64,000 bases of DNA, taken from assembly GCF_023276435.1 (NCBI RefSeq), contig NZ_JALLPO010000001.1, forward strand, positions 62,001 to 126,000. Direction: 5' to 3'. The stretch is from Sphaerisporangium perillae (GTDB lineage Bacteria > Actinomycetota > Actinomycetes > Streptosporangiales > Streptosporangiaceae). Below the pieces are notes generated by a model that was not told the DNA's origin, searched no databases, and worked only from the letters and a program-made list of their open reading frames with translations. Position 1 is the stretch's first letter, and each line of letters opens with the position of its first letter. Position numbers and translations under genes: made by a program. This document shows, one piece after another, positions 1-64,000 of this stretch.

Positions 1-1024
1 CCACGGCGACGGCCCGGTTGAGCGCCACCACCGGCGACGGCCAGATCCGTACGAGCAGGTCGTAGAGCGCCACCACCTCGCTCCAGTCGGTGGCGTCCCA
101 CGTCGGCGCCTCCGAGTGGACGGCCGCGATGGCGGCCATCAGCACGAAGCGGCCCGGCGGGCGCCGCCGTAGCGCCTCCTGGACGAGCGGGACCCCCTCG
201 CCGATCGCGGTCCGGTCCCAGCTCGAACGGTCCTGCTCGGCGAGCGGCAGCAGGCGGCCGTCCCGTGCCACCCGGGTGGCGCTCCTGGCGTCGGTCAGCA
301 GGATCAGCGCTAGGAGACCGGCGACGTCCGCGTCGTCCGGCAGCAGCGTCCGCAGCATGCGCGCGAGGTCGAGCGAGAGCTCCACGAGGTCGCGGCGGAC
401 CAGGGAGTCGCCCGCCGGGGCGGTGTGCCCGGTCGTGAACAGCAGGTGCACGACGGTGAGCACCGCGTCGATGCGCGCGGGCAGCGCCTCGGCCGGTGGC
501 AAGCGATACGGGATGCGGGCGGCGGCGATCTTCTTCTTGGCCCTGGTGATGCGGGCCGCCATAGTGGGCTCGCTGACCAGGAAGGCGCGCGCGACCTCGG
601 CCGTGGTCAGCCCGCACAGCAGGCGCAGTGTCAGGGCGACCCGCGCCTGCGGCGCTATCGCGGGGTGGCAGCAGGTGAAGATCAGCCGCAGCCGGTCGTC
701 CGCCACCTCGTGCCCGCCCGTCTCGTCCGTCTCGTCCGAGGCTGTCTCGATCCGGTCGTCCAGCAGGAGGGGCAGGGACCTGCGCATCGTCGCGTCCCGG
801 CGCAGCAGGTCGAGGGCACGGTTCTTCGCCACCGTCGTCAGCCAGGCCCCCGGGCTGGCCGGGACGCCGCGCGTCCCCCAGGTCGTCAGCGCCTTCGCGT
901 ACGCGTCCTGGACGCACTCTTCGGCCAGGTCGAGGTCGCGCGTGACGCGCACCGTCGCGGCGAGCACGAAGGCCCACTCACGACGGTGCGCGTCCGCGAC
1001 CGCGGCGGCCACGGCCGGCGTCAT
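1..1024 (-). CDS. ECF sigma factor, ECF42 type (3' end cut by window edge)
   Basis: RNA polymerase sigma factor of the ECF42 (SigJ-like) type; 341 codons are visible and the C-terminus lies outside the window. I translated it from the ATG at 1024-1022. A region-2-like segment (LAEECVQDAYAKAL) is followed by AWLTTVAKNRALDLLRR and a region-4 helix-turn-helix (LRLLCGLTTAEVARAFLVSE, then TMAARITRAKKKI). After it comes the long C-terminal extension typical of this group, with VHLLFTTGHTA and VVALNRAVAV. It starts one base after the stop codon of the DGPF/YCII gene, so the two are surely co-transcribed and probably translationally coupled. ECF42 factors have no anti-sigma factor and sit beside DGPF proteins; that is family knowledge, and this pairing fits it. 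The signal that activates it cannot be read from the sequence. Confidence 0.9.
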   Translation of the reverse strand, partial: MTPAVAAAVADAHRREWAFVLAATVRVTRDLDLAEECVQDAYAKALTTWGTRGVPASPGAWLTTVAKNRALDLLRRDATMRRSLPLLLDDRIETASDETDETGGHEVADDRLRLIFTCCHPAIAPQARVALTLRLLCGLTTAEVARAFLVSEPTMAARITRAKKKIAAARIPYRLPPAEALPARIDAVLTVVHLLFTTGHTAPAGDSLVRRDLVELSLDLARMLRTLLPDDADVAGLLALILLTDARSATRVARDGRLLPLAEQDRSSWDRTAIGEGVPLVQEALRRRPPGRFVLMAAIAAVHSEAPTWDATDWSEVVALYDLLVRIWPSPVVALNRAVAV

Positions 1025-1025
1025 G

Positions 1026-1376
1026 TCACTCGAAGATCTGCACCGGACGGACCTCGACGCCCCCGTACGGCGCCGGGACCTGCTTGCCCACGGCGATCGC
1101 CTCGTCGAGGTCGGCCGCCTCGATGAGGTAGTAGTCGCAGATGACCTCCTTGGTCTCGACGAACGGCCCGTCGGTGACCAGGAAGTCGCCGGAGGAGTCC
1201 TTGCGGATGGAGGTGGCGGTGGAGGTCGGGTGCAGCGCGTCACCACCGAGCAGCGCGGCCGCGTTGTTCTCGCCGAACGCGGTGTGCTCCTTGTAGGTCC
1301 GGTCGAAGTCCTCCGGGCCGGCCCCGGTCCAGGAGGCTTCGTCCTCGTAGATGAGAACCAGGTACTTCGCCATCAT
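1026..1376 (-). CDS. YCII-related / DGPF-domain protein
   Basis: Small (about 116 residue) ferredoxin-like alpha/beta protein of the YCII/DGPF family. It begins MMAKYLVLIYEDEASW and carries the family signature TDGPFVETKEVICDYYLIEA; it ends in a VEVRPVQIFE strand. Two adjacent ATG codons (1376 and 1373) are both possible starts; the longer upstream reading frame to 1460 has no ribosome site and encodes unlikely sequence. It is the first gene of a two-gene unit with the ECF42 sigma factor. In this family the DGPF protein is the conserved partner and usual target of the sigma factor, but its biochemical role is not settled. Certain as to family; function unknown. Confidence 0.9.
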   Translation of the reverse strand: MMAKYLVLIYEDEASWTGAGPEDFDRTYKEHTAFGENNAAALLGGDALHPTSTATSIRKDSSGDFLVTDGPFVETKEVICDYYLIEAADLDEAIAVGKQVPAPYGGVEVRPVQIFE

Positions 1377-1425
1377 GCGGTCCTTTCGTCCTGTGCCCGG
1401 CCTGCGTCCGGGCTTGGTACTCCTA

Positions 1426-1454
1426 CCGACGCGCGCCACCCGCCCAGATCGACA
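1426..1454 (-). promoter_or_regulatory. Candidate ECF42-type promoter
   Basis: Reading the minus strand upstream of the DGPF gene there is TGTCGA (1454-1449), a 17-base spacer and CGTCGG (1431-1426). From memory, ECF42 promoters carry TGTCGA at -35 and CG(A/T)C at -10, so this fits an autoregulated sigma promoter about 50 bases before the start codon. The match is by eye. Confidence 0.6.
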
Positions 1455-1473
1455 GAGCACGCGAAGATTTTCG

Positions 1474-2385
1474 CTACATGCTCCCCAGGGCCTTCACGAG
1501 CGCCGTCGCGGCCGGGGCGATATGGCGGCCGTGGAGGAGTTCGGTCCGGTGGACCAGGCGCGGCAGGGCCACCGGCACGGCCACGACCGAACCGGCGACG
1601 ACGCAGTGGCCCGTGCCGGGGCCGGCCAGAAGGGCCGTTTCGGGGACGACCGCCAGGCCGTGGCCGGAGGCGACCAGCGCGAAGAGGGATGCCGTGTCGG
1701 TTCCCGCGTAGTCCAGGGAGACACGCAGGCCGTCGGAGCCCACCGCCGCGCGCAGGTAGGCGAGCGGCGCGGCCACGTCGGGCGCGTCGATCCAGCGGGC
1801 GTCCACCAGATCGTGCAGCCGCAGGGCACTCCGTGTGGCCAGGGGATGCCCGGCGGGCAGCAGCACCATGACGGGTCCCTCGGCGATCCCCATGGTGGTC
1901 AGCGCGCCGAGGTCGGACAGGTGGAGCGGGTCGCTGGGCGCGGTCACCCCGTCGACGAGCGCGAGATGCAGTTCTCCGGCCATGACGGCGGCGACGATGG
2001 CCTGGCGGCCCGCGACGCGCAGGGTGAGGTCCAGGTTCGGCGTGGTGCGGCGCATCCGTGCCAGGGCGCCGGCGAGCCGGTGCGGCACGGCCAGGGGCGA
2101 GGCGCCGACCGTCAGGCGGCCGGGCGGCTCTCCGGCGACCGCGGCCACGTCGGCGCGCGCGGCGTCCAGCCGGAGCAGGATCGGCGCCGCGTGCTCCAGC
2201 AGTCGCTCGCCGGCCTCGGTCGGGCCGACCGGCCGCCGGTGCAGCAGCGCCACGCCGAGATCGGACTCGAGCGCCGCCACGTGCTGGGACACCGCCGACT
2301 GCGTGTAGCCCAGCTCGCGGGCCGCCGCGGAGAACGACGCGCATCTGATGACGGCGACGAACGTGCGCAGGAGATGGGGGTCCAT
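1474..2385 (-). CDS. LysR-family transcriptional regulator
   Basis: LysR-type regulator of 303 residues from the ATG at 2385. The N-terminal winged helix-turn-helix is clear (MDPHLLRTFVAVIRCASFSA, then ARELGYTQSAVSQHVAALES), followed by the substrate-binding-like domain (GRLTVGASPLAVPHRLAGAL and later GHGLAVVPETALLAGPG). A longer frame to an ATG at 2421 is open, but it would add only 12 residues of non-family sequence and would cover the putative operator. It is divergent from the amidotransferase-like gene at 2461, which is the most likely target. The effector is unknown. Confidence 0.88.
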   Translation of the reverse strand: MDPHLLRTFVAVIRCASFSAAARELGYTQSAVSQHVAALESDLGVALLHRRPVGPTEAGERLLEHAAPILLRLDAARADVAAVAGEPPGRLTVGASPLAVPHRLAGALARMRRTTPNLDLTLRVAGRQAIVAAVMAGELHLALVDGVTAPSDPLHLSDLGALTTMGIAEGPVMVLLPAGHPLATRSALRLHDLVDARWIDAPDVAAPLAYLRAAVGSDGLRVSLDYAGTDTASLFALVASGHGLAVVPETALLAGPGTGHCVVAGSVVAVPVALPRLVHRTELLHGRHIAPAATALVKALGSM

Positions 2386-2388
2386 TCG

Positions 2389-2403
2389 ATAAGTGTCTCT
2401 TAT
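2389..2403. promoter_or_regulatory. LysR-type T-N11-A box
   Basis: ATAAG-tgtct-CTTAT is a perfect 5-base inverted repeat with a 5-base spacer and satisfies the T-N11-A rule for LysR regulators. It lies 4 bases upstream of the regulator's ATG in the gap to the divergent amidotransferase-like gene, as expected for autoregulation plus control of the neighbour. Confidence 0.6.
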
Positions 2404-2460
2404 GCGGGAATGGGGAATCATCGTTGGCGCTTAACGGGCTGTAGGCGTGACGATGTCCTC

Positions 2461-3309
2461 ATGTCACAGATCTCGCCGGAACCGGAGACCCCCGCCCCCG
2501 CTCCGGCCGCCGCCGTACCGGCCCCTGCCCCGTTCCTTGGCTCGCACGTCGCCCGCATCGCGATCGTCGGCGACCGTTCCGCGCATGTGCGGGCGCATGG
2601 GCGCATCCCCGTGCTGCTGGACGCGCTGCGCGAGCGGCACCGGCTCGACCTGGACGCGTACTGGATCCCGAGCCGTGACGCGGAGGACGAGCACGCGCTG
2701 GGCGGTTTTGACGGCGTCTGGCTGGTGCCCGGCAGCCCGTACCGCAGCGAGGCCGGTGCGGTCGCGGCCGTCCGGGCGGCGCGGGAGGGCGGCGTGCCCT
2801 TCCTCGGCACGTGCGGAGGGTTCCAGCACGCCCTGCTGGAGTTCGCCCGGGACGTCTGCGGCATGACGGGCGCGCGGCACGAGGAGAACCGCGAGGAGGA
2901 CATGCCGCCGCCCGCGGGAGAGGGGCGCGGTGCCGGGTCCACCCCGGACGGATACACGCCGCTCATCGTGCCGCTGGCGTGCTCCCTCGCCGGGCACGAG
3001 AGCGCGGTGCGGATCACGCCCGGGTCGCTGGCCGAGCGGGTACTCGGGACGAACCGGACGATCGAGCGGTACAACTGCTCGTACGGGCTCGACCCGCTCC
3101 ACCTGGGCACGCTGCGCGCGCACGGCATGCGCTTCACCGGCTACGACGACGAGGGAGAGGCGCGCATCGCCGAGCTGCCCGGCCATCCCTTCTTCCTCTG
3201 CACGCTCTTCCAGCCCGAACTGGCGGGCGACGGCACCCGTCCCCACCCGATCATCCGCGCCTTCGCCGCCGCGGCGACCGAGCACGCCCGGACGCTCGTG
3301 GCCACCTGA
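2461..3309 (+). CDS. Class I glutamine amidotransferase-like protein (CTP-synthase C-domain related)
   Basis: A stand-alone relative of the amidotransferase domain of CTP synthase (282 residues). After a Pro/Ala-rich N-terminus of about 25 residues come the domain landmarks: IAIVGDRSAHVRAH, GFDGVWLVPGSPYRS, the nucleophile elbow LGTCGGFQH with Cys118, and the distal ELPGHPFF...FQPEL segment supplying the His and Glu of the triad. There is no synthetase domain, so it is not CTP synthase itself; such proteins are annotated only as CTP-synthase-related and their substrate is unknown. The start at 2461 follows no good ribosome site. It is divergent from the LysR gene and convergent with the GntR gene. 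Confidence 0.82.
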   Translation: MSQISPEPETPAPAPAAAVPAPAPFLGSHVARIAIVGDRSAHVRAHGRIPVLLDALRERHRLDLDAYWIPSRDAEDEHALGGFDGVWLVPGSPYRSEAGAVAAVRAAREGGVPFLGTCGGFQHALLEFARDVCGMTGARHEENREEDMPPPAGEGRGAGSTPDGYTPLIVPLACSLAGHESAVRITPGSLAERVLGTNRTIERYNCSYGLDPLHLGTLRAHGMRFTGYDDEGEARIAELPGHPFFLCTLFQPELAGDGTRPHPIIRAFAAAATEHARTLVAT

Positions 3310-3346
3310 CCGGCATGCTCGCCGAGCCGGGACAAAGGCGGCCGGG

Positions 3347-4015
3347 TCACAGGGCGCGGCGGAGCCATTCCTCGACGCCGGCGACGTGGACGGTGGCCCA
3401 GGCGCGGGCGACGTCGGGCTGGCGGGCGGCGATCGCCTCGTATATCGCGGCGTGCTGCTCCCTGGTCTTGGTGGTGGCCCCCTCCTGGGTGAGGCCGCGC
3501 CAGATGCGGGCGCGGGTGGTGGGGCCGGACAGGCTCTCGATGAGCGAGCAGAGCACGGTGTTGCCGGAGCCCTTGGCGATGTGCTGGTGGAACTCCAGGT
3601 CGTTGGCGACGAGTTGCTCGATGCTCGGTTCGTCGGGGAGGGCGTCGAAGATGGCCCGCAGCTCCTCGACCTGCCGCTCGCCCATCGCGACCGCCGCCAT
3701 GGCCGTGGCGGCGGGTTCGAGGATGCGGCGGACCTGGAAGAACTCCAGCACGGTGTCGTCGCGGTGGAAGTCGACCACGAAGGAGAGGGCGTCGAGCAGG
3801 AGGTGCGGCTCCAGGCTGGTGACGTAGGTGCCGTCGCCCTGCCGCACGTCCAGCACGTTGATCAGGGCCAGCGCGCGGACGGCCTCGCGGAGCGAGTTGC
3901 GGGACAGGCCGAGCCGCTCGGCGAGGTCGGCCTCCTTGGGGAGCCTCGCGCCGGGGCCGAGCTCACCCGAGACGATCATTCCCTTGATCTTGTCGATCGC
4001 CGCGTCCGTGACCGC
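3347..4015 (-). CDS. GntR-family regulator, FadR (FCD) subfamily
   Basis: FadR-type regulator. The N-terminal winged helix reads RLPKEADLAERLGLSRNSLR followed by EAVRALALINVLDVRQGDGT; the C-terminal all-helical FCD ligand domain contains VRRILEPAATAMAA, NDLEFHQHIAKGSGN and REQHAAIYEAIAAR with the usual metal-binding His/Asp positions. I prefer the GTG at 4015 (VAVTDAAIDKIK), which has AGAGGTGG 9 bases upstream, over the GTG at 4030; relatives usually start at this MAVTD-like motif. A perfect operator palindrome sits 38 bases upstream. Likely autoregulatory; the target pathway and ligand cannot be told from the neighbours. Confidence 0.87.
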   Translation of the reverse strand, partial: AVTDAAIDKIKGMIVSGELGPGARLPKEADLAERLGLSRNSLREAVRALALINVLDVRQGDGTYVTSLEPHLLLDALSFVVDFHRDDTVLEFFQVRRILEPAATAMAAVAMGERQVEELRAIFDALPDEPSIEQLVANDLEFHQHIAKGSGNTVLCSLIESLSGPTTRARIWRGLTQEGATTKTREQHAAIYEAIAARQPDVARAWATVHVAGVEEWLRRAL

Positions 4016-4052
4016 CACGGAGTCACCCACCTCTGGAGTTCAACCCACGCCC

Positions 4053-4067
4053 AGACATCCGATGTCT
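4053..4067. promoter_or_regulatory. GntR/FadR operator palindrome
   Basis: AGACATC-C-GATGTCT is a perfect 15-base inverted repeat in the promoter region of the GntR gene. Short GAT(G)T-type palindromes of this layout are typical operators of FCD-type GntR regulators. Confidence 0.6.
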
Positions 4068-4081
4068 ATGAGTGTATGGGG

Positions 4082-6617
<2,536 letters not shown>

Positions 6618-7292
6618 TCAGCCGTTGAAGCCGGCCAGCAGGCGCCCGGCGGCGATTTCGATGCGGCGCTGGATCTGCTCGTAGGTGCGCCGGCCGCGGA
6701 GCATCTCGAGCAGCTCCTGCACCCACACGCTCGCCAGCGAGCCCGCCAGGGCGAACTGCTCCTCCGAGGCCGACTCCGCCGTCAGGCCGTTGCCCGAGAC
6801 GCGCAGAAGCAGGACGGCAATGCGGTCGCCGAACGGGACCTGAACCTCCGCCATGATGAGGGAACGGATCAGCGCGTCGGCCAGCTCGGGCTCGCGCATC
6901 AGGCCGCGGGTCGCCCGCATGAGCACGTCGACCGCCCGGCCGTCCGGGGTCTCGGCGCTGGGCGGGCGCCGCTCGATGCTGCTCTCGAGAAGGTCGATCT
7001 CCTCCCCGACGACGGCCACCAGGAGGTCCATCTTGGAGGGGAAGTAGCGATAGAGCGTTCCCAGGGCCACCCCGGCACGCTCGGCGACGGTCCTCATCTG
7101 CATGGCCTCGACGCCGCCTCGTGATGCGAGCGCGGCCGCGGCCTGGACGATGCGCTTGCGCCGTTGGTGCTGGCTGCGCGTGCGGACCCCGGAGGAGACC
7201 CGGGCCGCCGGAGGCGGGTGCACCGCGTGGTCACCGCCGTCGGCGCCGATGACGGCGGGGACGGCTGCGGTGCCGGCATGCGAATGGCGCAT
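6618..7292 (-). CDS. kstR: KstR-like TetR-family repressor of steroid catabolism
   Basis: TetR regulator of 224 residues. The DNA-binding domain (about residues 43-95) reads RRKRIVQAAAALASRGGVEA then AGVALGTLYRYFPSKMDLLV, strikingly like mycobacterial KstR. The C-terminal ligand domain is more divergent (GSLASVWVQELLEMLRGRRT). There is an unusually long N-terminal arm of about 40 residues; the true start may be the internal GTG at 7223. A KstR-type core AACACGTT lies immediately before the ATG, and further boxes face fadA5 and the fadE28 operon, so autorepression and control of both flanking units is likely. KstR itself responds to 3-oxo-cholestenoyl-CoA-type thioesters. Ortholog status is inference. 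Confidence 0.8.
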   Translation of the reverse strand: MRHSHAGTAAVPAVIGADGGDHAVHPPPAARVSSGVRTRSQHQRRKRIVQAAAALASRGGVEAMQMRTVAERAGVALGTLYRYFPSKMDLLVAVVGEEIDLLESSIERRPPSAETPDGRAVDVLMRATRGLMREPELADALIRSLIMAEVQVPFGDRIAVLLLRVSGNGLTAESASEEQFALAGSLASVWVQELLEMLRGRRTYEQIQRRIEIAAGRLLAGFNG

Positions 7293-7306
7293 GAGAACAC
7301 GTTACC
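7293..7306. promoter_or_regulatory. KstR-type core site at the regulator's own start
   Basis: GAGAACACGTTACC contains the palindromic core AACACGTT (7296-7303), the centre of the classic KstR operator, but lacks the outer T and A. It abuts the ATG of the TetR gene, suggesting autoregulation. Confidence 0.45.
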
Positions 7307-7425
7307 GGATTAAGCGCAGGTAGGGCTTGTTACTCGTCAGTCACAAAGAACGCCTGTCTTGCATGACATTTGTGTTGCACGCAGATGTCCGGTGGGCGTC
7401 GCGTCAGATCACTCTGGACACAGAT

Positions 7426-7439
7426 TAGAATCTGTTCTA
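7426..7439. promoter_or_regulatory. KstR-type box before fadE28 operon
   Basis: TAGAATCTGTTCTA is an inverted repeat with perfect 5-base arms (TAGAA/TTCTA). It matches TNNAACNNGTTNNA except for one base (AAT for AAC). It lies 57 bases before the fadE28 start, in the place expected for a repressor of the igr-like operon. Confidence 0.6.
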
Positions 7440-7495
7440 GTTTGCGGCTGACCGGTCTCCACTGGGGCTCGGCCGGGCTCATGGAAGGCGCCGTG

Positions 7496-8626
7496 ATGGA
7501 TTTCGACCTTGACGAGACGCAGGCGGAGCTGAAGAAGCTGGCCGCGGGCCTGTTCGGCCGGGAGGCCGGCCACGACCGCCTCGTGGACCACGAGAAGAGC
7601 GGCCGCCCGTACGACGCCGCGCTCTGGGCGGCGGTGGCGCGAGCCGGGCTGATCGGGGTGTGCCTGCCGGAGGAGGCGGGCGGCGCCGGGCTCGGCGCGG
7701 TGGAGATGGCCGTGATCCTCCGGGAGGCGGGGGCGCGGGTGATCCCGGTCCCGCTCCAGGACGGCCTGGTGGCGGCGATGGTCATCGGGCGGTACGGCTC
7801 CGCCGGGCAGCGCGCGATGCTGGCCCGCCTGGGCGAGGGCGAGATCGTGCTGACCTCGGCGCCACTGGAACCCGGCCGCGACCTCGGCGCTCCACCGGGG
7901 ACGACGGCCCGGCGCACCGGCGAGGGCGGACCCGGCGGGGCGGAGACGGGTGACGCGGCCGGGGACGGCGGCGGATGGGTGCTCTCTGGAAGCAAGACCA
8001 TGGTGTCCTACGCCGCCGAGTCCGCGGCGATCGTGGTGCCCGCGTCGACCCCGCAGGGAGTCGGCCTCTTCCTGGTCAGGCCCGAGGCGGCGACGCTGCG
8101 GCCGGTGCCCGCCGCGACGGGAGAGCCCGTCTCGGCCCTGATCCTGGACGGCACCCCGGCCGAGCCGCTCGGCGAGCCGGACGGCCGGGCCTTCGCCACC
8201 CTGCGGCTGCTGACTCTGGTGGCCCTCACGGCGAGCGCCTCCGGCGTGCTGGCGGGGGCGCTGGAGCTGACCACCCAGTACATCAAGACCCGCAAGCAGT
8301 TCGACCGCGCGCTGGCGGAGTTCCAGGCGGTGACGATGCAGATCGCCGACGTCTACATCGCCGGGCGGGCGCTCGACGTGGCGGTCTGGTCGGGCGCCTG
8401 GCGCGTCGACCAGGGACTGGACGACGCCGAGCTGGACCTGGCCGTCGCCGCCCACACGGTCACCGACGCCGCGCTCGCCGCCCTGTACACCTGCCAGCAC
8501 CTGCACGGCGGCATCGGCCTGGACATCACCTACCCACTGCACCGCTACTTCGCCTGGGGCAAGCACCGGGCGCACCTCCTCGGTGGCGTGGAGGCCCGGC
8601 TCGACACGATGGGAGCGCTCGTCTGA
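7496..8626 (+). CDS. fadE28: Acyl-CoA dehydrogenase subunit FadE28 (ChsE1)
   Basis: One subunit of the heterotetrameric acyl-CoA dehydrogenase that desaturates the C-3 (propionyl-type) sterol side-chain CoA ester; its partner is FadE29. The 376-residue protein has the N-terminal helical domain (MDFDLDETQAELKKLAAGLF), a beta domain, and the C-terminal domain with TRKQFDRALAEFQAVTMQIA and LHGGIGLDITYPLHRYF, close to mycobacterial FadE28. It carries a Gly/Glu-rich insertion of about 30 residues near residues 130-160 that I do not recall from the mycobacterial protein. The ATG at 7496 has GGAAGG 7 bases upstream; the ATG at 7481 does not. First gene of the five-gene igr-like operon, overlapping fadE29 by one base (TGATG). 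Confidence 0.88.
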   Translation: MDFDLDETQAELKKLAAGLFGREAGHDRLVDHEKSGRPYDAALWAAVARAGLIGVCLPEEAGGAGLGAVEMAVILREAGARVIPVPLQDGLVAAMVIGRYGSAGQRAMLARLGEGEIVLTSAPLEPGRDLGAPPGTTARRTGEGGPGGAETGDAAGDGGGWVLSGSKTMVSYAAESAAIVVPASTPQGVGLFLVRPEAATLRPVPAATGEPVSALILDGTPAEPLGEPDGRAFATLRLLTLVALTASASGVLAGALELTTQYIKTRKQFDRALAEFQAVTMQIADVYIAGRALDVAVWSGAWRVDQGLDDAELDLAVAAHTVTDAALAALYTCQHLHGGIGLDITYPLHRYFAWGKHRAHLLGGVEARLDTMGALV

Positions 8627-9780
8627 TGCTCATCGACCTGACGCCCGAGCAGAAGCGGCTCCGCGACGAACTGCGCGAGTACTTCGCCACCTGCCTGACC
8701 GCCGAGGACCGGGGGAAGATCGCCCTGGACCCGTTCGGCGAGGCGTACATGGAGCACTGCCGCCGGCTCGGCCGGGACGGCAAGCTCGGCCTCGGCTGGC
8801 CGAAGGAGTACGGCGGGGGCGGCTACGGCCCGCTGGAGCAGCAGATCTTCGCCAACGAGATCGCCCGCGCCGAGGTGCCGTACCCACTGATCACGGTGCA
8901 GACCGTGGGGCCGACCCTGATGCAGTACGGCACCGACGAGCAGAAGGACTTCTTCCTGCCCCGCATCCTCGCCGGGGACTGCCACTTCGCCGTCGGGTAC
9001 AGCGAGCCGGGCGCCGGCACCGACCTGGCCTCGCTGCGCACGACGGCGATCAGGGACGGCGACCACTACGTCGTCAACGGGCAGAAGATCTTCACTTCGG
9101 GCGCGCACTACGCCCACTACGTCTGGATGGCCGTCCGCACCGACCCGGAGGCCAAGAAGCACCGCGGCATCTCGATGATGATCGTCGACACCCGGGATCC
9201 GGGGTTCTCCTGGACGTCGATCGTGACCATAGACGGGCGCCATCACACCAACTCGACGTACTACTCCGACATCAAGGTGCCGGTGAGCATGCTGGTCGGC
9301 GAGGAGGGCAAAGGCTGGGACATCATCGTCAGCCAGCTCAACCACGAGCGGGTCACGCTCGGCCCGGCCGGCAACATCGCCCGCTTGTACGACCGGTTCG
9401 CCGCCTGGGCGCGGGCTACCGGCGCGATCGAGGAGCCCGCGGTACGCCGGGCCCTCGGGCGCGTGTACGTCTACTTCCGCACCAACGAGCTGCTCAACTG
9501 GCAGGTCGCGGCGAACATGGACCTCGGCTGGCTCGGGGCGCCCGACGCCTCCGCCACCAAGGTCTACGGCTCGGAGCGCATGCAGGACGTCGGCCGGATC
9601 ATCGGGGAGACGCTGGCACGCTTCGGCGACCCGTCGGACCCGGAGACCGCCGCCTTCGTCGAGCAGCTCGACCGGTCGGTCAAGGGGGCGATCGTGCTGA
9701 CCTTCGGCGGCGGGGTCAACGAGGTCCAGCGCGAGCTCATCGGGATGCTCGGCCTGTCACTCCCGCGCCCGCCCCGATGA
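8626..9780 (+). CDS. fadE29: Acyl-CoA dehydrogenase subunit FadE29 (ChsE2)
   Basis: Partner subunit of the sterol side-chain acyl-CoA dehydrogenase. The 384-residue sequence tracks mycobacterial FadE29 nearly end to end: MLIDLTPEQKRLRDELREYF, RDGKLGLGWPKEYGGGGYGP, FAVGYSEPGAGTDLASLRTT, NGQKIFTSGAHYAHYVWMAV and TFGGGVNEVQRELIG. Glu241 in SQLNHERVTLGP sits at the position I recall as the catalytic base of FadE29. It shares one base with the fadE28 stop, the usual design for obligate partners. Electrons would pass to electron-transfer flavoprotein; etfB is at the far end of this window. Confidence 0.92.
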   Translation: MLIDLTPEQKRLRDELREYFATCLTAEDRGKIALDPFGEAYMEHCRRLGRDGKLGLGWPKEYGGGGYGPLEQQIFANEIARAEVPYPLITVQTVGPTLMQYGTDEQKDFFLPRILAGDCHFAVGYSEPGAGTDLASLRTTAIRDGDHYVVNGQKIFTSGAHYAHYVWMAVRTDPEAKKHRGISMMIVDTRDPGFSWTSIVTIDGRHHTNSTYYSDIKVPVSMLVGEEGKGWDIIVSQLNHERVTLGPAGNIARLYDRFAAWARATGAIEEPAVRRALGRVYVYFRTNELLNWQVAANMDLGWLGAPDASATKVYGSERMQDVGRIIGETLARFGDPSDPETAAFVEQLDRSVKGAIVLTFGGGVNEVQRELIGMLGLSLPRPPR

Positions 9781-9836
9781 CGCGGCGGCAGCGCCGCCGA
9801 GCACGGGCCGCATCGGGCACGGACTGAGGAGAGAGA

Positions 9837-10817
9837 TTGTCGACGACGGCTGAACCGGGCGTCGCGGAGCCGGCCGCGACGGGCGTCCACGAGCGGTTCA
9901 CCGCCCTGGCCGAACGGCAGATCGAGCTGGGCGAGGTGCGCGGCGCCGCCGCCGCCGATCCGGTGAACCTGCCGATGATCCGGCACTGGACCGCCGCGAT
10001 GGGGGACGCCAACCCGGTGTACACCGACGCGGCGTTCGCGGGCGCGAGCGTGCACGGGGAGATCGTCGCACCGCCCGCGATGGCGCAGGTGTGGACGATG
10101 CCCGGGCTGGGCGGCGGCAAGGGCGGGACGAGCCCGGTGGACGAGCTGATGGTGGCACTCGACGAGGACGGCTTCACCGGAGTGGTCGCCACCAACTGCG
10201 AGCAGACCTATCACCGGTACGCGCGGCTGGGGGAGCGGCTGGTCCCCGCCACGCGGATGACCGGCCTCGCCGGGCCGAAGACCACGGCGCTCGGAGTGGG
10301 ATATTTCGTGACCTGGCTGGTCACCTGGTACTCCGAGGACGAACCAGTCGCGGAAATGATGTTCCGGGTATTGAAGTTTCGTCCCCGGGAGGAGAAAGCC
10401 GCGCCCGAGGAGCGCACGCGATACCCCCTCAGGCCGGCCGTCAACAGGGACACGGCGTTCTTCTGGGAAGGTGTTCAGGAAGGCGAACTACGGATCCAGA
10501 AATGCGGTGACTGTGGTGAGCTGCGGCACCCGCCCGGACCGGTCTGCCCCTCGTGCCGGTCGGCCAACCGGGTGTACGCCGTGGCGAGCGGGCTCGGCGA
10601 GGTCTACAGCTTCGTCGTGCACCACAACCCTCCGGTACCGGGGATCGAGACGCCTTTCGTGGTGGCCGTAATTGCATTACCCGAAGGAATACGCGTTGTC
10701 GGAAATGTCGTGGAATGTTCACCGGAAAAGGTGGGTATCGGTATGCCGGTACGCGTGGAATACCGAGAGATGGACGACGAGCTGACCTTGCCGATGTGGG
10801 TACCCCGGGAGTCATGA
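9837..10817 (+). CDS. chsH2: ChsH2: MaoC-like hydratase fused to DUF35 OB-fold domain
   Basis: Two-domain protein of 326 residues. Residues about 20-185 form a MaoC-like hot-dog domain (VNLPMIRHWTAAMGDANPVY). Residues about 205-326 form a DUF35 unit with a zinc ribbon (CGDCGEL...CPSCRS) and an OB fold. With ChsH1 the MaoC half hydrates the side-chain enoyl-CoA; the DUF35 half binds Ltp2 and is needed for its aldolase activity. The start is a TTG at 9837 preceded by GAGGAGAGAG; no better start exists nearby. The stop overlaps the chsH1 start (ATGA), as expected for subunits of one complex. Confidence 0.9.
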   Translation: MSTTAEPGVAEPAATGVHERFTALAERQIELGEVRGAAAADPVNLPMIRHWTAAMGDANPVYTDAAFAGASVHGEIVAPPAMAQVWTMPGLGGGKGGTSPVDELMVALDEDGFTGVVATNCEQTYHRYARLGERLVPATRMTGLAGPKTTALGVGYFVTWLVTWYSEDEPVAEMMFRVLKFRPREEKAAPEERTRYPLRPAVNRDTAFFWEGVQEGELRIQKCGDCGELRHPPGPVCPSCRSANRVYAVASGLGEVYSFVVHHNPPVPGIETPFVVAVIALPEGIRVVGNVVECSPEKVGIGMPVRVEYREMDDELTLPMWVPRES

Positions 10818-11224
10818 TGCGCACCCTGACGGAAGACGACATCGAGTGCGGAACCGTGCTCCCCCCGTTGCACATCGAGCTGACCCCGACGACGGTCATC
10901 TCCACGGCCCTGGCCACCATGGACTTCACGCCGGTCCACCACGACACCGAGCGTGCGCAGGCCCAGAGCTCCAAGGACATCTTCCTGAACATCCTGACGA
11001 CCATGGGGCTGGTGGAGCGCTACGTCACCGACTGGGCCGGGCCGGAGGCCCTGATCCGCGGCATCAACGTCCGGCTCGGCGTCCCCGCGTACGCCGGGGA
11101 CACGCTCACGCTCAGCGGGACGGTCATCTCCCGCGAGGACGGCGAGGTGACGGTCCAGGTCCGCGGCGCGGTCAGCCTCGGCGACCACGCCACCGGCACC
11201 GTCCGCTTCTGCCTCCCCTGTTGA
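10814..11224 (+). CDS. chsH1: ChsH1: MaoC-like enoyl-CoA hydratase subunit
   Basis: Single hot-dog-fold MaoC-like protein of 136 residues, similar in length to mycobacterial Rv3541c. The sequence STALATMDFTPVHHDTERAQ carries the hydratase-type Asp/His region, with the HxD-like HHD motif, and INVRLGVPAYAGDTLTLSG follows. Tandem ATG codons at 10814 and 10817 are both usable; the first overlaps the chsH2 stop. It pairs with the N-terminal half of ChsH2 to form the side-chain enoyl-CoA hydratase. Confidence 0.88.
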   Translation: MMRTLTEDDIECGTVLPPLHIELTPTTVISTALATMDFTPVHHDTERAQAQSSKDIFLNILTTMGLVERYVTDWAGPEALIRGINVRLGVPAYAGDTLTLSGTVISREDGEVTVQVRGAVSLGDHATGTVRFCLPC

Positions 11225-11308
11225 CGCCGCCCCGGCCGCTCCGCCGCCCTCCTCGGACCCGCGCCCGCGCTCCCCGCTGAGGCGTCCGCCGTCAGAAAGG
11301 CCCATCAC

Positions 11309-12481
11309 GTGCACTCGCTCTCCGGTCATACGGCCGTCGCGGGCATCGGCGCCACCGAGTTCTCCAAGGCCTCCGGCCGTACGGAGCTCCAGCTGGCCGC
11401 CGAGGCCGTCTTCGCCGCCCTGGACGACGCCGGACTGGCGCCCTCCGAGGTGGACGGCCTGGTGACCTACACCCAGGACGGCAACCAGGAGATCGCGGTC
11501 GCCCGCGAGGTCGGCATCGGCGACCTGTCCTTCTTCTCCCGGGTCGACTACGGGGGAGGCGCGGCCTGCGGCACGGTGCTCCACGCCGCCATGGCGGTCG
11601 CCACCGGCGCCGCCTCCACGGTGGTCTGCTACCGGGCCTTCAACGAGCGGTCCGGACGCCGGTTCGGCCAGCCGGACGCCCGGCTCGGCGGCGAGCCGTC
11701 GTCGCACGGCATGGAGATGAGCTGGCACGTCCCGTTCGGGTTGATGACCCCGGCCGCGTGGGTCGCGATGTTCGCCCGGCGGTACATGCACGCCTACGGG
11801 GCGACGTCGGAGGACTTCGGCCGCGTCGCGGTGGCCATGCGCCGGCACGCGGCGGTCAACCCGGCGGCCTGGTTCTACCAGCGGCCGATCACCTTGGAGG
11901 AGCACCAGGCGTCCAAGTGGATCGTGGAGCCGCTGCACCTGCTCGACTGCTGCCAGGAGAGCGACGGGGCCGTGGCGCTGGTCGTCACCTCCGCGGAGCG
12001 GGCCAGGGACCTGCGGCGGTCGCCGGCCGTCATCACCGCCGCGGCGCAGGGGTCGGGGGCCGGGCAGATGATGATGACGAGCTTCTACCGGGACGACATG
12101 AGCGGCCTGCAGGAGATGGGGGTCGTGGCACGCGGCCTCTGGGAGATGTCGGGAATGTCACCACGGGACATCCAGGCCGCCATCCTCTACGACCACTTCA
12201 CGCCGTTCGTGCTGAGCCAGCTGGAGGAGCTGGGCTTCTGCGGCAGGGGAGAGGCCAGGGACTTCATGGCCGGCGGCGGCATCGAGATCGACGGCCACCT
12301 GCCGGTGAACCCGCACGGCGGCCAGCTCGGCGAGGCGTACATCCACGGCATGAACGGCATCGCCGAAGCCGTGCGCCAGATCAGGGGGACCTCCGTCAAC
12401 CAGGTCGAAGGCACCCAGAACGTCCTGGTCACCGCCGGCACCGGCGTCCCGACGAGCGGCCTCATCCTCTCCCGCGAGTGA
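11309..12481 (+). CDS. ltp2: Steroid side-chain aldolase Ltp2 (thiolase fold)
   Basis: Thiolase-superfamily retro-aldolase that splits the hydroxylated C-3 side chain, releasing propionyl-CoA and a 17-keto steroid. The 390-residue protein begins with a GTG at 11309 (AGAAAGG upstream) and follows mycobacterial Ltp2: VAGIGATEFSKASGRTELQL, YGGGAACGTVLHAAMAVATG, LLDCCQESDGAVALVVTSAE, ILYDHFTPF and GGQLGEAYIHGMNGIAEAVR. Tyr294 and Tyr344 fall where I recall the catalytic tyrosines of the actinobacterial enzyme. The usual thiolase Cys/His pair is replaced, consistent with aldolase chemistry. Last gene of the operon; its stop codon lies in a tandem repeat. Confidence 0.92.
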   Translation: MHSLSGHTAVAGIGATEFSKASGRTELQLAAEAVFAALDDAGLAPSEVDGLVTYTQDGNQEIAVAREVGIGDLSFFSRVDYGGGAACGTVLHAAMAVATGAASTVVCYRAFNERSGRRFGQPDARLGGEPSSHGMEMSWHVPFGLMTPAAWVAMFARRYMHAYGATSEDFGRVAVAMRRHAAVNPAAWFYQRPITLEEHQASKWIVEPLHLLDCCQESDGAVALVVTSAERARDLRRSPAVITAAAQGSGAGQMMMTSFYRDDMSGLQEMGVVARGLWEMSGMSPRDIQAAILYDHFTPFVLSQLEELGFCGRGEARDFMAGGGIEIDGHLPVNPHGGQLGEAYIHGMNGIAEAVRQIRGTSVNQVEGTQNVLVTAGTGVPTSGLILSRE

Positions 12482-12565
12482 CCCCTAGCGCTTCAGCCCC
12501 TCCGGCGAGTTCCCCCCAGCGCTTCAGCCCCCCAGCGAGTGACCCCCAGCGCTTCGGCCTCTCCC
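12474..12565. repeat. Three tandem ~30-bp repeats spanning the ltp2 stop codon
   Basis: Three imperfect direct copies begin with GCGAGT at 12474, 12505 and 12535 and share the core CCAGCGCTTC (first copy CTAGCGCTTC). The first copy contains the last ltp2 codons and its TGA (12479-12481); the others are non-coding. They fill most of the gap between ltp2 and the convergent sigma-like gene. Confidence 0.8.
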
Positions 12566-12634
12566 GTGACCGACCGCGTGACCGCGATCGACCGCGTGAC
12601 GCTTCCGCGACGTCGGGCTGTGCGGCCGTGCCGG

Positions 12635-15178
12635 TCAGGGGGTGACGATCGTGGGGACCGCGAAGAAGACGAGCATCGCGATCGCGACACAGAGGACGAA
12701 CCCGACAAGCTCCCAGAGCCAGTCGTAGTGGTGCTCGCCGAGCTTGATCGGCTTGAGCCGGTCGTGCCGGCGTGGCCGCGACACCCCGCCCCGGACCGAC
12801 CCACCGGCCGGCTGCGCGCCACCGGCCACCTCCGCCGCCTCGACCGCCGTACCGGACCCCGCCTCGACCGCCGTACCGGACCCCGGCTCGCCCGTTGTGC
12901 CCGGTGCCTGCTCGACCGCCGTACCGGACGCCGCCTTGACCGCCGTACCGTACCCCGGCTCGACCGTCGCTCGGGGCACCGATTCGGACGCTTCGGGGAT
13001 CGCGCGTGACATCGCGGGTGCCGGCTTGGACGCTTCCGGTCCGGCGGCTGTGGATGCCGGTCCGGAGGATGGGGGTGCGCTTTCGGGCGGTGCCTTGGGC
13101 ATCGCCGGTGTGCTCGTGGAGGTCACTTCTCCAGTGGCGGGCGCGGTCGCCGCCTTGCCGGAAGCCGATGGCTCCTCGCGCGTCTCCGGTCCGGTGACCG
13201 CGGGCCGCTCGCCGGAGGCCGTACGCCCGCGCAAGGGCGGCACGGCCGGTATGGGGCTGGTGTCGTCGACCATGAGGGCGTCCCACCCCCAGCCTGCGTG
13301 ACCCGGACCGTCCTGAACCGGGATGGCCGGAAGCGGGCCGCCGTGGCCCATGTCGCCCGGGCCGCCGTCGACGTCCCGGAAGGACGTGGGCGACGGCGGG
13401 ACCTCGCGGGAGGGGAAGGGGGACGGCGGGAAGTCAAAGGCGGGAGAGGCGAAGGCAGGGACGTCCCGGATGGGAGTAGCGGGGGCCGGGTGCTCGCCAG
13501 GGGGAGAGGCGGGCGGCGGGAACTGGCGGACGAGAGACGAGGAGGCCGTGAGCTCTCGGGCTGGGGAGGCCGGGGGCGGGGTCTGCTCGGGCGTGGCGGG
13601 GAGGCGGACACGGGTGAGCGCGCCGCGTGCGACGGCGAGCAGCCTGGCGAGGGCCGAGGCTCTCTGCGTGCCCTGCGCCGAAGCCGTCTGGGTGCCCGGT
13701 AGCGAAGTCGTCTGGGTGCCCTGTGCCGAAGCCGTCTGCGTGTCCTGTGGCGAAGTTGTCCGGGAGCCCTGCTTCGCGCCCTCCTTCTCGGAGGGCTTGT
13801 CGGAGGCGGGCGTGGCCTGCGTCCCCATGGTGGCCCAGCCGGTGAGCTCCTGCTCGGTGACCTGCCCCGTGGGGCGGGCCGGCGGACCGGCGCTGAAGGT
13901 GCGCTGGAGGTTGGGCCACTGCCCGGTGGACAGGGCCTTGCTGAACGGCGACGCCTTCTCCTCGGCCGCGCCGCCCCTGCCGGCCCCGCGCCCCTTGCCG
14001 GCGGCACGTCCCTTGCCGGACGCGTGACCCGTGTCGCCGGCACCGGCACCGGCGACAAGGCGACCGAGCGTCCCAGACGCGCCGCCCTTGCCGGCCCCGC
14101 GCCCCTTGCCGGCGGCACGTCCCTTGCCGGACGCGTGACCTGTGCCCTCGGCGCCGGTGCCGGGGGCAGGGGGACCGACCATCCCGGACGTACCGGGCGA
14201 TCCCGCAGTGCCGAACGATCCCGCAGTGCTGGGTGAACCGGACGATCCCGCGGTGCCGGGCGAACCAGGCGTGCCGAACGATTCCGCGGTGCCGGGCGTA
14301 CCGGACCTGCCGGGCGAACCAAAGGTGCCGGGTGAGCCGAAGGTGGTGCCGGGGGTGGGGCTTGTGGTTCTGCGGGCCGCGCCTCGTACCTTCGGCATGG
14401 GCTCGGTGGTGGCCTCGTGCTTGGACCTGCGGCGGGGCTCGGGAGGCGTGAGCTCCTGGGCGGGGAAGACGCCGGTGTTGGTGAACGGGTTCGGCTCGGC
14501 GAGGGGCAGCGGCCAGCGCGGGGTGGTGGGCCACCGCTTCTCGTCCGGCCGTGTGGAGGCCCCGGCCGGGATCGGCTCCTCGGGGATGGCGCTGAGGATC
14601 CGCGCGCGCAGGGTGACGGGTGGCTTGCGCCAGGGGAGCCGGCCGAGCGCTTCCTCGGCGGGTGCGATGGCGAGCGCGTCGTACACCTCGACCACCCGCG
14701 CCGGGAGCACCGCCGTGCGGGCGGAGGTGATGGTCGCGGCGATGGAGCGGCTGAAGCGGTGGCGGGCGCTGATCACGAGCTGCTCGGCGGTGTCGGCGGC
14801 GACGTCCAGGACCCAGGCCAGCTCGACCGTGTCGAGCCCGCAGACCGCGGAGAGCAGGAGCACCTCGCGCTGGTGGGGGCGCACCTCGCGTACGACCCGC
14901 TCGACCAGCGCGGTGGCGGGGTCGACGGCGGGATCGACCGAGGGGAAGACGTAGGCGACGTCGCGCCGGTAGATCTCCCGGCGGGCGAGCGCGTAGAGCG
15001 CGGCGCGCGGTGGCTCGATGGCCGGGACGCCGGTGAGGACGGACACTAGTGCGTCGGCGGCGGAGGCGGTGTCACCGAGCTGGTCGTGGCAGTACGCGAA
15101 CAGCCCGGCGGCGTGACGGTCGTAGAGCTCGGCGACCAGCTCGCCCCGAGGGCGCCGGTCGGTGAGCGATTGGGTCAC
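12635..15178 (-). CDS. Sigma-factor-like protein with long disordered linker and C-terminal membrane anchor
   Basis: 847-residue protein with three parts. Residues about 12-75 look like a sigma region 2 (ELYDRHAAGLFAYCHDQLGD) and 100-147 like a region 4 helix-turn-helix (HQREVLLLSAVCGLDTVEL, ISARHRFSRSI). Residues about 200-800 are low-complexity Ser/Thr/Pro/Gly/Ala sequence with several internal repeats. The last 27 residues hold one hydrophobic segment (ELVGFVLCVAIAMLVFFAVP), so the protein should be tail-anchored with the sigma domain in the cytoplasm. The GTG at 15178 has GGAGG eight bases upstream. It is divergent from the osmoprotectant operon. Whether it binds RNA polymerase, or needs release by proteolysis, is unknown. 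Confidence 0.8.
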   Translation of the reverse strand: MTQSLTDRRPRGELVAELYDRHAAGLFAYCHDQLGDTASAADALVSVLTGVPAIEPPRAALYALARREIYRRDVAYVFPSVDPAVDPATALVERVVREVRPHQREVLLLSAVCGLDTVELAWVLDVAADTAEQLVISARHRFSRSIAATITSARTAVLPARVVEVYDALAIAPAEEALGRLPWRKPPVTLRARILSAIPEEPIPAGASTRPDEKRWPTTPRWPLPLAEPNPFTNTGVFPAQELTPPEPRRRSKHEATTEPMPKVRGAARRTTSPTPGTTFGSPGTFGSPGRSGTPGTAESFGTPGSPGTAGSSGSPSTAGSFGTAGSPGTSGMVGPPAPGTGAEGTGHASGKGRAAGKGRGAGKGGASGTLGRLVAGAGAGDTGHASGKGRAAGKGRGAGRGGAAEEKASPFSKALSTGQWPNLQRTFSAGPPARPTGQVTEQELTGWATMGTQATPASDKPSEKEGAKQGSRTTSPQDTQTASAQGTQTTSLPGTQTASAQGTQRASALARLLAVARGALTRVRLPATPEQTPPPASPARELTASSSLVRQFPPPASPPGEHPAPATPIRDVPAFASPAFDFPPSPFPSREVPPSPTSFRDVDGGPGDMGHGGPLPAIPVQDGPGHAGWGWDALMVDDTSPIPAVPPLRGRTASGERPAVTGPETREEPSASGKAATAPATGEVTSTSTPAMPKAPPESAPPSSGPASTAAGPEASKPAPAMSRAIPEASESVPRATVEPGYGTAVKAASGTAVEQAPGTTGEPGSGTAVEAGSGTAVEAAEVAGGAQPAGGSVRGGVSRPRRHDRLKPIKLGEHHYDWLWELVGFVLCVAIAMLVFFAVPTIVTP
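12838..12965. repeat. Degenerate ~24-bp coding repeats (GTAVEA-type)
   Basis: Inside the sigma-like gene a roughly 24-base unit (CCGCCGTACCGGACCCCG plus a few bases) recurs about four times and encodes GTAVE(A/Q)-type octapeptides just before the C-terminal anchor region. Confidence 0.6.
13968..14140. repeat. 62-bp direct repeat, 111-bp period, in the sigma-like linker
   Basis: Bases 13968-14029 and 14079-14140 are almost identical 62-base copies spaced 111 bases (37 codons) apart. They encode two copies of a Gly/Lys-rich segment (GHASGKGRAAGKGRGAGKGG) in the linker of the sigma-like protein, adding positive charge. Confidence 0.85.
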
Positions 15179-15554
15179 AGCCGGTCCTCCGGAATCTCGT
15201 GCGGGTACGGGGGGTTGGTGTGACGGAGGAGGAGAGGGAGCTCGGGAGCCAATCATGCCAAGGCTCGCGAGGGGCCGCACTAATCGATGCCACTTTGATA
15301 GATATCGCGAAAGTACCAGGAAGAAGCCGCCGGACAGCGGGTATTCGCCCATTTCTGAAATGCCGACAAGTCGGCATAACGGCGGTGCTGGGGCGGTTCG
15401 GCCGAGATCCCCATAGGGTGTGTGGGGAAAGATCAAGTGGACCCGCGGTCGGACCGTCACCTACCGTGGGGGCTGCCGAGCGGGTGGTAGCCGCGCGCAG
15501 CCGACTCGACGATTCCGGGCCATACGGTCCCGGCCGAGAAGCACGAGGTCGTGC
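15179..15554. other. Divergent control region between sigma-like gene and ABC operon
   Basis: No gene seen. The region contains the ribosome site of the sigma-like gene (GGAGG near 15187-15191), an AT-richer stretch around 15285-15320 (ACTTTGATAGATATCG), and a perfect 16-base palindrome at 15361-15376. It should hold both divergent promoters. Confidence 0.6.
15361..15376. promoter_or_regulatory. Perfect 16-bp palindrome, candidate operator
   Basis: TGCCGAC-AA-GTCGGCA is a perfect inverted repeat with 7-base arms, set in an AT-rich context about 180 bases before the ABC operon. It is too compact for a terminator and has no T tract, so an operator is more likely. Confidence 0.5.
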
Positions 15555-16646
15555 GTGATCACTTTTGAAGGCGTCACCAAGCGCTACGGCGACGGAACGG
15601 TAGCCGTCGACAATCTCAGCCTCCAGGTGCCGACCGGGGCGATAACCGTCTTCGTCGGGCCGTCCGGATGCGGCAAGACCACCTCGCTGCGGATGATCAA
15701 TCGCATGATCGACGCGACGGAGGGACGCATCCTGCTCGACGACAAGGACATCCGCCAGATCGACCCGCCGACCCTGCGCCGGGGCATCGGCTACGTGATC
15801 CAGCAGGCCGGTCTCTTCCCACATCGCAAGATCGTGGACAACGTCGCCACCGTGCCGTACCTGCTCGGGTGGGACAAGAAGAAGGCGCGGGCGCGCGCGA
15901 TGGAGCTGCTGGAACGCGTCGGGCTGGACACCAAGCTGGCCGGGCGGTACCCGTTCCAGCTCTCCGGTGGCCAGCAGCAGCGCGTCGGCGTCGCGAGGGC
16001 CCTCGCCGCCGACCCCCCGGTGCTGCTGATGGACGAGCCGTTCAGCGCCGTGGACCCCGTCGTACGCACCAGCCTGCAGGACGAGCTGCTCCGCCTCCAG
16101 TCCGAGCTGCACAAGACGATCGTGTTCGTCACGCACGACATCGACGAGGCGATCAAACTGGGTGACACGGTCGCGGTGCTCCGCGTCGGCGGTCACCTCG
16201 CGCAGATCGCCGACCCCTCGACCTTGCTCGCCGAGCCCGCGGACGACTTCGTCGAGGGCTTCCTCGGCAAGGACCGCGGCATCCGGCGGCTGTCGTTCGT
16301 GCCGGCCGGCGGCGTGGCGGTGCGTGCCGAGCGGGACGTGCCGGGCTGGTCGGTGGTGCTCGACGGCGACGACCGGCCCCTCGGCTGGCGCGCCGGCGGC
16401 TCCACCGGACCCACCGACACGCAAGCGGCCGGTAAGGACGGGTTGCTGCCGTTCGGGACGTTCGACCTCGAGAAGGACTCCCTGCGCGCCGCCCTGGACG
16501 CGGCGCTGCTGGCGCCGTCGGGCTGCGCGATCGCGGTGGACGGCGACGGCAGGTTCGCCGGCGTCGTCACCAGGGAGGCGCTGGACGAGGCGCTCCTGCG
16601 CGCCAGCGGGGCGGCGGGGCCGACGGGGGCGGGGTCGCATGGGTGA
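15555..16646 (+). CDS. Osmoprotectant-type ABC transporter ATP-binding protein (OpuCA/ProV-like)
   Basis: ATPase of a quaternary-amine (glycine betaine/choline-type) importer, 363 residues. All motifs are present: Walker A GPSGCGKTT (residues 35-43), Q-loop VIQQAGLFPH, signature LSGGQQQRVGVARA, Walker B VLLMDEPFSAVDP and switch THDIDEA. The C-terminal third (SGCAIAVDGDGRFAGVVTRE) resembles a CBS-type regulatory domain as in OpuCA, where it senses ionic strength. Start GTG at 15555, with a weak GAGG upstream. It overlaps the next gene by 8 bases and begins a four-gene operon. Confidence 0.92.
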   Translation: MITFEGVTKRYGDGTVAVDNLSLQVPTGAITVFVGPSGCGKTTSLRMINRMIDATEGRILLDDKDIRQIDPPTLRRGIGYVIQQAGLFPHRKIVDNVATVPYLLGWDKKKARARAMELLERVGLDTKLAGRYPFQLSGGQQQRVGVARALAADPPVLLMDEPFSAVDPVVRTSLQDELLRLQSELHKTIVFVTHDIDEAIKLGDTVAVLRVGGHLAQIADPSTLLAEPADDFVEGFLGKDRGIRRLSFVPAGGVAVRAERDVPGWSVVLDGDDRPLGWRAGGSTGPTDTQAAGKDGLLPFGTFDLEKDSLRAALDAALLAPSGCAIAVDGDGRFAGVVTREALDEALLRASGAAGPTGAGSHG

Positions 16647-17304
16647 CGGCGAGCCGCTGGTCCGCTGGGCCTGGATCGGCCGCAACTGGCCGAGCATCCA
16701 GCAACTCCTCGTGGACCACGTGATCATGGCGCTGCTCCCGGTGCTGCTGGGGCTGCTCATCGCGTTGCCGCTTGGCCTGGCCAGCGCCCGCTGGCGCGTC
16801 CTCTACCAGCCGACGGTCGGCCTGATGAACGTCGTCTACTCCCTGCCGTCCCTCGCGGTGTTCATCGTGCTGATCCCCGTCACCGGCCTGGCCGAGCGGG
16901 CGACGGTGATCATCCCGCTCACCTTCTACTCCCTCGCGGTGCTGATCCCCGCGGTGGTGGACGGGCTCGAGGCCGTGCCAGACCACGTGCGCCAGTCCGC
17001 CGTCGCCATGGGGTTCGGGCCGATGCGGCGGCTGCTCCAGGTCGACCTGCCCATCGCGGTGCCGGTGGTGCTCGCGGGCCTGCGGGTGGCGACCGTGTCC
17101 AGCATCAGCCTGGTCAGCGTCGGCGCGCTGATCGGGCGTGGCGGGCTCGGGTACCTGTTCATCGACGGATGGCAGCGCCAGTTCTACACGCCCATCGTCG
17201 TGGGCATCGTGCTGGTGGTGGCGCTCGCCGTGCTCGCCGACGGCCTGCTCGTCCTCGCGCAGCGCCTGCTCACGCCGTGGGCCCGGGCGAGGAGGGCCGC
17301 GTGA
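16639..17304 (+). CDS. Osmoprotectant ABC transporter permease, first subunit
   Basis: Inner-membrane permease of 221 residues with about five to six hydrophobic segments (for example LLPVLLGLLIALPLGLASAR and ATVSSISLVSVGALIG). The ATPase-docking loop reads DHVRQSAVAMGFGPMRRLLQ (EAA-like loop). It belongs to the OpuCB/OpuCD type in which two short permeases form the channel. The ATG at 16639 lies inside the end of the ATPase gene, and its stop overlaps the next permease start, so production is coupled. Confidence 0.9.
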   Translation: MGDGEPLVRWAWIGRNWPSIQQLLVDHVIMALLPVLLGLLIALPLGLASARWRVLYQPTVGLMNVVYSLPSLAVFIVLIPVTGLAERATVIIPLTFYSLAVLIPAVVDGLEAVPDHVRQSAVAMGFGPMRRLLQVDLPIAVPVVLAGLRVATVSSISLVSVGALIGRGGLGYLFIDGWQRQFYTPIVVGIVLVVALAVLADGLLVLAQRLLTPWARARRAA

Positions 17305-17975
17305 ACTGGCTGATCGACTTCTTCGGGAACCCCGCGAACTGGTCCGGCCCCGGGGGCATCCCGGCCCGGCTGCTGGAGCACGTCGAGTTCTCCCTGGTGG
17401 CCCTGATCCTGTCCATGATCATCGCGATCCCGCTGGGCCTGCTGATCGGGCACACCGGGCGGGGCGCCGTGCTGGTCGTGGTCACCGCGAACGCGGCCCG
17501 CGCGCTGCCGACCCTCGGCCTGGTGGTGCTGATCGTGCTGCTCGTCGGGGTCGGCACGACCTGGCCGGTGCTGATCCCGCTGGTCGCCCTGGCGATCCCG
17601 CCGATCCTGGTCAACACCTACGAGGGCATCCGGGGCGTCGACGAGGACCTGCGCGACGCCGCGTACGGCATGGGCCTGCGCGGCGGCCAGGTGCTCATGA
17701 AGGTGCTGGTCCCGGTGGCGTTGCCGCTGATCCTGCTCGGCCTGCGCGTCGCGGCGATCCAGGTGGTGGCGACGGCCACCGTCGCCGCGTACGTCGGCCT
17801 GGGCGGGCTCGGCCGCTACATCATCGACGGGCTGGCGACCAAGGACTTCCCCAGCACGATCGGGGGAGCGGTCCTCGTGGCCGTGCTGGCACTGATCGTG
17901 CAACTGGCCTTCTCGCTGCTGCAGCGCGTGATGGTCTCTCCCGGCGTGAGCCGCAGAGCGGCCAAGGCCCGTTAG
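17301..17975 (+). CDS. Osmoprotectant ABC transporter permease, second subunit
   Basis: Second permease, 224 residues, with the same fold and an EAA loop DLRDAAYGMGLRGGQVLMKV. Hydrophobic segments include EFSLVALILSMIIAIPLGLL and VLVVVTANAARALPTLGLVV. It starts with a GTG at 17301 preceded by GGAGGG and overlaps the stop of the first permease (GTGA). The pair of similar but distinct short permeases plus a separate lipoprotein matches the OpuC layout rather than ProVWX of Escherichia coli. Confidence 0.9.
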   Translation: MNWLIDFFGNPANWSGPGGIPARLLEHVEFSLVALILSMIIAIPLGLLIGHTGRGAVLVVVTANAARALPTLGLVVLIVLLVGVGTTWPVLIPLVALAIPPILVNTYEGIRGVDEDLRDAAYGMGLRGGQVLMKVLVPVALPLILLGLRVAAIQVVATATVAAYVGLGGLGRYIIDGLATKDFPSTIGGAVLVAVLALIVQLAFSLLQRVMVSPGVSRRAAKAR

Positions 17976-18013
17976 TCTGTATTACCCCCCGATAAAGAAG
18001 GGAATATGCACGT

Positions 18014-18934
18014 ATGAGGCGGATCATCACCACCGCGGCGGTCGCACTGACCGCGGTGTTCACCCTAGGCGCGTGCGGCGGCGGAGACCCGCTCACCACC
18101 ACCAGCAGCGCGAGCGCGGCCCCCAGTGCGTCCGGCTCCGGCGGCGCCACCAAGGTCGTCGTCGGCTCGGCCAACTTCCCGGAGAACGTCCTGCTCGCCT
18201 CGATCTACTCCCAGGCCCTGCAGGCCAAGGGCGTCCAGGTGGAGGAGAAGTTCAACATCGGCAGCCGTGAGGTCCTCTACGACCAGGTCAAGTCCGGCGA
18301 CCTGACGGTGCTGCCCGAGTACAACGGGGCTCTGCTCAGCTTCATCGACCCCAAGACCACCGCCGCGAGCAAGGACGACGTCAACGCCGCGCTGAAGTCG
18401 AAGCTCCCCGCCGAGCTGGAGATCCTGGACTCCTCCCCGGCCGAGGACAATGACTCCCTCACCGTCTCCAAGGAGACCGCCACCAAGAACAACCTGACGA
18501 CCATCGAGGACCTCGCCAAGGTGGCCAAGGACTTCGTGGTCGGCGGCCCGCCGGAGTTCAAGAAGCGCCGCGAGGCGCAGTTCAAGGACGTCTACGGCCT
18601 GACCTTCAAGGAGTGGAAGCCGACCGGTGACACCACGGCGGACGCCATCAAGAGCGGCGCCGTCCAGGTGGGCAACGTATTCACGACCGACCCGAAGATC
18701 CTGATCAACGGCCTGGTGCCGCTGCAGGACCCGAAGAACGTCTTCGGCGCCCAGAACGTCACGCCGCTGGTCAACAAGGCCGGCGTCGACGACACCGCGC
18801 GCACGACGCTGAACGCCATCTCGGCCAAGCTCGACACCACCGCCCTGACGGACCTGATGAAGCGCGTCGCGGTCGACAAGGACGACCCGCCCGCCGTCGC
18901 CAAGGACTGGCTCACCCAGAACGGCCTGCTCTAG
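18014..18934 (+). CDS. Osmoprotectant-binding lipoprotein (OpuCC/ProX-like)
   Basis: Substrate-binding lipoprotein of 306 residues. A signal peptide ends in the lipobox LGAC with Cys21, followed by a Ser/Ala-rich tether. The mature domain starts KVVVGSANFPENVLLASIYS, then NIGSREVLYDQVKSGDLTVL and PEYNGALLSF, the pattern of OpuAC-type periplasmic proteins in which aromatic residues hold the trimethylammonium group. It lies 38 bases after the permeases and closes the operon. A strong hairpin follows. The exact substrate (betaine, choline, carnitine or another) cannot be decided here. Confidence 0.92.
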   Translation: MRRIITTAAVALTAVFTLGACGGGDPLTTTSSASAAPSASGSGGATKVVVGSANFPENVLLASIYSQALQAKGVQVEEKFNIGSREVLYDQVKSGDLTVLPEYNGALLSFIDPKTTAASKDDVNAALKSKLPAELEILDSSPAEDNDSLTVSKETATKNNLTTIEDLAKVAKDFVVGGPPEFKKRREAQFKDVYGLTFKEWKPTGDTTADAIKSGAVQVGNVFTTDPKILINGLVPLQDPKNVFGAQNVTPLVNKAGVDDTARTTLNAISAKLDTTALTDLMKRVAVDKDDPPAVAKDWLTQNGLL

Positions 18935-18961
18935 CCCGATCCGAGCCGGTAACCGGCGATT

Positions 18962-18998
18962 GAGAGGTCTCCCGGGGCACGTCCCCGGGGGACCTCTC
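18962..18998 (+). terminator. Strong hairpin after the osmoprotectant operon
   Basis: A 16-base stem (GAGAGGTCTCCCGGGG paired with its complement, one G-U wobble) closes a 5-base loop (CACGT), 28 bases after the stop codon. There is no T tract, as is common for high-GC actinobacterial terminators. Confidence 0.8.
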
Positions 18999-19303
18999 GC
19001 GTTATGCGCCGGCCGACCGCCTGCGGAGTCCCGCGCGCCGTCTCGGCCCAGGGCACCGTCAAGGCCAGCCCCGGCTCGGTCAACGTCCCCGTGGTCTGCG
19101 GCGGCCAGGTGGTAAGAGGTGGCCATCGACCTGCCGGACGAGCGCGACCAGCTCACCACCCGCTCCCTGCCCCGCTTCACCGAACTGCGGGCCCACGTCT
19201 ACGAGCTCATCCAGCAGGCCAAGCGCGGCCATCGCCCTGCCCTTCCCTGAAGCGCCGAGTCCGGTGCGGCCGCCGGTGGCGGATGCTGGTAGGAGTGGTG
19301 GCC
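18999..19303 (+). other. Non-genic stretch with coding-like remnants
   Basis: Two adjoining pieces read like protein in different frames: SAQGTVKASPGSVNVPVVCG (about 19040-19110), then VAIDLPDERDQLTTRSLPRF and TELRAHVYELIQQAKRG (19119-19250, 43 codons from a GTG with a TAA just before it). This could be a small gene at 19119-19250 or the frameshifted remains of one lost gene. I recognise neither piece. Confidence 0.35.
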
Positions 19304-19783
19304 ATGAACGAGTTCACGGAGGCGATGCGGCAGCTCGTCGCGGGGGTGGCCGTGGTCACCGTGCATGACGAGCGCGACGACATCGGCACGACGGTCACGA
19401 CCTTCGCCTCCCTGTCGGCGGACCCGCCGATGGTGATGCTGAGCCTCACCTCCTCCGGCTACCTGTGCGAGGTCCTGCTCCGCCAGGACCGGTGGGCGGC
19501 GAGTCTGCTGTCCGGGACCCAGGCCGTGGTCGCCAGCCGGTTCGCCACCCCTGGGCGTCCCAGCGCCCGCCTGCTCCTCGCCGGGACTCCGCACCATCGC
19601 GGCGCGCAGACCGGGGCGTTCGTCATCGACGGCGGCGTGGCCGCCCTGGAGGCCGAGACCGCCCGGGTGATCCCCGGCGGCGACCACACCCTCTTCCTCG
19701 CCCAGGTGCTCCGTGTCGACTACGTCGACCCGGCACTCCCGCCCCTGGTGAGGATGCGCGGCCGTTACCGTGCGGTCAACTGA
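19304..19783 (+). CDS. Flavin reductase-like domain protein (FMN-binding split barrel)
   Basis: A 159-residue member of the flavin reductase-like family, which supplies reduced flavin to two-component monooxygenases or binds FMN. It starts MNEFTEAMRQLVAGVAVVTV, has GTTVTTFASLSADPPMVMLS (the typical family signature where a small residue precedes the substrate loop) and ends DYVDPALPPLVRMRGRYRAV. The ATG at 19304 has AGGAG 9 bases upstream; the frame is open far upstream but the N-terminal part is not family-like. No monooxygenase is next to it, so its partner is unknown. It could serve steroid ring oxygenation given the nearby sterol genes, but that is speculation. Confidence 0.8.
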   Translation: MNEFTEAMRQLVAGVAVVTVHDERDDIGTTVTTFASLSADPPMVMLSLTSSGYLCEVLLRQDRWAASLLSGTQAVVASRFATPGRPSARLLLAGTPHHRGAQTGAFVIDGGVAALEAETARVIPGGDHTLFLAQVLRVDYVDPALPPLVRMRGRYRAVN

Positions 19784-19844
19784 CGGTGCCGTCAAGCTAA
19801 GGAGATCAACACCGGGGTAGGTCGTCTTCCGGGATGATCCCGTC

Positions 19845-20897
19845 ATGCGATGGGTTGTAGCGCTTCTCGCCATCATGATCGCGGCTCTGTGCTTCGGTGC
19901 CTGGGAGTTGCTGTCCGACTCGTGCCCGCCCGAGGCGTGTGACAGCGGTCCGACGGTTGCCCTCAGCGTCCCCCTTCCCGTGGATTCCGCTCACTGGACG
20001 ATGTCTCGCCACCGCCTTGATCAGCTTTCTGAGGACGCGACTGATTCGCCCGACATCGTGAAGCGGTTCGCCCGCGACGACATCTGGACGTTCAGCACGA
20101 GCGGCGGCGGTCTGGAGGTGACCCGCTGGGATGGGACACGCCGGCGGAGAATGACCCCGCCGCTCCCGGACGCCCTCCTGATCGAGGACATCACCGGTAC
20201 GGGCTCCGACGACATCTGGATCTCAGGGTCGGACGTACGGCTGGGAGCGCCAGGCGATCGAACCGGTCCGGACGGGATACTGGCCCACTGGAACGGACGC
20301 GTATGGGAACGCGTCCCCGCCACCGCGAACGTGATCGATGTCGCCTCCGTGGCGAGGAACGACGTCTGGGCCCTCTTCGACGGAAAGATCATGCACGGGG
20401 ACGGTCATACGTGGACTCCGGCCTCCGTGCCTGAGGTGCCGATGCCCGGCTCTCTTCACGGAGAAGCCCCCGAGAGCCTGTTGAGCGACATCATCGCGCT
20501 CGCCGCGAACGACGTGTGGGCGGTCGGCACGGTCACCACCTCCTTCTGCTGCGACAACTGGATCCACCACCGTGAGGTCGTCATGCACTGGGACGGGCAC
20601 GCCTGGAACCTTCTCGACCTCGGTATTCGTGGCCTTCACTTCAGCCAGGCGGTCCCGGACGGGCACGGCGGACTGTGGATCGCCACCCGGCGTGACGGCG
20701 AACCCTGGACGCCCATCGCCATCCACTACCGCGGCGGACACTGGACCAAGAGCACGCTTCCACGGCCGGACGGGTACCAGAGTGTGCAAGCCGACCAGAT
20801 CACGATTACGGACAAAGGAAGGATCTTGCTGAGCGCCACCGCGTATGCCGCCAAGGACGGGATTCCCACGACCGTGGAGTACAGCCTCACCTCGTAA
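19845..20897 (+). CDS. Secreted or anchored beta-propeller-like hypothetical protein
   Basis: 350 residues with an N-terminal hydrophobic segment (VVALLAIMIAALCFGAWELL) that can act as a signal peptide or anchor. The rest contains recurring short blocks such as DDIWTFS, DDIWISGS, NDVWALFDG, NDVWAVGT and GGLWIATR, each followed by HW(D/N)G-type strands. Such blocks are typical of propeller-like exported proteins of actinomycetes. No catalytic motif is seen. It is followed tail-to-tail by the MFS gene, overlapping its stop by 11 bases. Function unknown. Confidence 0.75.
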   Translation: MRWVVALLAIMIAALCFGAWELLSDSCPPEACDSGPTVALSVPLPVDSAHWTMSRHRLDQLSEDATDSPDIVKRFARDDIWTFSTSGGGLEVTRWDGTRRRRMTPPLPDALLIEDITGTGSDDIWISGSDVRLGAPGDRTGPDGILAHWNGRVWERVPATANVIDVASVARNDVWALFDGKIMHGDGHTWTPASVPEVPMPGSLHGEAPESLLSDIIALAANDVWAVGTVTTSFCCDNWIHHREVVMHWDGHAWNLLDLGIRGLHFSQAVPDGHGGLWIATRRDGEPWTPIAIHYRGGHWTKSTLPRPDGYQSVQADQITITDKGRILLSATAYAAKDGIPTTVEYSLTS

Positions 20898-22350
20898 TCT
20901 CGACCCGCTTCTCTGGCCGGGTATCCGGCTTCGTGACGGCCCGCCGCCCGGGCCGGCGCAGCACGGTGGACGCGACGGCGAAGGCCGCGACCAGGAGCCC
21001 GGTGGCGATGGCGAACGCCAGGTGGTAGCCGCCGGTCAGCGCCTCGGCCTGGCTCCTGCCCTGCTCGACGAGGTCCCCGGTGCGGGAGGCCGCCAGCGTG
21101 GAGAGCACGGCCACACCCACCGCCATGCCGATCTGCTGAGTCGTGTTGAACAGCCCGGAGGCGAGCCCGGCGTCGTCGTCGCCCGCGCCGGACATGGCGA
21201 GCGTGGTCAGTGCCGGGAGGGCGAGCCCGAAGCCGGCGGTGAGCAGCATCGACGGCAGCAGATCGGTGAGGTAGTTCGCTTGCACGGGCACGCGGGCGAG
21301 CAGCCCGAGGACCCCCATCAGGAGCAGCAGTCCCGCCAGCAGGACGTTGCGCTCGCCGAAGCGGGCGTTGAGCCGCGCGGAGACGCCCAGTGAGACCGCC
21401 CCGATGACCGCCGCCGCCGGGAGCATCGCCACGCCGGTCGCGGCGGCCCCGTACCCGAGCACCTTCTGCAGGTACAGGGCGACGAGGATCTGGAAGGAGA
21501 AGCAGGCGGCGACCACCAGGATCTGGACCAGGTTGGCTCCCGAGACGTCCCGTGACCGGAAGATCCGCAGCGGCATGAGCGGGGTCCGCGCGGTGGCCTG
21601 CCGGACGACGAACGCGACGAGCAGCGCGACGGCGAGGGCGCCGTACCCGAGCGTGAACGCCGAGGTCCAGCCGTGCTCCTCGACCTTGACCACGGTGTAG
21701 ATGCCCACCATCAGCCCGGCCGTGACCAGGAGGGCGCCGATGACGTCGGCGCCGGCGGCGACGCCGAGCCCGCGGTCGGCGGGCAGGACGGGCACGGCGA
21801 CCGCGAGCGCCGCGAGCCCGATCGGCAGGTTGATGAAGAAGATCCAGTGCCAGCTGAGGGCGTCGGTCAGGACGCCCCCGAGCACCTGGCCGATCGAGGC
21901 GCCGGCGGCGCCGGTGAAGCTGAAGACGGCGATCGCCTTCGCGCGCTCCCTCGGCTCGGTGAACAGCGTCACCAGGATCCCCAGGCTGACGGCCGAGGCC
22001 ATGGCGCTGCCCACGCCTTGCAGGAACCGGGCGGCGATCAACGTGGCCGGGGTGGTGGCGACGCCCGCCAGCACCGAGGCGGCGGTGAACAGGGCGCTGC
22101 CGCCCAGGAACAGGCGCTTGCGGCCGATCAGGTCGCCGAGCCGTCCGGCGAGCAGTAGCAGGCTGCCGAACGCGATCAGGTAGGCGTTGACGACCCAGCT
22201 GAGGCCGGCGGGGGAGAAGCCGAGGTCGGCCTGGATCGCCGGCATCGCGACGGTCACGATGCTGCCGTCGAGGATGGTCATCAGCATCGCCGAGGCGATC
22301 ACCCCGAGGGCGATCCAGCGCGATCGGGGCACGGCGGAGGTTGCGGACAT
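20887..22350 (-). CDS. MFS drug exporter, DHA2 (14-helix) family
   Basis: Major facilitator of 487 residues with about 14 hydrophobic helices. Landmarks are MLMTILDGSIVTVAMPAIQA (motif D1-type), LLLLAGRLGDLIGRKRLFLG (motif A), RFLQGVGSAMASA (motif B) and GAAGASIGQVLGGVLTDALS (motif C, antiporter signature). These support a proton-coupled multidrug exporter of the EmrB/QacA type. The ATG at 22350 has AGGAG five bases upstream. It follows the MarR gene by 63 bases on the same strand, an arrangement typical of a repressor-exporter operon. Confidence 0.92.
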   Translation of the reverse strand: MSATSAVPRSRWIALGVIASAMLMTILDGSIVTVAMPAIQADLGFSPAGLSWVVNAYLIAFGSLLLLAGRLGDLIGRKRLFLGGSALFTAASVLAGVATTPATLIAARFLQGVGSAMASAVSLGILVTLFTEPRERAKAIAVFSFTGAAGASIGQVLGGVLTDALSWHWIFFINLPIGLAALAVAVPVLPADRGLGVAAGADVIGALLVTAGLMVGIYTVVKVEEHGWTSAFTLGYGALAVALLVAFVVRQATARTPLMPLRIFRSRDVSGANLVQILVVAACFSFQILVALYLQKVLGYGAAATGVAMLPAAAVIGAVSLGVSARLNARFGERNVLLAGLLLLMGVLGLLARVPVQANYLTDLLPSMLLTAGFGLALPALTTLAMSGAGDDDAGLASGLFNTTQQIGMAVGVAVLSTLAASRTGDLVEQGRSQAEALTGGYHLAFAIATGLLVAAFAVASTVLRRPGRRAVTKPDTRPEKRVEITR

Positions 22351-22413
22351 GGGCACTCCTGTCAGAAAGGCGACAGGAGGAACCGTAGCAGATGGTTTTT
22401 TAGTAGACGATCC

Positions 22414-22923
22414 CTAACGGATCTGATTTCCCCGCTGTCGTGCCCGCCGCACCGGCTGGGGGTTCTCCACCGGAGTGGACAGTGGCCCGGTGACCAGGAG
22501 GTTCATGGCCCGCAGCAAGATCTCGCGCTCGCCTTGGGGAATCGCCGCCAATGCCTGCTCGTGGACGCGGTCCACGATCTCCTGGCTCCGCGCGGCGACC
22601 CGCGCCCCCTCCTCGGTGACCGCGATGATGCGGGCCCGCCGGTCCTTGCTCGATGGGCGGCGCTCGGCGAGGCCGGCCTCCTCCAGGGCGTCGACCGTCA
22701 CGACCATCGTGGTCTTGTCCATGTCGCCGATCTCCGCGAGCTCGATCTGCGTGCGCTCCTCTTCCAGGGCGTGGACCAGCACGCAGTGCATGCGCGCGGT
22801 CAGGCCGATCTCGGCGAGCGCCGCCGACATCTGGGTCCGCAGCACATGGCCGGCGTGGTCCAGCAGGAACGACAGGTCCGGTGCGGTGCGGGCGGGCGCC
22901 ATGGCGGTCATGCCTGACAGCAT
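22414..22923 (-). CDS. MarR-family regulator of the adjacent exporter
   Basis: 169-residue MarR protein. The winged helix reads IELAEIGDMDKTTMVVTVDA then LEEAGLAERRPSSKDRRARI. The start is uncertain: ATG codons at 22923 and 22911 are both possible and neither has a clear ribosome site, so a short or absent leader is likely. It is directly upstream of the MFS exporter on the same strand and is its probable repressor. A short palindrome lies 11 bases before the ATG. Confidence 0.88.
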   Translation of the reverse strand: MLSGMTAMAPARTAPDLSFLLDHAGHVLRTQMSAALAEIGLTARMHCVLVHALEEERTQIELAEIGDMDKTTMVVTVDALEEAGLAERRPSSKDRRARIIAVTEEGARVAARSQEIVDRVHEQALAAIPQGEREILLRAMNLLVTGPLSTPVENPQPVRRARQRGNQIR

Positions 22924-22933
22924 AACAATTCGG

Positions 22934-22944
22934 TCCGTGACGGA
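22934..22944. promoter_or_regulatory. Candidate MarR operator
   Basis: TCCGT-G-ACGGA is a perfect 11-base inverted repeat just upstream of the MarR gene; GGAT-T-ATCC overlaps its right end (22942-22950). Placement fits autorepression. Confidence 0.4.
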
Positions 22945-23013
22945 TTATCCGCTGGAAGACCCATTCCGGAAGACCCCTTCCTGTGGGCGCCCCGAGGAGG
23001 GTGAACCTGGAGG

Positions 23014-23030
23014 TATAATATCTAGTTTGT
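23014..23030 (+). promoter_or_regulatory. TATAAT promoter and possible Rrf2 site at the Rrf2 gene
   Basis: A perfect -10 box TATAAT (23014-23019) lies 9 bases before the GTG start of the Rrf2 gene, implying a nearly leaderless transcript. The overlapping sequence ATATCTAGTTTGT (23018-23030) resembles ATGTCTAGATTAT at 23611-23623, suggesting a shared operator. Confidence 0.55.
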
Positions 23031-23556
23031 GCGGATGAGTGAAGGCGTCGAATGGGCGGTCCACTGCTGCCTGACGCTGGCATGGCTCGATGAAGACCGG
23101 CCCGTGCCGACGGCGAGGCTGGCGGCGAGCTACGAGCTGCCGCCGGCGTATCTCAACAAGCAGCTCCAGGCCATGGTGAGGGCCGGGATCCTCGCCTCGA
23201 CCCCAGGGGTGAAGGGCGGCTTCCGGCTGGCCCGACCGCTCGAGAAGATCACGCTCATGGACGTCGTCACGGCCATCGAGGGTCCGGACGAGGCCTTCCA
23301 GTGCACGGAGATCCGTCAGCGCGGCGCGGGGGTGGAGTCTCCCGCCCGGGGGTTCCGCGTGCCCTGCGCGGTCACGACCGCGATGCGCAAGGCCGAGATG
23401 GCCTGGCGGCGGGCGCTGGCGGCGCAGACCCTCGCCGACGTGCGGGCGGCGGCCGACCGCCACGCGCCCCAGGCGGGCGAGAGCCTCCGGCGCTGGTACG
23501 CGCGCGGCTCGTCCTCGTCCCCCCCTTCTTCCCCCTCCTCGCCCTCGTCCGCCTGA
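23029..23556 (+). CDS. Rrf2-family transcriptional regulator
   Basis: Rrf2-type winged-helix regulator of 175 residues. The DNA-binding part reads SEGVEWAVHCCLTLAWLDED, ASYELPPAYLNKQLQAMVRA and TPGVKGGFRLARPLEKITLM. Cysteines near the centre (QCTE and VPCAV) could hold an iron-sulfur cluster or act as a redox switch, though the spacing differs from IscR/NsrR. I use the GTG at 23029 (VRMSEGVEW), as relatives begin MRMSEGVEW; no ribosome site is present and the promoter sits too close for a leader. It likely controls itself and the downstream carboxymuconolactone decarboxylase-like gene. Confidence 0.85.
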   Translation: MRMSEGVEWAVHCCLTLAWLDEDRPVPTARLAASYELPPAYLNKQLQAMVRAGILASTPGVKGGFRLARPLEKITLMDVVTAIEGPDEAFQCTEIRQRGAGVESPARGFRVPCAVTTAMRKAEMAWRRALAAQTLADVRAAADRHAPQAGESLRRWYARGSSSSPPSSPSSPSSA

Positions 23557-23610
23557 TCGTTCCGACGATGAGGCCTCCGCCTCGGCCTGGAAGCAGAAAC
23601 TGGAGATCCA

Positions 23611-23623
23611 ATGTCTAGATTAT
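23611..23623 (+). promoter_or_regulatory. Possible second Rrf2 site
   Basis: ATGTCTAGATTAT, containing the palindrome TCTAGA, repeats the motif found at the Rrf2 promoter. It lies 120 bases before the carboxymuconolactone decarboxylase-like gene. Confidence 0.4.
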
Positions 23624-23742
23624 GAGCCCCGGCCGCCCCATGGCCGCAGGCCGTGGATTCCCGACGAGTCAGACGAACACCGACTTCACGTACGGCGGTC
23701 GCCGTACCCCCAAGCCGTACCTCATGAAAACGGAGAAAAGCG

Positions 23743-24213
23743 ATGCAGTCACGGATGGACAACTTCGCCAAGGTCGCCGCCAAGGGCTACCGCGCGATGC
23801 TCGACGTGGGTGCCTACGTGGCGCGCAGCGGCATCCCGCACGCGACCCTGGAGCTGGTCAAGATCCGCGCCAGCCAGATCAACGGGTGCGGGTTCTGCCT
23901 GGACATGCACGGCCACGACGCCAAGAAGGCCGGTGAGACCGACGAGCGGCTGTTCACGGTCGCGGCCTGGCGCGAGGCGCCCTACTTCACCCCGGAGGAG
24001 CGGGCGGCCCTGGCGCTGACCGAGGCGGCGACCCGGATCGCAGACAACCCGCACGGGGTGCCGGACGAGGTCTGGGACGAGGCCGCCGACCACTACGACG
24101 AGGAGCAGCTCGCCGCGCTGGTGATGGCCATCGCCGAGATCAATGCCTGGAACCGCGTCAACGTCACCATCCGCGGTGTCGCCGGCTCCCACCGCCGCCC
24201 CGCCTCCGCCTGA
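23743..24213 (+). CDS. Carboxymuconolactone decarboxylase / AhpD-like protein
   Basis: 156-residue all-helical protein with the AhpD-type redox motif CGFCLDMH (Cys49, Cys52, His56) in the context ELVKIRASQINGCGFCLDMH. Further conserved stretches are WREAPYFTPEERAALALTEA and NAWNRVNVTIRG. Members act as alkylhydroperoxidase-like thiol proteins or (de)carboxylases; the CxxC points to the peroxidase-like group. The ATG at 23743 has GGAGA 7 bases upstream. Its position after an Rrf2 regulator suggests a redox- or electrophile-inducible pair. Confidence 0.9.
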   Translation: MQSRMDNFAKVAAKGYRAMLDVGAYVARSGIPHATLELVKIRASQINGCGFCLDMHGHDAKKAGETDERLFTVAAWREAPYFTPEERAALALTEAATRIADNPHGVPDEVWDEAADHYDEEQLAALVMAIAEINAWNRVNVTIRGVAGSHRRPASA

Positions 24214-24258
24214 CCGGTGTATGGCGGGTGACCCGGTGATGGTTCGGCGGACGCCGTC

Positions 24259-24732
24259 TCAGTCGAGTCCGCCGAACCAGCCGGGGACGTCGAGGCGGAA
24301 GAAATCGGGCGGGGTCATCGCGCGCAGGCCGGATTCGATGGCGCGGAGGTGTTCCTCGCCGAGGGTCTCCGACCAGCGAGCCCGGATGTCGTCGAAGATG
24401 CGGGCCGACCGCACGAGGCTGTCCACGCCTCGCTCCGTGAGCCGCACGATCTTGCGTCGGGCGTCCTCGGGGTCGGTATCGCGCTCGATGTACCCCATGC
24501 GCTCCAGCGTGTCGATCGTCTTGCCGGCGGCCTGCTTGGAGACCCCCAGCCGGCGCCCGAGTTCGACGGCCGTGGTGCCGCGCGTGCCGATGGCCTGCAT
24601 GACGAACCCGTGCATCGGCCGCATATCGGGATGTCCCTGGCGGGCCAGCTCGGCGTGGACCTCGTCGATGATGGTGCGGAACCCCAGGAACAGCCGGAGG
24701 GGCAGCTCGAAGCCCGGCGGGTTCGTTGACAC
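24259..24732 (-). CDS. MarR-family regulator
   Basis: 157-residue MarR protein. The helix-turn-helix and wing read TTAVELGRRLGVSKQAAGKT and MGYIERDTDPEDARRKIVRL. The start is a GTG at 24732 with a weak GAGG upstream. It ends convergent to the AhpD-like gene and lies 73 bases after the TetR gene on the same strand, so it may be co-transcribed with it. Target unknown. Confidence 0.87.
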   Translation of the reverse strand: MSTNPPGFELPLRLFLGFRTIIDEVHAELARQGHPDMRPMHGFVMQAIGTRGTTAVELGRRLGVSKQAAGKTIDTLERMGYIERDTDPEDARRKIVRLTERGVDSLVRSARIFDDIRARWSETLGEEHLRAIESGLRAMTPPDFFRLDVPGWFGGLD

Positions 24733-24805
24733 GATGGGCGACCTCGCTCAGTGCGGACAACCGTGTTGACCATCGTACGCGCGGTGACCGGGACGAAGGC
24801 CGCGC

Positions 24806-25450
24806 TCAGGCCGGTACGGGGAGGATGGACGGGTCGGTGGCGACGGAGCGCAGCCGGGCGAGCATGATGGTCCGGGTCCTGGTGATGGCGCCGGGGTCGT
24901 CGTGGAGGAGCGCGTCGCCCCCACCGGCGCGCGCGTAGGCGTCCAGCTCGAAAGCCAGCCCCTCGACGTCGGTGTCCTCGGCGATCTCGCCGAGAACCTT
25001 CGCCTCGAGGATGTCGTCGGCGTTCTTCTTCCGCCAGCGGCGTAGGTGCGCGGCGATCTCGTCGCGCACCCGCCCGGGCCGGGTGTCGAACTCGGCGGTC
25101 GCGGCGTAGAAGAAGCACCCGCCGGCGAAGACCGGCCGAGACATGTAGCCGAGCCGGCGCTCGCACATCAGCCACACCCGTCGCAGGCCGGGTGGCACCT
25201 GTTCGGCGGGCCGCACGACCTCGGCGATGAAGATCGCCGCGGCGGCGCGGACGGTGGCGAGCTGGAGCTCCTCCTTGGAGCCGAAGTGGGTGAAGACGCC
25301 GCTCTTGCTGACCTTCAACTCGGTGGCCAGCCGCCCGATGGACAGGCCTTCCAGCCCGTCGACCGAGGCGATGTTCACGGCCCGCTGGAGGATCAGCCGC
25401 CGGGTCTGCTCCCCGCGCAGCAACCGGCCGTCGGTCTGTGTGCCGATCAT
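24806..25450 (-). CDS. TetR-family repressor of the divergent MFS exporter
   Basis: TetR regulator of 214 residues from the ATG at 25450 (GGTGAAG before it). The N-terminal domain reads RRLILQRAVNIASVDGLEGL and LATELKVSKSGVFTHFGSKE; the C-terminal domain contains ERRLGYMSRPVFAGGCFFYA. It is divergent from an MFS transporter, and two matching operator half-palindromes lie between them. A longer upstream frame overlaps the operators and is not family-like. It probably senses an exporter substrate. Confidence 0.9.
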   Translation of the reverse strand: MIGTQTDGRLLRGEQTRRLILQRAVNIASVDGLEGLSIGRLATELKVSKSGVFTHFGSKEELQLATVRAAAAIFIAEVVRPAEQVPPGLRRVWLMCERRLGYMSRPVFAGGCFFYAATAEFDTRPGRVRDEIAAHLRRWRKKNADDILEAKVLGEIAEDTDVEGLAFELDAYARAGGGDALLHDDPGAITRTRTIMLARLRSVATDPSILPVPA

Positions 25451-25483
25451 CTTCACCGCCTTCGCCCTGTCCAGCCAAACTAT

Positions 25484-25495
25484 ACGACCATTCGT
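25484..25495. promoter_or_regulatory. TetR operator, site 1
   Basis: ACGA-CCAT-TCGT, flanked by CAAACTATACGA. On the minus strand it reads into TCGTATAGTTTG, identical to the flank of site 2, giving two operators in opposite orientation 63 bases apart. TATAGT here can be the -10 box of the TetR gene. Confidence 0.6.
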
Positions 25496-25516
25496 GCAGA
25501 AAGTTTGCCGAAGCGG

Positions 25517-25558
25517 TTGACAGAATGCTCGGCACTGAAAGAGTGTACGACCGTTCGT
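25517..25558 (+). promoter_or_regulatory. MFS promoter with TetR operator, site 2
   Basis: A consensus -35 box TTGACA (25517-25522) precedes the operator ACGA-CCGT-TCGT (25547-25558), which continues into TATAGTTTG. The operator would cover the transcription start of the MFS gene 20 bases downstream. Confidence 0.55.
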
Positions 25559-25578
25559 ATAGTTTGATTGGAGCCCAG

Positions 25579-26988
25579 ATGCCCCGCACGACGTCCGCGC
25601 CACCGGGAGGCGCCGCGCTCCCGCTGCTCGCCTCAGGGGCGACCTTCCTGGCGATGCTCGACGCGACGGTGACCAATCTCGCGATCGCCGACCTGCGGCA
25701 CGATTTCACCTCCGCGTCCGTGGCCGGCTTGACCTGGGTCATCACCCTCTACGCCGTGCTGTTCGCGGCACTGCTCGCACCGGCGGGCCGGCTCGCCGAC
25801 ATCGTGGGCCGCCGCCTGCTGTTCCGGAGCGGTGTCGCCGTCTTCACCGGCGCGTCGCTTCTCTGCGCGCTAGCCCCCAGCCTGCCGATGCTCCTGGCGG
25901 CCCGGGCCCTCCAAGGGGCGGGTGCGGCCGCGATGATCCCCGCCTCGCTCGCCGTCCTGCTCCACGACACCCCCGCGGACCGCAGGGCCCGCGCGATCGG
26001 TCTGTGGACCGCGTCGGGGGCCATGGCCGCCGCCGTCGGCCCCAGCGTGGGCGGGGTGCTGGTGGACCTGCTGCACTGGCGGTCGCTCTTCTTCATCAAC
26101 ATCCCGGTCGGCCTGGCCATCATCGTCTGGGCCCGGGTCATCCCCGCCGGCGAGCGGACGCACGGGCGGCTGCCGGACCTGTTCGGCACGGCGCTGCTGG
26201 CCGGCGGCATCGGGGCGATCGCCCTCGGCGTGACGCAGGGACCGTCCTGGCACTGGGACGACGCCCGGACGATCGGCCTGCTCGCCGGAGGCACCGCCGG
26301 CACCGCGCTCGCCCTTTGGCGGTCCACCACGCACCCTGTTCCCGCCGTCGAGACGTCTTTGTGGCGCAGCCGGACGTTCGCCGTCGCCAACATCGCCTCG
26401 GCGCTCTACGGCGCCGCGCTGTACCCGTGGCTGCTCGTCGGCGTGCTGTACCTGACACAGGTCTGGCATTACTCGGAGCTGCGGGCGGGTCTGGCCGTGA
26501 GTCCGGGGGCGCTGACGGCCACGATCGCCGCGCTGGCCCTCGGCCGGTTCGGCGGCCGGTTCGGTCCGCGCGCCGGCGTCGTCGGGGGTGCCGCCGTGAT
26601 GGCCGGCTCCGCGATCTGGATCGTCCTGGCACTCCCGGTGACCCCGCAGTTCCTGACGTTCTGGCTGCCCGTAGGACTCGTCGGCGGTGCCGGAATGGGG
26701 GCCCTCACCTACGGTGCGGCGAGCGCCGCCGCGTTGTCGGTAACGCCGCTGCGGTTCGCGGGGGCGACCGGGCTCAACACGACGGCCCGGCAGCTCGGCG
26801 GCGCCTTGGGCGTCGCGGCGCTCGCGGCGATCCTGCCCGCCCGGACCGGACTACAGGGCTTCACCAACGTCTACCTGTTCTGCGCGCTGGTCTCGGCCGC
26901 GGCCGCCGTCATCGGGATGGCGATCACGCTCCGCGCCGCTCCCGCCGCCGTGCCGGCGTCCACCCGGAAAGAGGAGGTCACGGCGTGA
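25579..26988 (+). CDS. MFS exporter, DHA2-type
   Basis: 469-residue multidrug-type facilitator. It contains FLAMLDATVTNLAIADLRHD, LLAPAGRLADIVGRRLLFRS (motif A), RALQGAGAAAMIPASLAVLL (motif B) and SGAMAAAVGPSVGGVLVDLL (motif C), and about 14 hydrophobic helices. The ATG at 25579 follows GGAG. It overlaps the SGNH hydrolase gene by four bases (GTGA), so the two are translated together under TetR control. Confidence 0.92.
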   Translation: MPRTTSAPPGGAALPLLASGATFLAMLDATVTNLAIADLRHDFTSASVAGLTWVITLYAVLFAALLAPAGRLADIVGRRLLFRSGVAVFTGASLLCALAPSLPMLLAARALQGAGAAAMIPASLAVLLHDTPADRRARAIGLWTASGAMAAAVGPSVGGVLVDLLHWRSLFFINIPVGLAIIVWARVIPAGERTHGRLPDLFGTALLAGGIGAIALGVTQGPSWHWDDARTIGLLAGGTAGTALALWRSTTHPVPAVETSLWRSRTFAVANIASALYGAALYPWLLVGVLYLTQVWHYSELRAGLAVSPGALTATIAALALGRFGGRFGPRAGVVGGAAVMAGSAIWIVLALPVTPQFLTFWLPVGLVGGAGMGALTYGAASAAALSVTPLRFAGATGLNTTARQLGGALGVAALAAILPARTGLQGFTNVYLFCALVSAAAAVIGMAITLRAAPAAVPASTRKEEVTA

Positions 26989-27671
26989 ACGAGGCCATCG
27001 ACCCGCACTGCCTGAGCGACGAACACGCGGCCGGGCTGCTGGCGCGAGCACCCTGGGAGCGCGTTGTGGGGATAGGGGACAGCGTCATCGAGGGGATCAG
27101 GGAGCCGGTGGACGGCTACCGCGACGAGAGCTGGATGGACCGGCTCGTCCGGATCCTGCGCCTGGTGCGGCCGACCCTCGACCACCTCAACCTCGGCAGG
27201 CGGGGCCTGCTCGCGGCGCAGGTGCGCGAGTCGCAGCTGGCACGGGCACTGGAGTTCCGCCCGGACCTGGCGGTCGTGGCCTTCGGCGGCAACGACACCT
27301 TCGGGCGCGACTTCGACGAGGCGGGGGTGGCGGCGGAGCTGGAGGCGGTCGTCTCGGCGCTGCGCTCCGCCCGCTGCCAGGTCGTCACCATCGGGCTCCT
27401 CGACATCACCCTGTCCGGGGTGGTGCCGGAGAAGTACGCGAAGACCTGGAGCACGCGGCTCGGCCGGCTGAACGCGCTGACGGCGGAAGTGGCCTCCAGG
27501 TTCGGCGCGATCCATGTCGACAACACCGGTCATCCGGTCGCCGCCGACCCGGGGATCTACAGCTCGGACGGCATCCATCTCAACGCGCGAGGCCACGCCA
27601 TCGCGGCGGCCGGCACCCTGCGCCGCCTCGCCGCCGCGATCGACGCTCCCGCTGCGAGCAGGGCGAACTGA
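26985..27671 (+). CDS. SGNH/GDSL-family esterase
   Basis: 228-residue SGNH hydrolase with all blocks visible: block I GIGDSVIEG with the nucleophile Ser, Gly in LGRRGLLAAQV, Asn in FGGND, and block V DGIHLNARGH with the catalytic Asp and His. There is no signal peptide, so it is cytoplasmic. The GTG at 26985 has AGGAGG 7 bases upstream and overlaps the MFS stop. Coupling to an exporter suggests that it deacylates the exported compound or a related toxic ester; that is inference. Confidence 0.9.
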   Translation: MNEAIDPHCLSDEHAAGLLARAPWERVVGIGDSVIEGIREPVDGYRDESWMDRLVRILRLVRPTLDHLNLGRRGLLAAQVRESQLARALEFRPDLAVVAFGGNDTFGRDFDEAGVAAELEAVVSALRSARCQVVTIGLLDITLSGVVPEKYAKTWSTRLGRLNALTAEVASRFGAIHVDNTGHPVAADPGIYSSDGIHLNARGHAIAAAGTLRRLAAAIDAPAASRAN

Positions 27672-27682
27672 CGGCGCCCTCA

Positions 27683-27714
27683 CCGGTCCGCGCGGCGTGG
27701 TCGACGCGGACCGG
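27683..27714. terminator. Bidirectional terminator-like hairpin
   Basis: CCGGTCCGCG and CGCGGACCGG form a perfect 10-base stem around a 12-base loop, exactly between the convergent SGNH hydrolase and sppA genes. Confidence 0.7.
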
Positions 27715-27731
27715 CGGGGAACCGGCGTGGT

Positions 27732-29423
27732 TCAGCGGATGGTCCACCAGCCGGGGAGCATGAGGGGGCCGTACGCCGGGAGGCCGAGTTCGGAGGCCAG
27801 CCGGGCGAGGGGCCCCCACGCTTCCAGGCGCACCCGGCTGAGCGCGGCGGCCTTGTCCTCGCTGGAGTCGGGCGGGCGGAGCCGCTCCAGCGGATGCATG
27901 CGCGGATAGGTGCGCACCGTCGCGTTCTTGGGCAGGCCGGCCCTGCTCCTGGCGATCGCCAGCGCGTCCTCCAGGCCGCCGAGCTCGTCGACCAGGCCGC
28001 TGCCGAAGGCGTCGGCGCCGGTCCAGACGCGGCCGCGCGCCAGCTCGTGGGCCCGGTCGCGGCCGAGGCCCCGGCCGTCGGCGACCTTGCCCACGAAGTC
28101 GTCGTAGATGCGGTCGAGCCAGGCGTTGACCCGCTCCCACTGCGGCTCGGAGAAGCCCCGGCTCGGCGAGAACATCCCCGAGTTGGCGCCCACGTCGACC
28201 GACTCGGAGGTGACGCCGACGCGGCCGAGGAGCTCGCCCACCGACGGCTTGCCGCCGAACACGCCGATGGAGCCGGTGAGCGTGCCGGGCTGGGCGACGA
28301 TCACGTCGGCGGCCATCGAGACGAAGTAGCCGCCCGACGCGGCGAGGTCGCCCATCGAGATGATCACCGACTTGCCCGCCTTGCGGGTGAGCACGACCTC
28401 CCGCCAGATGGTGTCCGAGGCGACGTACGACCCGCCGGGGCTGTCGACGCGGAAGACGATCGCCCGGACGTTCTCATCCCGGCGGGCGGCCCGGAAGGCG
28501 GCCGCGATCGTGTCGGAGCCCATGGCGCCCCCGCCGCCGAGCGGGCTGCGCCCGCTGCGGCCGAGGCGGATCTGGCCATTGCCGTGGATCAACGCGACGA
28601 CCTGCTCGCCCGGGTGCGGCAGCTTTCTGGCGATGGCGCCCTTGGCGTACCGCGAGACGAACAGCAGCACGTCGTCCTCGCCGCGGACCTCGTCGTACAC
28701 CTCGTCCCGGTAGGCGAGCCGGTCGACCAGCCCCGCCTCGACCGCCTCGGTCCCGATGAACGGGCCCTGGTCGATGAGCTCGCGGACGCGCTCCGGCGCC
28801 AGGCCGCGTCCCTCGGCGATGCCGGAGACGATCTGCTCGATGACCGACTCGGCGATGCGGGCGGCGGACTCCCGGTGCGCCTCGGTCATGTGGTCCTGGG
28901 TGAACATGTTGGCCGCGGTCTTGTACTCGTGCCGCTGGCCGATCTGGTACTCGACGCCGATCTTCGCGAGCGCGTTCTTCACGAAGCGCTGCTCCAGCGA
29001 GATGCCCGTCAGGCCGACGTCGCCGGAGGGCTGCAGGTAGACCTTCTCGAAGGCGCTGGCCAGGTAGTAGGGCACGGTTCCCGCGCCGAACTCGCCGAAC
29101 GTCTCGGCGAAGGCCACCGTCAGCTTGCCCGCAGCCCGCAGCTGGACGACGGCCGTGCGCAGCTCCTGCACCATGGCGAGCCCGATGGGGCGTCCGCCGA
29201 TCTTGACGACGAGGGCCTTGACGCGAGGGTCCTTGCGCGCCCGCCGCAGCCCTTCGAGCACGTCGGCCAGGCGGGTCTTGCGCATGGAGAGGATGGCGCT
29301 GAGCGGGTCGGACGGGGGCCCCTCGGAGAGCCCTTCGGTGAGGTCGAGTTCGAGAACGAGGGGAGCCGTGCGCCGCTGCCGGAACCGGTCGACGGTGTCC
29401 ATGATCGCCTTTGTCGCGTCCAT
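27732..29423 (-). CDS. sppA: Signal peptide peptidase SppA-type protease (family S49, long form)
   Basis: 563-residue S49 peptidase with two tandem half-domains, as in E. coli SppA. The N-terminal half provides the general base Lys (QRHEYKTAANMFTQ) and the C-terminal half the nucleophile Ser (MGDLAASGGYFVSMAAD). VRAIVFRVDSPGGS and LTGSIGVFGGKPS are also conserved. No N-terminal transmembrane helix is apparent, unlike the E. coli enzyme, so membrane association would have to be peripheral. It follows glgB on the same strand after 82 bases, but a functional link is not obvious. It may degrade leftover signal peptides or act in stress. Confidence 0.92.
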   Translation of the reverse strand: MDATKAIMDTVDRFRQRRTAPLVLELDLTEGLSEGPPSDPLSAILSMRKTRLADVLEGLRRARKDPRVKALVVKIGGRPIGLAMVQELRTAVVQLRAAGKLTVAFAETFGEFGAGTVPYYLASAFEKVYLQPSGDVGLTGISLEQRFVKNALAKIGVEYQIGQRHEYKTAANMFTQDHMTEAHRESAARIAESVIEQIVSGIAEGRGLAPERVRELIDQGPFIGTEAVEAGLVDRLAYRDEVYDEVRGEDDVLLFVSRYAKGAIARKLPHPGEQVVALIHGNGQIRLGRSGRSPLGGGGAMGSDTIAAAFRAARRDENVRAIVFRVDSPGGSYVASDTIWREVVLTRKAGKSVIISMGDLAASGGYFVSMAADVIVAQPGTLTGSIGVFGGKPSVGELLGRVGVTSESVDVGANSGMFSPSRGFSEPQWERVNAWLDRIYDDFVGKVADGRGLGRDRAHELARGRVWTGADAFGSGLVDELGGLEDALAIARSRAGLPKNATVRTYPRMHPLERLRPPDSSEDKAAALSRVRLEAWGPLARLASELGLPAYGPLMLPGWWTIR

Positions 29424-29470
29424 AGCGACACCCTAGGCGACGTTTCCAGTACGGAGGCGCACGCTTTCCT

Positions 29471-29500
29471 CTCGGCTCAGATCGGCTCGGCTCAGATCGG
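29471..29500. repeat. 15-bp tandem duplication after glgB
   Basis: CTCGGCTCAGATCGG occurs twice head to tail immediately downstream of the glgB stop codon (29506-29508). Confidence 0.85.
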
Positions 29501-29505
29501 CTCGC

Positions 29506-31740
29506 TCACAGCGGAGGCCGGTCGCCGGCGTCCTGCGGAACTGCCGTCGTGCCCGCGTCGGCGGCGGGCGCCTCCGGGGTTCCGGCGTAGCGCAGGTAGA
29601 GGGCGCCGAGCGGCGGCACGCGCAGGCGGGTGGAGCAGGGAAGCCCGTGCCAGGGCTCTTCGACGGCCTCGATGGAGCCGAGGTTGCCGACGCCGCTGCC
29701 GTAGTAGGTGTACGCGTCGGTGTTGAGCACCTCGTCCCAGCGCCCTCCGGCGGGCAGGCCGAGCCGGTACCCCTCGTGCGGCTGCCCGGAGAAGTTGGCC
29801 ACGCAGGCCACCATCGACCCGTCGGCGCCGTGGCGCAGGAACGAGAAGACGTTGCCGGAGGCGTCGTCGGCGTCGATCCACTGGAATCCGGCGGGCGTGT
29901 GGTCCTGGGAGTACAGCGCGGGCGTCTCGGCGTACAGCCGGTTGAGGTCGCGGACCAGCCGCTGGACGCCCTGGTGGGGCTCGAAGTCCAGCACCCACCA
30001 GTCCAGGCCCCGCTCCTCCGACCACTCGGAGCCCTGGCCGAACTCGCTGCCCATGAACAGCAGCTTCTTGCCGGGATGGGCCCACATGAAGGCGAACAGG
30101 GCGCGCAGGTTGGCGAAACGCTGCCATTCGTCCCCCGGCATCTTGCCGAGCAGGGAGCCCTTGCCGTGCACCACCTCGTCGTGCGAGAGCGGCAGCACGA
30201 AGTGCTCGGAATAGGCGTACATCAGCGAGAACGTCATCTGGTGGTGGTGGTACTGCCGGAACACCGGCTCGTGGTGCAGGTAGGCCAGGGTGTCGTGCAT
30301 CCAGCCCATGTTCCACTTGAACCCGAAGCCGAGCCCGCCGAGGTGCACCGGACGGGAGACGCCGGGCCACGCGGTCGACTCCTCGGCGATGGTGATGATG
30401 CCGGGCGCCTCGCGGTAGGCCACGGAGTTCATCTCCTTGAGGAACTCCACGGCGTCGAGGTTCTCCCTTCCGCCGTAGACGTTCGGCGTCCACTCGCCCT
30501 CACGCCGGGAGTAGTCGAGGTACAGCATCGAGGCGACCGCGTCCACGCGCAGGCCGTCGATGTGGAAGTCCTTGAGCCAGTAGACCGCGTTGGCGACCAG
30601 GAAGTTGCGGACCTCCCGGCGGCCGAAGTCGAAGATGTAGGTGCCCCATTCGGGGTGCGTGCCGCGCCTGGGGTCGGCGTGCTCGTACAGGGGCGTCCCG
30701 TCGAAGCGGGCGAGCGCCCACTCGTCCATGGGGAAGTGGGCGGGCACCCAGTCGAGCAGCACGCCGATGCCGGCCTGGTGCAGCCGGTCGACGAGGTGGC
30801 GGAACTCGTCCGGGCCGCCGAAGCGGGAGGTGGGGGCGTAGTAGGAGGTGACCTGGTAACCCCAGGAGCCGCCGAACGGGTGCTCGGCGACCGGCAGGAG
30901 CTCCACGTGGGTGAAGCCCATGTTCGTGACGTACTCCACGAGCTGGGACGCCAGCTCCTCGTAGCTCAGGCCGGGACGCCACGAGCCGAGGTGCACCTCA
31001 TAGGTGCTCATCGGGGAGGCGATCGCGTCGCGCTCGGCGCGCCGGCGCATCCACGCCTCGTCCTGCCAGTCGTACCTGGACACATCGACGATGGACGCGG
31101 TCGCCGGCGGCCGTTCGGTGCGGCGGGCCATCGGGTCGGCCTTGGAGCGCCACACCGAGTCGGCGCCGAGGATCGAGAACTTGTAGTGCTCCCCCTCGCC
31201 GATGCCGGGGATGAACAGCTCCCATACTCCCGACCGGCCGAGGGAGCGCATCGGGTGCGCGGCGCCGTTCCAGTGGTTGAAGCCGCCCTCCACGCGCACG
31301 CCGCGTGCGTTCGGCGCCCACACGGCGAAGGCGGTGCCGTCCTCGTCGTCGTGCCGGGTGACGCGGGACCCGAGGACCTCCCACAGGCGCTCGTGCCGCC
31401 CCTCGCTGATGAGGTGCAGGTCGACCTCGCCGAGCGTGGGCCAGTGCCGGTACGGATCGCCCGTCTCGTACGGCTCCGCGCCCTCGTAGGTGACCCGCAG
31501 CCGATAGGGCGGGATCTTGTCCACGCCGGGCAACGTCACGGTGAACACACCGTGGGCCTCGTGCCGCATCTCGTGGAGGCCGTCCTCGAGCACCAGCTCG
31601 ACCTTCTCGGCCAGTGGCTTGAGCGCCCGTACGGTCAGGCCGTCAGGGGAAGGGTGCGCGCCCAGGATCGCGTGTGGATCATGGTGGGCGCCGCCGGCCA
31701 GCCGGTTCAAGTCCAGATCCGCGTTCATCGAATCGCTCAC
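29506..31740 (-). CDS. glgB: 1,4-alpha-glucan branching enzyme GlgB
   Basis: GH13 branching enzyme, 744 residues, the usual length. The N-terminal CBM48 domains include [20 protein letters not shown]. The catalytic barrel has [17 protein letters not shown] (nucleophile Asp), [13 protein letters not shown] (acid Glu) and [20 protein letters not shown]. It makes alpha-1,6 branches in the glucan built by GlgE. The frame opens with a GTG at 31740 just after GAGGAG; an ATG at 31728 is an alternative with a longer spacing. It is the last glucan gene of the glgE-treS-mak series, separated from mak by a small anchored protein. Confidence 0.95.
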
Positions 31741-31866
31741 CGCTCCTCGGCACCGTGATTGTGGTTATGAGCTAACCCTGCCCCAGATCCTCCCGCCAAC
31801 CCATGATGTCGGCCGGATCACACCATGGGGACGGCAAATGCGTGGTTCGGCGGTCACAGGGCCGTG

Positions 31867-32457
31867 TCACCACCTCAGCACGCGGACGCCTCCGGAGGAC
31901 ATGTCGACGACGATGCGCCCGATGTCGAGCTCCTCGCCGTTCGGGAACCACACGAACAGTTGCAGGCATCGGCGGGTCTCGCAGCCGAACCGCCGGAAGA
32001 TCAGGGAGCGTACCCGAAGGTCCGCGGCCGATGTCAGTGGCCTGTGCGCAGCCTCGGCGTAGGCCCTGCGCACGATGGCCGCGAGCGGGGGGTCGGCGAG
32101 CAGGAACTCCGTCGCGCGCGCCTGCTCCGACCGGGTGGGGGCCGGCGGATGCCCGCCGTCGCGGGGATCGGGGGTGCTCGAAGGAAGGTCCGCGGGAGAC
32201 GGAACCTCGGTCCCCCCGCCGCGACGGGCGCGGTTCCCCTCGCGGCTCCGGGAACTCGCCTCGTCCTCGTACCCCGGGTCGTCCACCTCCGGCCGGCCCG
32301 CCTGGGTCGGCCCGCCGAGCCCGGCGCCGGCCGTCCGCGGGCGCGACGCTCCGCTCCCGTCCTCGCCCGCCCAGAGCAGCGCCACCACGCCCGTGCACAG
32401 CACCGCGGTCAGGGTGGCGCCGCCCACGATGGTGATCGCGAGCCGCCTCAGCCCCAT
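31867..32457 (-). CDS. Small membrane-anchored hypothetical protein inside the glgE series
   Basis: 196 residues. An N-terminal hydrophobic segment (LAITIVGGATLTAVLCTGVV) is followed by a charged, Ser/Gly/Pro-rich linker (about residues 32-105) and a compact C-terminal domain (ATEFLLADPPLAAIVRRAYA and SLIFRRFGCETRRCLQLFVW). The domain has two close cysteines that could form a disulfide outside the cell. I do not recognise the family. It lies between mak and glgB on the same strand with gaps of about 80 and 126 bases. Confidence 0.7.
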   Translation of the reverse strand: MGLRRLAITIVGGATLTAVLCTGVVALLWAGEDGSGASRPRTAGAGLGGPTQAGRPEVDDPGYEDEASSRSREGNRARRGGGTEVPSPADLPSSTPDPRDGGHPPAPTRSEQARATEFLLADPPLAAIVRRAYAEAAHRPLTSAADLRVRSLIFRRFGCETRRCLQLFVWFPNGEELDIGRIVVDMSSGGVRVLRW

Positions 32458-32537
32458 CAGCCCACTCTCTCACTTTCCGTGAATCCCCGATCACGGATCG
32501 TATCGGAGAGAGCGGCCCGGTGTGGTGCCGGCCGGTG

Positions 32538-33964
32538 TCAGCCGGCGGGGTGGGTGAAGGCGGCGAGCGGGATGGGCAGCCAGGCCGGGCGGTTGCGCGA
32601 CTCGTAGACCACCTCGTAGGCGGCCTTGCTGAGCTCGAGCGCTCGGAGCAGTACGGCGTCGTCGCCGTGGATGCGCCCGCTGCCGGCCGAGTATCCGGCG
32701 ATGAACGCGGCCCGGTTGCGCTGGGACCATTCGGCGGCCCGGGGTTCGAGCGCCTCAGCGTCCGGATGGCCGGCGAGCAGGTGGCGGGCCGCGTAGTCGA
32801 ACGACCGGAGCATGCCCGCGACGTCCCGGAGCGGGGAGTCCAGGGCCCGGCGCTCCAGGAGCGGCTGGCCGGGCTCACCCTCGAAGTCGAGCACGACCCA
32901 CTCGCTCGGGGTGCGCATGACCTGGCCGAGGTGGTAGTCGCCGTGGACCCGCTGAACGGTGATGGGCCTCCCCGTGTCGGCCAGCCTGTCGAAGGCCTCA
33001 TGGGCGATGCCCGCGTGAGCGGCGAGATCGGGGACCTCGGAGATGGCCGCCTCCAGGCGGCGCCTGAACCCCTCGACCATCCGCTTGACCTCCGGCGCCT
33101 CCACCGTGCTCGTCGGGAAGGCGGCGGCCAGCTCCTTGTGCAGGTGGGCGGTGGCCATGCCGAGACGGTGCGACTCGGCGGCGAAGTCGCCTCCGGCGTC
33201 GCCCGCGGCCGTGCCGGGCAGCGACCCGTAGAGGTCGCGCACGCTGGTGAGGGCGAGGGCCCAGCCGTCGCTCGCGGTGCGCAGGAACTCCTGGGTGAAC
33301 GCGAGCGTGGTGTTCTGGCCGTCGATGTCGGCCTCGATCCACCCGTACGGTTTCGCGATGTTCGGCGAGCCGCGCTCGGCGAGGGCGGACACCACTTCCA
33401 GCTCGGGGTTCACCCCGGGGATGATCTTACGGAAGAGCTTGCAGATGTAGGCGTCGCCGAACACCAGCGAGGTGTTGGACTGCTCCCCGCCGAGCACCAG
33501 GCTGCGCGGGGAGGTGTCGATCTCGGCGCCCGGCATGCGGCGGAAGCGGAGCGCGCCGATGTCGGCGTCCTCGGCGATGGAGAAGAGCAGGACGCTGGTG
33601 ACGTCGGCGTCGTGGACGGCGTCATAGGCGAAGCCGTCGGGGGTCTCCCCGATCGCGACGTGCTGCAGCCGCTGGGGCAGCTCGGGGCGGAAGCCCAGCA
33701 GGAGCTGGTAGCGGTCCGTGCGTGAGTCCTGCCTGACCGTGATGACGATGTGGCGCACGGACACGCCGGCCTCGGCCGGCGGTCTCGCCGTGCCGTCCGT
33801 GGTGCCGCGGGACCCCGCCACATCGCTGTGGAAGGATTCCGCGGGACCACGAAGGGGGAGCGGCGTGGTGGCCTCGACGGCCAGGTCGGTGATCGCACGG
33901 CCCTTGCCGGCGAACCACCGCTGATGGGTGATCCAGCCGGCAAGTAGCGCTTCGAGAGTATGTC

Positions 33965-33968
<4 letters not shown>
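32538..33968 (-). CDS. mak: Maltokinase Mak
   Basis: ATP-dependent kinase (476 residues) that phosphorylates maltose to maltose 1-phosphate, the GlgE donor. The kinase-like C-terminal half has [20 protein letters not shown] (catalytic loop) and [20 protein letters not shown] (metal loop). The N-terminal lobe carries [20 protein letters not shown], characteristic of maltokinase/Pep2. The GTG at 33968 overlaps the treS stop (GTGA); many bacteria instead fuse TreS and Mak, so coupling fits their joint action. A long open frame runs upstream through treS but only this part is real. Confidence 0.93.
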
Positions 33969-35677
<1,709 letters not shown>

Positions 35678-35729
35678 CTGTGGACTCCCCGCTGTGCTGA
35701 TGCGCGCTTTCCGCCGTTGTGGCCAGGCG

Positions 35730-37757
<2,028 letters not shown>

Positions 37758-37958
37758 CGCGTCTCAAGGTAGCGGCGACGCGCCGGGCGCCACCGGGAGT
37801 TGTGAGGGCAGGTAATGATCTTGCTTTCAAGTAGGTGGTTCCGGCGGGATCGCCGGGGTGTGGGCGGGCATGGTGGTGTTCACCCCGAAGTGACGGACTC
37901 TCTCCGGGGCTGGAGGTGTGGTGAGGCTCTTACATGGGACTGCCCCCATAGTCGCTCT

Positions 37959-37972
37959 TCAAGCCTGCTTGA
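37959..37972. promoter_or_regulatory. 14-bp palindrome in glgE-glgP gap
   Basis: TCAAGC-CT-GCTTGA, perfect 6-base arms; candidate operator for a dimeric sugar-responsive regulator. The regulator is not in the window. Confidence 0.45.
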
Positions 37973-38060
37973 GGGAAGTCAGGGGATACTTGGGGTGGGT
38001 TGTGTCCCTTAACGTCATCCTGAGGGCATCACCCGGACATGATCAAGTTGAGATCACCGT

Positions 38061-38071
38061 GACGAGTCGTC
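38061..38071. promoter_or_regulatory. 11-bp palindrome before glgP
   Basis: GACGA-G-TCGTC, perfect inverted repeat 117 bases before the glgP start. Confidence 0.35.
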
Positions 38072-38187
38072 TTTAGTGAGGTTTGAGCTGCTTGGGTAGC
38101 GGTGAGAGCGAAACGCATGAGATCTGGTAGGCGCACAAGAGTGTTTCGGTCGCGCGTCGTGGCGCTGAGTAACTAGGGTCTGGCCCC

Positions 38188-40791
38188 GTGAGAGCTATCC
38201 GCAGGTTCACCGTCCGTACCGTCCTTCCCGTGGAGCTGGCCGCCCTTGGCGAGCTGGTCCACAATTTGCGCTGGTCATGGCACCCCGAGACCATGGACCT
38301 GTTCGCCGAGGTGGATCCCGACACGTGGCAACGGGTCGGGCACGACCCGGTGGCGCTGCTCGGGGCGGTGGAGGCCGACCGGCTGGCCGAGCTGGCCCGT
38401 GATCGCAGGTTCCTCCGCAGGCTGGCCGACGCCGCGGACGACTTGCGGGAGTACATGACCGCGCCGCGCTGGTACCAAACCCTGCCCGACGCGCCGGCGG
38501 CCATCGGTTACTTCTCGCCCGAGTACGGCATCGCCGCCGCGCTCCCGCAGTACTCCGGGGGCCTCGGCATCCTCGCCGGCGACCACCTGAAGGCCGCGAG
38601 CGACCTGGGCGTGCCGATCCTCGGTGTCGGTCTGCTCTACCGGCATGGCTACTTCAGCCAGTCGCTGTCGCCCGAGGGCTGGCAGCAGGAGCACTACCCG
38701 AGCCTGGACCCCGGCGGCCTGCCGTTGAGCCTGCTCAAGGAGGAGGACGGCACGCCGTCCCGGGTGGCCATCGCGCTCCCCGGCGGCCGCGCGCTGCACG
38801 CGCAGATCTGGGTGGCCCAGGTGGGCCGCGTCCCGCTGCTGCTGCTCGACTCCGACGTGTCGGAGAACGACAACGCCGCGCGCGACGTCACCGACCGGCT
38901 CTACGGCGGCGGCACCGACCACCGGCTCATGCAGGAACTGCTGCTCGGCATCGGCGGCGTGCGGGCACTGCGGGCGTACTGCCGGATCACCGGCCGCACC
39001 CAGCCGGAGGTGTTCCACACCAACGAGGGCCACGCGGGCTTCCTCGGGCTCGAGCGCATCCGTGAGCTGACCGAGCACCGGCTGTCCTTCGACGAGGCGC
39101 TGGAGGCCGTCCGCGCGGGCACGGTCTTCACCACGCACACGCCGGTGCCCGCCGGCATCGACCGGTTCCCCGCCGAGATGATCGAGAAGCAGTTCGGCGG
39201 CGACAACGCCTGGCCGACCGTGCCCGTGGAGCGCATCCTCGCGCTGGGCGCCGAGCCCGGCACGCCGGAGGCCGCCGTCGGCGAGTCGGTCTTCAACATG
39301 GCCGTCATGGGCATGCGGCTCGCTCAGCGGGTCAACGGCGTCTCCAAGTTGCACGGCGCGGTCAGCCGCGAGATGTTCAAGGGCCTGTGGCCCGGGTTCG
39401 ACCTCGACGAGATCCCGATCGGCTCGATCACCAATGGCGTGCACGCCCCGACGTGGGTCGCGCGCGAGGTGATGGAGCTGGCGGGCAAGGAGCTGCCCTC
39501 GCTGATCGAGAAGGCCCAAGGCTGGGAAGGGGTGCAGAAGCTCTCCGACGAGGACATCTGGGCCATCCGGGGACGGCTCCGCCGCCGGCTGGTCGAGGCG
39601 GCCCGCGACAGGCTCAGGGTTTCCTGGCGGGAGCGTGGCGCCTCCACCGCCGAGCTGGGGTGGATCGACGAGGCCCTGGACCCGGACGTGCTGACCATCG
39701 GCTTCGCCCGGCGGGTGCCCTCCTACAAGCGGCTGACGCTCATGCTGAAGGACCCCGACCGGCTGAAGGAGCTGCTGCTCGACCCCGAGCGGCCTGTCCA
39801 GATCGTCATCGCGGGCAAGGCGCACCCGGCCGACGAGGGCGGCAAGAGGCTGATCCAGCAGATCGTGAAGTTCGCCGACCGCGAGGACGTGCGCCACCGC
39901 ATCGTCTTCCTGCCCGACTACGACATGGCCCTCGGCCAGGAGATGGTCCAGGGCTGCGACGTATGGATGAACAACCCGCTGCGTCCCCTGGAGGCCTGCG
40001 GCACCTCGGGCATGAAGGCCGCGCTCAACGGCGGGCTCAACTTGTCCATCAGGGACGGCTGGTGGGACGAGTGGTACGACGGCGACAACGGCTGGGCGAT
40101 CCCCACGGCCGACGGCGTGGAGGACCCCGACCGCCGTGACGAGCTGGAGGCCTCCGCGCTGTACGACCTGATCGAGCGGGAGGTCGCCGACCGGTTCTAC
40201 GACCGTCCTGGCGACGCGCACCCGCGGCGCTGGCTCGACATGGTCAAGCACACGCTCAGCTCGCTCGGGCCAAAGGTCCTGGCCGGCCGCATGCTGCGCG
40301 ACTACGTCGTCGACCTGTACACCCCGGCCGCCAAGTCGGCGCGGGAGCTGTCCAAGGGCGAGCACGCCAAGGCGCGCGAGTTCGCGGCCTGGAAACTGCG
40401 GGTCACCCGCGCCTGGCCTGGGGTGCGCGTCGAGCACATCGAGACGTCGGGCATCGGCGACACTCCCGAGCTGGGGGCGGCGATGGAGGTGCACGCGACG
40501 ATCGCGCTGGGCGAGCTGTCGCCCGACGACGTGAGCGTGCAGGCGGCGTACGGCAAGGTGGGCGTGCACGACGAGCTGCTCGAGCCGTCGTACGTCACGC
40601 TCTCGGCCGAGGCGCTCGGCGACGACGGCAAGGCCACCTACACCGGGATCGTGCCCCTCGACCGCACGGGCGCGTTCGGGTACACCGTCCGGGTGGTGCC
40701 CTCGCATCCGCTGATGTCGTCCCCGGCCGAGCTGGGGCTGATCGCCGTCCCCGAGGAGCCCGTCGGCATGACCAACGGCACGCTGCGCTAG
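38188..40791 (+). CDS. glgP: Alpha-glucan (glycogen/maltodextrin) phosphorylase GlgP
   Basis: PLP-dependent phosphorylase of 867 residues that releases glucose 1-phosphate from alpha-glucan ends. The N-terminal DUF3417-type segment (LGELVHNLRWSWHPETMDLF) marks the actinobacterial subtype. Further conserved parts are FSPEYGIAAALPQYSGGLGI, EVFHTNEGHAGFLGLERIRE, GFARRVPSYKRLTL and the PLP/phosphate region LEACGTSGMKAALNGGLNLS. The start is a GTG at 38188 with only AGGG upstream. It faces away from glgE and is followed by the debranching-type enzyme, so the breakdown genes are grouped. Confidence 0.94.
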   Translation: MRAIRRFTVRTVLPVELAALGELVHNLRWSWHPETMDLFAEVDPDTWQRVGHDPVALLGAVEADRLAELARDRRFLRRLADAADDLREYMTAPRWYQTLPDAPAAIGYFSPEYGIAAALPQYSGGLGILAGDHLKAASDLGVPILGVGLLYRHGYFSQSLSPEGWQQEHYPSLDPGGLPLSLLKEEDGTPSRVAIALPGGRALHAQIWVAQVGRVPLLLLDSDVSENDNAARDVTDRLYGGGTDHRLMQELLLGIGGVRALRAYCRITGRTQPEVFHTNEGHAGFLGLERIRELTEHRLSFDEALEAVRAGTVFTTHTPVPAGIDRFPAEMIEKQFGGDNAWPTVPVERILALGAEPGTPEAAVGESVFNMAVMGMRLAQRVNGVSKLHGAVSREMFKGLWPGFDLDEIPIGSITNGVHAPTWVAREVMELAGKELPSLIEKAQGWEGVQKLSDEDIWAIRGRLRRRLVEAARDRLRVSWRERGASTAELGWIDEALDPDVLTIGFARRVPSYKRLTLMLKDPDRLKELLLDPERPVQIVIAGKAHPADEGGKRLIQQIVKFADREDVRHRIVFLPDYDMALGQEMVQGCDVWMNNPLRPLEACGTSGMKAALNGGLNLSIRDGWWDEWYDGDNGWAIPTADGVEDPDRRDELEASALYDLIEREVADRFYDRPGDAHPRRWLDMVKHTLSSLGPKVLAGRMLRDYVVDLYTPAAKSARELSKGEHAKAREFAAWKLRVTRAWPGVRVEHIETSGIGDTPELGAAMEVHATIALGELSPDDVSVQAAYGKVGVHDELLEPSYVTLSAEALGDDGKATYTGIVPLDRTGAFGYTVRVVPSHPLMSSPAELGLIAVPEEPVGMTNGTLR

Positions 40792-40936
40792 AGGAACTCC
40801 CTCTGCGCCGTACCCTGCAGGGACGAATAACTACAAATCCGTCAAATCAGCATATAGACCTCGAATGTACTGGCCTCGAGTGGGCAGGGCTGACGGGAGG
40901 CGACGCGATTTCAGCCATGAAGGAGCGTGACCCGTC

Positions 40937-43090
40937 ATGGAAGGCTGGACGTTCGAGGGACAGCCGGGGGAACTGGGCGACACCACGATCACCATGGTCG
41001 AGGGCGGCTCCTTCTGCGTCTGCCAGCAGAACGGCGACATCCTGCCCGGCGGGGCCGAAGGCGTGTACTACGCCGACACGCGCCTGGTGTCCCGCTGGGA
41101 GCTGCGCATCGACGACGCGCCCCTGGAGAGCCTGAAGGTACTGCCGGCGGAGCCCTACCACGCCACCTTTCTCAGCCGGATCCCTCCCCGGCCGGGGAGG
41201 GCCGACAGCACGATGCTCGTGATCAGGGACCGCTACGTCGGCGGGGGCCTGCGCGAGGACGTCACCCTGCGCAACCTCGCCGACGAGAGCGCGGGGTGCC
41301 TGGTCACCCTCCTCGTCGCCTCCGACGTGGCCGACCTGTTCGAGGTGAAGGCCCACCGCATCACCTACGCCACCGACATCGAGACCGCCACGGATCGCGG
41401 CGGTTTGCGGATCGTCTCCGCCAGCCGCTCCCGCGGGGCCAGGGTGACCGCGGACTGGGGGGAAGGCGAGATGGTCGCCGTCCCCGGCCTGCTGACGTTC
41501 AGGGTCGTCGTCCCCGCGCGCGACGAATGGCGGGCGACCTTGGAGCTGGACCCCATCCTGGACGGGGAGGAGGTGCCCGCCTGGTTCTCCCGCCGGCATC
41601 CGGTCGAGCGCGCCGAGCCCGCCATGCGCCTGGCCGAATGGGAGCGCGGCAGCCCGGCGATCACCACCACCAACATCACGCTCGCCCAGACCCTCCGCAG
41701 GTCCAGGACCGACCTCGGGAGCCTGCGCCTGTTCCGCCCCGACCTTCCCGACGCACTGCCGTCCATCGCCGCCGGCGCCCCCTGGTTCATGACCCTGTTC
41801 GGCAGGGACTCCCTGATCACGTCGTGGATGACCCTCCCGCTCGACCAGACGCTGGCCCTCGGCACCCTCCACCGCCTCTCCGAGACCCAGGGGACCAAGG
41901 TCAACCTGCTGAGCGAGGAGGAGCCCGGCAAGATCCTGCACGAGCTGCGGTACGGCGTGGAGCCCGGGATACCGTCTTCCGGCGGCGGCCGGCCGTACTA
42001 CGGGTCGGTCGACTCCACCCCGCTGTTCGTCATGCTCCTCGGCGAACTGCGCCGCTGGGGCATGGACCCCGGCGAGATGCGCCGGCTGCTGCTCTACGCC
42101 GACGCGGCGCTGGCCTGGATCGAGGACTACGGCATGCGCGACGGGTTCCTCAGCTACCGGCGCAAGACCGACCGCGGCCTGGTCAACCAGGGATGGAAGG
42201 ACTCCTTCGACGGCGTCACCTACGCCGACGGCAGCCTGGCCCGGCCCCCCATCGCCCTCGCCGAGGCGCAGGGGTACACCTACGCGGCCTACCTCGCGCG
42301 CGCCCACCTCGCCCACGAGACCGGCGAGGCCGACGTCGAGCGGCGCTACGAGAAGCAGGCGGCCGAGCTGCGCGGGGCGTTCAACGAGCGGTTCTGGATG
42401 CCGGAGCGCGGCTACTACGCGATGGGCCTGGACGGCGACGGGCGCAGGATCGACGCGCTCGCCTCCAACATGGGGCACTGCATGTGGACCGGCATCGTCG
42501 ACGAGGACAAGGCGGCCTCCGTAGCCGAGCACCTGCTCTCGCCCGCCATGTTCAGCGGGTACGGCGTGCGCACCCTGGCCTCGACAATGGGCGCCTACAA
42601 CCCGATGAGCTACCACAACGGGTCGGTCTGGCCGCACGACAACGCGCTCGTCGCCGCCGGGCTGATGCGGTACGGCTTCGTCGAGGAGGCCCAGCGGATC
42701 GCCGAGGGCCTGCTGGACGCGGCGCACGAGTGCGCCGGACGGCTCCCCGAGCTGTTCTGCGGCTTCGACCGCGACGAGTTCCCGACCCCCATCCCGTACC
42801 CGACCTCGTGCGCGCCGCAAGCATGGGCCGCCGCCTCGCCGCTCAGCCTCATGCGGACGCTGTTGCGGTTCGAGCCGTGGCTTCCCTACGGCAAGATCTG
42901 GGTGGCGCCGGTCCTGCCCGAGCGGTACGGCCGGATCCGCATGACCAACCTGCCCTTCGGCTCCGGCAGGTGCACGGTCGAGGTCAAAGAGCGCGGCGGC
43001 CCCGCCGTCATCACCGGCCTTCCCCCCGGCGTCACGGTGTACGACGTGCCACGCCCGCCCACCGCCACCTGGGTCCCGGACGCGGAATGA
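40937..43090 (+). CDS. Amylo-alpha-1,6-glucosidase / glycogen debranching-type protein
   Basis: 717 residues with an N-terminal beta domain of the glycogen-debranching type (GGSFCVCQQNGDILPGGAEG, VYYADTRLVSRWELRI) and a C-terminal (alpha/alpha)6 barrel. Barrel landmarks include PWFMTLFGRDSLITSWMTLP, GWKDSFDGVTYADGSLARPP and AYNPMSYHNGSVWPHDNALV, with acidic residues in GRDS and WKDS that can serve as catalytic pair. This family trims alpha-1,6 branches, but several members act on other glucosides. The ATG at 40937 follows AAGGAGCG at 12 bases. It overlaps the GT4 gene by four bases (ATGA), which suggests a joint role. Confidence 0.88.
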   Translation: MEGWTFEGQPGELGDTTITMVEGGSFCVCQQNGDILPGGAEGVYYADTRLVSRWELRIDDAPLESLKVLPAEPYHATFLSRIPPRPGRADSTMLVIRDRYVGGGLREDVTLRNLADESAGCLVTLLVASDVADLFEVKAHRITYATDIETATDRGGLRIVSASRSRGARVTADWGEGEMVAVPGLLTFRVVVPARDEWRATLELDPILDGEEVPAWFSRRHPVERAEPAMRLAEWERGSPAITTTNITLAQTLRRSRTDLGSLRLFRPDLPDALPSIAAGAPWFMTLFGRDSLITSWMTLPLDQTLALGTLHRLSETQGTKVNLLSEEEPGKILHELRYGVEPGIPSSGGGRPYYGSVDSTPLFVMLLGELRRWGMDPGEMRRLLLYADAALAWIEDYGMRDGFLSYRRKTDRGLVNQGWKDSFDGVTYADGSLARPPIALAEAQGYTYAAYLARAHLAHETGEADVERRYEKQAAELRGAFNERFWMPERGYYAMGLDGDGRRIDALASNMGHCMWTGIVDEDKAASVAEHLLSPAMFSGYGVRTLASTMGAYNPMSYHNGSVWPHDNALVAAGLMRYGFVEEAQRIAEGLLDAAHECAGRLPELFCGFDRDEFPTPIPYPTSCAPQAWAAASPLSLMRTLLRFEPWLPYGKIWVAPVLPERYGRIRMTNLPFGSGRCTVEVKERGGPAVITGLPPGVTVYDVPRPPTATWVPDAE

Positions 43091-44244
43091 CCATGCGACG
43101 GCAGCCTCACGGCAAGGGCTGGAACCCCGGCCTCGGTACCCGGCGCCGGTCGACCACGGCCAAGCACTCGCGTGGCGACGGGAGCCCCTGCCAGCTGCGC
43201 ATCGCGATGGTGGCGCCGCCCTGGACGCAGGTGCCGCCCACCGGGTACGGCGGCATCGAGGCCATGCTCGCCGACCTGGTCCGCGGCCTGCGGCGGCTCG
43301 GTGACGAGGTGACGCTCATCGGGGCGGGCGCCACCACCACGGGCGCCCCCTTCCTGCGCACCTACCGGCGCCCCCCCTTCGAACGCATCGGCGAGGCCAT
43401 GCCGGAACTGGTGCACGCGGCCCTGGCGGCCCGGCTGGCCGCCGGGGTGGACGCCGACATCGTCCACGACCACACCCTCGCGGGAGCCCTCACCGCCGCG
43501 ACCAGAGCCGGCCCGACCGTGATCACCTGCCACGGCGCGGTCGACGGTGAGCTGGGGGAGTACTACCGCGCCCTCGGCGACGCGGTCTCCCTCGTGTCGA
43601 TCTCCCTCGCCCAGCGGGCCCTCGCCCCAGACCTCAACTGGGTCGGGCAGGTGTACAACGGCGTCCACGCGCCGTCGTACCCGTTCGTGGAGCGCAAGGA
43701 GGACTGGGTCCTGTGGCTCGGCCGGTTCAGCAGGCACAAGGGGGCCCACCTCGCCATCGACGCGGCCCGAGCGGCCGGCCGGAGCATCGTCCTGGCCGGC
43801 AAGCTCATCGAGCCGGAGGAACACGCCTACTTCCACGAACACGTCATGCCGAGACTCGGGTCCGACGCGCGCTACGAGGGGGAGGCGAGCGTCGCCCGCA
43901 AGCACGAGCTCCTCGGCGCGGCACGGTGCCTGGTCTTCCCCATCACCTGGCCGGAGCCCTTCGGCATGGTGATGATCGAGGCCATGGCGTGCGGCACGCC
44001 GGTCGTCGCGCTCGGCCTCGGATCGGTGCCCGAGGTCGTCGTGGACGGGGTCACCGGTCTCATCCGGCACTCCCCGTACGAACTCCCCGCCGCCATCGAG
44101 GCCGCCGGCGCCCTGAACCCCCGCGACAGCCGCAACCACGTCGAACGGACCTTCAGCGTGGACGCCATGGCGGAGGGCTACCGGCGGATCTACCGAGAGC
44201 TCGTCACGCACGCCACCGCCCTCCCAGGCTCACACGCCCGCTGA
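43087..44244 (+). CDS. GT4-family glycosyltransferase
   Basis: GT-B fold transferase of 385 residues. After a basic N-terminal extension of about 37 residues comes RIAMVAPPWTQVPPTGYGGI with the Gly-rich acceptor loop. The C-terminal domain has VLWLGRFSRHKGAHLAIDAA and the nucleotide-sugar motif WPEPFGMVMIEAMACGTPVV (E-x7-E type). The ATG at 43087 overlaps the stop of the debranching-type gene. Grouping with glucan enzymes suggests glucosyl transfer, but the acceptor is unknown. It ends 10 bases before the convergent DJ-1 gene. Confidence 0.9.
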   Translation: MTMRRQPHGKGWNPGLGTRRRSTTAKHSRGDGSPCQLRIAMVAPPWTQVPPTGYGGIEAMLADLVRGLRRLGDEVTLIGAGATTTGAPFLRTYRRPPFERIGEAMPELVHAALAARLAAGVDADIVHDHTLAGALTAATRAGPTVITCHGAVDGELGEYYRALGDAVSLVSISLAQRALAPDLNWVGQVYNGVHAPSYPFVERKEDWVLWLGRFSRHKGAHLAIDAARAAGRSIVLAGKLIEPEEHAYFHEHVMPRLGSDARYEGEASVARKHELLGAARCLVFPITWPEPFGMVMIEAMACGTPVVALGLGSVPEVVVDGVTGLIRHSPYELPAAIEAAGALNPRDSRNHVERTFSVDAMAEGYRRIYRELVTHATALPGSHAR

Positions 44245-44254
44245 ACGCGGCGGC

Positions 44255-44992
44255 TCACGCGGGGGTGGTCTGGCGGGCACGCCCCCATCCTCGGGTGGCG
44301 AGATCCTCCGCGATGGCGGTCATCGAGGCGTTGAGAGCGCCGCTGAACACGCGCGCCTGGGCGGTCAGCTCGGGCCCGGCGCCCTCCGGAGACCCCGCCG
44401 TGAAAGGCGGCCGGGGATCGTATTCCATGATGAGCTGGGTGAACCGGGCGACGTCCTCGCCGAGAAGTTCGGCGAGCACCACCAGCCCGAAGTCCAGACC
44501 GGCCGTCACACCGCCGCCCGTGATGCGGTTGCGGTCGACGACCACGCGTTCGCTGACGTTCTCCGCCCCGAACAAGGCCAGGACGTCCCGTCCTGTCCAG
44601 TGGGTCGCCGCCCGATAGCCCCGGAGGAGCCCCGCGGCGCCCAGGATCAGCGAGCCGCCGCACACCGAGGTGACGTACTTGGCGCGGGCGCCGCGGTCTT
44701 CGAGGAAGGCCAGGACCTCCTCGTCCGCCGCCACCTCGTCCTGGGCGAGCCCTCCTGGCACGAACAGCACGTCCAGCTCGGCGGGGCAGTCCGCGAGAGT
44801 GGCCGTGGGCAGCACGGCCACGCCGGTGTCGGAGACCACGGGGTCCATCGTCTTCCAGACCAGGTGCACGTCCATCGTGCGGGCGAGGGCGGTATGCGGC
44901 GCGAAGAGGTCGAGCAGGGTCAGGCCCGGGTACAGCAGCATCGCCACCTGCGGGCGGGGCTGGGCGGCGCGGGCGCTACCGACGTCGGTCAT
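44255..44992 (-). CDS. DJ-1/PfpI-family protein
   Basis: 245-residue class I amidotransferase-like protein of the DJ-1/PfpI group. It has QVAMLLYPGLTLLDLFAPHT, the sharp-turn nucleophile Cys111 in VTSVCGGSLILGAAGLL, and RITGGGVTAGLDFGLVVLAE, resembling isonitrile hydratase and the sensor half of GlxA regulators. There is no DNA-binding domain. Last gene of a three-gene minus-strand unit, overlapping the upstream small membrane protein gene by four bases. Confidence 0.9.
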   Translation of the reverse strand: MTDVGSARAAQPRPQVAMLLYPGLTLLDLFAPHTALARTMDVHLVWKTMDPVVSDTGVAVLPTATLADCPAELDVLFVPGGLAQDEVAADEEVLAFLEDRGARAKYVTSVCGGSLILGAAGLLRGYRAATHWTGRDVLALFGAENVSERVVVDRNRITGGGVTAGLDFGLVVLAELLGEDVARFTQLIMEYDPRPPFTAGSPEGAGPELTAQARVFSGALNASMTAIAEDLATRGWGRARQTTPA

Positions 44993-45345
44993 GGGGATCC
45001 TTCCGGCTCGGCCGCGAGATCATCGCGGAGTGGCGTGGTGTGCGTTTCGTCTTGGGCAGGTGGAGAGACCCCGGCAGGGGTGGCGTTCAGGCGCCGATCG
45101 GCGGCGGCGAGCCGGCGCAGTGCCAGCAGGCCGCCGATACCGGGAATGAGGGCCAGGGCCTTCGCCATGCCGTCCGCCGCCGGCGCGCGGAGGGTCGCGG
45201 CGACGACGAAGAGGTAGGCGCAGCCGTGCGAAGGGCCCAGCAAGGAGGAGATCTGCGGGACGTGGGCGGTGGCCACGTTCAGCAGCAGAAGGACGAGGGT
45301 GACGGCTTCGGCGCGCGCGGCGAGCCGGAGCGGGCGTGAACGCAC
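44989..45345 (-). CDS. Small integral membrane protein, DUF3817-like
   Basis: 118 residues. Three hydrophobic segments can be seen (EAVTLVLLLLNVATAHVPQI, GPSHGCAYLFVVAATLRAP, LIPGIGGLLALRRLA); the GPSHG motif fits DUF3817 proteins. The C-terminal 35 residues are polar and probably cytoplasmic. Its stop overlaps the start of the DJ-1 gene. Function unknown. Confidence 0.75.
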   Translation of the reverse strand: MRSRPLRLAARAEAVTLVLLLLNVATAHVPQISSLLGPSHGCAYLFVVAATLRAPAADGMAKALALIPGIGGLLALRRLAAADRRLNATPAGVSPPAQDETHTTPLRDDLAAEPEGSP

Positions 45346-45349
45346 GAGG

Positions 45350-46105
45350 TCAGGCTCCTGTGGTGGATCCAGGCCGGACGATCATCAAAATGGTGACCGC
45401 CGCCCAGAGGACGTTGAACACGCCGGTGTACATGGCCAGCCGAACCCCGGCCCGCCCCCGAACGGCGAACCCGCTGGATGGGCCGTCGGGTGTGTCACCG
45501 GAAGTGCCGTCGGGTGTGCCCTGGGCGGTGCGGTCGGAGGTACGGCTGGATGGGACGTCGGAGGTACGGTCGGAGGTGCCGTGGGAGGTGCGGTCGGAGG
45601 TGCCGTGGGAGGTGCGGTCGGAGGTGCCGTGGGAGGTGCGGTGGGGTGTGCCGTCGGCGGCCCCCGCTTTCTGGTCCGCTGGTCGGCCCACTGCCCGGCC
45701 CACTGCCCGGTCCGCTGCCCGGTCCTCGTGCTGCGGGACGACGGAAGCCTCGTCCCGGTGCCGTAGGACGGCGAGTGCCTGCTCCTGGCGGGGGAGGACG
45801 GCGAAGGCCAGGACACCGGCGGCCGCGGCGGTCAGCAGGATCGATGCGATCAGCCAGGCGTCACCGAGCACCCCGAGAGCGCTCGCGGTGGCGAAGCCGA
45901 AGACCGGCACGGCGATGCCGGCTCCGGCGTAGACGCGGCAGATCCGATGCAGGGTCCGCAGCGAGGCCGGCGCGGCCGGGTGTTCAGCGGCGGAGGCCGC
46001 CTGGATGCGGCGCAGGGCCGGCGGGAACATGCTGGCGGCTACCGCGACCGGCCCCACCGCCAGGATGGCCGCCAGCACGTGCAACGACAGAAGGATCTTC
46101 GTCAT
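45350..46105 (-). CDS. Membrane protein, DUF2269-like, with repeat-expanded loop
   Basis: 251 residues. The first helix (ILLSLHVLAAILAVGPVAVA) resembles DUF2269-type proteins; two more helices follow (GIAVPVFGFATASALGVLGD, WLIASILLTAAAAGVLAFAV), and one closes the C-terminus (MYTGVFNVLWAAVTILMIV). Between helices 3 and 4 lies a hydrophilic loop of about 90 residues dominated by TSDRTSHG octapeptides encoded by a DNA minisatellite. Starts ATG at 46105 and lies four bases before the next gene. Function unknown; the loop looks like recent expansion. Confidence 0.75.
   Translation of the reverse strand: MTKILLSLHVLAAILAVGPVAVAASMFPPALRRIQAASAAEHPAAPASLRTLHRICRVYAGAGIAVPVFGFATASALGVLGDAWLIASILLTAAAAGVLAFAVLPRQEQALAVLRHRDEASVVPQHEDRAADRAVGRAVGRPADQKAGAADGTPHRTSHGTSDRTSHGTSDRTSHGTSDRTSDVPSSRTSDRTAQGTPDGTSGDTPDGPSSGFAVRGRAGVRLAMYTGVFNVLWAAVTILMIVRPGSTTGA
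45567..45638. repeat. 24-bp minisatellite, three perfect copies
   Basis: Three identical 24-base units begin at 45567, 45591 and 45615, each starting CGGTCGGAGGTGCC, with degenerate copies on both sides (about 45480-45660). On the minus strand they encode TSDRTSHG-type octapeptides in the DUF2269-like protein. Confidence 0.92.
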
Positions 46106-46758
46106 GGCGTGCCGGTGCCCCTCACGCGGACAACAGGACGTCGCCGCCCGTGCCCGCGGCCTTTCTGCCGGTTCTCACCTTTGGCCTAAGGATGACTTCG
46201 GACGAGGTGGTACGGCCGTGGGGTGCAGGGACCATGGATGCTTTCCGTTTCATGCAGGCAGGATGTGCGGACGCCGTCGACGCTAATGATCGCGGCGCCG
46301 AGGAAACAGTGGCATTAATGCCTAAGACCCACGGAATATCGCCAACCGTTTCTGCGGCGTATCGGCGAACCTTGGGAGTGGTAGTCGGGACCTTGGGTGG
46401 CATGGTGGGGCACCGTGTGTCTCGCCAACCTGTGTGATCGGCCGACGACCTTGCGTGTGGGGGCGACTCTTTGGCCAGCGTGGTGAGCGCCGCGGACGGG
46501 GTCTCGCCCACCCTCTGCGACGTGGCGACGATCTTAAGGATGTGGTGGGAACCGCGCATGGCCTGGGTGATTGCGCATGGGGCTCGGCAACATGGTGTGG
46601 TGTGCCGATGATCGCGCGGGTCTCGGAGCGCGCGTGTGGGAGCTTGATGCAGCGGCGTTCGGTCAAGGCGTTCAGGTACTACGTCGCGGTCGCGATCACG
46701 GCAGTGGGGGAAGCCGGGTGGTGTTGGCGGTAATCAGCTGCCGTCGTATGTTTCCGCC
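46106..46758. other. Long gap between membrane-protein operon and GlxA regulator
   Basis: About 650 bases with no convincing gene. Open frames exist on both strands, but their translations are Arg/Pro-rich or lack homology-like structure and ribosome sites. It must contain the promoters of the two divergent units. A less GC-rich part (46240-46440) is the likely regulatory core, and GGCGGTAATCAGCTGCCG near 46726-46743 lies just before the glxA-type start. Confidence 0.5.
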
Positions 46759-47697
46759 ATGCATACAGTGGCCGTGCTCGCCCTGGACAACGTCATCCCC
46801 TTCGACCTGTCCACGCCGCTGGAGGTCTTCGGCCGCACCCGGCTGCCCGGCGAGCGTCCCGGATACCGGGTGCGCGTCTGCGCCCCTGCATCGCACGTCG
46901 AGGCCGGGCTCTTCACCCTCCAGGCCCGCGCGGGGTTGGAGGCCCTGGCCGACGCCGACACCATCATCGTGCCCGGCACCGCCACTCCCTTCGCGCCCGT
47001 CCCCGATCCCGTGCTGGACGCGCTGCGCATCGCGGGAGCCGCGGGCACCCGGGTGGCGTCCATCTGCGCGGGCACCTTCACCCTGGCCCAGGCCGGGCTG
47101 CTCGACGGGCTGCGCGCGACCACCCACTGGCTCGTCGCCCCTGAGCTCGCGCGGCGATACCCCCGCATCGGCGTCGATCCGGACGTCCTGTACGTCGACA
47201 ACGGCCAGATCCTCACCTCGGCCGGCGCCGCCGCAGGGCTCGACCTGTGCCTGCACATGATCCGTCGCGACTACGGATCGGCCGTCGCCGCCGACGCCGC
47301 GCGCCTGTCCGTCATGCCCTTGGAAAGGGAGGGGGGCCAGGCCCAGTTCATCGTGCACGAACAGCCGCCCGCGCCCCAGGGCTCCGCTCTGGATCCTCTG
47401 CTGCGCTGGCTGGAGGACAACGCCGGCCGCGAACTCACCCTCGACGAGATCGCCCGCCACGCCGGCATGAGCACCAGAACCCTGCTGCGCCGCTTCCGGG
47501 AGCAGATGGGCACCACACCCTTGCAGTGGCTGCACCGCGCCCGCGTCCGCCAGGCGCAGCACCTCCTGGAGACCACCGGGCACTCCGTCGAACGCATCGC
47601 CGCCCAGGTCGGATTCGGTTCTCCCACGGCCTTCCGCGACCGCTTCAAACGCATCACCGGCGTCACCCCTCAGTCCTACCGCCACGCCTTCCAGTAG
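46759..47697 (+). CDS. GlxA-type transcriptional regulator (DJ-1/PfpI sensor plus AraC DNA-binding domain)
   Basis: 312 residues. Residues about 1-190 form the amidotransferase-like sensor (MHTVAVLALDNVIPFDLSTP, VASICAGTFTLAQAGLLDGL with Cys103). Residues about 210-310 form an AraC/XylS double helix-turn-helix (DEIARHAGMSTRTLLRRFRE and IAAQVGFGSPTAFRDRFKRI, ending GVTPQSYRHAF). It probably activates the divergent three-gene unit that also contains a DJ-1 protein. Inducer unknown. Confidence 0.93.
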   Translation: MHTVAVLALDNVIPFDLSTPLEVFGRTRLPGERPGYRVRVCAPASHVEAGLFTLQARAGLEALADADTIIVPGTATPFAPVPDPVLDALRIAGAAGTRVASICAGTFTLAQAGLLDGLRATTHWLVAPELARRYPRIGVDPDVLYVDNGQILTSAGAAAGLDLCLHMIRRDYGSAVAADAARLSVMPLEREGGQAQFIVHEQPPAPQGSALDPLLRWLEDNAGRELTLDEIARHAGMSTRTLLRRFREQMGTTPLQWLHRARVRQAQHLLETTGHSVERIAAQVGFGSPTAFRDRFKRITGVTPQSYRHAFQ

Positions 47698-47850
47698 ACG
47701 GCCTGAGAAGCGCCGGAGATGGGCCCCGTCCGTGGCACAGGTCTCTTTTGCAAGCGCGACCTTCGTGCCCGGGCACCCTGCTTTCATGCGGATTGTGTGG
47801 ATCTGAACGGCAGCTTCTGCGGACCCGTTGCGCGGAAAGGGTCGCCATCC

Positions 47851-47871
47851 AGAAGCCAGAAGCCAGAAGCC
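47851..47871. repeat. Heptanucleotide tandem repeat (AGAAGCC)x3
   Basis: Three exact copies of AGAAGCC between the GlxA-type gene and the small membrane protein gene. Confidence 0.8.
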
Positions 47872-47885
47872 TTCGCTTGAGCCCT

Positions 47886-48017
47886 TCAAGAACGGCGTAG
47901 CAGCCGGATCAGGACGATAACGGCAAGAACGAACAGGACCGCTCCCAGGAATGCCGCGCCGCCGATGATCAGCTCGTATGCGCGCGGGATGAGTGGGCTG
48001 TTCGTCTCCTCGGACAC
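47886..48017 (-). CDS. 43-residue single-span membrane protein
   Basis: A short gene with an excellent ribosome site, AAGGAG six bases before a GTG at 48017. The product begins VSEETNSPLIPRAYELIIGG, continues AAFLGAVLFVLAVIVLIRLL and ends RRS. It has one hydrophobic helix preceded by an acidic N-terminus and followed by arginines, so the N-terminus should face outside or the helix dock in the membrane with a cytoplasmic basic tail. The helix is loosely like the first helix of ATP synthase subunit b, probably by chance. Family and role unknown. Confidence 0.65.
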   Translation of the reverse strand: MSEETNSPLIPRAYELIIGGAAFLGAVLFVLAVIVLIRLLRRS

Positions 48018-48545
48018 GGTGTGCTCCTTGGTAAAGGGCGAGCCATCCGATGGTACGTGGACGTCCGCTGGAGCGTCGTGAGCGGCACTTCAGGAGGTCC
48101 GTGAGCTGGGCGTCTCGGCGTATGGGCGAACCTGACGACTATGGCGACCATGGCACGTAGTCATTGGTTTGTGTCGAAACCTCGCGGTCGCCGAGTGTGA
48201 ACTTCCTGGCGAGCCCTTCAGGCAGGAAATATCCGTAATGGATGCCATTTAACATCGCGAATTGTCGGATTCCGGAACATTGCACCCGAGATGACGTTTC
48301 CTGGGGGGCTCGCAAACTCGTAGCCACCCTGACGCCTCCCGCTGCGCCCCTACCGTCACTACCACGACCAGGTCATCCGCTGCCAGATGCCGCCGATGCT
48401 CCCTATTCCGGCCAATTAGGTCAGCTGTGGCGAGGAGCCTTGAATTGTTCATCTCGGGCATTTAACGCCGGTGGAATCGGGTTGCGAGTTACCTCGGCGT
48501 GTGAAATTATTCGTACAGGCTTTCGAATGACATTGGAGGTGCGGC
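48018..48545. other. Less GC-rich intergenic stretch before the HNH gene
   Basis: About 530 bases. No gene with a ribosome site is visible; the minus-strand frame around 48139-48254 has atypical codon use and no ribosome site. GC content is visibly lower from 48140 to 48545 than in the flanks. The 3' end holds the HNH ribosome site (GGAGG at about 48535-48539). Confidence 0.5.
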
Positions 48546-50618
48546 GTGGCTGATTCTGCAAGGCGTGATTGGTCACGTCCGCCAGGGCGCGGTGTGCTGG
48601 GTCCGGCGTGGTGGGCGGCGGTGGTCGCACGTTCCAGCGCTTGCTCTAGTGACGGCTCGGCTGCCCGAGACATCGATCCGCTGGTCGATCCGCTGGTCGA
48701 GCCGGGGGTTGATCCGCTCAGCGACGCGCATGACGCCCAAGCCCGTGACGTCCCTCCGCGTCCTCCTGTCGGTCTCAAGCATGCGAGTGCGGGTGCGGGT
48801 GCTGATGGCGCTGCTACCGGGGCTGGTGCGGGCGGCCGGGCGTCGTGGGTGTTGGTGGGACGGGTGCGGGAGGTCGCCGAGGAGTTGGCGGTGGCTGGGG
48901 TGCCGGAGTCGCCGGCGGTGTGCATGGCCGAGGTGGAGGATCTTTCGTTCGCACGTGATCGGCTGACCTCGGCGATCGCGGCGCGGGTGGGGCGGGTGCA
49001 TGGGTCGGGTGAGGCCAGGAGCCGGGGGCATGCCTCGACCAAGACGTGGTTGCGGTCGGAGTGCGGGATGAGCATGGCCGGGGCGGGGCGTGTGGTCGGT
49101 TTGGCGGTGGAGCTGGCGCGTCTGCCGCTGGTGCGCGAGCGGTTCGCGGCGGGGACCCTGACCGAGGGGTTGGTGTCGGCGATCTGTGGTGCCGTCGCGC
49201 CGTTGACCGATGATCAGGCCCAGCTGTCCGAGCCGATCCTGGTCCGTCTGGCCGATCAGGCGAGCCCGGTGGAGGTGGCCCGGGCGGGTCGTTACCTGCG
49301 CGAGGTGCTCTCCCCTGACGAGGCGGCGCAGGAGGCCGACGCCGACTACGCGGCGCGGTTCCTCATCGTGCGCCCGACCGATTCGGGTGGGGTGGAGGGG
49401 GAGTTTCGGTTGCCGCGTGAGGCCGCCGGCCGGTTGCGGGCGCTGCTGGACGCCTACGCCAAGCCTCGGGCCGAAGGCGATGATCGCCCGCTGCGGGTGC
49501 GAAACGCTGATGCGTTGATCGCGCTTTTGGAGAAGAAGATCACCACTGAGCTGCTGGTCCTGGTCAACGCCGGTTCCCTCCCCGACGACCCTCCCGAGCC
49601 GACGTGCGCGGAGCACGGCACTCCCACAGCCCCCGATGCCGTCGCCTCGACCGAACCGACTCCAACATCCATGAAAGTCGTCAGGCCCTCTCGTTTCTCC
49701 CGGGGAGATGCGGGGTGTGTGGAAGGTGGCGGGGCTGTCGTGCCGCCTGCCGAGGCAGCGGGTCTCGTGGGTGCTGTCGGGTCTTCTCGGGTCTTGGTGG
49801 GTGGTGCCGCCGGGTGTGTGGGAGGTGGCGAGCCTGTCGTACCGCCTGTGGGCGCTGGGGGTTCCGTGGAGGCTGTGGGGTCTTCTCGGTTCTCGAGTGG
49901 TGATGCCGCCGGACGTGTGGAAGGTGGCGGGCTCGTCGTGCCGCCTGTCGAGGCTGCGGGTTCCGTGGAAGCTGTCGGGTCTTTTCGGTTCTCGGGGGGT
50001 GATGTCGGGCGTGTGGGAGGTGGCGGGGCTGTCGTGCCGCCTGTCGAGGCAGCGGGATCCGTGGACGCTGTCAGGTCACTCCGGTTCTCGCAGGGTGTGG
50101 GAGGTGGCGGGTCTGTCGGGTCGGCTTCTGGGGGTGCGCAGGCTGCACGAGTCGGCGGGGCTGTTGGTGATGGGTGCGGGAGGTGCGGGCATAGGGCGGA
50201 TCGGTGGTTGCCTGGTCTCTTGGCGGCTACCGGGCAGTTGTTGCCGGTCGGGGATGTCCAGCGGCTGGCCCGCACTTCCACCTTGGTGCGGATCGTGATG
50301 GACGCCCAGGGGCAGGTGCTGGACATGGGTCGCAAGGTACGGCTCGCCACTCCTGCCCAGCGGCGGTCGGTGGTCGCGCGATATGCCACCTGCTGGGTGG
50401 ACGGTTGCCCGCTCCCCGCCACCATGTGCCAGCTCGACCACGCCGACGGCTGGGCAGAAGGTGGACCGACCGACCTGGCCAACCTCGGACCGGCCTGCCA
50501 GTTCCACAACCGCGACCGTTACCGCCACCCCGACCGCTACCAACGCCGTCGTGTCGGTAAAGACCGCTGGAGCTACACCTATCTCGGCCGTACCCCCCGC
50601 CCACACCAGCGGACATGA
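48546..50618 (+). CDS. DUF222-HNH endonuclease-type protein with a repeat-expanded middle
   Basis: 690 residues from a GTG at 48546 with GGAGG before it. Residues about 100-330 are the DUF222 helical region (MAEVEDLSFARDRLTSAIAA, STKTWLRSECGMSMAGAGRV). Residues about 381-510 are four tandem copies of a 32-33-residue Gly/Val-rich unit. Residues about 615-655 are the HNH domain (CWVDGCPLPATMCQLDHADG, GPTDLANLGPACQFHNRD). DUF222-HNH proteins are multicopy in actinobacteria and are likely homing-type or mobile nucleases. The unit is inserted between the two standard domains. The stop codon is inside a tandem repeat. Confidence 0.88.
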   Translation: MADSARRDWSRPPGRGVLGPAWWAAVVARSSACSSDGSAARDIDPLVDPLVEPGVDPLSDAHDAQARDVPPRPPVGLKHASAGAGADGAATGAGAGGRASWVLVGRVREVAEELAVAGVPESPAVCMAEVEDLSFARDRLTSAIAARVGRVHGSGEARSRGHASTKTWLRSECGMSMAGAGRVVGLAVELARLPLVRERFAAGTLTEGLVSAICGAVAPLTDDQAQLSEPILVRLADQASPVEVARAGRYLREVLSPDEAAQEADADYAARFLIVRPTDSGGVEGEFRLPREAAGRLRALLDAYAKPRAEGDDRPLRVRNADALIALLEKKITTELLVLVNAGSLPDDPPEPTCAEHGTPTAPDAVASTEPTPTSMKVVRPSRFSRGDAGCVEGGGAVVPPAEAAGLVGAVGSSRVLVGGAAGCVGGGEPVVPPVGAGGSVEAVGSSRFSSGDAAGRVEGGGLVVPPVEAAGSVEAVGSFRFSGGDVGRVGGGGAVVPPVEAAGSVDAVRSLRFSQGVGGGGSVGSASGGAQAARVGGAVGDGCGRCGHRADRWLPGLLAATGQLLPVGDVQRLARTSTLVRIVMDAQGQVLDMGRKVRLATPAQRRSVVARYATCWVDGCPLPATMCQLDHADGWAEGGPTDLANLGPACQFHNRDRYRHPDRYQRRRVGKDRWSYTYLGRTPRPHQRT
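49686..50075. repeat. Four ~97-bp coding repeats in the HNH gene
   Basis: Four copies of a 96-99-base unit encode variants of SSRFSSGDAAGRVEGGG then VVPPVEAAGSVEAVG. Copies 1, 3 and 4 are the closest; a fifth partial copy starts at 50076 (SLRFSQG). Confidence 0.85.
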
Positions 50619-50694
50619 GGTCCAAGCGGGTTGCGAACGCTGCAGTTCGCCAGCGGACATGATGTCCAGCGGGTCGTGAGCACCCCAGTTCCAC
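50607..50694. repeat. 44-bp tandem repeat containing the HNH stop codon
   Basis: Two imperfect copies, both beginning CCAGCGGACATGA, start at 50607 and 50651. The TGA of the HNH gene (50616-50618) lies in the first copy. Confidence 0.8.
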
Positions 50695-50772
50695 TAGCGA
50701 ACCGGCTGGGCTGGGTGATTGGCCGATTTCGGCGTGCCATCGCATGGGGGGCTGTTGTCGGTGGGCTCGCGA

Positions 50773-50864
50773 CGGAACGTTCGGTTCGCGACGGATGACG
50801 GATCGTTCGGGACGTGACGGATCGTTCGGCAACGTGATCGTTCGGCAACGTGACAGATCGTTCG
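50773..50864. repeat. Iterated GATCGTTCG motif between convergent genes
   Basis: GATCGTTCG occurs at 50801, 50820, 50836 and 50856, with a related AACGTTCG at about 50776. Spacings are 16-20 bases. The array fills the gap between the HNH gene and the aldo/keto reductase remnant. Confidence 0.75.
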
Positions 50865-50879
50865 AGTCGTGACGGAGGG

Positions 50880-51620
50880 TCAGGCGAGCTTGTCCAGGGT
50901 GGTGATGTCGTCGCTGGTCAGGTGCAGGTGGGCAGCAGCCAGGTTCTCCTCCAGGTGGGCGAGGGAGGAAGTGCCAGGGATGGCGAGGGTGACCGGTGAG
51001 CGGCGGAGGAGCCAGGCGAGTGCCACTTGTGCTCGGGTGGCGCCGTACCGGTCGGCGATCTCATCGAGCGTTGTGAGCTGTTCGACGGTCGGGGCCATCC
51101 CGGGCGGGGCCTGCGAGAGGTCCAGGGCGGGGCGTAGCATCCCGGCGGCGAGGGGGAAATAGGGACGAACGCGATACCGGCGTCCTCGCACACGGACAGG
51201 ACATCCGCGCTGGATCGGTCGAAGATGTGGAAGCGGTTCTGCACCGCCACCACGGGGGCGATCTCCAGGGCCTCGGCGAGCCGGCCTGTCGTCACGCCGC
51301 TGAGCCCGAGGTGGTGGATGAGCCCGCGCCGCCGCAGCTCGGCGAGCGTGCCGAACGACTCGGCGAAGGGCGTGTCGCCGGGGAACATGAGCCCGTCCCC
51401 GCCCGCCCGCAGGTACACCAGGTCGAGGCGGTCCTTGCCCAGCCGGACGAGGTTCTCTTCGACCTGTTCGCGGAGCTGCGCCGGTTCGCCGGCGGCGTTC
51501 CAGCTCTGCCACTCGTCTCGGACCACGCCCACCTTGGTGGCGATGACCAGGTCGCCGGGATAGGGGAGTGGCCTCTCGGGCCCGTCGCGGGCCGGCTGCC
51601 TCGTCCGTGAGCCGATCTCG
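50880..51620 (-). pseudogene. Aldo/keto reductase, frameshifted and 5'-truncated
   Basis: Remains of an NADP-dependent aldo/keto reductase. One frame gives YPGDLVIATKVGVVRDEWQ, QVEENLVRLGKDRLDLVYL, LIHHLGLSGVTTGRLAEALE and VVAVQNRFHIFDR; another gives YFPLAAGMLRPALDL, YGATRAQVALAWLLRRSPVT and LAIPGTSSLAHLEENLAAAH. The frames meet near 51161-51164, where a run of C appears one base short. The N-terminal quarter, with the catalytic Asp and Tyr (DxADxYG region), is missing before the divergent gene at 51735. Both defects argue for a dead gene. Confidence 0.82.
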
Positions 51621-51734
51621 CATCCTGTGAAGAGCCTCTGGGCGGCGCAGTCAGGCTTCCCTGTCAGGAAGCGTGATGGAACAGGAATCTTCGCGATTCG
51701 GGTAGATCATGGTTTGCCGTTAAAGTGACCGGCC

Positions 51735-52271
51735 ATGGCGCGGTTCGTGATGCGTGTCCTGGCACCCCTGCGGGTTCGGCGCGCCGTACTCGGCCGGTTC
51801 GATGCCCGTTATGTCACGCGGGCCGATCACCGGCAGGACGTCCGGGATGCCCTCTGGGAGGTCCAGGCGGTCAAGCGTGAGATCGAGGCCCTGCGGCGCG
51901 AGGTCGAGCAGCTCCGCAAGGAGATCAGGCGCGGGACTTCCGCGTCCCCTGGCGCGGCCGCCGCCACGAAGGCCGAGGAGGCGCTTCGGCTCGCCACGGA
52001 GACCGCGTCGGCGGTGGATCATCTGCTCCAGGAGGAGATCCGGCTCTGGCAGGCGATCGACGGCATCCGCGAGGACGGCGCCGCTCCGATCGGTGAAGGC
52101 GCCGCTCCGGTGGATCAAGGCGCCGCTCCGGTCGATCAAGGCGTTGCTCCGGCTGCCGGAGATGCGGCTCCCTCTGACGCCGCTCCCCGTGGTGCCGCTC
52201 CCCGTGGTGCCGCTCCGAAGCGTGGCGGCAGAGCCGGGAGGGCCGCTCCCGGCGATGAGGCGGCTTCGTGA
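51735..52271 (+). CDS. Coiled-coil hypothetical protein, first gene of the 51.7-56.7 kb operon
   Basis: 178 residues. The basic N-terminus (MARFVMRVLAPLRVRRAVLG) could contact membrane or nucleic acid. A heptad-rich coiled coil follows (about residues 38-65: LWEVQAVKREIEALRREVEQ, LRKEI). The C-terminal 60 residues are low-complexity repeats (GAAPVDQGAAPVDQGV). No family recognised. Its stop overlaps the start of the PP-loop gene (GTGA), which ties the two together; a scaffold or partner role is a guess. Confidence 0.72.
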   Translation: MARFVMRVLAPLRVRRAVLGRFDARYVTRADHRQDVRDALWEVQAVKREIEALRREVEQLRKEIRRGTSASPGAAAATKAEEALRLATETASAVDHLLQEEIRLWQAIDGIREDGAAPIGEGAAPVDQGAAPVDQGVAPAAGDAAPSDAAPRGAAPRGAAPKRGGRAGRAAPGDEAAS

Positions 52272-53677
52272 GGGCGAGCTGGGCATTCGAGGAGGGCCTC
52301 TGGCGGCTGCGCCTCCGGCTGGACGCCGGTGAGGAACTTGCCGGAACCGTCACCGATGGGCAGCGGGTCGAACTGGCCACTGACACGTGCCACGTGCGTC
52401 TGCCGCGTAGCACAGGCCCTACCGCTACCGGCCGCACCGCTACCGGCTCTGCCGCTATCGGCCGCACAGGAACCGGCTCTGCCGCTATCGGCCGCACCGC
52501 TACCGGCTCTGCCGCTATCGGCCGCACAGGAACCGGCTCTGCCGCTATCGGCCGCACCGCTACCGGCTCTGCCGTTAACGGCTCCGCTGCCGGTCTCGAC
52601 TCGGTTCATCCCGATCTGCTGGCGCTCGCGGCCTGGACCGTCGCCGCGCCGTGGGCGGTGGGCCGCGTCGTCTTCGACCGGCCGATCTCTCCTGACCTGG
52701 CCGAGGCGTTCCACAGCGGCTGGGGGATCGAGGCGGGGCCCGTCGGTGGGACGCCCCGGTCGGGCACGCGGCTGGCGATCTCCTACAGCGGCGGCGCCGA
52801 TTCGGCCGCCGTGGCCGCGATGCTGCCGGACGCGCCGCTGATCCACTTCCGCAGGGTGAGCCATCCCCGGATCCCGAACCGGTGGACGCACTACAGGTCG
52901 GACGTGCTGGCGGCGCTCGCGGAGAAGACCGGCAGGGACGTGACGCCCGTCGAGTCGGATCTTGAGTTCCTGCTGCGGTCCCCGCGCCCGGGGTACCCCG
53001 AGCATCACGCCGTCATGGTGGGCGCCATCCTGCTCGCCGATGCCATGGACCTGGGGGGCGTGGCCCTGGGCTACGAGATCGGCTCGCGGTGGCTGGGCGG
53101 TGGCCGGTACGTCCACCGGTTCACGCCGGACAACCCGATGTGGTCCGGGCACGGGCCGTGGGGCCGGCTCTTCGCCGCCGCGGGACTGCCGCTGGTGCTG
53201 CCGGTAGGCGGGATCAGCGAGGCGATGACCATGCGGCTCGCGCTCGGGTCCGAGCTGCGCGACCAGGTACGCTGGTGCTTGCGCGGCGACGGCAGCGGGC
53301 CGTGTGGCCGGTGCGGGAAATGCCTGTACAAGGAGCTCATCCAGGCTGCCGTCGAGCGGCGTCCGATGCGTACGACGATCACCGCCGACCGTCCGGTCGC
53401 CCGCAAGTGGCAGCAGCCCCCGCCCTACGGGGGCCAGGAGATGATCGAGTACGGCTGCGCCCACGTCCCGGGCATCGAGGACACCCCCTTCGCCCGTGCG
53501 GCCGAGTACCTCAAGGCCACGCCGGAGTCCACGCGGTGGCTGGAGCGGTGCTACCCTCCCGCCGTCGAGGAGATCCCCGCGCGGTGGCGGGGCACGATCG
53601 AGACGATCATGGCCCGCGAGTTCGGCTTCATGGAGGCCGGCGACGTCAAGCGGGTAGAGAGCTGGGGAGGGCGATGA
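52268..53677 (+). CDS. PP-loop ATPase-like protein (QueC/adenylating-type fold)
   Basis: 469 residues from a GTG at 52268. Residues about 56-105 are a repeat (SAAIGRTATG/SAAIGRTGTG). The core carries the PP-loop SYSGGADSAAVAAML (SGGADS at 174-179), as in enzymes that adenylate a carboxyl or carbonyl group (QueC, asparagine synthase, tRNA thiolases). A Cys cluster CGRCGKCLYKEL near residue 345 resembles the zinc site of QueC. Downstream are conserved-looking PPPYGGQEMIEYGCAHVPGI and ESTRWLERCYPPAVEEIP. I think it belongs to the DUF6395-like group, but the substrate is unknown. It overlaps both neighbours by four bases. Confidence 0.8.
   Translation: MRASWAFEEGLWRLRLRLDAGEELAGTVTDGQRVELATDTCHVRLPRSTGPTATGRTATGSAAIGRTGTGSAAIGRTATGSAAIGRTGTGSAAIGRTATGSAVNGSAAGLDSVHPDLLALAAWTVAAPWAVGRVVFDRPISPDLAEAFHSGWGIEAGPVGGTPRSGTRLAISYSGGADSAAVAAMLPDAPLIHFRRVSHPRIPNRWTHYRSDVLAALAEKTGRDVTPVESDLEFLLRSPRPGYPEHHAVMVGAILLADAMDLGGVALGYEIGSRWLGGGRYVHRFTPDNPMWSGHGPWGRLFAAAGLPLVLPVGGISEAMTMRLALGSELRDQVRWCLRGDGSGPCGRCGKCLYKELIQAAVERRPMRTTITADRPVARKWQQPPPYGGQEMIEYGCAHVPGIEDTPFARAAEYLKATPESTRWLERCYPPAVEEIPARWRGTIETIMAREFGFMEAGDVKRVESWGGR
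52438..52577. repeat. 60-bp perfect tandem duplication (30-bp subunits)
   Basis: Bases 52438-52497 and 52498-52557 are identical, followed by a partial third copy. Each 60-base unit is two 30-base subunits that differ at their first few bases (CGCTACCGGC or AGGAACCGGC). They encode RTATGSAAIG and RTGTGSAAIG decapeptides in the PP-loop protein. Perfect identity points to recent slippage. Confidence 0.95.
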
Positions 53678-54516
53678 AGGTCTATGTGTCGGTCGACATG
53701 GAGGGTGTGACCGGGCTCACCGACCCCGAGGAGATGCACACCGGAGGCCGCGGCTACGAGCGCGGTTGCGAGCTGATGACGGCGGACGCCAACGCGGTGA
53801 TCGCGGGGGCCTTCGAGGCCGGCGCCTCGACGGTGACCGTGAACGACGCCCACGGCTCGACCAAGAACCTCCGCGTCGACCTGCTCGACCCGAGGGCCTC
53901 GCTGATCCGGGGACCGGGCAAGCCGATGCGCATGGCGCAGGGGCTGACCGCCGACTTCCAGGCCGCCTGCTTCGCCGGCTACCACGCTCGCGCCGGGGTC
54001 CAGCACGGTGTGCTCAACCACACGTGGATGGGCAAGGAGATCCAGAACGTCTACCTCAACGGCGAGGTCTGCGGCGAGACGCGGCTGGTGGCCGGGGTCG
54101 CCGGGTTCCTCGGAGTGCCGGTGGCGCTGGTCACCGGTGACGAGGCGGTGTGCGAGGAGGCGCGGGAGCTCCTCGGCGACGTGGAGACCGTCGCGGTCAA
54201 GAAGGGCATCGACAGGTTCGCCGCCGAGCTGCTGCCGCCCAGCGTCGCCCAGGCGCTGATCAGGGAGGCCGCGGCCCGGGCGATCAACCGGCTGAGCGAC
54301 TTCCGGCCGTACGTGATCGCCCCGCCGTTCACGCTGGGGATCGAGTGGAACTCCACGGCCATCGCCGCGGGTTGCTCCCTCATCCCGGGCGTCCGGCAGG
54401 CGGGCCCGCGGCACATCGAGTTCACCACCGAGGACTTCAGGGACATCATGGCGCTGCTCGGCCTCTTCGCGATGATCGCGGGTCAGGTGGCGTGCAGCAG
54501 CGGCGTGTACGGCTGA
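53674..54516 (+). CDS. M55-family D-aminopeptidase (DppA-like)
   Basis: 280-residue zinc peptidase of family M55. The metal ligands align with Bacillus DppA: Asp8 and Glu10 in SVDMEG, His60 in VNDAHGS and His104 in GYHARAG; Glu131 in YLNGEVCGE is the probable last ligand, and His116 in NHTWMG the probable catalytic residue. DppA releases D-alanine from D-Ala-D-Ala or short D-peptides. No signal peptide, so it is cytoplasmic. The ATG at 53674 overlaps the PP-loop gene stop. It suggests that the operon handles D-amino-acid peptides, perhaps from cell wall turnover. Confidence 0.92.
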   Translation: MKVYVSVDMEGVTGLTDPEEMHTGGRGYERGCELMTADANAVIAGAFEAGASTVTVNDAHGSTKNLRVDLLDPRASLIRGPGKPMRMAQGLTADFQAACFAGYHARAGVQHGVLNHTWMGKEIQNVYLNGEVCGETRLVAGVAGFLGVPVALVTGDEAVCEEARELLGDVETVAVKKGIDRFAAELLPPSVAQALIREAAARAINRLSDFRPYVIAPPFTLGIEWNSTAIAAGCSLIPGVRQAGPRHIEFTTEDFRDIMALLGLFAMIAGQVACSSGVYG

Positions 54517-54520
54517 GCCT

Positions 54521-56182
54521 GTGCGAAACGATGGCTTACCGGGGCAAGATGGCTTACCGGGGCAAAGGGATGGCCTGACGCGGCGGTCGCTGCTGGTCGG
54601 CATCGGCGCGGCCGGTGGCGCGGGCGCGATGTACGCCGCGATGGGGGCGCTGGGACTGGCCCCGGCGAAGGGCACGCCGCCCGTGCCGGTCGTCGGCGGG
54701 ACGGCCGCCCCCTCGCCGTACGTCCCGCCGCAGCGTTCGGACTTCGCCCTGCGCGGCGGGCGCCCCGCGTCGGTGCTCGTGCTCGGCGCGGGCGTGGCCG
54801 GCCTGGCGTGCGCGTACGAGCTGGGCAAGGCGGGGTACGACTGCACGGTGCTGGAGGCCCGCGACCGGGTGGGCGGGCGCAGCCTCACCTTGCGCGGGGG
54901 CGACACCGTGACCGAGCTGCCCGTCCAGGGCGCGGCCGGCTCGGCGTCCCCGGGGGACACGCAGCGGGTGACCTTCGGGGAGGGCACGTACTTCAACGCG
55001 GGTCCCGCCCGCATCGCCCAGTGGATGGTGACGCTCGACTACTGCCGCGAGCTGGGCGTCCCGCTGGAGGTGTTCGTCAACTCAAACTCGGCCGCCTACG
55101 TGCTCACGGCCGGGATGAAGGCCCCCGTGCGGGTCCGGACGGCACGCGCCGACGCCTACGGGTACATCTCCGAGCTGCTGGCCAAGGCGGCCGACGCCGG
55201 GGCGCTGGACGCCCGCCTGACCGGCGCCGACAAGGAGCGACTGCTGGACTTCCTGTCCGCCTTCGGGGAGATCGGCCCGTCCCACGACTACACCGGGGGC
55301 GAGCGGCGCGGCTACCGGGTGAACCCGGGCATCGGGCAGGGGTCCGAGCTCGGCGCCCCTCCCTCGCTCACCGAGGTCCTGAGCCAGGGCCTCGGCCGGG
55401 TGCTGACCATGGACGCGGGCTACGAGCAGGCGATGCCGATGTTCCAGCCGGTGGGCGGGATGGACGCCATCGTCCACGCGCTGGCGCGGCAGGTGGGCGC
55501 CGATCGGATCAGGACCGGCACGCGCGTCACGAAGATCACGAACACCCCGGACGGGGTCGAGGTGGCGGTCGAGGGCGGCGCGCCGCTGAGGGCCGAGTAC
55601 TGCGTCGCGGCCCTTCCTCCGCATCTGCTCGCCCGCATCCCGGGCAATCTCGGCGCCGACGTCCAGGCCGCCCTGGCCACTCCGGTCCCGCTGGCGGCGG
55701 GCAAGCTCGGCCTTGAGTACGGCCGGCGCTGGTGGGAGATCGAGGACCGCGTGTACGGCGGCGCCACGGAGACCGACCTGGACGTCGGCCACATCTGGTA
55801 CCCCTCCCACGGCTTCCACGGCCCGCGCGGCCTGGTCGTGGGCTACTACAACACCGGCGAGGACGCCGATTCCTACAGCGAGATGACCCACGCGCGGCGC
55901 CTGCGCCGGGCCATCGCGCAGGGGCGCAGGGTCCACGGCGCGAAGTACGGCGCCGATCTGCTGGCGAGCGCCTCGGTCTCCTGGCGGCGGCAGCCGCACA
56001 TCGAGGGCGCTTGGGTGCGCTGGCCGTCGATGGGCGGGTTGAGGCTGCTCCAGCGCCCGGCCGGGCGGGTCTACTTCGCGGGGGATTGGCTCACCCATCT
56101 GATCGCCTGGCAGGCGGGGGCCTTCGAGTCGGCCCGTAAGGTGGTCACCGAACTCCACCATCGCGTGCTGAAGGAGGCATGA
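54521..56182 (+). CDS. Tat-exported FAD-dependent amine oxidase
   Basis: 553-residue flavin amine oxidase (monoamine/L-amino-acid oxidase superfamily). A twin-arginine signal (LTRRSLLVGIGAAGGAGAMY) lies about 20 residues in. The FAD-binding Rossmann motif is VLVLGAGVAGLACAYELGKA with the acidic end of strand 2 in VLEARDRVGGRS; the C-terminal FAD segment is GRVYFAGDWLTHLIAWQAGA. The GTG at 54521 is the only reasonable start; the N-terminal residues DGLPGQDGLPGQ come from an 18-base tandem repeat. It starts 4 bases after the M55 stop. Substrate unknown; an amine or amino acid released by its neighbours is plausible. Confidence 0.88.
   Translation: MRNDGLPGQDGLPGQRDGLTRRSLLVGIGAAGGAGAMYAAMGALGLAPAKGTPPVPVVGGTAAPSPYVPPQRSDFALRGGRPASVLVLGAGVAGLACAYELGKAGYDCTVLEARDRVGGRSLTLRGGDTVTELPVQGAAGSASPGDTQRVTFGEGTYFNAGPARIAQWMVTLDYCRELGVPLEVFVNSNSAAYVLTAGMKAPVRVRTARADAYGYISELLAKAADAGALDARLTGADKERLLDFLSAFGEIGPSHDYTGGERRGYRVNPGIGQGSELGAPPSLTEVLSQGLGRVLTMDAGYEQAMPMFQPVGGMDAIVHALARQVGADRIRTGTRVTKITNTPDGVEVAVEGGAPLRAEYCVAALPPHLLARIPGNLGADVQAALATPVPLAAGKLGLEYGRRWWEIEDRVYGGATETDLDVGHIWYPSHGFHGPRGLVVGYYNTGEDADSYSEMTHARRLRRAIAQGRRVHGAKYGADLLASASVSWRRQPHIEGAWVRWPSMGGLRLLQRPAGRVYFAGDWLTHLIAWQAGAFESARKVVTELHHRVLKEA
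54530..54565. repeat. 18-bp tandem duplication at the 5' end of the amine oxidase gene
   Basis: GATGGCTTACCGGGGCAA occurs twice in a row and adds a duplicated DGLPGQ hexapeptide before the Tat signal. Confidence 0.92.
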
Positions 56183-56185
56183 CCC

Positions 56186-56710
56186 ATGAAGCTGGGCACG
56201 CTCGAGTGGGTGCCCGCCGGGGAACGGCCGGACCTGCTCGCCGACCCGGTCGCCCGCGCGGTCCAGACGATGACCGACGAGGTGGCGGTGGCGCCGATCG
56301 ACCCCGCGCTGGCCGACACCGCCGCCTTCTGCGAGCGGTACGCCGTGGCGCTGGACGATTCGGCCAACTGCGTGATCGTGGCGGCCAAGCGGGGCGGTGA
56401 GACGCGGTACGCGGCGGTCATGGTGCTCGCGACGATGCGCGCCGATGTCAACGGGGTGATCCGCCGCCACCTGGACGCGCGCAAGGCCTCCTTCGCCCCG
56501 CAGCCGGACGCCGTCGAGCTGTCCGGCATGGAGTTCGGCGGCATCACTCCTCTCGGGCTCCCCGAGGACTGGCCCGTGCTGGTGGACGCCGAGGTCGCGC
56601 GGCGGCCGTACGTGGTCATCGGCAGCGGAATCCGGGGCTCCAAGCTGGCGCTCGCGGGCGAGGCCCTCACCCGTCTCAAGACCGCTGAAGTGGTCTCTCT
56701 CGCCCAGTGA
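56186..56710 (+). CDS. YbaK/EbsC-family aminoacyl-tRNA deacylase-like protein
   Basis: 174-residue stand-alone editing-domain protein of the YbaK/ProX type, which hydrolyses mischarged aminoacyl-tRNA. Landmarks are DDSANCVIVAAKRGGETRYA, RHLDARKASFAPQPDAVELS with the conserved Lys, and FGGITPLGLPEDWPVLVDAE followed by VVIGSGIRGSKLALAGEAL. The ATG at 56186 follows AAGGAGG at 8 bases and lies 3 bases after the amine oxidase stop. It ends the five-gene unit. In this context it may protect tRNA charging from an unusual amino acid made or freed by the operon; that is inference. Confidence 0.87.
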   Translation: MKLGTLEWVPAGERPDLLADPVARAVQTMTDEVAVAPIDPALADTAAFCERYAVALDDSANCVIVAAKRGGETRYAAVMVLATMRADVNGVIRRHLDARKASFAPQPDAVELSGMEFGGITPLGLPEDWPVLVDAEVARRPYVVIGSGIRGSKLALAGEALTRLKTAEVVSLAQ

Positions 56711-57120
56711 CCGGCCCTGGTCACAAGAGTTTCCCGTTTTGGGAAACCGATGGGCCTGGTTCAGCCGTTGTACTACCGGGAATGTCGCCTCTTGGTTCCT
56801 CTCATGGGCGGGGTTTAAGCCGGTATGGTGCTACGTGCCGTCAAGGGCTGCGAGTGCGCGGAGCGTGCTCGTGGCCACGCCGGGCTCAAGGGAGAGACCG
56901 GCGGCCGCGCGGGGGAGGTCGGCCGCCGGACGGCTGGCAATGGGGGTTGCCCGCCGCGAGGGCGTGCGGGTCCGCACCATGCGGATCCGTCGGTGTGCCA
57001 TGCCATGATTCGCCGACCGGACCTTTCCGGTATGGGCATTGCACAAAGTGAGCGAACCGTGACAATTGGAGCAAGGCGCTTCCCTCCGGACATCAACGCC
57101 GGGGCACCGCCGGAGATCAG
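56711..57120 (+). other. Intergenic region before the kinase cluster
   Basis: No gene seen in about 410 bases. The first part carries a short hairpin (56729-56747); the last 60 bases have the ribosome site GGAG (about 57112) of the first kinase and an AT-richer stretch (GTGACAATTGGAG near 57059-57071). Confidence 0.5.
56729..56747 (+). terminator. Short hairpin after the five-gene operon
   Basis: GTTTCCC-GTTTT-GGGAAAC, a 7-base stem with a 5-base loop 18 bases after the YbaK-like stop. No T tract; candidate terminator. Confidence 0.5.
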
Positions 57121-59489
<2,369 letters not shown>

Positions 59490-59493
<4 letters not shown>

Positions 59494-61586
59494 CGGGGGA
59501 AACGGTGCCGGAGACGCTGGACAGACTCGGTCCTTACCGGCTGTTGCGCCGGCTCGGCGAGGGCGGGATGGGCGTGGTCCATCTCGGCCTCGACGGGGAG
59601 GGCAGGGAGGTCGCCGTCAAGGTCCTCCACCCGCATGTCGCGGCCGACCTGAAGGCGCGTGACCGGCTCACGCGTGAGGTCGAGACGATGCGCCGGGTGC
59701 GCAGCGCGCGCGTCGCCGAGGTGCTCGACGCCGAGCTCACCGCGGCCACGCCGTACATCGTCACGCGGTTCGCCCCCGGGCGCACGCTGGAGGAGACCGT
59801 CCTGACCGACGGCCCGCTGTCCGACCGCGAGGTCGTACGGCTGGCGCGGGGCCTGTCGGAGGCCCTGATCGCCATCCACGCCGCCGACGTCATCCACCGC
59901 GACTTCAAGCCGGCCAACGTCATGCTGGTCAACGGCGACCCGCTGGTCATCGACTTCGGCATCGCGCACCTGGTGAACGCGACCCGGCTCACCCAGACCG
60001 GCATGTTCGTCGGCACGCCCGGCTACCTGGCGCCCGAGATCATCAGGGACGACGAGATCACTCAGGCGGCCGACGTGCACGCCCTGGCCGCCACGGTGTT
60101 CTTCGGGGCGACGGGCAAGCCGCCGTTCGGGTCGGGCTCGTTCGAGTCCGTCTGCTACAACATCATGGAGGGCCGGGCCAACCTCGACCAGGCGCCGCCG
60201 TGGCTGCGCGGCTGGCTGCGCGCCGCCTTCGCGGTGAACGCCGGAGCCCGGCCGAACGCCCAGGGCCTGCTGGCGATGGCCAGGTCCCTCGATCCCCGCG
60301 TGACCGCCTTCCAGGAGACCGCGGCGCAGCCCGGGCACACCCGCAGGCTCGACAGCGCTCAGGCCAACGGGCGGATGCCCGACGGCACCCGCGTGCTCGG
60401 CGGGGCGGCGCCCGATCACCCCGCGAGCGGGTCCGCCCCCGACGCCACCCATGTGCTCAACGGCGGCGACCGCACGCCGGTGCTCAACGGCTCGGCGCAG
60501 GAGGAGCTTCCGCCGACCAAGCGCACCAAGCCGGCCTCCGAGGACAGCTACTCCGACCTGCTGCCGCCCGTGCGGTACGCCGAGCCCGAGCGCAGGCGCA
60601 CCCGTGCCGACAGGCCGCCGCCCGGCCCGCCGGCCGCGTTCGCGCCGCCCCCGCCCGCCCCGGGCTACTCCCCGGCGCCGTACGCTCCTCCGGGGCAGTA
60701 CGCTCCGGTGCCCTACCCCGACCAGCGGGTGGCCGGGCCGCCCCCGCCGGCCTATCCCGGGCCCACCCGCGGCACCGTGCCTCCGCCGCCCACGGCGGGC
60801 CAGTACCCGCCCGCCCAGGGACACGGCCCCTACGCTCCCGGCCAGGGCGGCGCGTACCCGCCCGACCGGGCACGCGGGCCGCACGCGCCCGAGCAGGAGC
60901 GCGGGCCCGAGCCCGACCGTCCCCGTTACCGCGCGGGGCACCCGGTGCTCGCCGCCCTGCTGCTGGCCGTGGCGGTCGCGAGCGCGCGCCTGCTTCCCGT
61001 GCTGATCAGCGTTCTGATGGTCGTCGTGGTGCTCTGCCTGCGCGTCGGGGAGCATCTCTGGAGCGATCTGGCGCAGCGCCGCTCGATCCGGGGCAGCAGC
61101 GCGAGCGACCCGCTGCTTGCCGTGCTCGGCACGCCGTGGGCGCTGATCAGAGCCACCCTCATGACGTTGGTGGTCACGCCCTTGGCCGTGATGTTCGCCA
61201 TGTGCGTCTGGGGCGGGCTGCACTTCCTTGGGGGAATGACCACCGACTCCGCCGCCGCCTACGGGGCGTCGGCGTTCGTCCTGGGCCTGTTCCTGCTGCC
61301 GGGCGGCGGCGCGCCCCGCAAGGCGGTGGCGCGCACCCTGACGGCGGTGATCCGCAGTCCGGGCGCCGGGTTGATCCTGACGATCATCGTCGGCACGTTG
61401 GCGTTCTTCACGGTGGTGACCGCCATGTCCGCCGTCCCGTCGTGGATCCCCTGGCAGGCGCCGTCCAAGGCGATCGACGCCCTGGGGGAGCAGGCCAGGA
61501 GCAGCGCGACGGGGCTCATCGGCGGTCTGGTCGAAGATCTGATGAGAAACCTCGGAGTGGGCTTCCTGGCCTTCTGGGGCAGATGA
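59490..61586 (+). CDS. Membrane-bound Ser/Thr protein kinase 2
   Basis: 698 residues, close paralogue of kinase 1 (shared TRLTQTGMF(I/V)GTPGYLAPEI segment). The kinase domain has Lys44 in VAVKVL, HRDFKPAN with Asp138 and DFGIA with Asp155. The linker (about 275-485) is rich in Pro/Tyr/Gly (PPAPGYSPAPYAPPGQYAPV). The C-terminus again has four or five helices (HPVLAALLLAVAVASARLLP, LLPVLISVLMVVVVLCLRVG, and later ones). The shared segment DPLLAVLGTPWALIRA parallels VLRVLGRPGALLKS of kinase 1, so the membrane domains are related. The ATG at 59490 overlaps the kinase 1 stop. Confidence 0.93.
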
Positions 61587-61631
61587 TCTCGGTAAGGCCG
61601 TCGACGGGCCGGGCGGGCCGGGAGGAGGGGC

Positions 61632-62861
61632 ATGAGCGTTCCGGCGGCGGATCAGCTCGGGCCGTACCGCCTGCTGTCACGGCTGGGTGCGGGCGGCTTC
61701 GGCGAGGTGCACCTGGCGCTCGACCCCGAAGGCCACACGGTCGCGATCAAGGTGCTCCATCCGCACGTGGCGGCGGACGAGGCGGCGCTGGCCCGGCTCG
61801 CCCGCGAGGTCGACACGATGCGCAGGGTGCGCGGGCCGCATGTCGCCGAGGTGCTCGACGCCTCGCTCACCGGTCCCCGTCCCTACCTCGTCACCAGGTA
61901 CGTCCAGGGCCGCTCCCTCGGAACCGTCCTCGCGGCGGGCACGGCGCTGCGCGGTGAGGAGCTCGTACGCCTTGCGCGCGGGCTGGCCGAGGCGCTGGCG
62001 ACCATCCACGCGGCGGGAGTGGTGCACCGCGACCTGAAACCGGCGAACGTCATCCTGGCCGACGGCGAACCGCACGTCATCGACTTCGGCATCGCGTGCG
62101 CGCTGGACTCCGCGTCGGTGACCGCGTCGGGCGCCGTGCTCGGCACTCCTGGATACCTCGCGCCGGAGGTGCTGGAGGGCGGGGAGGCGGGCCCCGCCGC
62201 CGACGTCTTCGCCTGGGGCGCGACGATGGCCTACGCCGCCTCGGGACGCCAGCCGTACGGGTCGGGACCGGCGCCCGCGGTCGCCTACCGCGTCGTCCAT
62301 CACGATCCCGACCTGGCCGAGGTGCCGTCCTGGCTGCTCCCGCTGATAGAGCAGTGCCTGCGGCACGACCCGGCGGCCAGGCCGACGACGGCCGAGCTCT
62401 GCGCCAGGCTGGGGGCGGCCGCTCCGCCGCCGCCGCCGCTCGCGGCCGAGCGGCGGCGCGCCACGGACTCCGTGGAGCCGCCGACGCAGGTGTGGCGGCG
62501 GCCCGGGCGGCGGGAGGCGGCCGGCGCGGTCGACGACGCGCGGGCCCGCCATCGTGACAAGGTGCGCCGGCGCTGGGTGGTCGGTTCGGGGGTCGTCGCC
62601 GGCTTGGTGGCCGCCGCCGTCCGGCAGTATGTTCCGGAGATGTCGCTGCTGGTCCTCGCGGCCTACGGCGTCGGCGTGCTGGTGGACGCGGGCATGGGCC
62701 TGGCCGCCAGGGCACGGTCTCGCGTGGTGTTCGACCTGGTCAGCGGGGCGGGTGCCGTCGGTTTGTACGCGGCGTTGATCGCGGTTTTCAGTCCCTTCAC
62801 GCTGCTGCTGGCCCTCGCCACCGTGATGGTCGTCCTGGTGATGGTCGCCTTCGCCGGCTGA
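61632..62861 (+). CDS. Membrane-bound Ser/Thr protein kinase 3 (short)
   Basis: 409 residues. The kinase domain (about 8-270) has GAGGFGEVHLALD, Lys40 in VAIKVL, HRDLKPAN with Asp134 and DFGIA with Asp151; the activation segment reads ASGAVLGTPGYLAPEVLEGG. The linker is short. The C-terminus has three to four helices (VVGSGVVAGLVAAAVRQYVP, LLVLAAYGVGVLVDAGMGLA, VGLYAALIAVFSPFTLLLAL) of a compact type different from kinases 1 and 2. The ATG at 61632 has GGAGG upstream; it lies 45 bases after kinase 2 and probably shares its transcript. Confidence 0.93.
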   Translation: MSVPAADQLGPYRLLSRLGAGGFGEVHLALDPEGHTVAIKVLHPHVAADEAALARLAREVDTMRRVRGPHVAEVLDASLTGPRPYLVTRYVQGRSLGTVLAAGTALRGEELVRLARGLAEALATIHAAGVVHRDLKPANVILADGEPHVIDFGIACALDSASVTASGAVLGTPGYLAPEVLEGGEAGPAADVFAWGATMAYAASGRQPYGSGPAPAVAYRVVHHDPDLAEVPSWLLPLIEQCLRHDPAARPTTAELCARLGAAAPPPPPLAAERRRATDSVEPPTQVWRRPGRREAAGAVDDARARHRDKVRRRWVVGSGVVAGLVAAAVRQYVPEMSLLVLAAYGVGVLVDAGMGLAARARSRVVFDLVSGAGAVGLYAALIAVFSPFTLLLALATVMVVLVMVAFAG

Positions 62862-62952
62862 GGCCATGGGGCGCATGAGCGTCTGGAATTAAGTTCGGTA
62901 TGGTGGGGGACATCAACGCCGTGCGAGCGCCGCAGGCCGTACAGGTACGATA

Positions 62953-62983
62953 TTGCCGCTAAGCTACTAGTGAGTAACATAAT
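62953..62983 (+). promoter_or_regulatory. Candidate promoter of the etf operon
   Basis: TTGCCG (62953-62958) and TAACAT (62975-62980, 16-base spacing) or CATAAT (62978-62983, 19-base spacing). Between them TACT-AGTG-AGTA (62965-62976) is an inverted repeat that could be an operator. Confidence 0.45.
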
Positions 62984-62997
62984 CTGGAGGGTAAGGG

Positions 62998-63060
62998 ATG
63001 GACTTCCGACACGGAAACCGTCCCGGGCCACCCAACGTCACGGCGCCCGTGGGCGCATGA
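62998..63060 (+). CDS. 20-residue leader peptide ORF upstream of etfB
   Basis: ATG at 62998 preceded by a strong GGAGGGTAAGGG; the peptide is MDFRHGNRPG then PPNVTAPVGA and a TGA. It contains a proline pair but no run of one amino acid. The ribosome site is better than that of etfB itself. It may be a translated uORF that affects etfB, or a chance ORF. Confidence 0.45.
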   Translation: MDFRHGNRPGPPNVTAPVGA

Positions 63061-63198
63061 CAGTCTGAAGGCGGCTCTCGGTGCCGGTCACCGGAGCAGC
63101 CGTACGACGTGCGCGTACCCCGCGCGTACGTGCCGAGGAATTCGGCGCCAACCCAGCGATGCGGTGGCGCCTGTGAAACGGGAGGTCGGCCACCGGCC

Positions 63199-63978
63199 AT
63201 GAACATCGTCGTCTGCGTGAAGCAGGTCCCCGACACGGCGACCGAGCGCAAGCTGAGTTCCAAGGACAACACGCTCGACCGTGACGCCGCGGACGGTGTC
63301 ATCAACGAGCTGTGTGAATACGCCGTCGAAGAGGCGCTCAAGATCAAAGAGGCCCACGGCGGCGAGGTGACCGTACTCACCATGGGGCCGAGCAAGGCCT
63401 CGGACACGATCCGCAAGGCTCTGGCCATGGGCGCCGACAAGGCCGTCCACCTGGTCGACGACGCTCTGCACGGCTCGGACGCGCTCTCCACCTCCTACGC
63501 CCTGGCCCAGACGCTGAAGAAGATCGGGTACGACCTGGTCATCCTCGGCTCGGAGTCCACGGACGCGCGCACCGGCGTGCTGGCCGCCATGCTGGCCGAG
63601 CGCCTCGGCACGCCCCAGCTCACGCTGGCCCGCAAGGTCGACATCGAGGGATCCTCCGTCACGATCGAGCGGGTCACCGACTACGGCTACGACAAGGTCC
63701 AGGCCTCGCTGCCCGCCGTCGTCTCCGTGGTCGAGAAGATCAACGAGCCGCGTTACCCCTCCTTCAAGGGGATCATGGCCGCGAAGAAGAAGCCGGTGCA
63801 GACCCTCGGCGTCGCCGACGCCGAGATCGACACCGCCCAGGTCGGCCTGGGAGGCGCCTGGAGCGAGGTGACGGAGTTCGCCGTCGCCCCGCCGCGCGCG
63901 GCCGGCACCATCGTCAAGGACGAGGGCGACGGCGGCTCCAAGGCCGCCGACTTCCTCGCGTCGAAGAAGTTCATCTGA
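63199..63978 (+). CDS. etfB: Electron-transfer flavoprotein beta subunit EtfB
   Basis: 259-residue beta subunit of the electron-transfer flavoprotein, which accepts electrons from acyl-CoA dehydrogenases and passes them to the quinone pool. It starts MNIVVCVKQVPDTATERKLS, and has VTVLTMGPSKASDTIRKALA, LVILGSESTDARTGVLAAML (AMP/FAD site) and SLPAVVSVVEKINEPRYPSF with FKGIMAAKKKP. The ATG at 63199 has GGGAGG 13 bases upstream. It is followed by etfA after 12 bases. It is a plausible electron acceptor for FadE28-FadE29. Confidence 0.95.
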   Translation: MNIVVCVKQVPDTATERKLSSKDNTLDRDAADGVINELCEYAVEEALKIKEAHGGEVTVLTMGPSKASDTIRKALAMGADKAVHLVDDALHGSDALSTSYALAQTLKKIGYDLVILGSESTDARTGVLAAMLAERLGTPQLTLARKVDIEGSSVTIERVTDYGYDKVQASLPAVVSVVEKINEPRYPSFKGIMAAKKKPVQTLGVADAEIDTAQVGLGGAWSEVTEFAVAPPRAAGTIVKDEGDGGSKAADFLASKKFI

Positions 63979-63990
63979 GGGGCGCGACCG

Positions 63991-64000
63991 ATGGCTGAGA
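63991..64000 (+). CDS. etfA: Start of electron-transfer flavoprotein alpha subunit (cut by window end)
   Basis: ATGGCTGAGA begins at 63991, 12 bases after the etfB stop and after GAGGGGCG. Only three codons are visible (MAE), so the call rests on the etfB-etfA order conserved in actinobacteria. Confidence 0.6.

Follow-up and report, generated by a model that had tools for sequence, protein, structure and literature searches.

A DUF6395 PP-loop protein and its coiled-coil neighbour in a five-gene row of Sphaerisporangium perillae: a putative amide-forming enzyme of the QueC superfamily with a proposed partner

The five closely spaced genes at positions 51735-56710 of the window (the whole stretch of 64,000 nucleotides of Sphaerisporangium perillae DNA analysed here) are conserved in one family of soil bacteria and look like a putative enzyme that consumes ATP, its small partner protein, two amino-acid enzymes of ordinary type, and a gene that was already in the neighbourhood. 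Judged from gene content, the bonded pair within this row is the coiled-coil gene and the DUF6395 gene, which occur together in 95 of 98 further loci and apart in only three. The reading we prefer, with a probability of roughly one in three (0.35), is a four-gene cassette with a QueC-type core, formed by the coiled coil and DUF6395, whose putative function is amide formation on a glycan precursor. Our best guess for the putative activity of the DUF6395 protein is that it would use ATP to form an amide on a glycan of the cell surface.

The gene row and its conservation

All five open reading frames are encoded on the forward strand, and every junction is either an overlap or a gap of 3-4 bases. 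The first-pass annotation had described such a row with spacing of no more than 5 bases, and its coordinates, strand and gaps were correct:

51735-52271, + strand, coiled-coil gene (178 aa)
52268-53677, + strand, DUF6395 PP-loop gene (469 aa, GTG start, overlapping the coiled-coil gene by 4 bases)
52415-52582, + strand, tandem repeat (30/60-bp unit) within the DUF6395 gene
53674-54516, + strand, M55 peptidase gene (280 aa, 4-base overlap with the DUF6395 gene)
54521-56182, + strand, amine oxidase gene (553 aa, GTG start, 4-base gap after the M55 gene)
56186-56710, + strand, YbaK-like gene (174 aa, 3-base gap after the oxidase gene)

A Pfam scan also agreed with the families that had been named from the sequence (PP-loop, M55, amine oxidase, and tRNA-editing). 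Conservation was counted over 98 further DUF6395 loci from 96 other genomes of a Streptosporangiaceae sample, where the coiled coil was present at 95, the M55 gene at 86, the oxidase at 85, and the YbaK-like gene at 90 loci. Because the order of all five genes is kept at 75 of these 98 loci, the row is not a product of chance, and since DUF6395 was present in 22 of the 68 genera sampled, the neighbourhood survey proposed with the first-pass annotation found the set conserved well beyond one species. Genes on the flanks (phosphorylase, debranching enzyme, GT4, hydratase, kinases, and EtfB) are also conserved in many loci. A plasmid search returned two records, one of them with annotation, and gave no lead.

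A consensus scan found no promoters and no terminators (0.2 and 1.0, respectively, in shuffles), and for that reason it is the spacing that suggests co-transcription of the row. In relatives, for which gene starts were picked by script and gaps and overlaps are therefore rough, the 4-base overlap between DUF6395 and M55 was found in 18 of 32 measured, and in 11 of the 29 in which both were measured the YbaK-like gene adjoined the oxidase (gap of −4 to 3 bases); from this abutting spacing, these last two genes may be transcribed together.

DUF6395, its proposed partner, and known PP-loop enzymes

The PP-loop protein belongs to DUF6395 (PF19932; E 6e-69, residues 298-467, Pfam scan), a family of unknown function, which agrees with the first impression of an undescribed candidate. 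Text searches for DUF6395, for QueC with polysaccharide, and for the gene set returned no paper on the family, nor one for the set, as the remark that no described pathway has this combination had anticipated. The protein consists of an N-terminal beta-rich extension, the PP-loop SGGADS (residues 174-179), zinc cysteines of the QueC type (C337-x8-C346-x2-C349-x2-C352), and a C-terminal helical extension; the tandem repeat encodes a low-complexity insert at about residues 50-107, missing from aligned relatives and with a pLDDT under 50. Motifs were counted in 62 DUF6395 rows and 20 QueC controls, with rows overlapping between sets. The PP-loop SGGxDS occurs in 57 of the 62 and as close variants in five, and the four cysteines in all 62 with a first spacing of 7-9 (8 in the window protein); in the QueC controls this spacing is 7 in 15 and 9 in 5.

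Both the SGGxDS PP-loop and the C-x8-CxxCxxC zinc spacing are shared with QueC, the latter as given in PMC13329287. When compared with 20 QueC sequences by hhalign, DUF6395 gave an E of 1.3e-4, as a single-profile comparison, and a probability of 54, with a match colinear through the PP-loop and the cysteines. For the model of an ortholog, the best Foldseek match was PDB 9y01_B, of the QatB-QatC complex (E 1.6e-5, probability 1.00, 425 columns), with a TM of 0.34 and an rmsd of 10.2 Å, so that domain placement is not matched; chain B is taken to be QatC because of its length. The model of the window protein, which includes the repeat insert, retrieved nothing at E ≤ 0.001, its best PP-loop matches being MnmA/TrmU (E 0.02-0.07). 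Searched as sequence against solved structures, DUF6395 gave only chance or PP-loop-fragment matches (E 0.012-3.2), and the Pfam QueC model stayed below its cut-off, touching one of 19 members (E 0.23). The PP-loop, the cysteines, the hhalign match, and the ortholog model point to an ATP-pyrophosphatase of the QueC superfamily, an assignment that forms part of our best explanation, and we propose that DUF6395 is an ATP-dependent amide-forming enzyme.

DUF6395 differs from QueC (PF06508) in having two extra regions and in the motifs YxQxHxxE, VPxRN, and YPDC, found in none of the 62 rows but in 18, 20, and 19 of the 20 QueC controls. The genome has no match to QueC (PF06508) or QueD (PF01242), for which controls were positive in 12 and 9 of 14. 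Since both are missing and the substrate motifs of QueC are gone, the substrate is not 7-deazaguanine made by the cell, and deazaguanylation of a protein or nucleoside was discarded. QatC is similar to DUF6395 in length (about 410-430 aa), in having zinc cysteines, and in the adjacent gene for a small helical partner (QatB for the former, the coiled coil for the latter), and the two may also have in common a PP-loop Rossmann core flanked by an N-terminal extension and C-terminal helices. The cysteines of QatC form a C-x19-CGxC variant, unlike the C-x8-CxxCxxC of DUF6395, and the DUF6395 cassette, unlike qatABCD, is passed down within a single clade as a block of the chromosome. PADLOC gave no QatC match, other models responding weakly (E 0.0067 and 0.034, two of 19 members each), and with no relevant match a known defence system was rejected.

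Another enzyme that resembles DUF6395 is WbpG/PseA, described in PMC10607449 as an N-acetyl sugar amidotransferase, a PP-loop enzyme of surface glycans (O-antigen) with a zinc tetracysteine. Its cysteines follow the pattern CxxC-x6-CxC, whereas those of DUF6395 are of the QueC type, and hhalign against four such amidotransferases gave a probability of 3.1, on which grounds membership in this family was rejected; moreover, TIGR03573 has no match in the window genome and DUF6395 matches no NCBIfam model. WbpS and WbqG, which amidate uronic acid in surface glycans, offer a precedent for that reaction but are described as AsnB-related (PMC7468200), whereas profile scans of DUF6395 gave no asparagine-synthase match.

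In an alignment of 39 sequences, the coiled-coil protein is ordered as a basic N-terminus, the RFDARYVTRADH motif, the coiled coil, a second conserved helical segment, and a low-complexity tail, and no Pfam family exceeded its cut-off. Outside the cassette, it was found at two of the four loci searched, none of them archaeal, deltaproteobacterial, or from Priestia. A coiled coil of 32% identity stands alongside the four tandem DUF6395 genes of a distant actinobacterium (L077). We propose that this protein is a dedicated, probably physical, partner of the DUF6395 enzyme.

M55 peptidase, amine oxidase and YbaK-like protein

The other three genes have as families or relatives DppA, the L-amino acid oxidase of Rhodococcus opacus, and YbaK/INS. 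The peptidase (Peptidase_M55, PF04951, E 3e-96) matches PDB 1hi9 (E 3e-50), and its residues D8, E10, H60, H104, H116, and E135, which we take to be the metal ligands and catalytic His of DppA, are conserved in 33 sequences, so the intact DppA-type metal site seen at first pass held up. The protein reaches 219.5 of the 430 bits of the DppA equivalog cut-off, no signal sequence was seen in it, and a text search on it gave no lead. The oxidase (Amino_oxidase, PF01593, E 2e-41) carries the FAD motif and matches, over residues 83-553, PDB 2jae (E 3e-129), presumably the L-amino acid oxidase of R. opacus; it keeps, as ARIAQ, the Arg of the ATRIPQ segment, which we assume to bind the substrate carboxylate. 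Compared with that enzyme it has an extra N-terminal extension with a twin-arginine motif, read by eye, through which it may be exported. The earlier description as a Tat-exported FAD amine oxidase thus stands for the FAD oxidase and the twin-arginine motif, and the type becomes that of an enzyme probably most like an L-amino acid oxidase; with this best relative, D-amino acid oxidase chemistry was rejected. The oxidase also matches a PADLOC desaturase model (E 8e-30), which was taken as generic.

These two genes come and go separately. M55 is missing from 12 and the oxidase from 13 of the 98 DUF6395 loci, and on the tree their gains and losses amount to five and six changes, respectively; neither is found at L039, L055, L064, or L065, and L161 is truncated where its contig stops. 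Conversely, locus L100 keeps both, with a remnant of the coiled coil and no DUF6395. Their roles would be those of accessory amino-acid enzymes rather than obligatory steps.

The YbaK-like protein belongs to the tRNA_edit family (PF04073, E 1e-19) of the YbaK/INS superfamily and scores 45 bits against an equivalog cut-off of 153. Its segment SANC, with a conserved N61, may lie where the catalytic lysine of the family would be expected. The gene was detected in 17 of the 20 DUF6395-lacking relatives sampled; at four loci without DUF6395, the order is enoyl-CoA hydratase, an interval of 20-35 bp (from alignment ends), YbaK, then a kinase and EtfB. YbaK also stands with no cassette gene within about 1.5 kb in ten loci from beyond the family and in one of its own. 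On the YbaK tree, which is weak (53 of 107 inner branches) and does not group the outgroup together, the presence of DUF6395 requires 2 changes against 19.5 in shuffles, which we read as one gain and one loss, a history with which the count alone is compatible and of which it is no proof. The occurrence without DUF6395, the hydratase context, and the tree led us to reject YbaK as a part of the unit, and we read it as a member of an older chromosomal neighbourhood, outside the cassette. A closely spaced row of genes need not be one pathway, as the last gene is widespread without the others.

Glycan context and the competing readings

Divergent DUF6395 genes point to surface glycans. Among 14 DUF6395 loci examined beyond the cassette, 11 had glycosyltransferase genes, with a UDP-sugar dehydrogenase at two loci and epimerase and ABC transporter genes at several, and a GT2 gene lay within 10 kb of DUF6395 in six of eight genomes (expected, 1-6% each). 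GT2 was absent from the DUF6395 contigs of genomes G906 and G888 and from the cassette-copy contig of G539, and none was read around L055. Homologues of DUF6395 also occur in archaea, deltaproteobacteria, and Priestia.

In the mechanism that we envisage, the four genes for the coiled coil, DUF6395, M55, and the oxidase would have landed between the enoyl-CoA hydratase and YbaK genes in a single lineage within the family, to be inherited vertically from then on. The PP-loop of DUF6395 would bind ATP and activate a carboxylate as an acyl-adenylate, from which an amine or ammonia would displace AMP to give an amide, while the coiled coil would serve as a scaffold or substrate presenter, as QatB would for QatC. 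The likeliest substrate would be a carboxylate carried by a nucleotide- or lipid-linked sugar or by some other precursor of surface glycans, or else an amino-acid donor to such a precursor; the M55 peptidase and the exported oxidase would travel with the pair as accessories, and YbaK would be a neighbour.

The first-pass annotation had favoured a single five-gene unit for the production, salvage, or detoxification of some unusual amino acid or peptide, perhaps one of D configuration, from which YbaK might protect the cell itself. The tight and largely colinear spacing, the overlap and abutment seen in relatives (from script-picked starts), and the intact metal site of M55 agree with such a pathway, but we regard it as improbable: YbaK is widespread without DUF6395 and elsewhere lies apart from the cassette genes, M55 and the oxidase vary separately, the latter is of the L-amino acid oxidase kind, all three of these genes are missing from the DUF6395 loci L055, L064, L065, and L077, and divergent DUF6395 genes stand beside glycosyltransferases. 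That the genes form no functional unit, each serving its own housekeeping or scavenging role and staying adjacent through the conserved gene order of one clade, is possible though doubtful. The conserved flanks, the small number of changes that the YbaK tree requires for DUF6395, and the independent variation of M55 and the oxidase fit this idea, which does not account well for the recurrent DUF6395-M55 overlap or for a coiled coil and DUF6395 so rarely apart.

It is unlikely, in turn, that DUF6395 joins a small carboxylate to the coiled coil, or the reverse, to yield a modified protein active perhaps at the membrane. The ortholog model is best matched by the QatC chain, with its N- and C-terminal extensions, and a small helical partner gene accompanies DUF6395 in nearly all cassette loci and in the distant four-copy cluster, while the reaction of QatC itself is given as still unresolved in PMC13279940. 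That source also describes an N-terminal Met-Gly motif in QatB, whereas all 39 coiled-coil sequences, with starts as picked, have no Gly at position 2, the N-terminal glycine used by QatB and by the CBASS substrate. In addition, qatA and qatD were not found among the cassette proteins scanned, and the limited range of the partner search also weighs against this reading.

Modification of proteins in phage defence by the QueC scaffold has been shown for Cap9 and proposed for QatC. A bolder version of the glycan-amide reading, which we offer as a long shot, is that DUF6395 and the coiled coil constitute a third QueC-type lineage of ligase with partner, beside Cap9/CD-NTase and QatC/QatB, devoted, in both bacteria and archaea, to surface glycans or to a protein acting as their anchor or template, and independent of 7-deazaguanine, with M55 and the exported oxidase feeding or trimming it in the Streptosporangiaceae. 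If true, a QueC relative with its own partner, set among glycan genes in bacteria and archaea, would widen the range of the scaffold, and DUF6395 would give a way to the true ligand of such enzymes, QatC for example. The glycan genes nearest the cassette loci are of the glycogen type (phosphorylase, debranching enzyme, and GT4) and may be old neighbours.

The five-gene row and its flanks

Five open reading frames occupy 51735-56710 on the forward strand as the first-pass annotation had placed them, joined by two 4-base overlaps and then by gaps of 4 and 3 bases. Pfam assigns the PP-loop protein to DUF6395 (E 6e-69) and the third, fourth and fifth proteins to Peptidase_M55, Amino_oxidase and tRNA_edit (YbaK-like), while the first gave weak coiled-coil matches only. 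The M55 protein has an intact metal site and no visible signal sequence, the oxidase is of the L-amino acid oxidase type with a twin-arginine start, and neither the M55 nor the YbaK-like protein reached the NCBIfam equivalog cut-offs for DppA and YbaK. A tandem repeat within the DUF6395 gene (52415-52582) encodes an insert of about 58 residues that is absent from the aligned relatives; another lies at 52077-52216, and a perfect 18-bp duplication (54530-54565) stands just inside the start of the oxidase gene, ahead of the twin-arginine motif. Elsewhere in this 9.3 Mb genome there are a second M55 gene, 41% identical (L112, at G000:C42:115759-116544), and a partial third match (G000:C77). The row is flanked by the following features:

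48546-50618, + strand: gene of a DUF222 protein; a 99-bp tandem repeat lies at 49689-50097
50880-51623, - strand: aldo/keto reductase gene over two frames (profile positions 76-193 in one, 188-289 in the other)
57121-62861: three consecutive serine/threonine kinase-like genes, the first and third confirmed by Pfam

The reductase gene is either broken or affected by a sequencing error. It and the DUF222 gene lie close to the position at which an enoyl-CoA hydratase gene precedes the row in 80 of the 98 loci compared in relatives, and no hydratase was seen there in the window. The flanks are themselves conserved in many of these loci, with glycogen phosphorylase-type, debranching-type, GT4 and hydratase genes before the row and protein kinase and EtfB genes after it; the order of three kinase-like genes and then EtfB is kept 3' of the cassette (coiled coil, DUF6395, M55 and oxidase) in most relatives.

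Conservation and gene membership

DUF6395 is rare in the phylum sample (2/396 genomes, the window genome counted) and was found in 97 of 250 genomes and 22 of 68 genera of the Streptosporangiaceae sample. When the surroundings of all 98 further DUF6395 places in that family (L038-L076, L113-L171) were compared, all five genes were present and colinear in 75. The coiled coil lies beside DUF6395 in 95 of the 98 loci, and 86 have M55, 85 the oxidase and 90 YbaK, counts in which part of the absences are contig ends (e.g., L161) and three entries (L055, L064, L065) lie outside the block as second or otherwise distinct loci. At L070, M55 and the oxidase stand about 4.6 kb apart, with other genes between them.

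Of the 153 family genomes that lack DUF6395, 20 served as a sample for M55 and YbaK searches: a YbaK ortholog (at least 55% identity; in two pieces in one genome) was present in 17, and M55 of this type (at least 61% identity) in four. Twelve stretches were read from the genomes without DUF6395, and YbaK was not beside M55 in seven. The hydratase precedes YbaK by 20-35 bp (alignment ends), with kinase and EtfB following, in four stretches (L105, L106, L109, L110), adjoins it in opposite orientation in L111, and was not present in the stretch read at L104 and L108. The order is hydratase-M55-YbaK at L101 and L102, L103 and L107 hold M55 genes without the others, and L100, which lacks DUF6395, has M55, oxidase, YbaK and a 40-residue coiled-coil remnant. 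At class level YbaK was matched at E <= 1e-30 in 13/40 genomes, of which 10 lie outside the family, and cassette genes were absent within about 1.5 kb of YbaK at 10 loci outside the family and one inside. On a quick YbaK tree (175 columns, 53 of 107 inner branches weak, outgroup not on one side of a branch), DUF6395 presence takes 2 changes over 110 rows vs a shuffled mean of 19.5, and among the 89 rows with DUF6395 the changes are 5 for M55, 6 for the oxidase and 1 for the coiled coil.

Because of these presence and absence counts and tree changes, we take the coiled coil and DUF6395 to be a bonded pair, with M55 and the oxidase held more loosely and YbaK most plausibly part of the surroundings. 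Counting against this view of YbaK, the gene directly adjoins the oxidase (gap -4 to 3) in 11 of the 29 relatives where the spacing was measured. The row stands as observed, but one functional unit with YbaK as possible self-protection is not supported, since YbaK occurs in 17/20 genomes without DUF6395 and M55 and the oxidase vary. M55 and the twin-arginine oxidase may serve to trim or recycle amino acids or peptides; the point of interest in the cluster is the DUF6395 and coiled-coil pair.

Affinities of DUF6395 and its proposed reaction

The conserved residues of DUF6395 include the PP-loop and four cysteines spaced C-x8-CxxCxxC, the spacing reported for QueC in excerpts of PMC13329287. A profile comparison with QueC (20 sequences) gave E 1.3e-4 and probability 54, colinear across PP-loop and cysteines; with N-acetyl sugar amidotransferase (4 sequences) the probability was 3. 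Since all 62 DUF6395 rows (some overlapping between sets) lack the QueC substrate motifs and neither QueC nor QueD was matched in the window genome, DUF6395 is unlikely to act on 7-carboxy-7-deazaguanine of the cell's own making. AlphaFold2 models reached mean pLDDT 80 for the window protein and 87 for an ortholog of 85% identity that lacks the insert. Foldseek placed PDB 9y01_B, from the QatB-QatC complex, at the top for the ortholog as its sole match at E <= 0.001 (E 1.6e-5, probability 1.00, 425 columns, TM 0.34, rmsd 10.2 A); the window model had nothing at that threshold, with MnmA/TrmU PP-loop enzymes at E 0.02-0.07 (probability 0.93-0.95).

The gene neighbours come from 14 loci read outside the cassette (L055, L064, L065, L077, L078, L096-L099, L196-L200), which take in 6 of 12 matched genomes (of the other six, four belong to one genus and two scored under the family cut-off) and every one of the 4 non-family loci in a further match set. 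Glycosyltransferase genes, by Pfam or annotation, lie near DUF6395 in 11 of them, and none was found on reading L055, L197 and L198. DUF6395 adjoins GT2 and UDP-sugar dehydrogenase at L196, and accompanies galU, GT-D and pyruvyl transferase genes on a Priestia plasmid (L078) and epimerase, GT4 or GT2, and ABC transporter genes, not all in every locus, in Euryarchaeota and one deltaproteobacterium (L096-L099). An actinobacterial locus (L077) has four tandem DUF6395 genes with an inverted coiled coil, adjoining GT2, epimerase and ABC-2 transporter genes. None of M55, oxidase and YbaK accompanies DUF6395 at L055, L064, L065 or L077. With GT2 positions mapped genome-wide in eight DUF6395 genomes, the share of sequence no farther than 10 kb from a GT2 gene is 1-6%, vs 6/8 DUF6395 loci (P ~4e-8 assuming independence, which does not hold for three genomes of the same genus; 6/6 without two of these three, which are the two misses). 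In one of the six (G859) the GT2 gene is about 9.6 kb from a partial DUF6395, and the contig that carries the cassette copy of G539 shows no GT2.

Because PP-loop enzymes of the WbpG type (excerpts of PMC10607449) and AsnB-type enzymes, WbpS/WbqG (excerpts of PMC7468200), already amidate sugars, we propose that DUF6395 would adenylate a carboxylate and then form an amide on a glycan precursor, a reaction that the coiled-coil partner may assist. The main mechanistic rival is that DUF6395 would modify a protein in the manner of QatB. Relevant to this rival are the Foldseek match and QatC itself, described in excerpts of PMC13279940 and PMC13329287 as carrying extensions at both termini of its QueC core and as having a small helical partner, its reaction unresolved; the glycosyltransferase neighbourhoods point to surface glycans.

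At L077 (5066-10690), the four DUF6395 copies and their coiled coil sit in a surface-polysaccharide region; where they match the window protein, the copies share 38-41% identity with it. The proteins adjoining DUF6395 in the archaeal and deltaproteobacterial loci (L096 8897-10261, L097 11195-12598, L098 3121-4461, L099 5316-6635) gave no hit to Pfam under the E-values applied and have in common an N-terminal segment that contains an LRxSxSFRxG-like motif.
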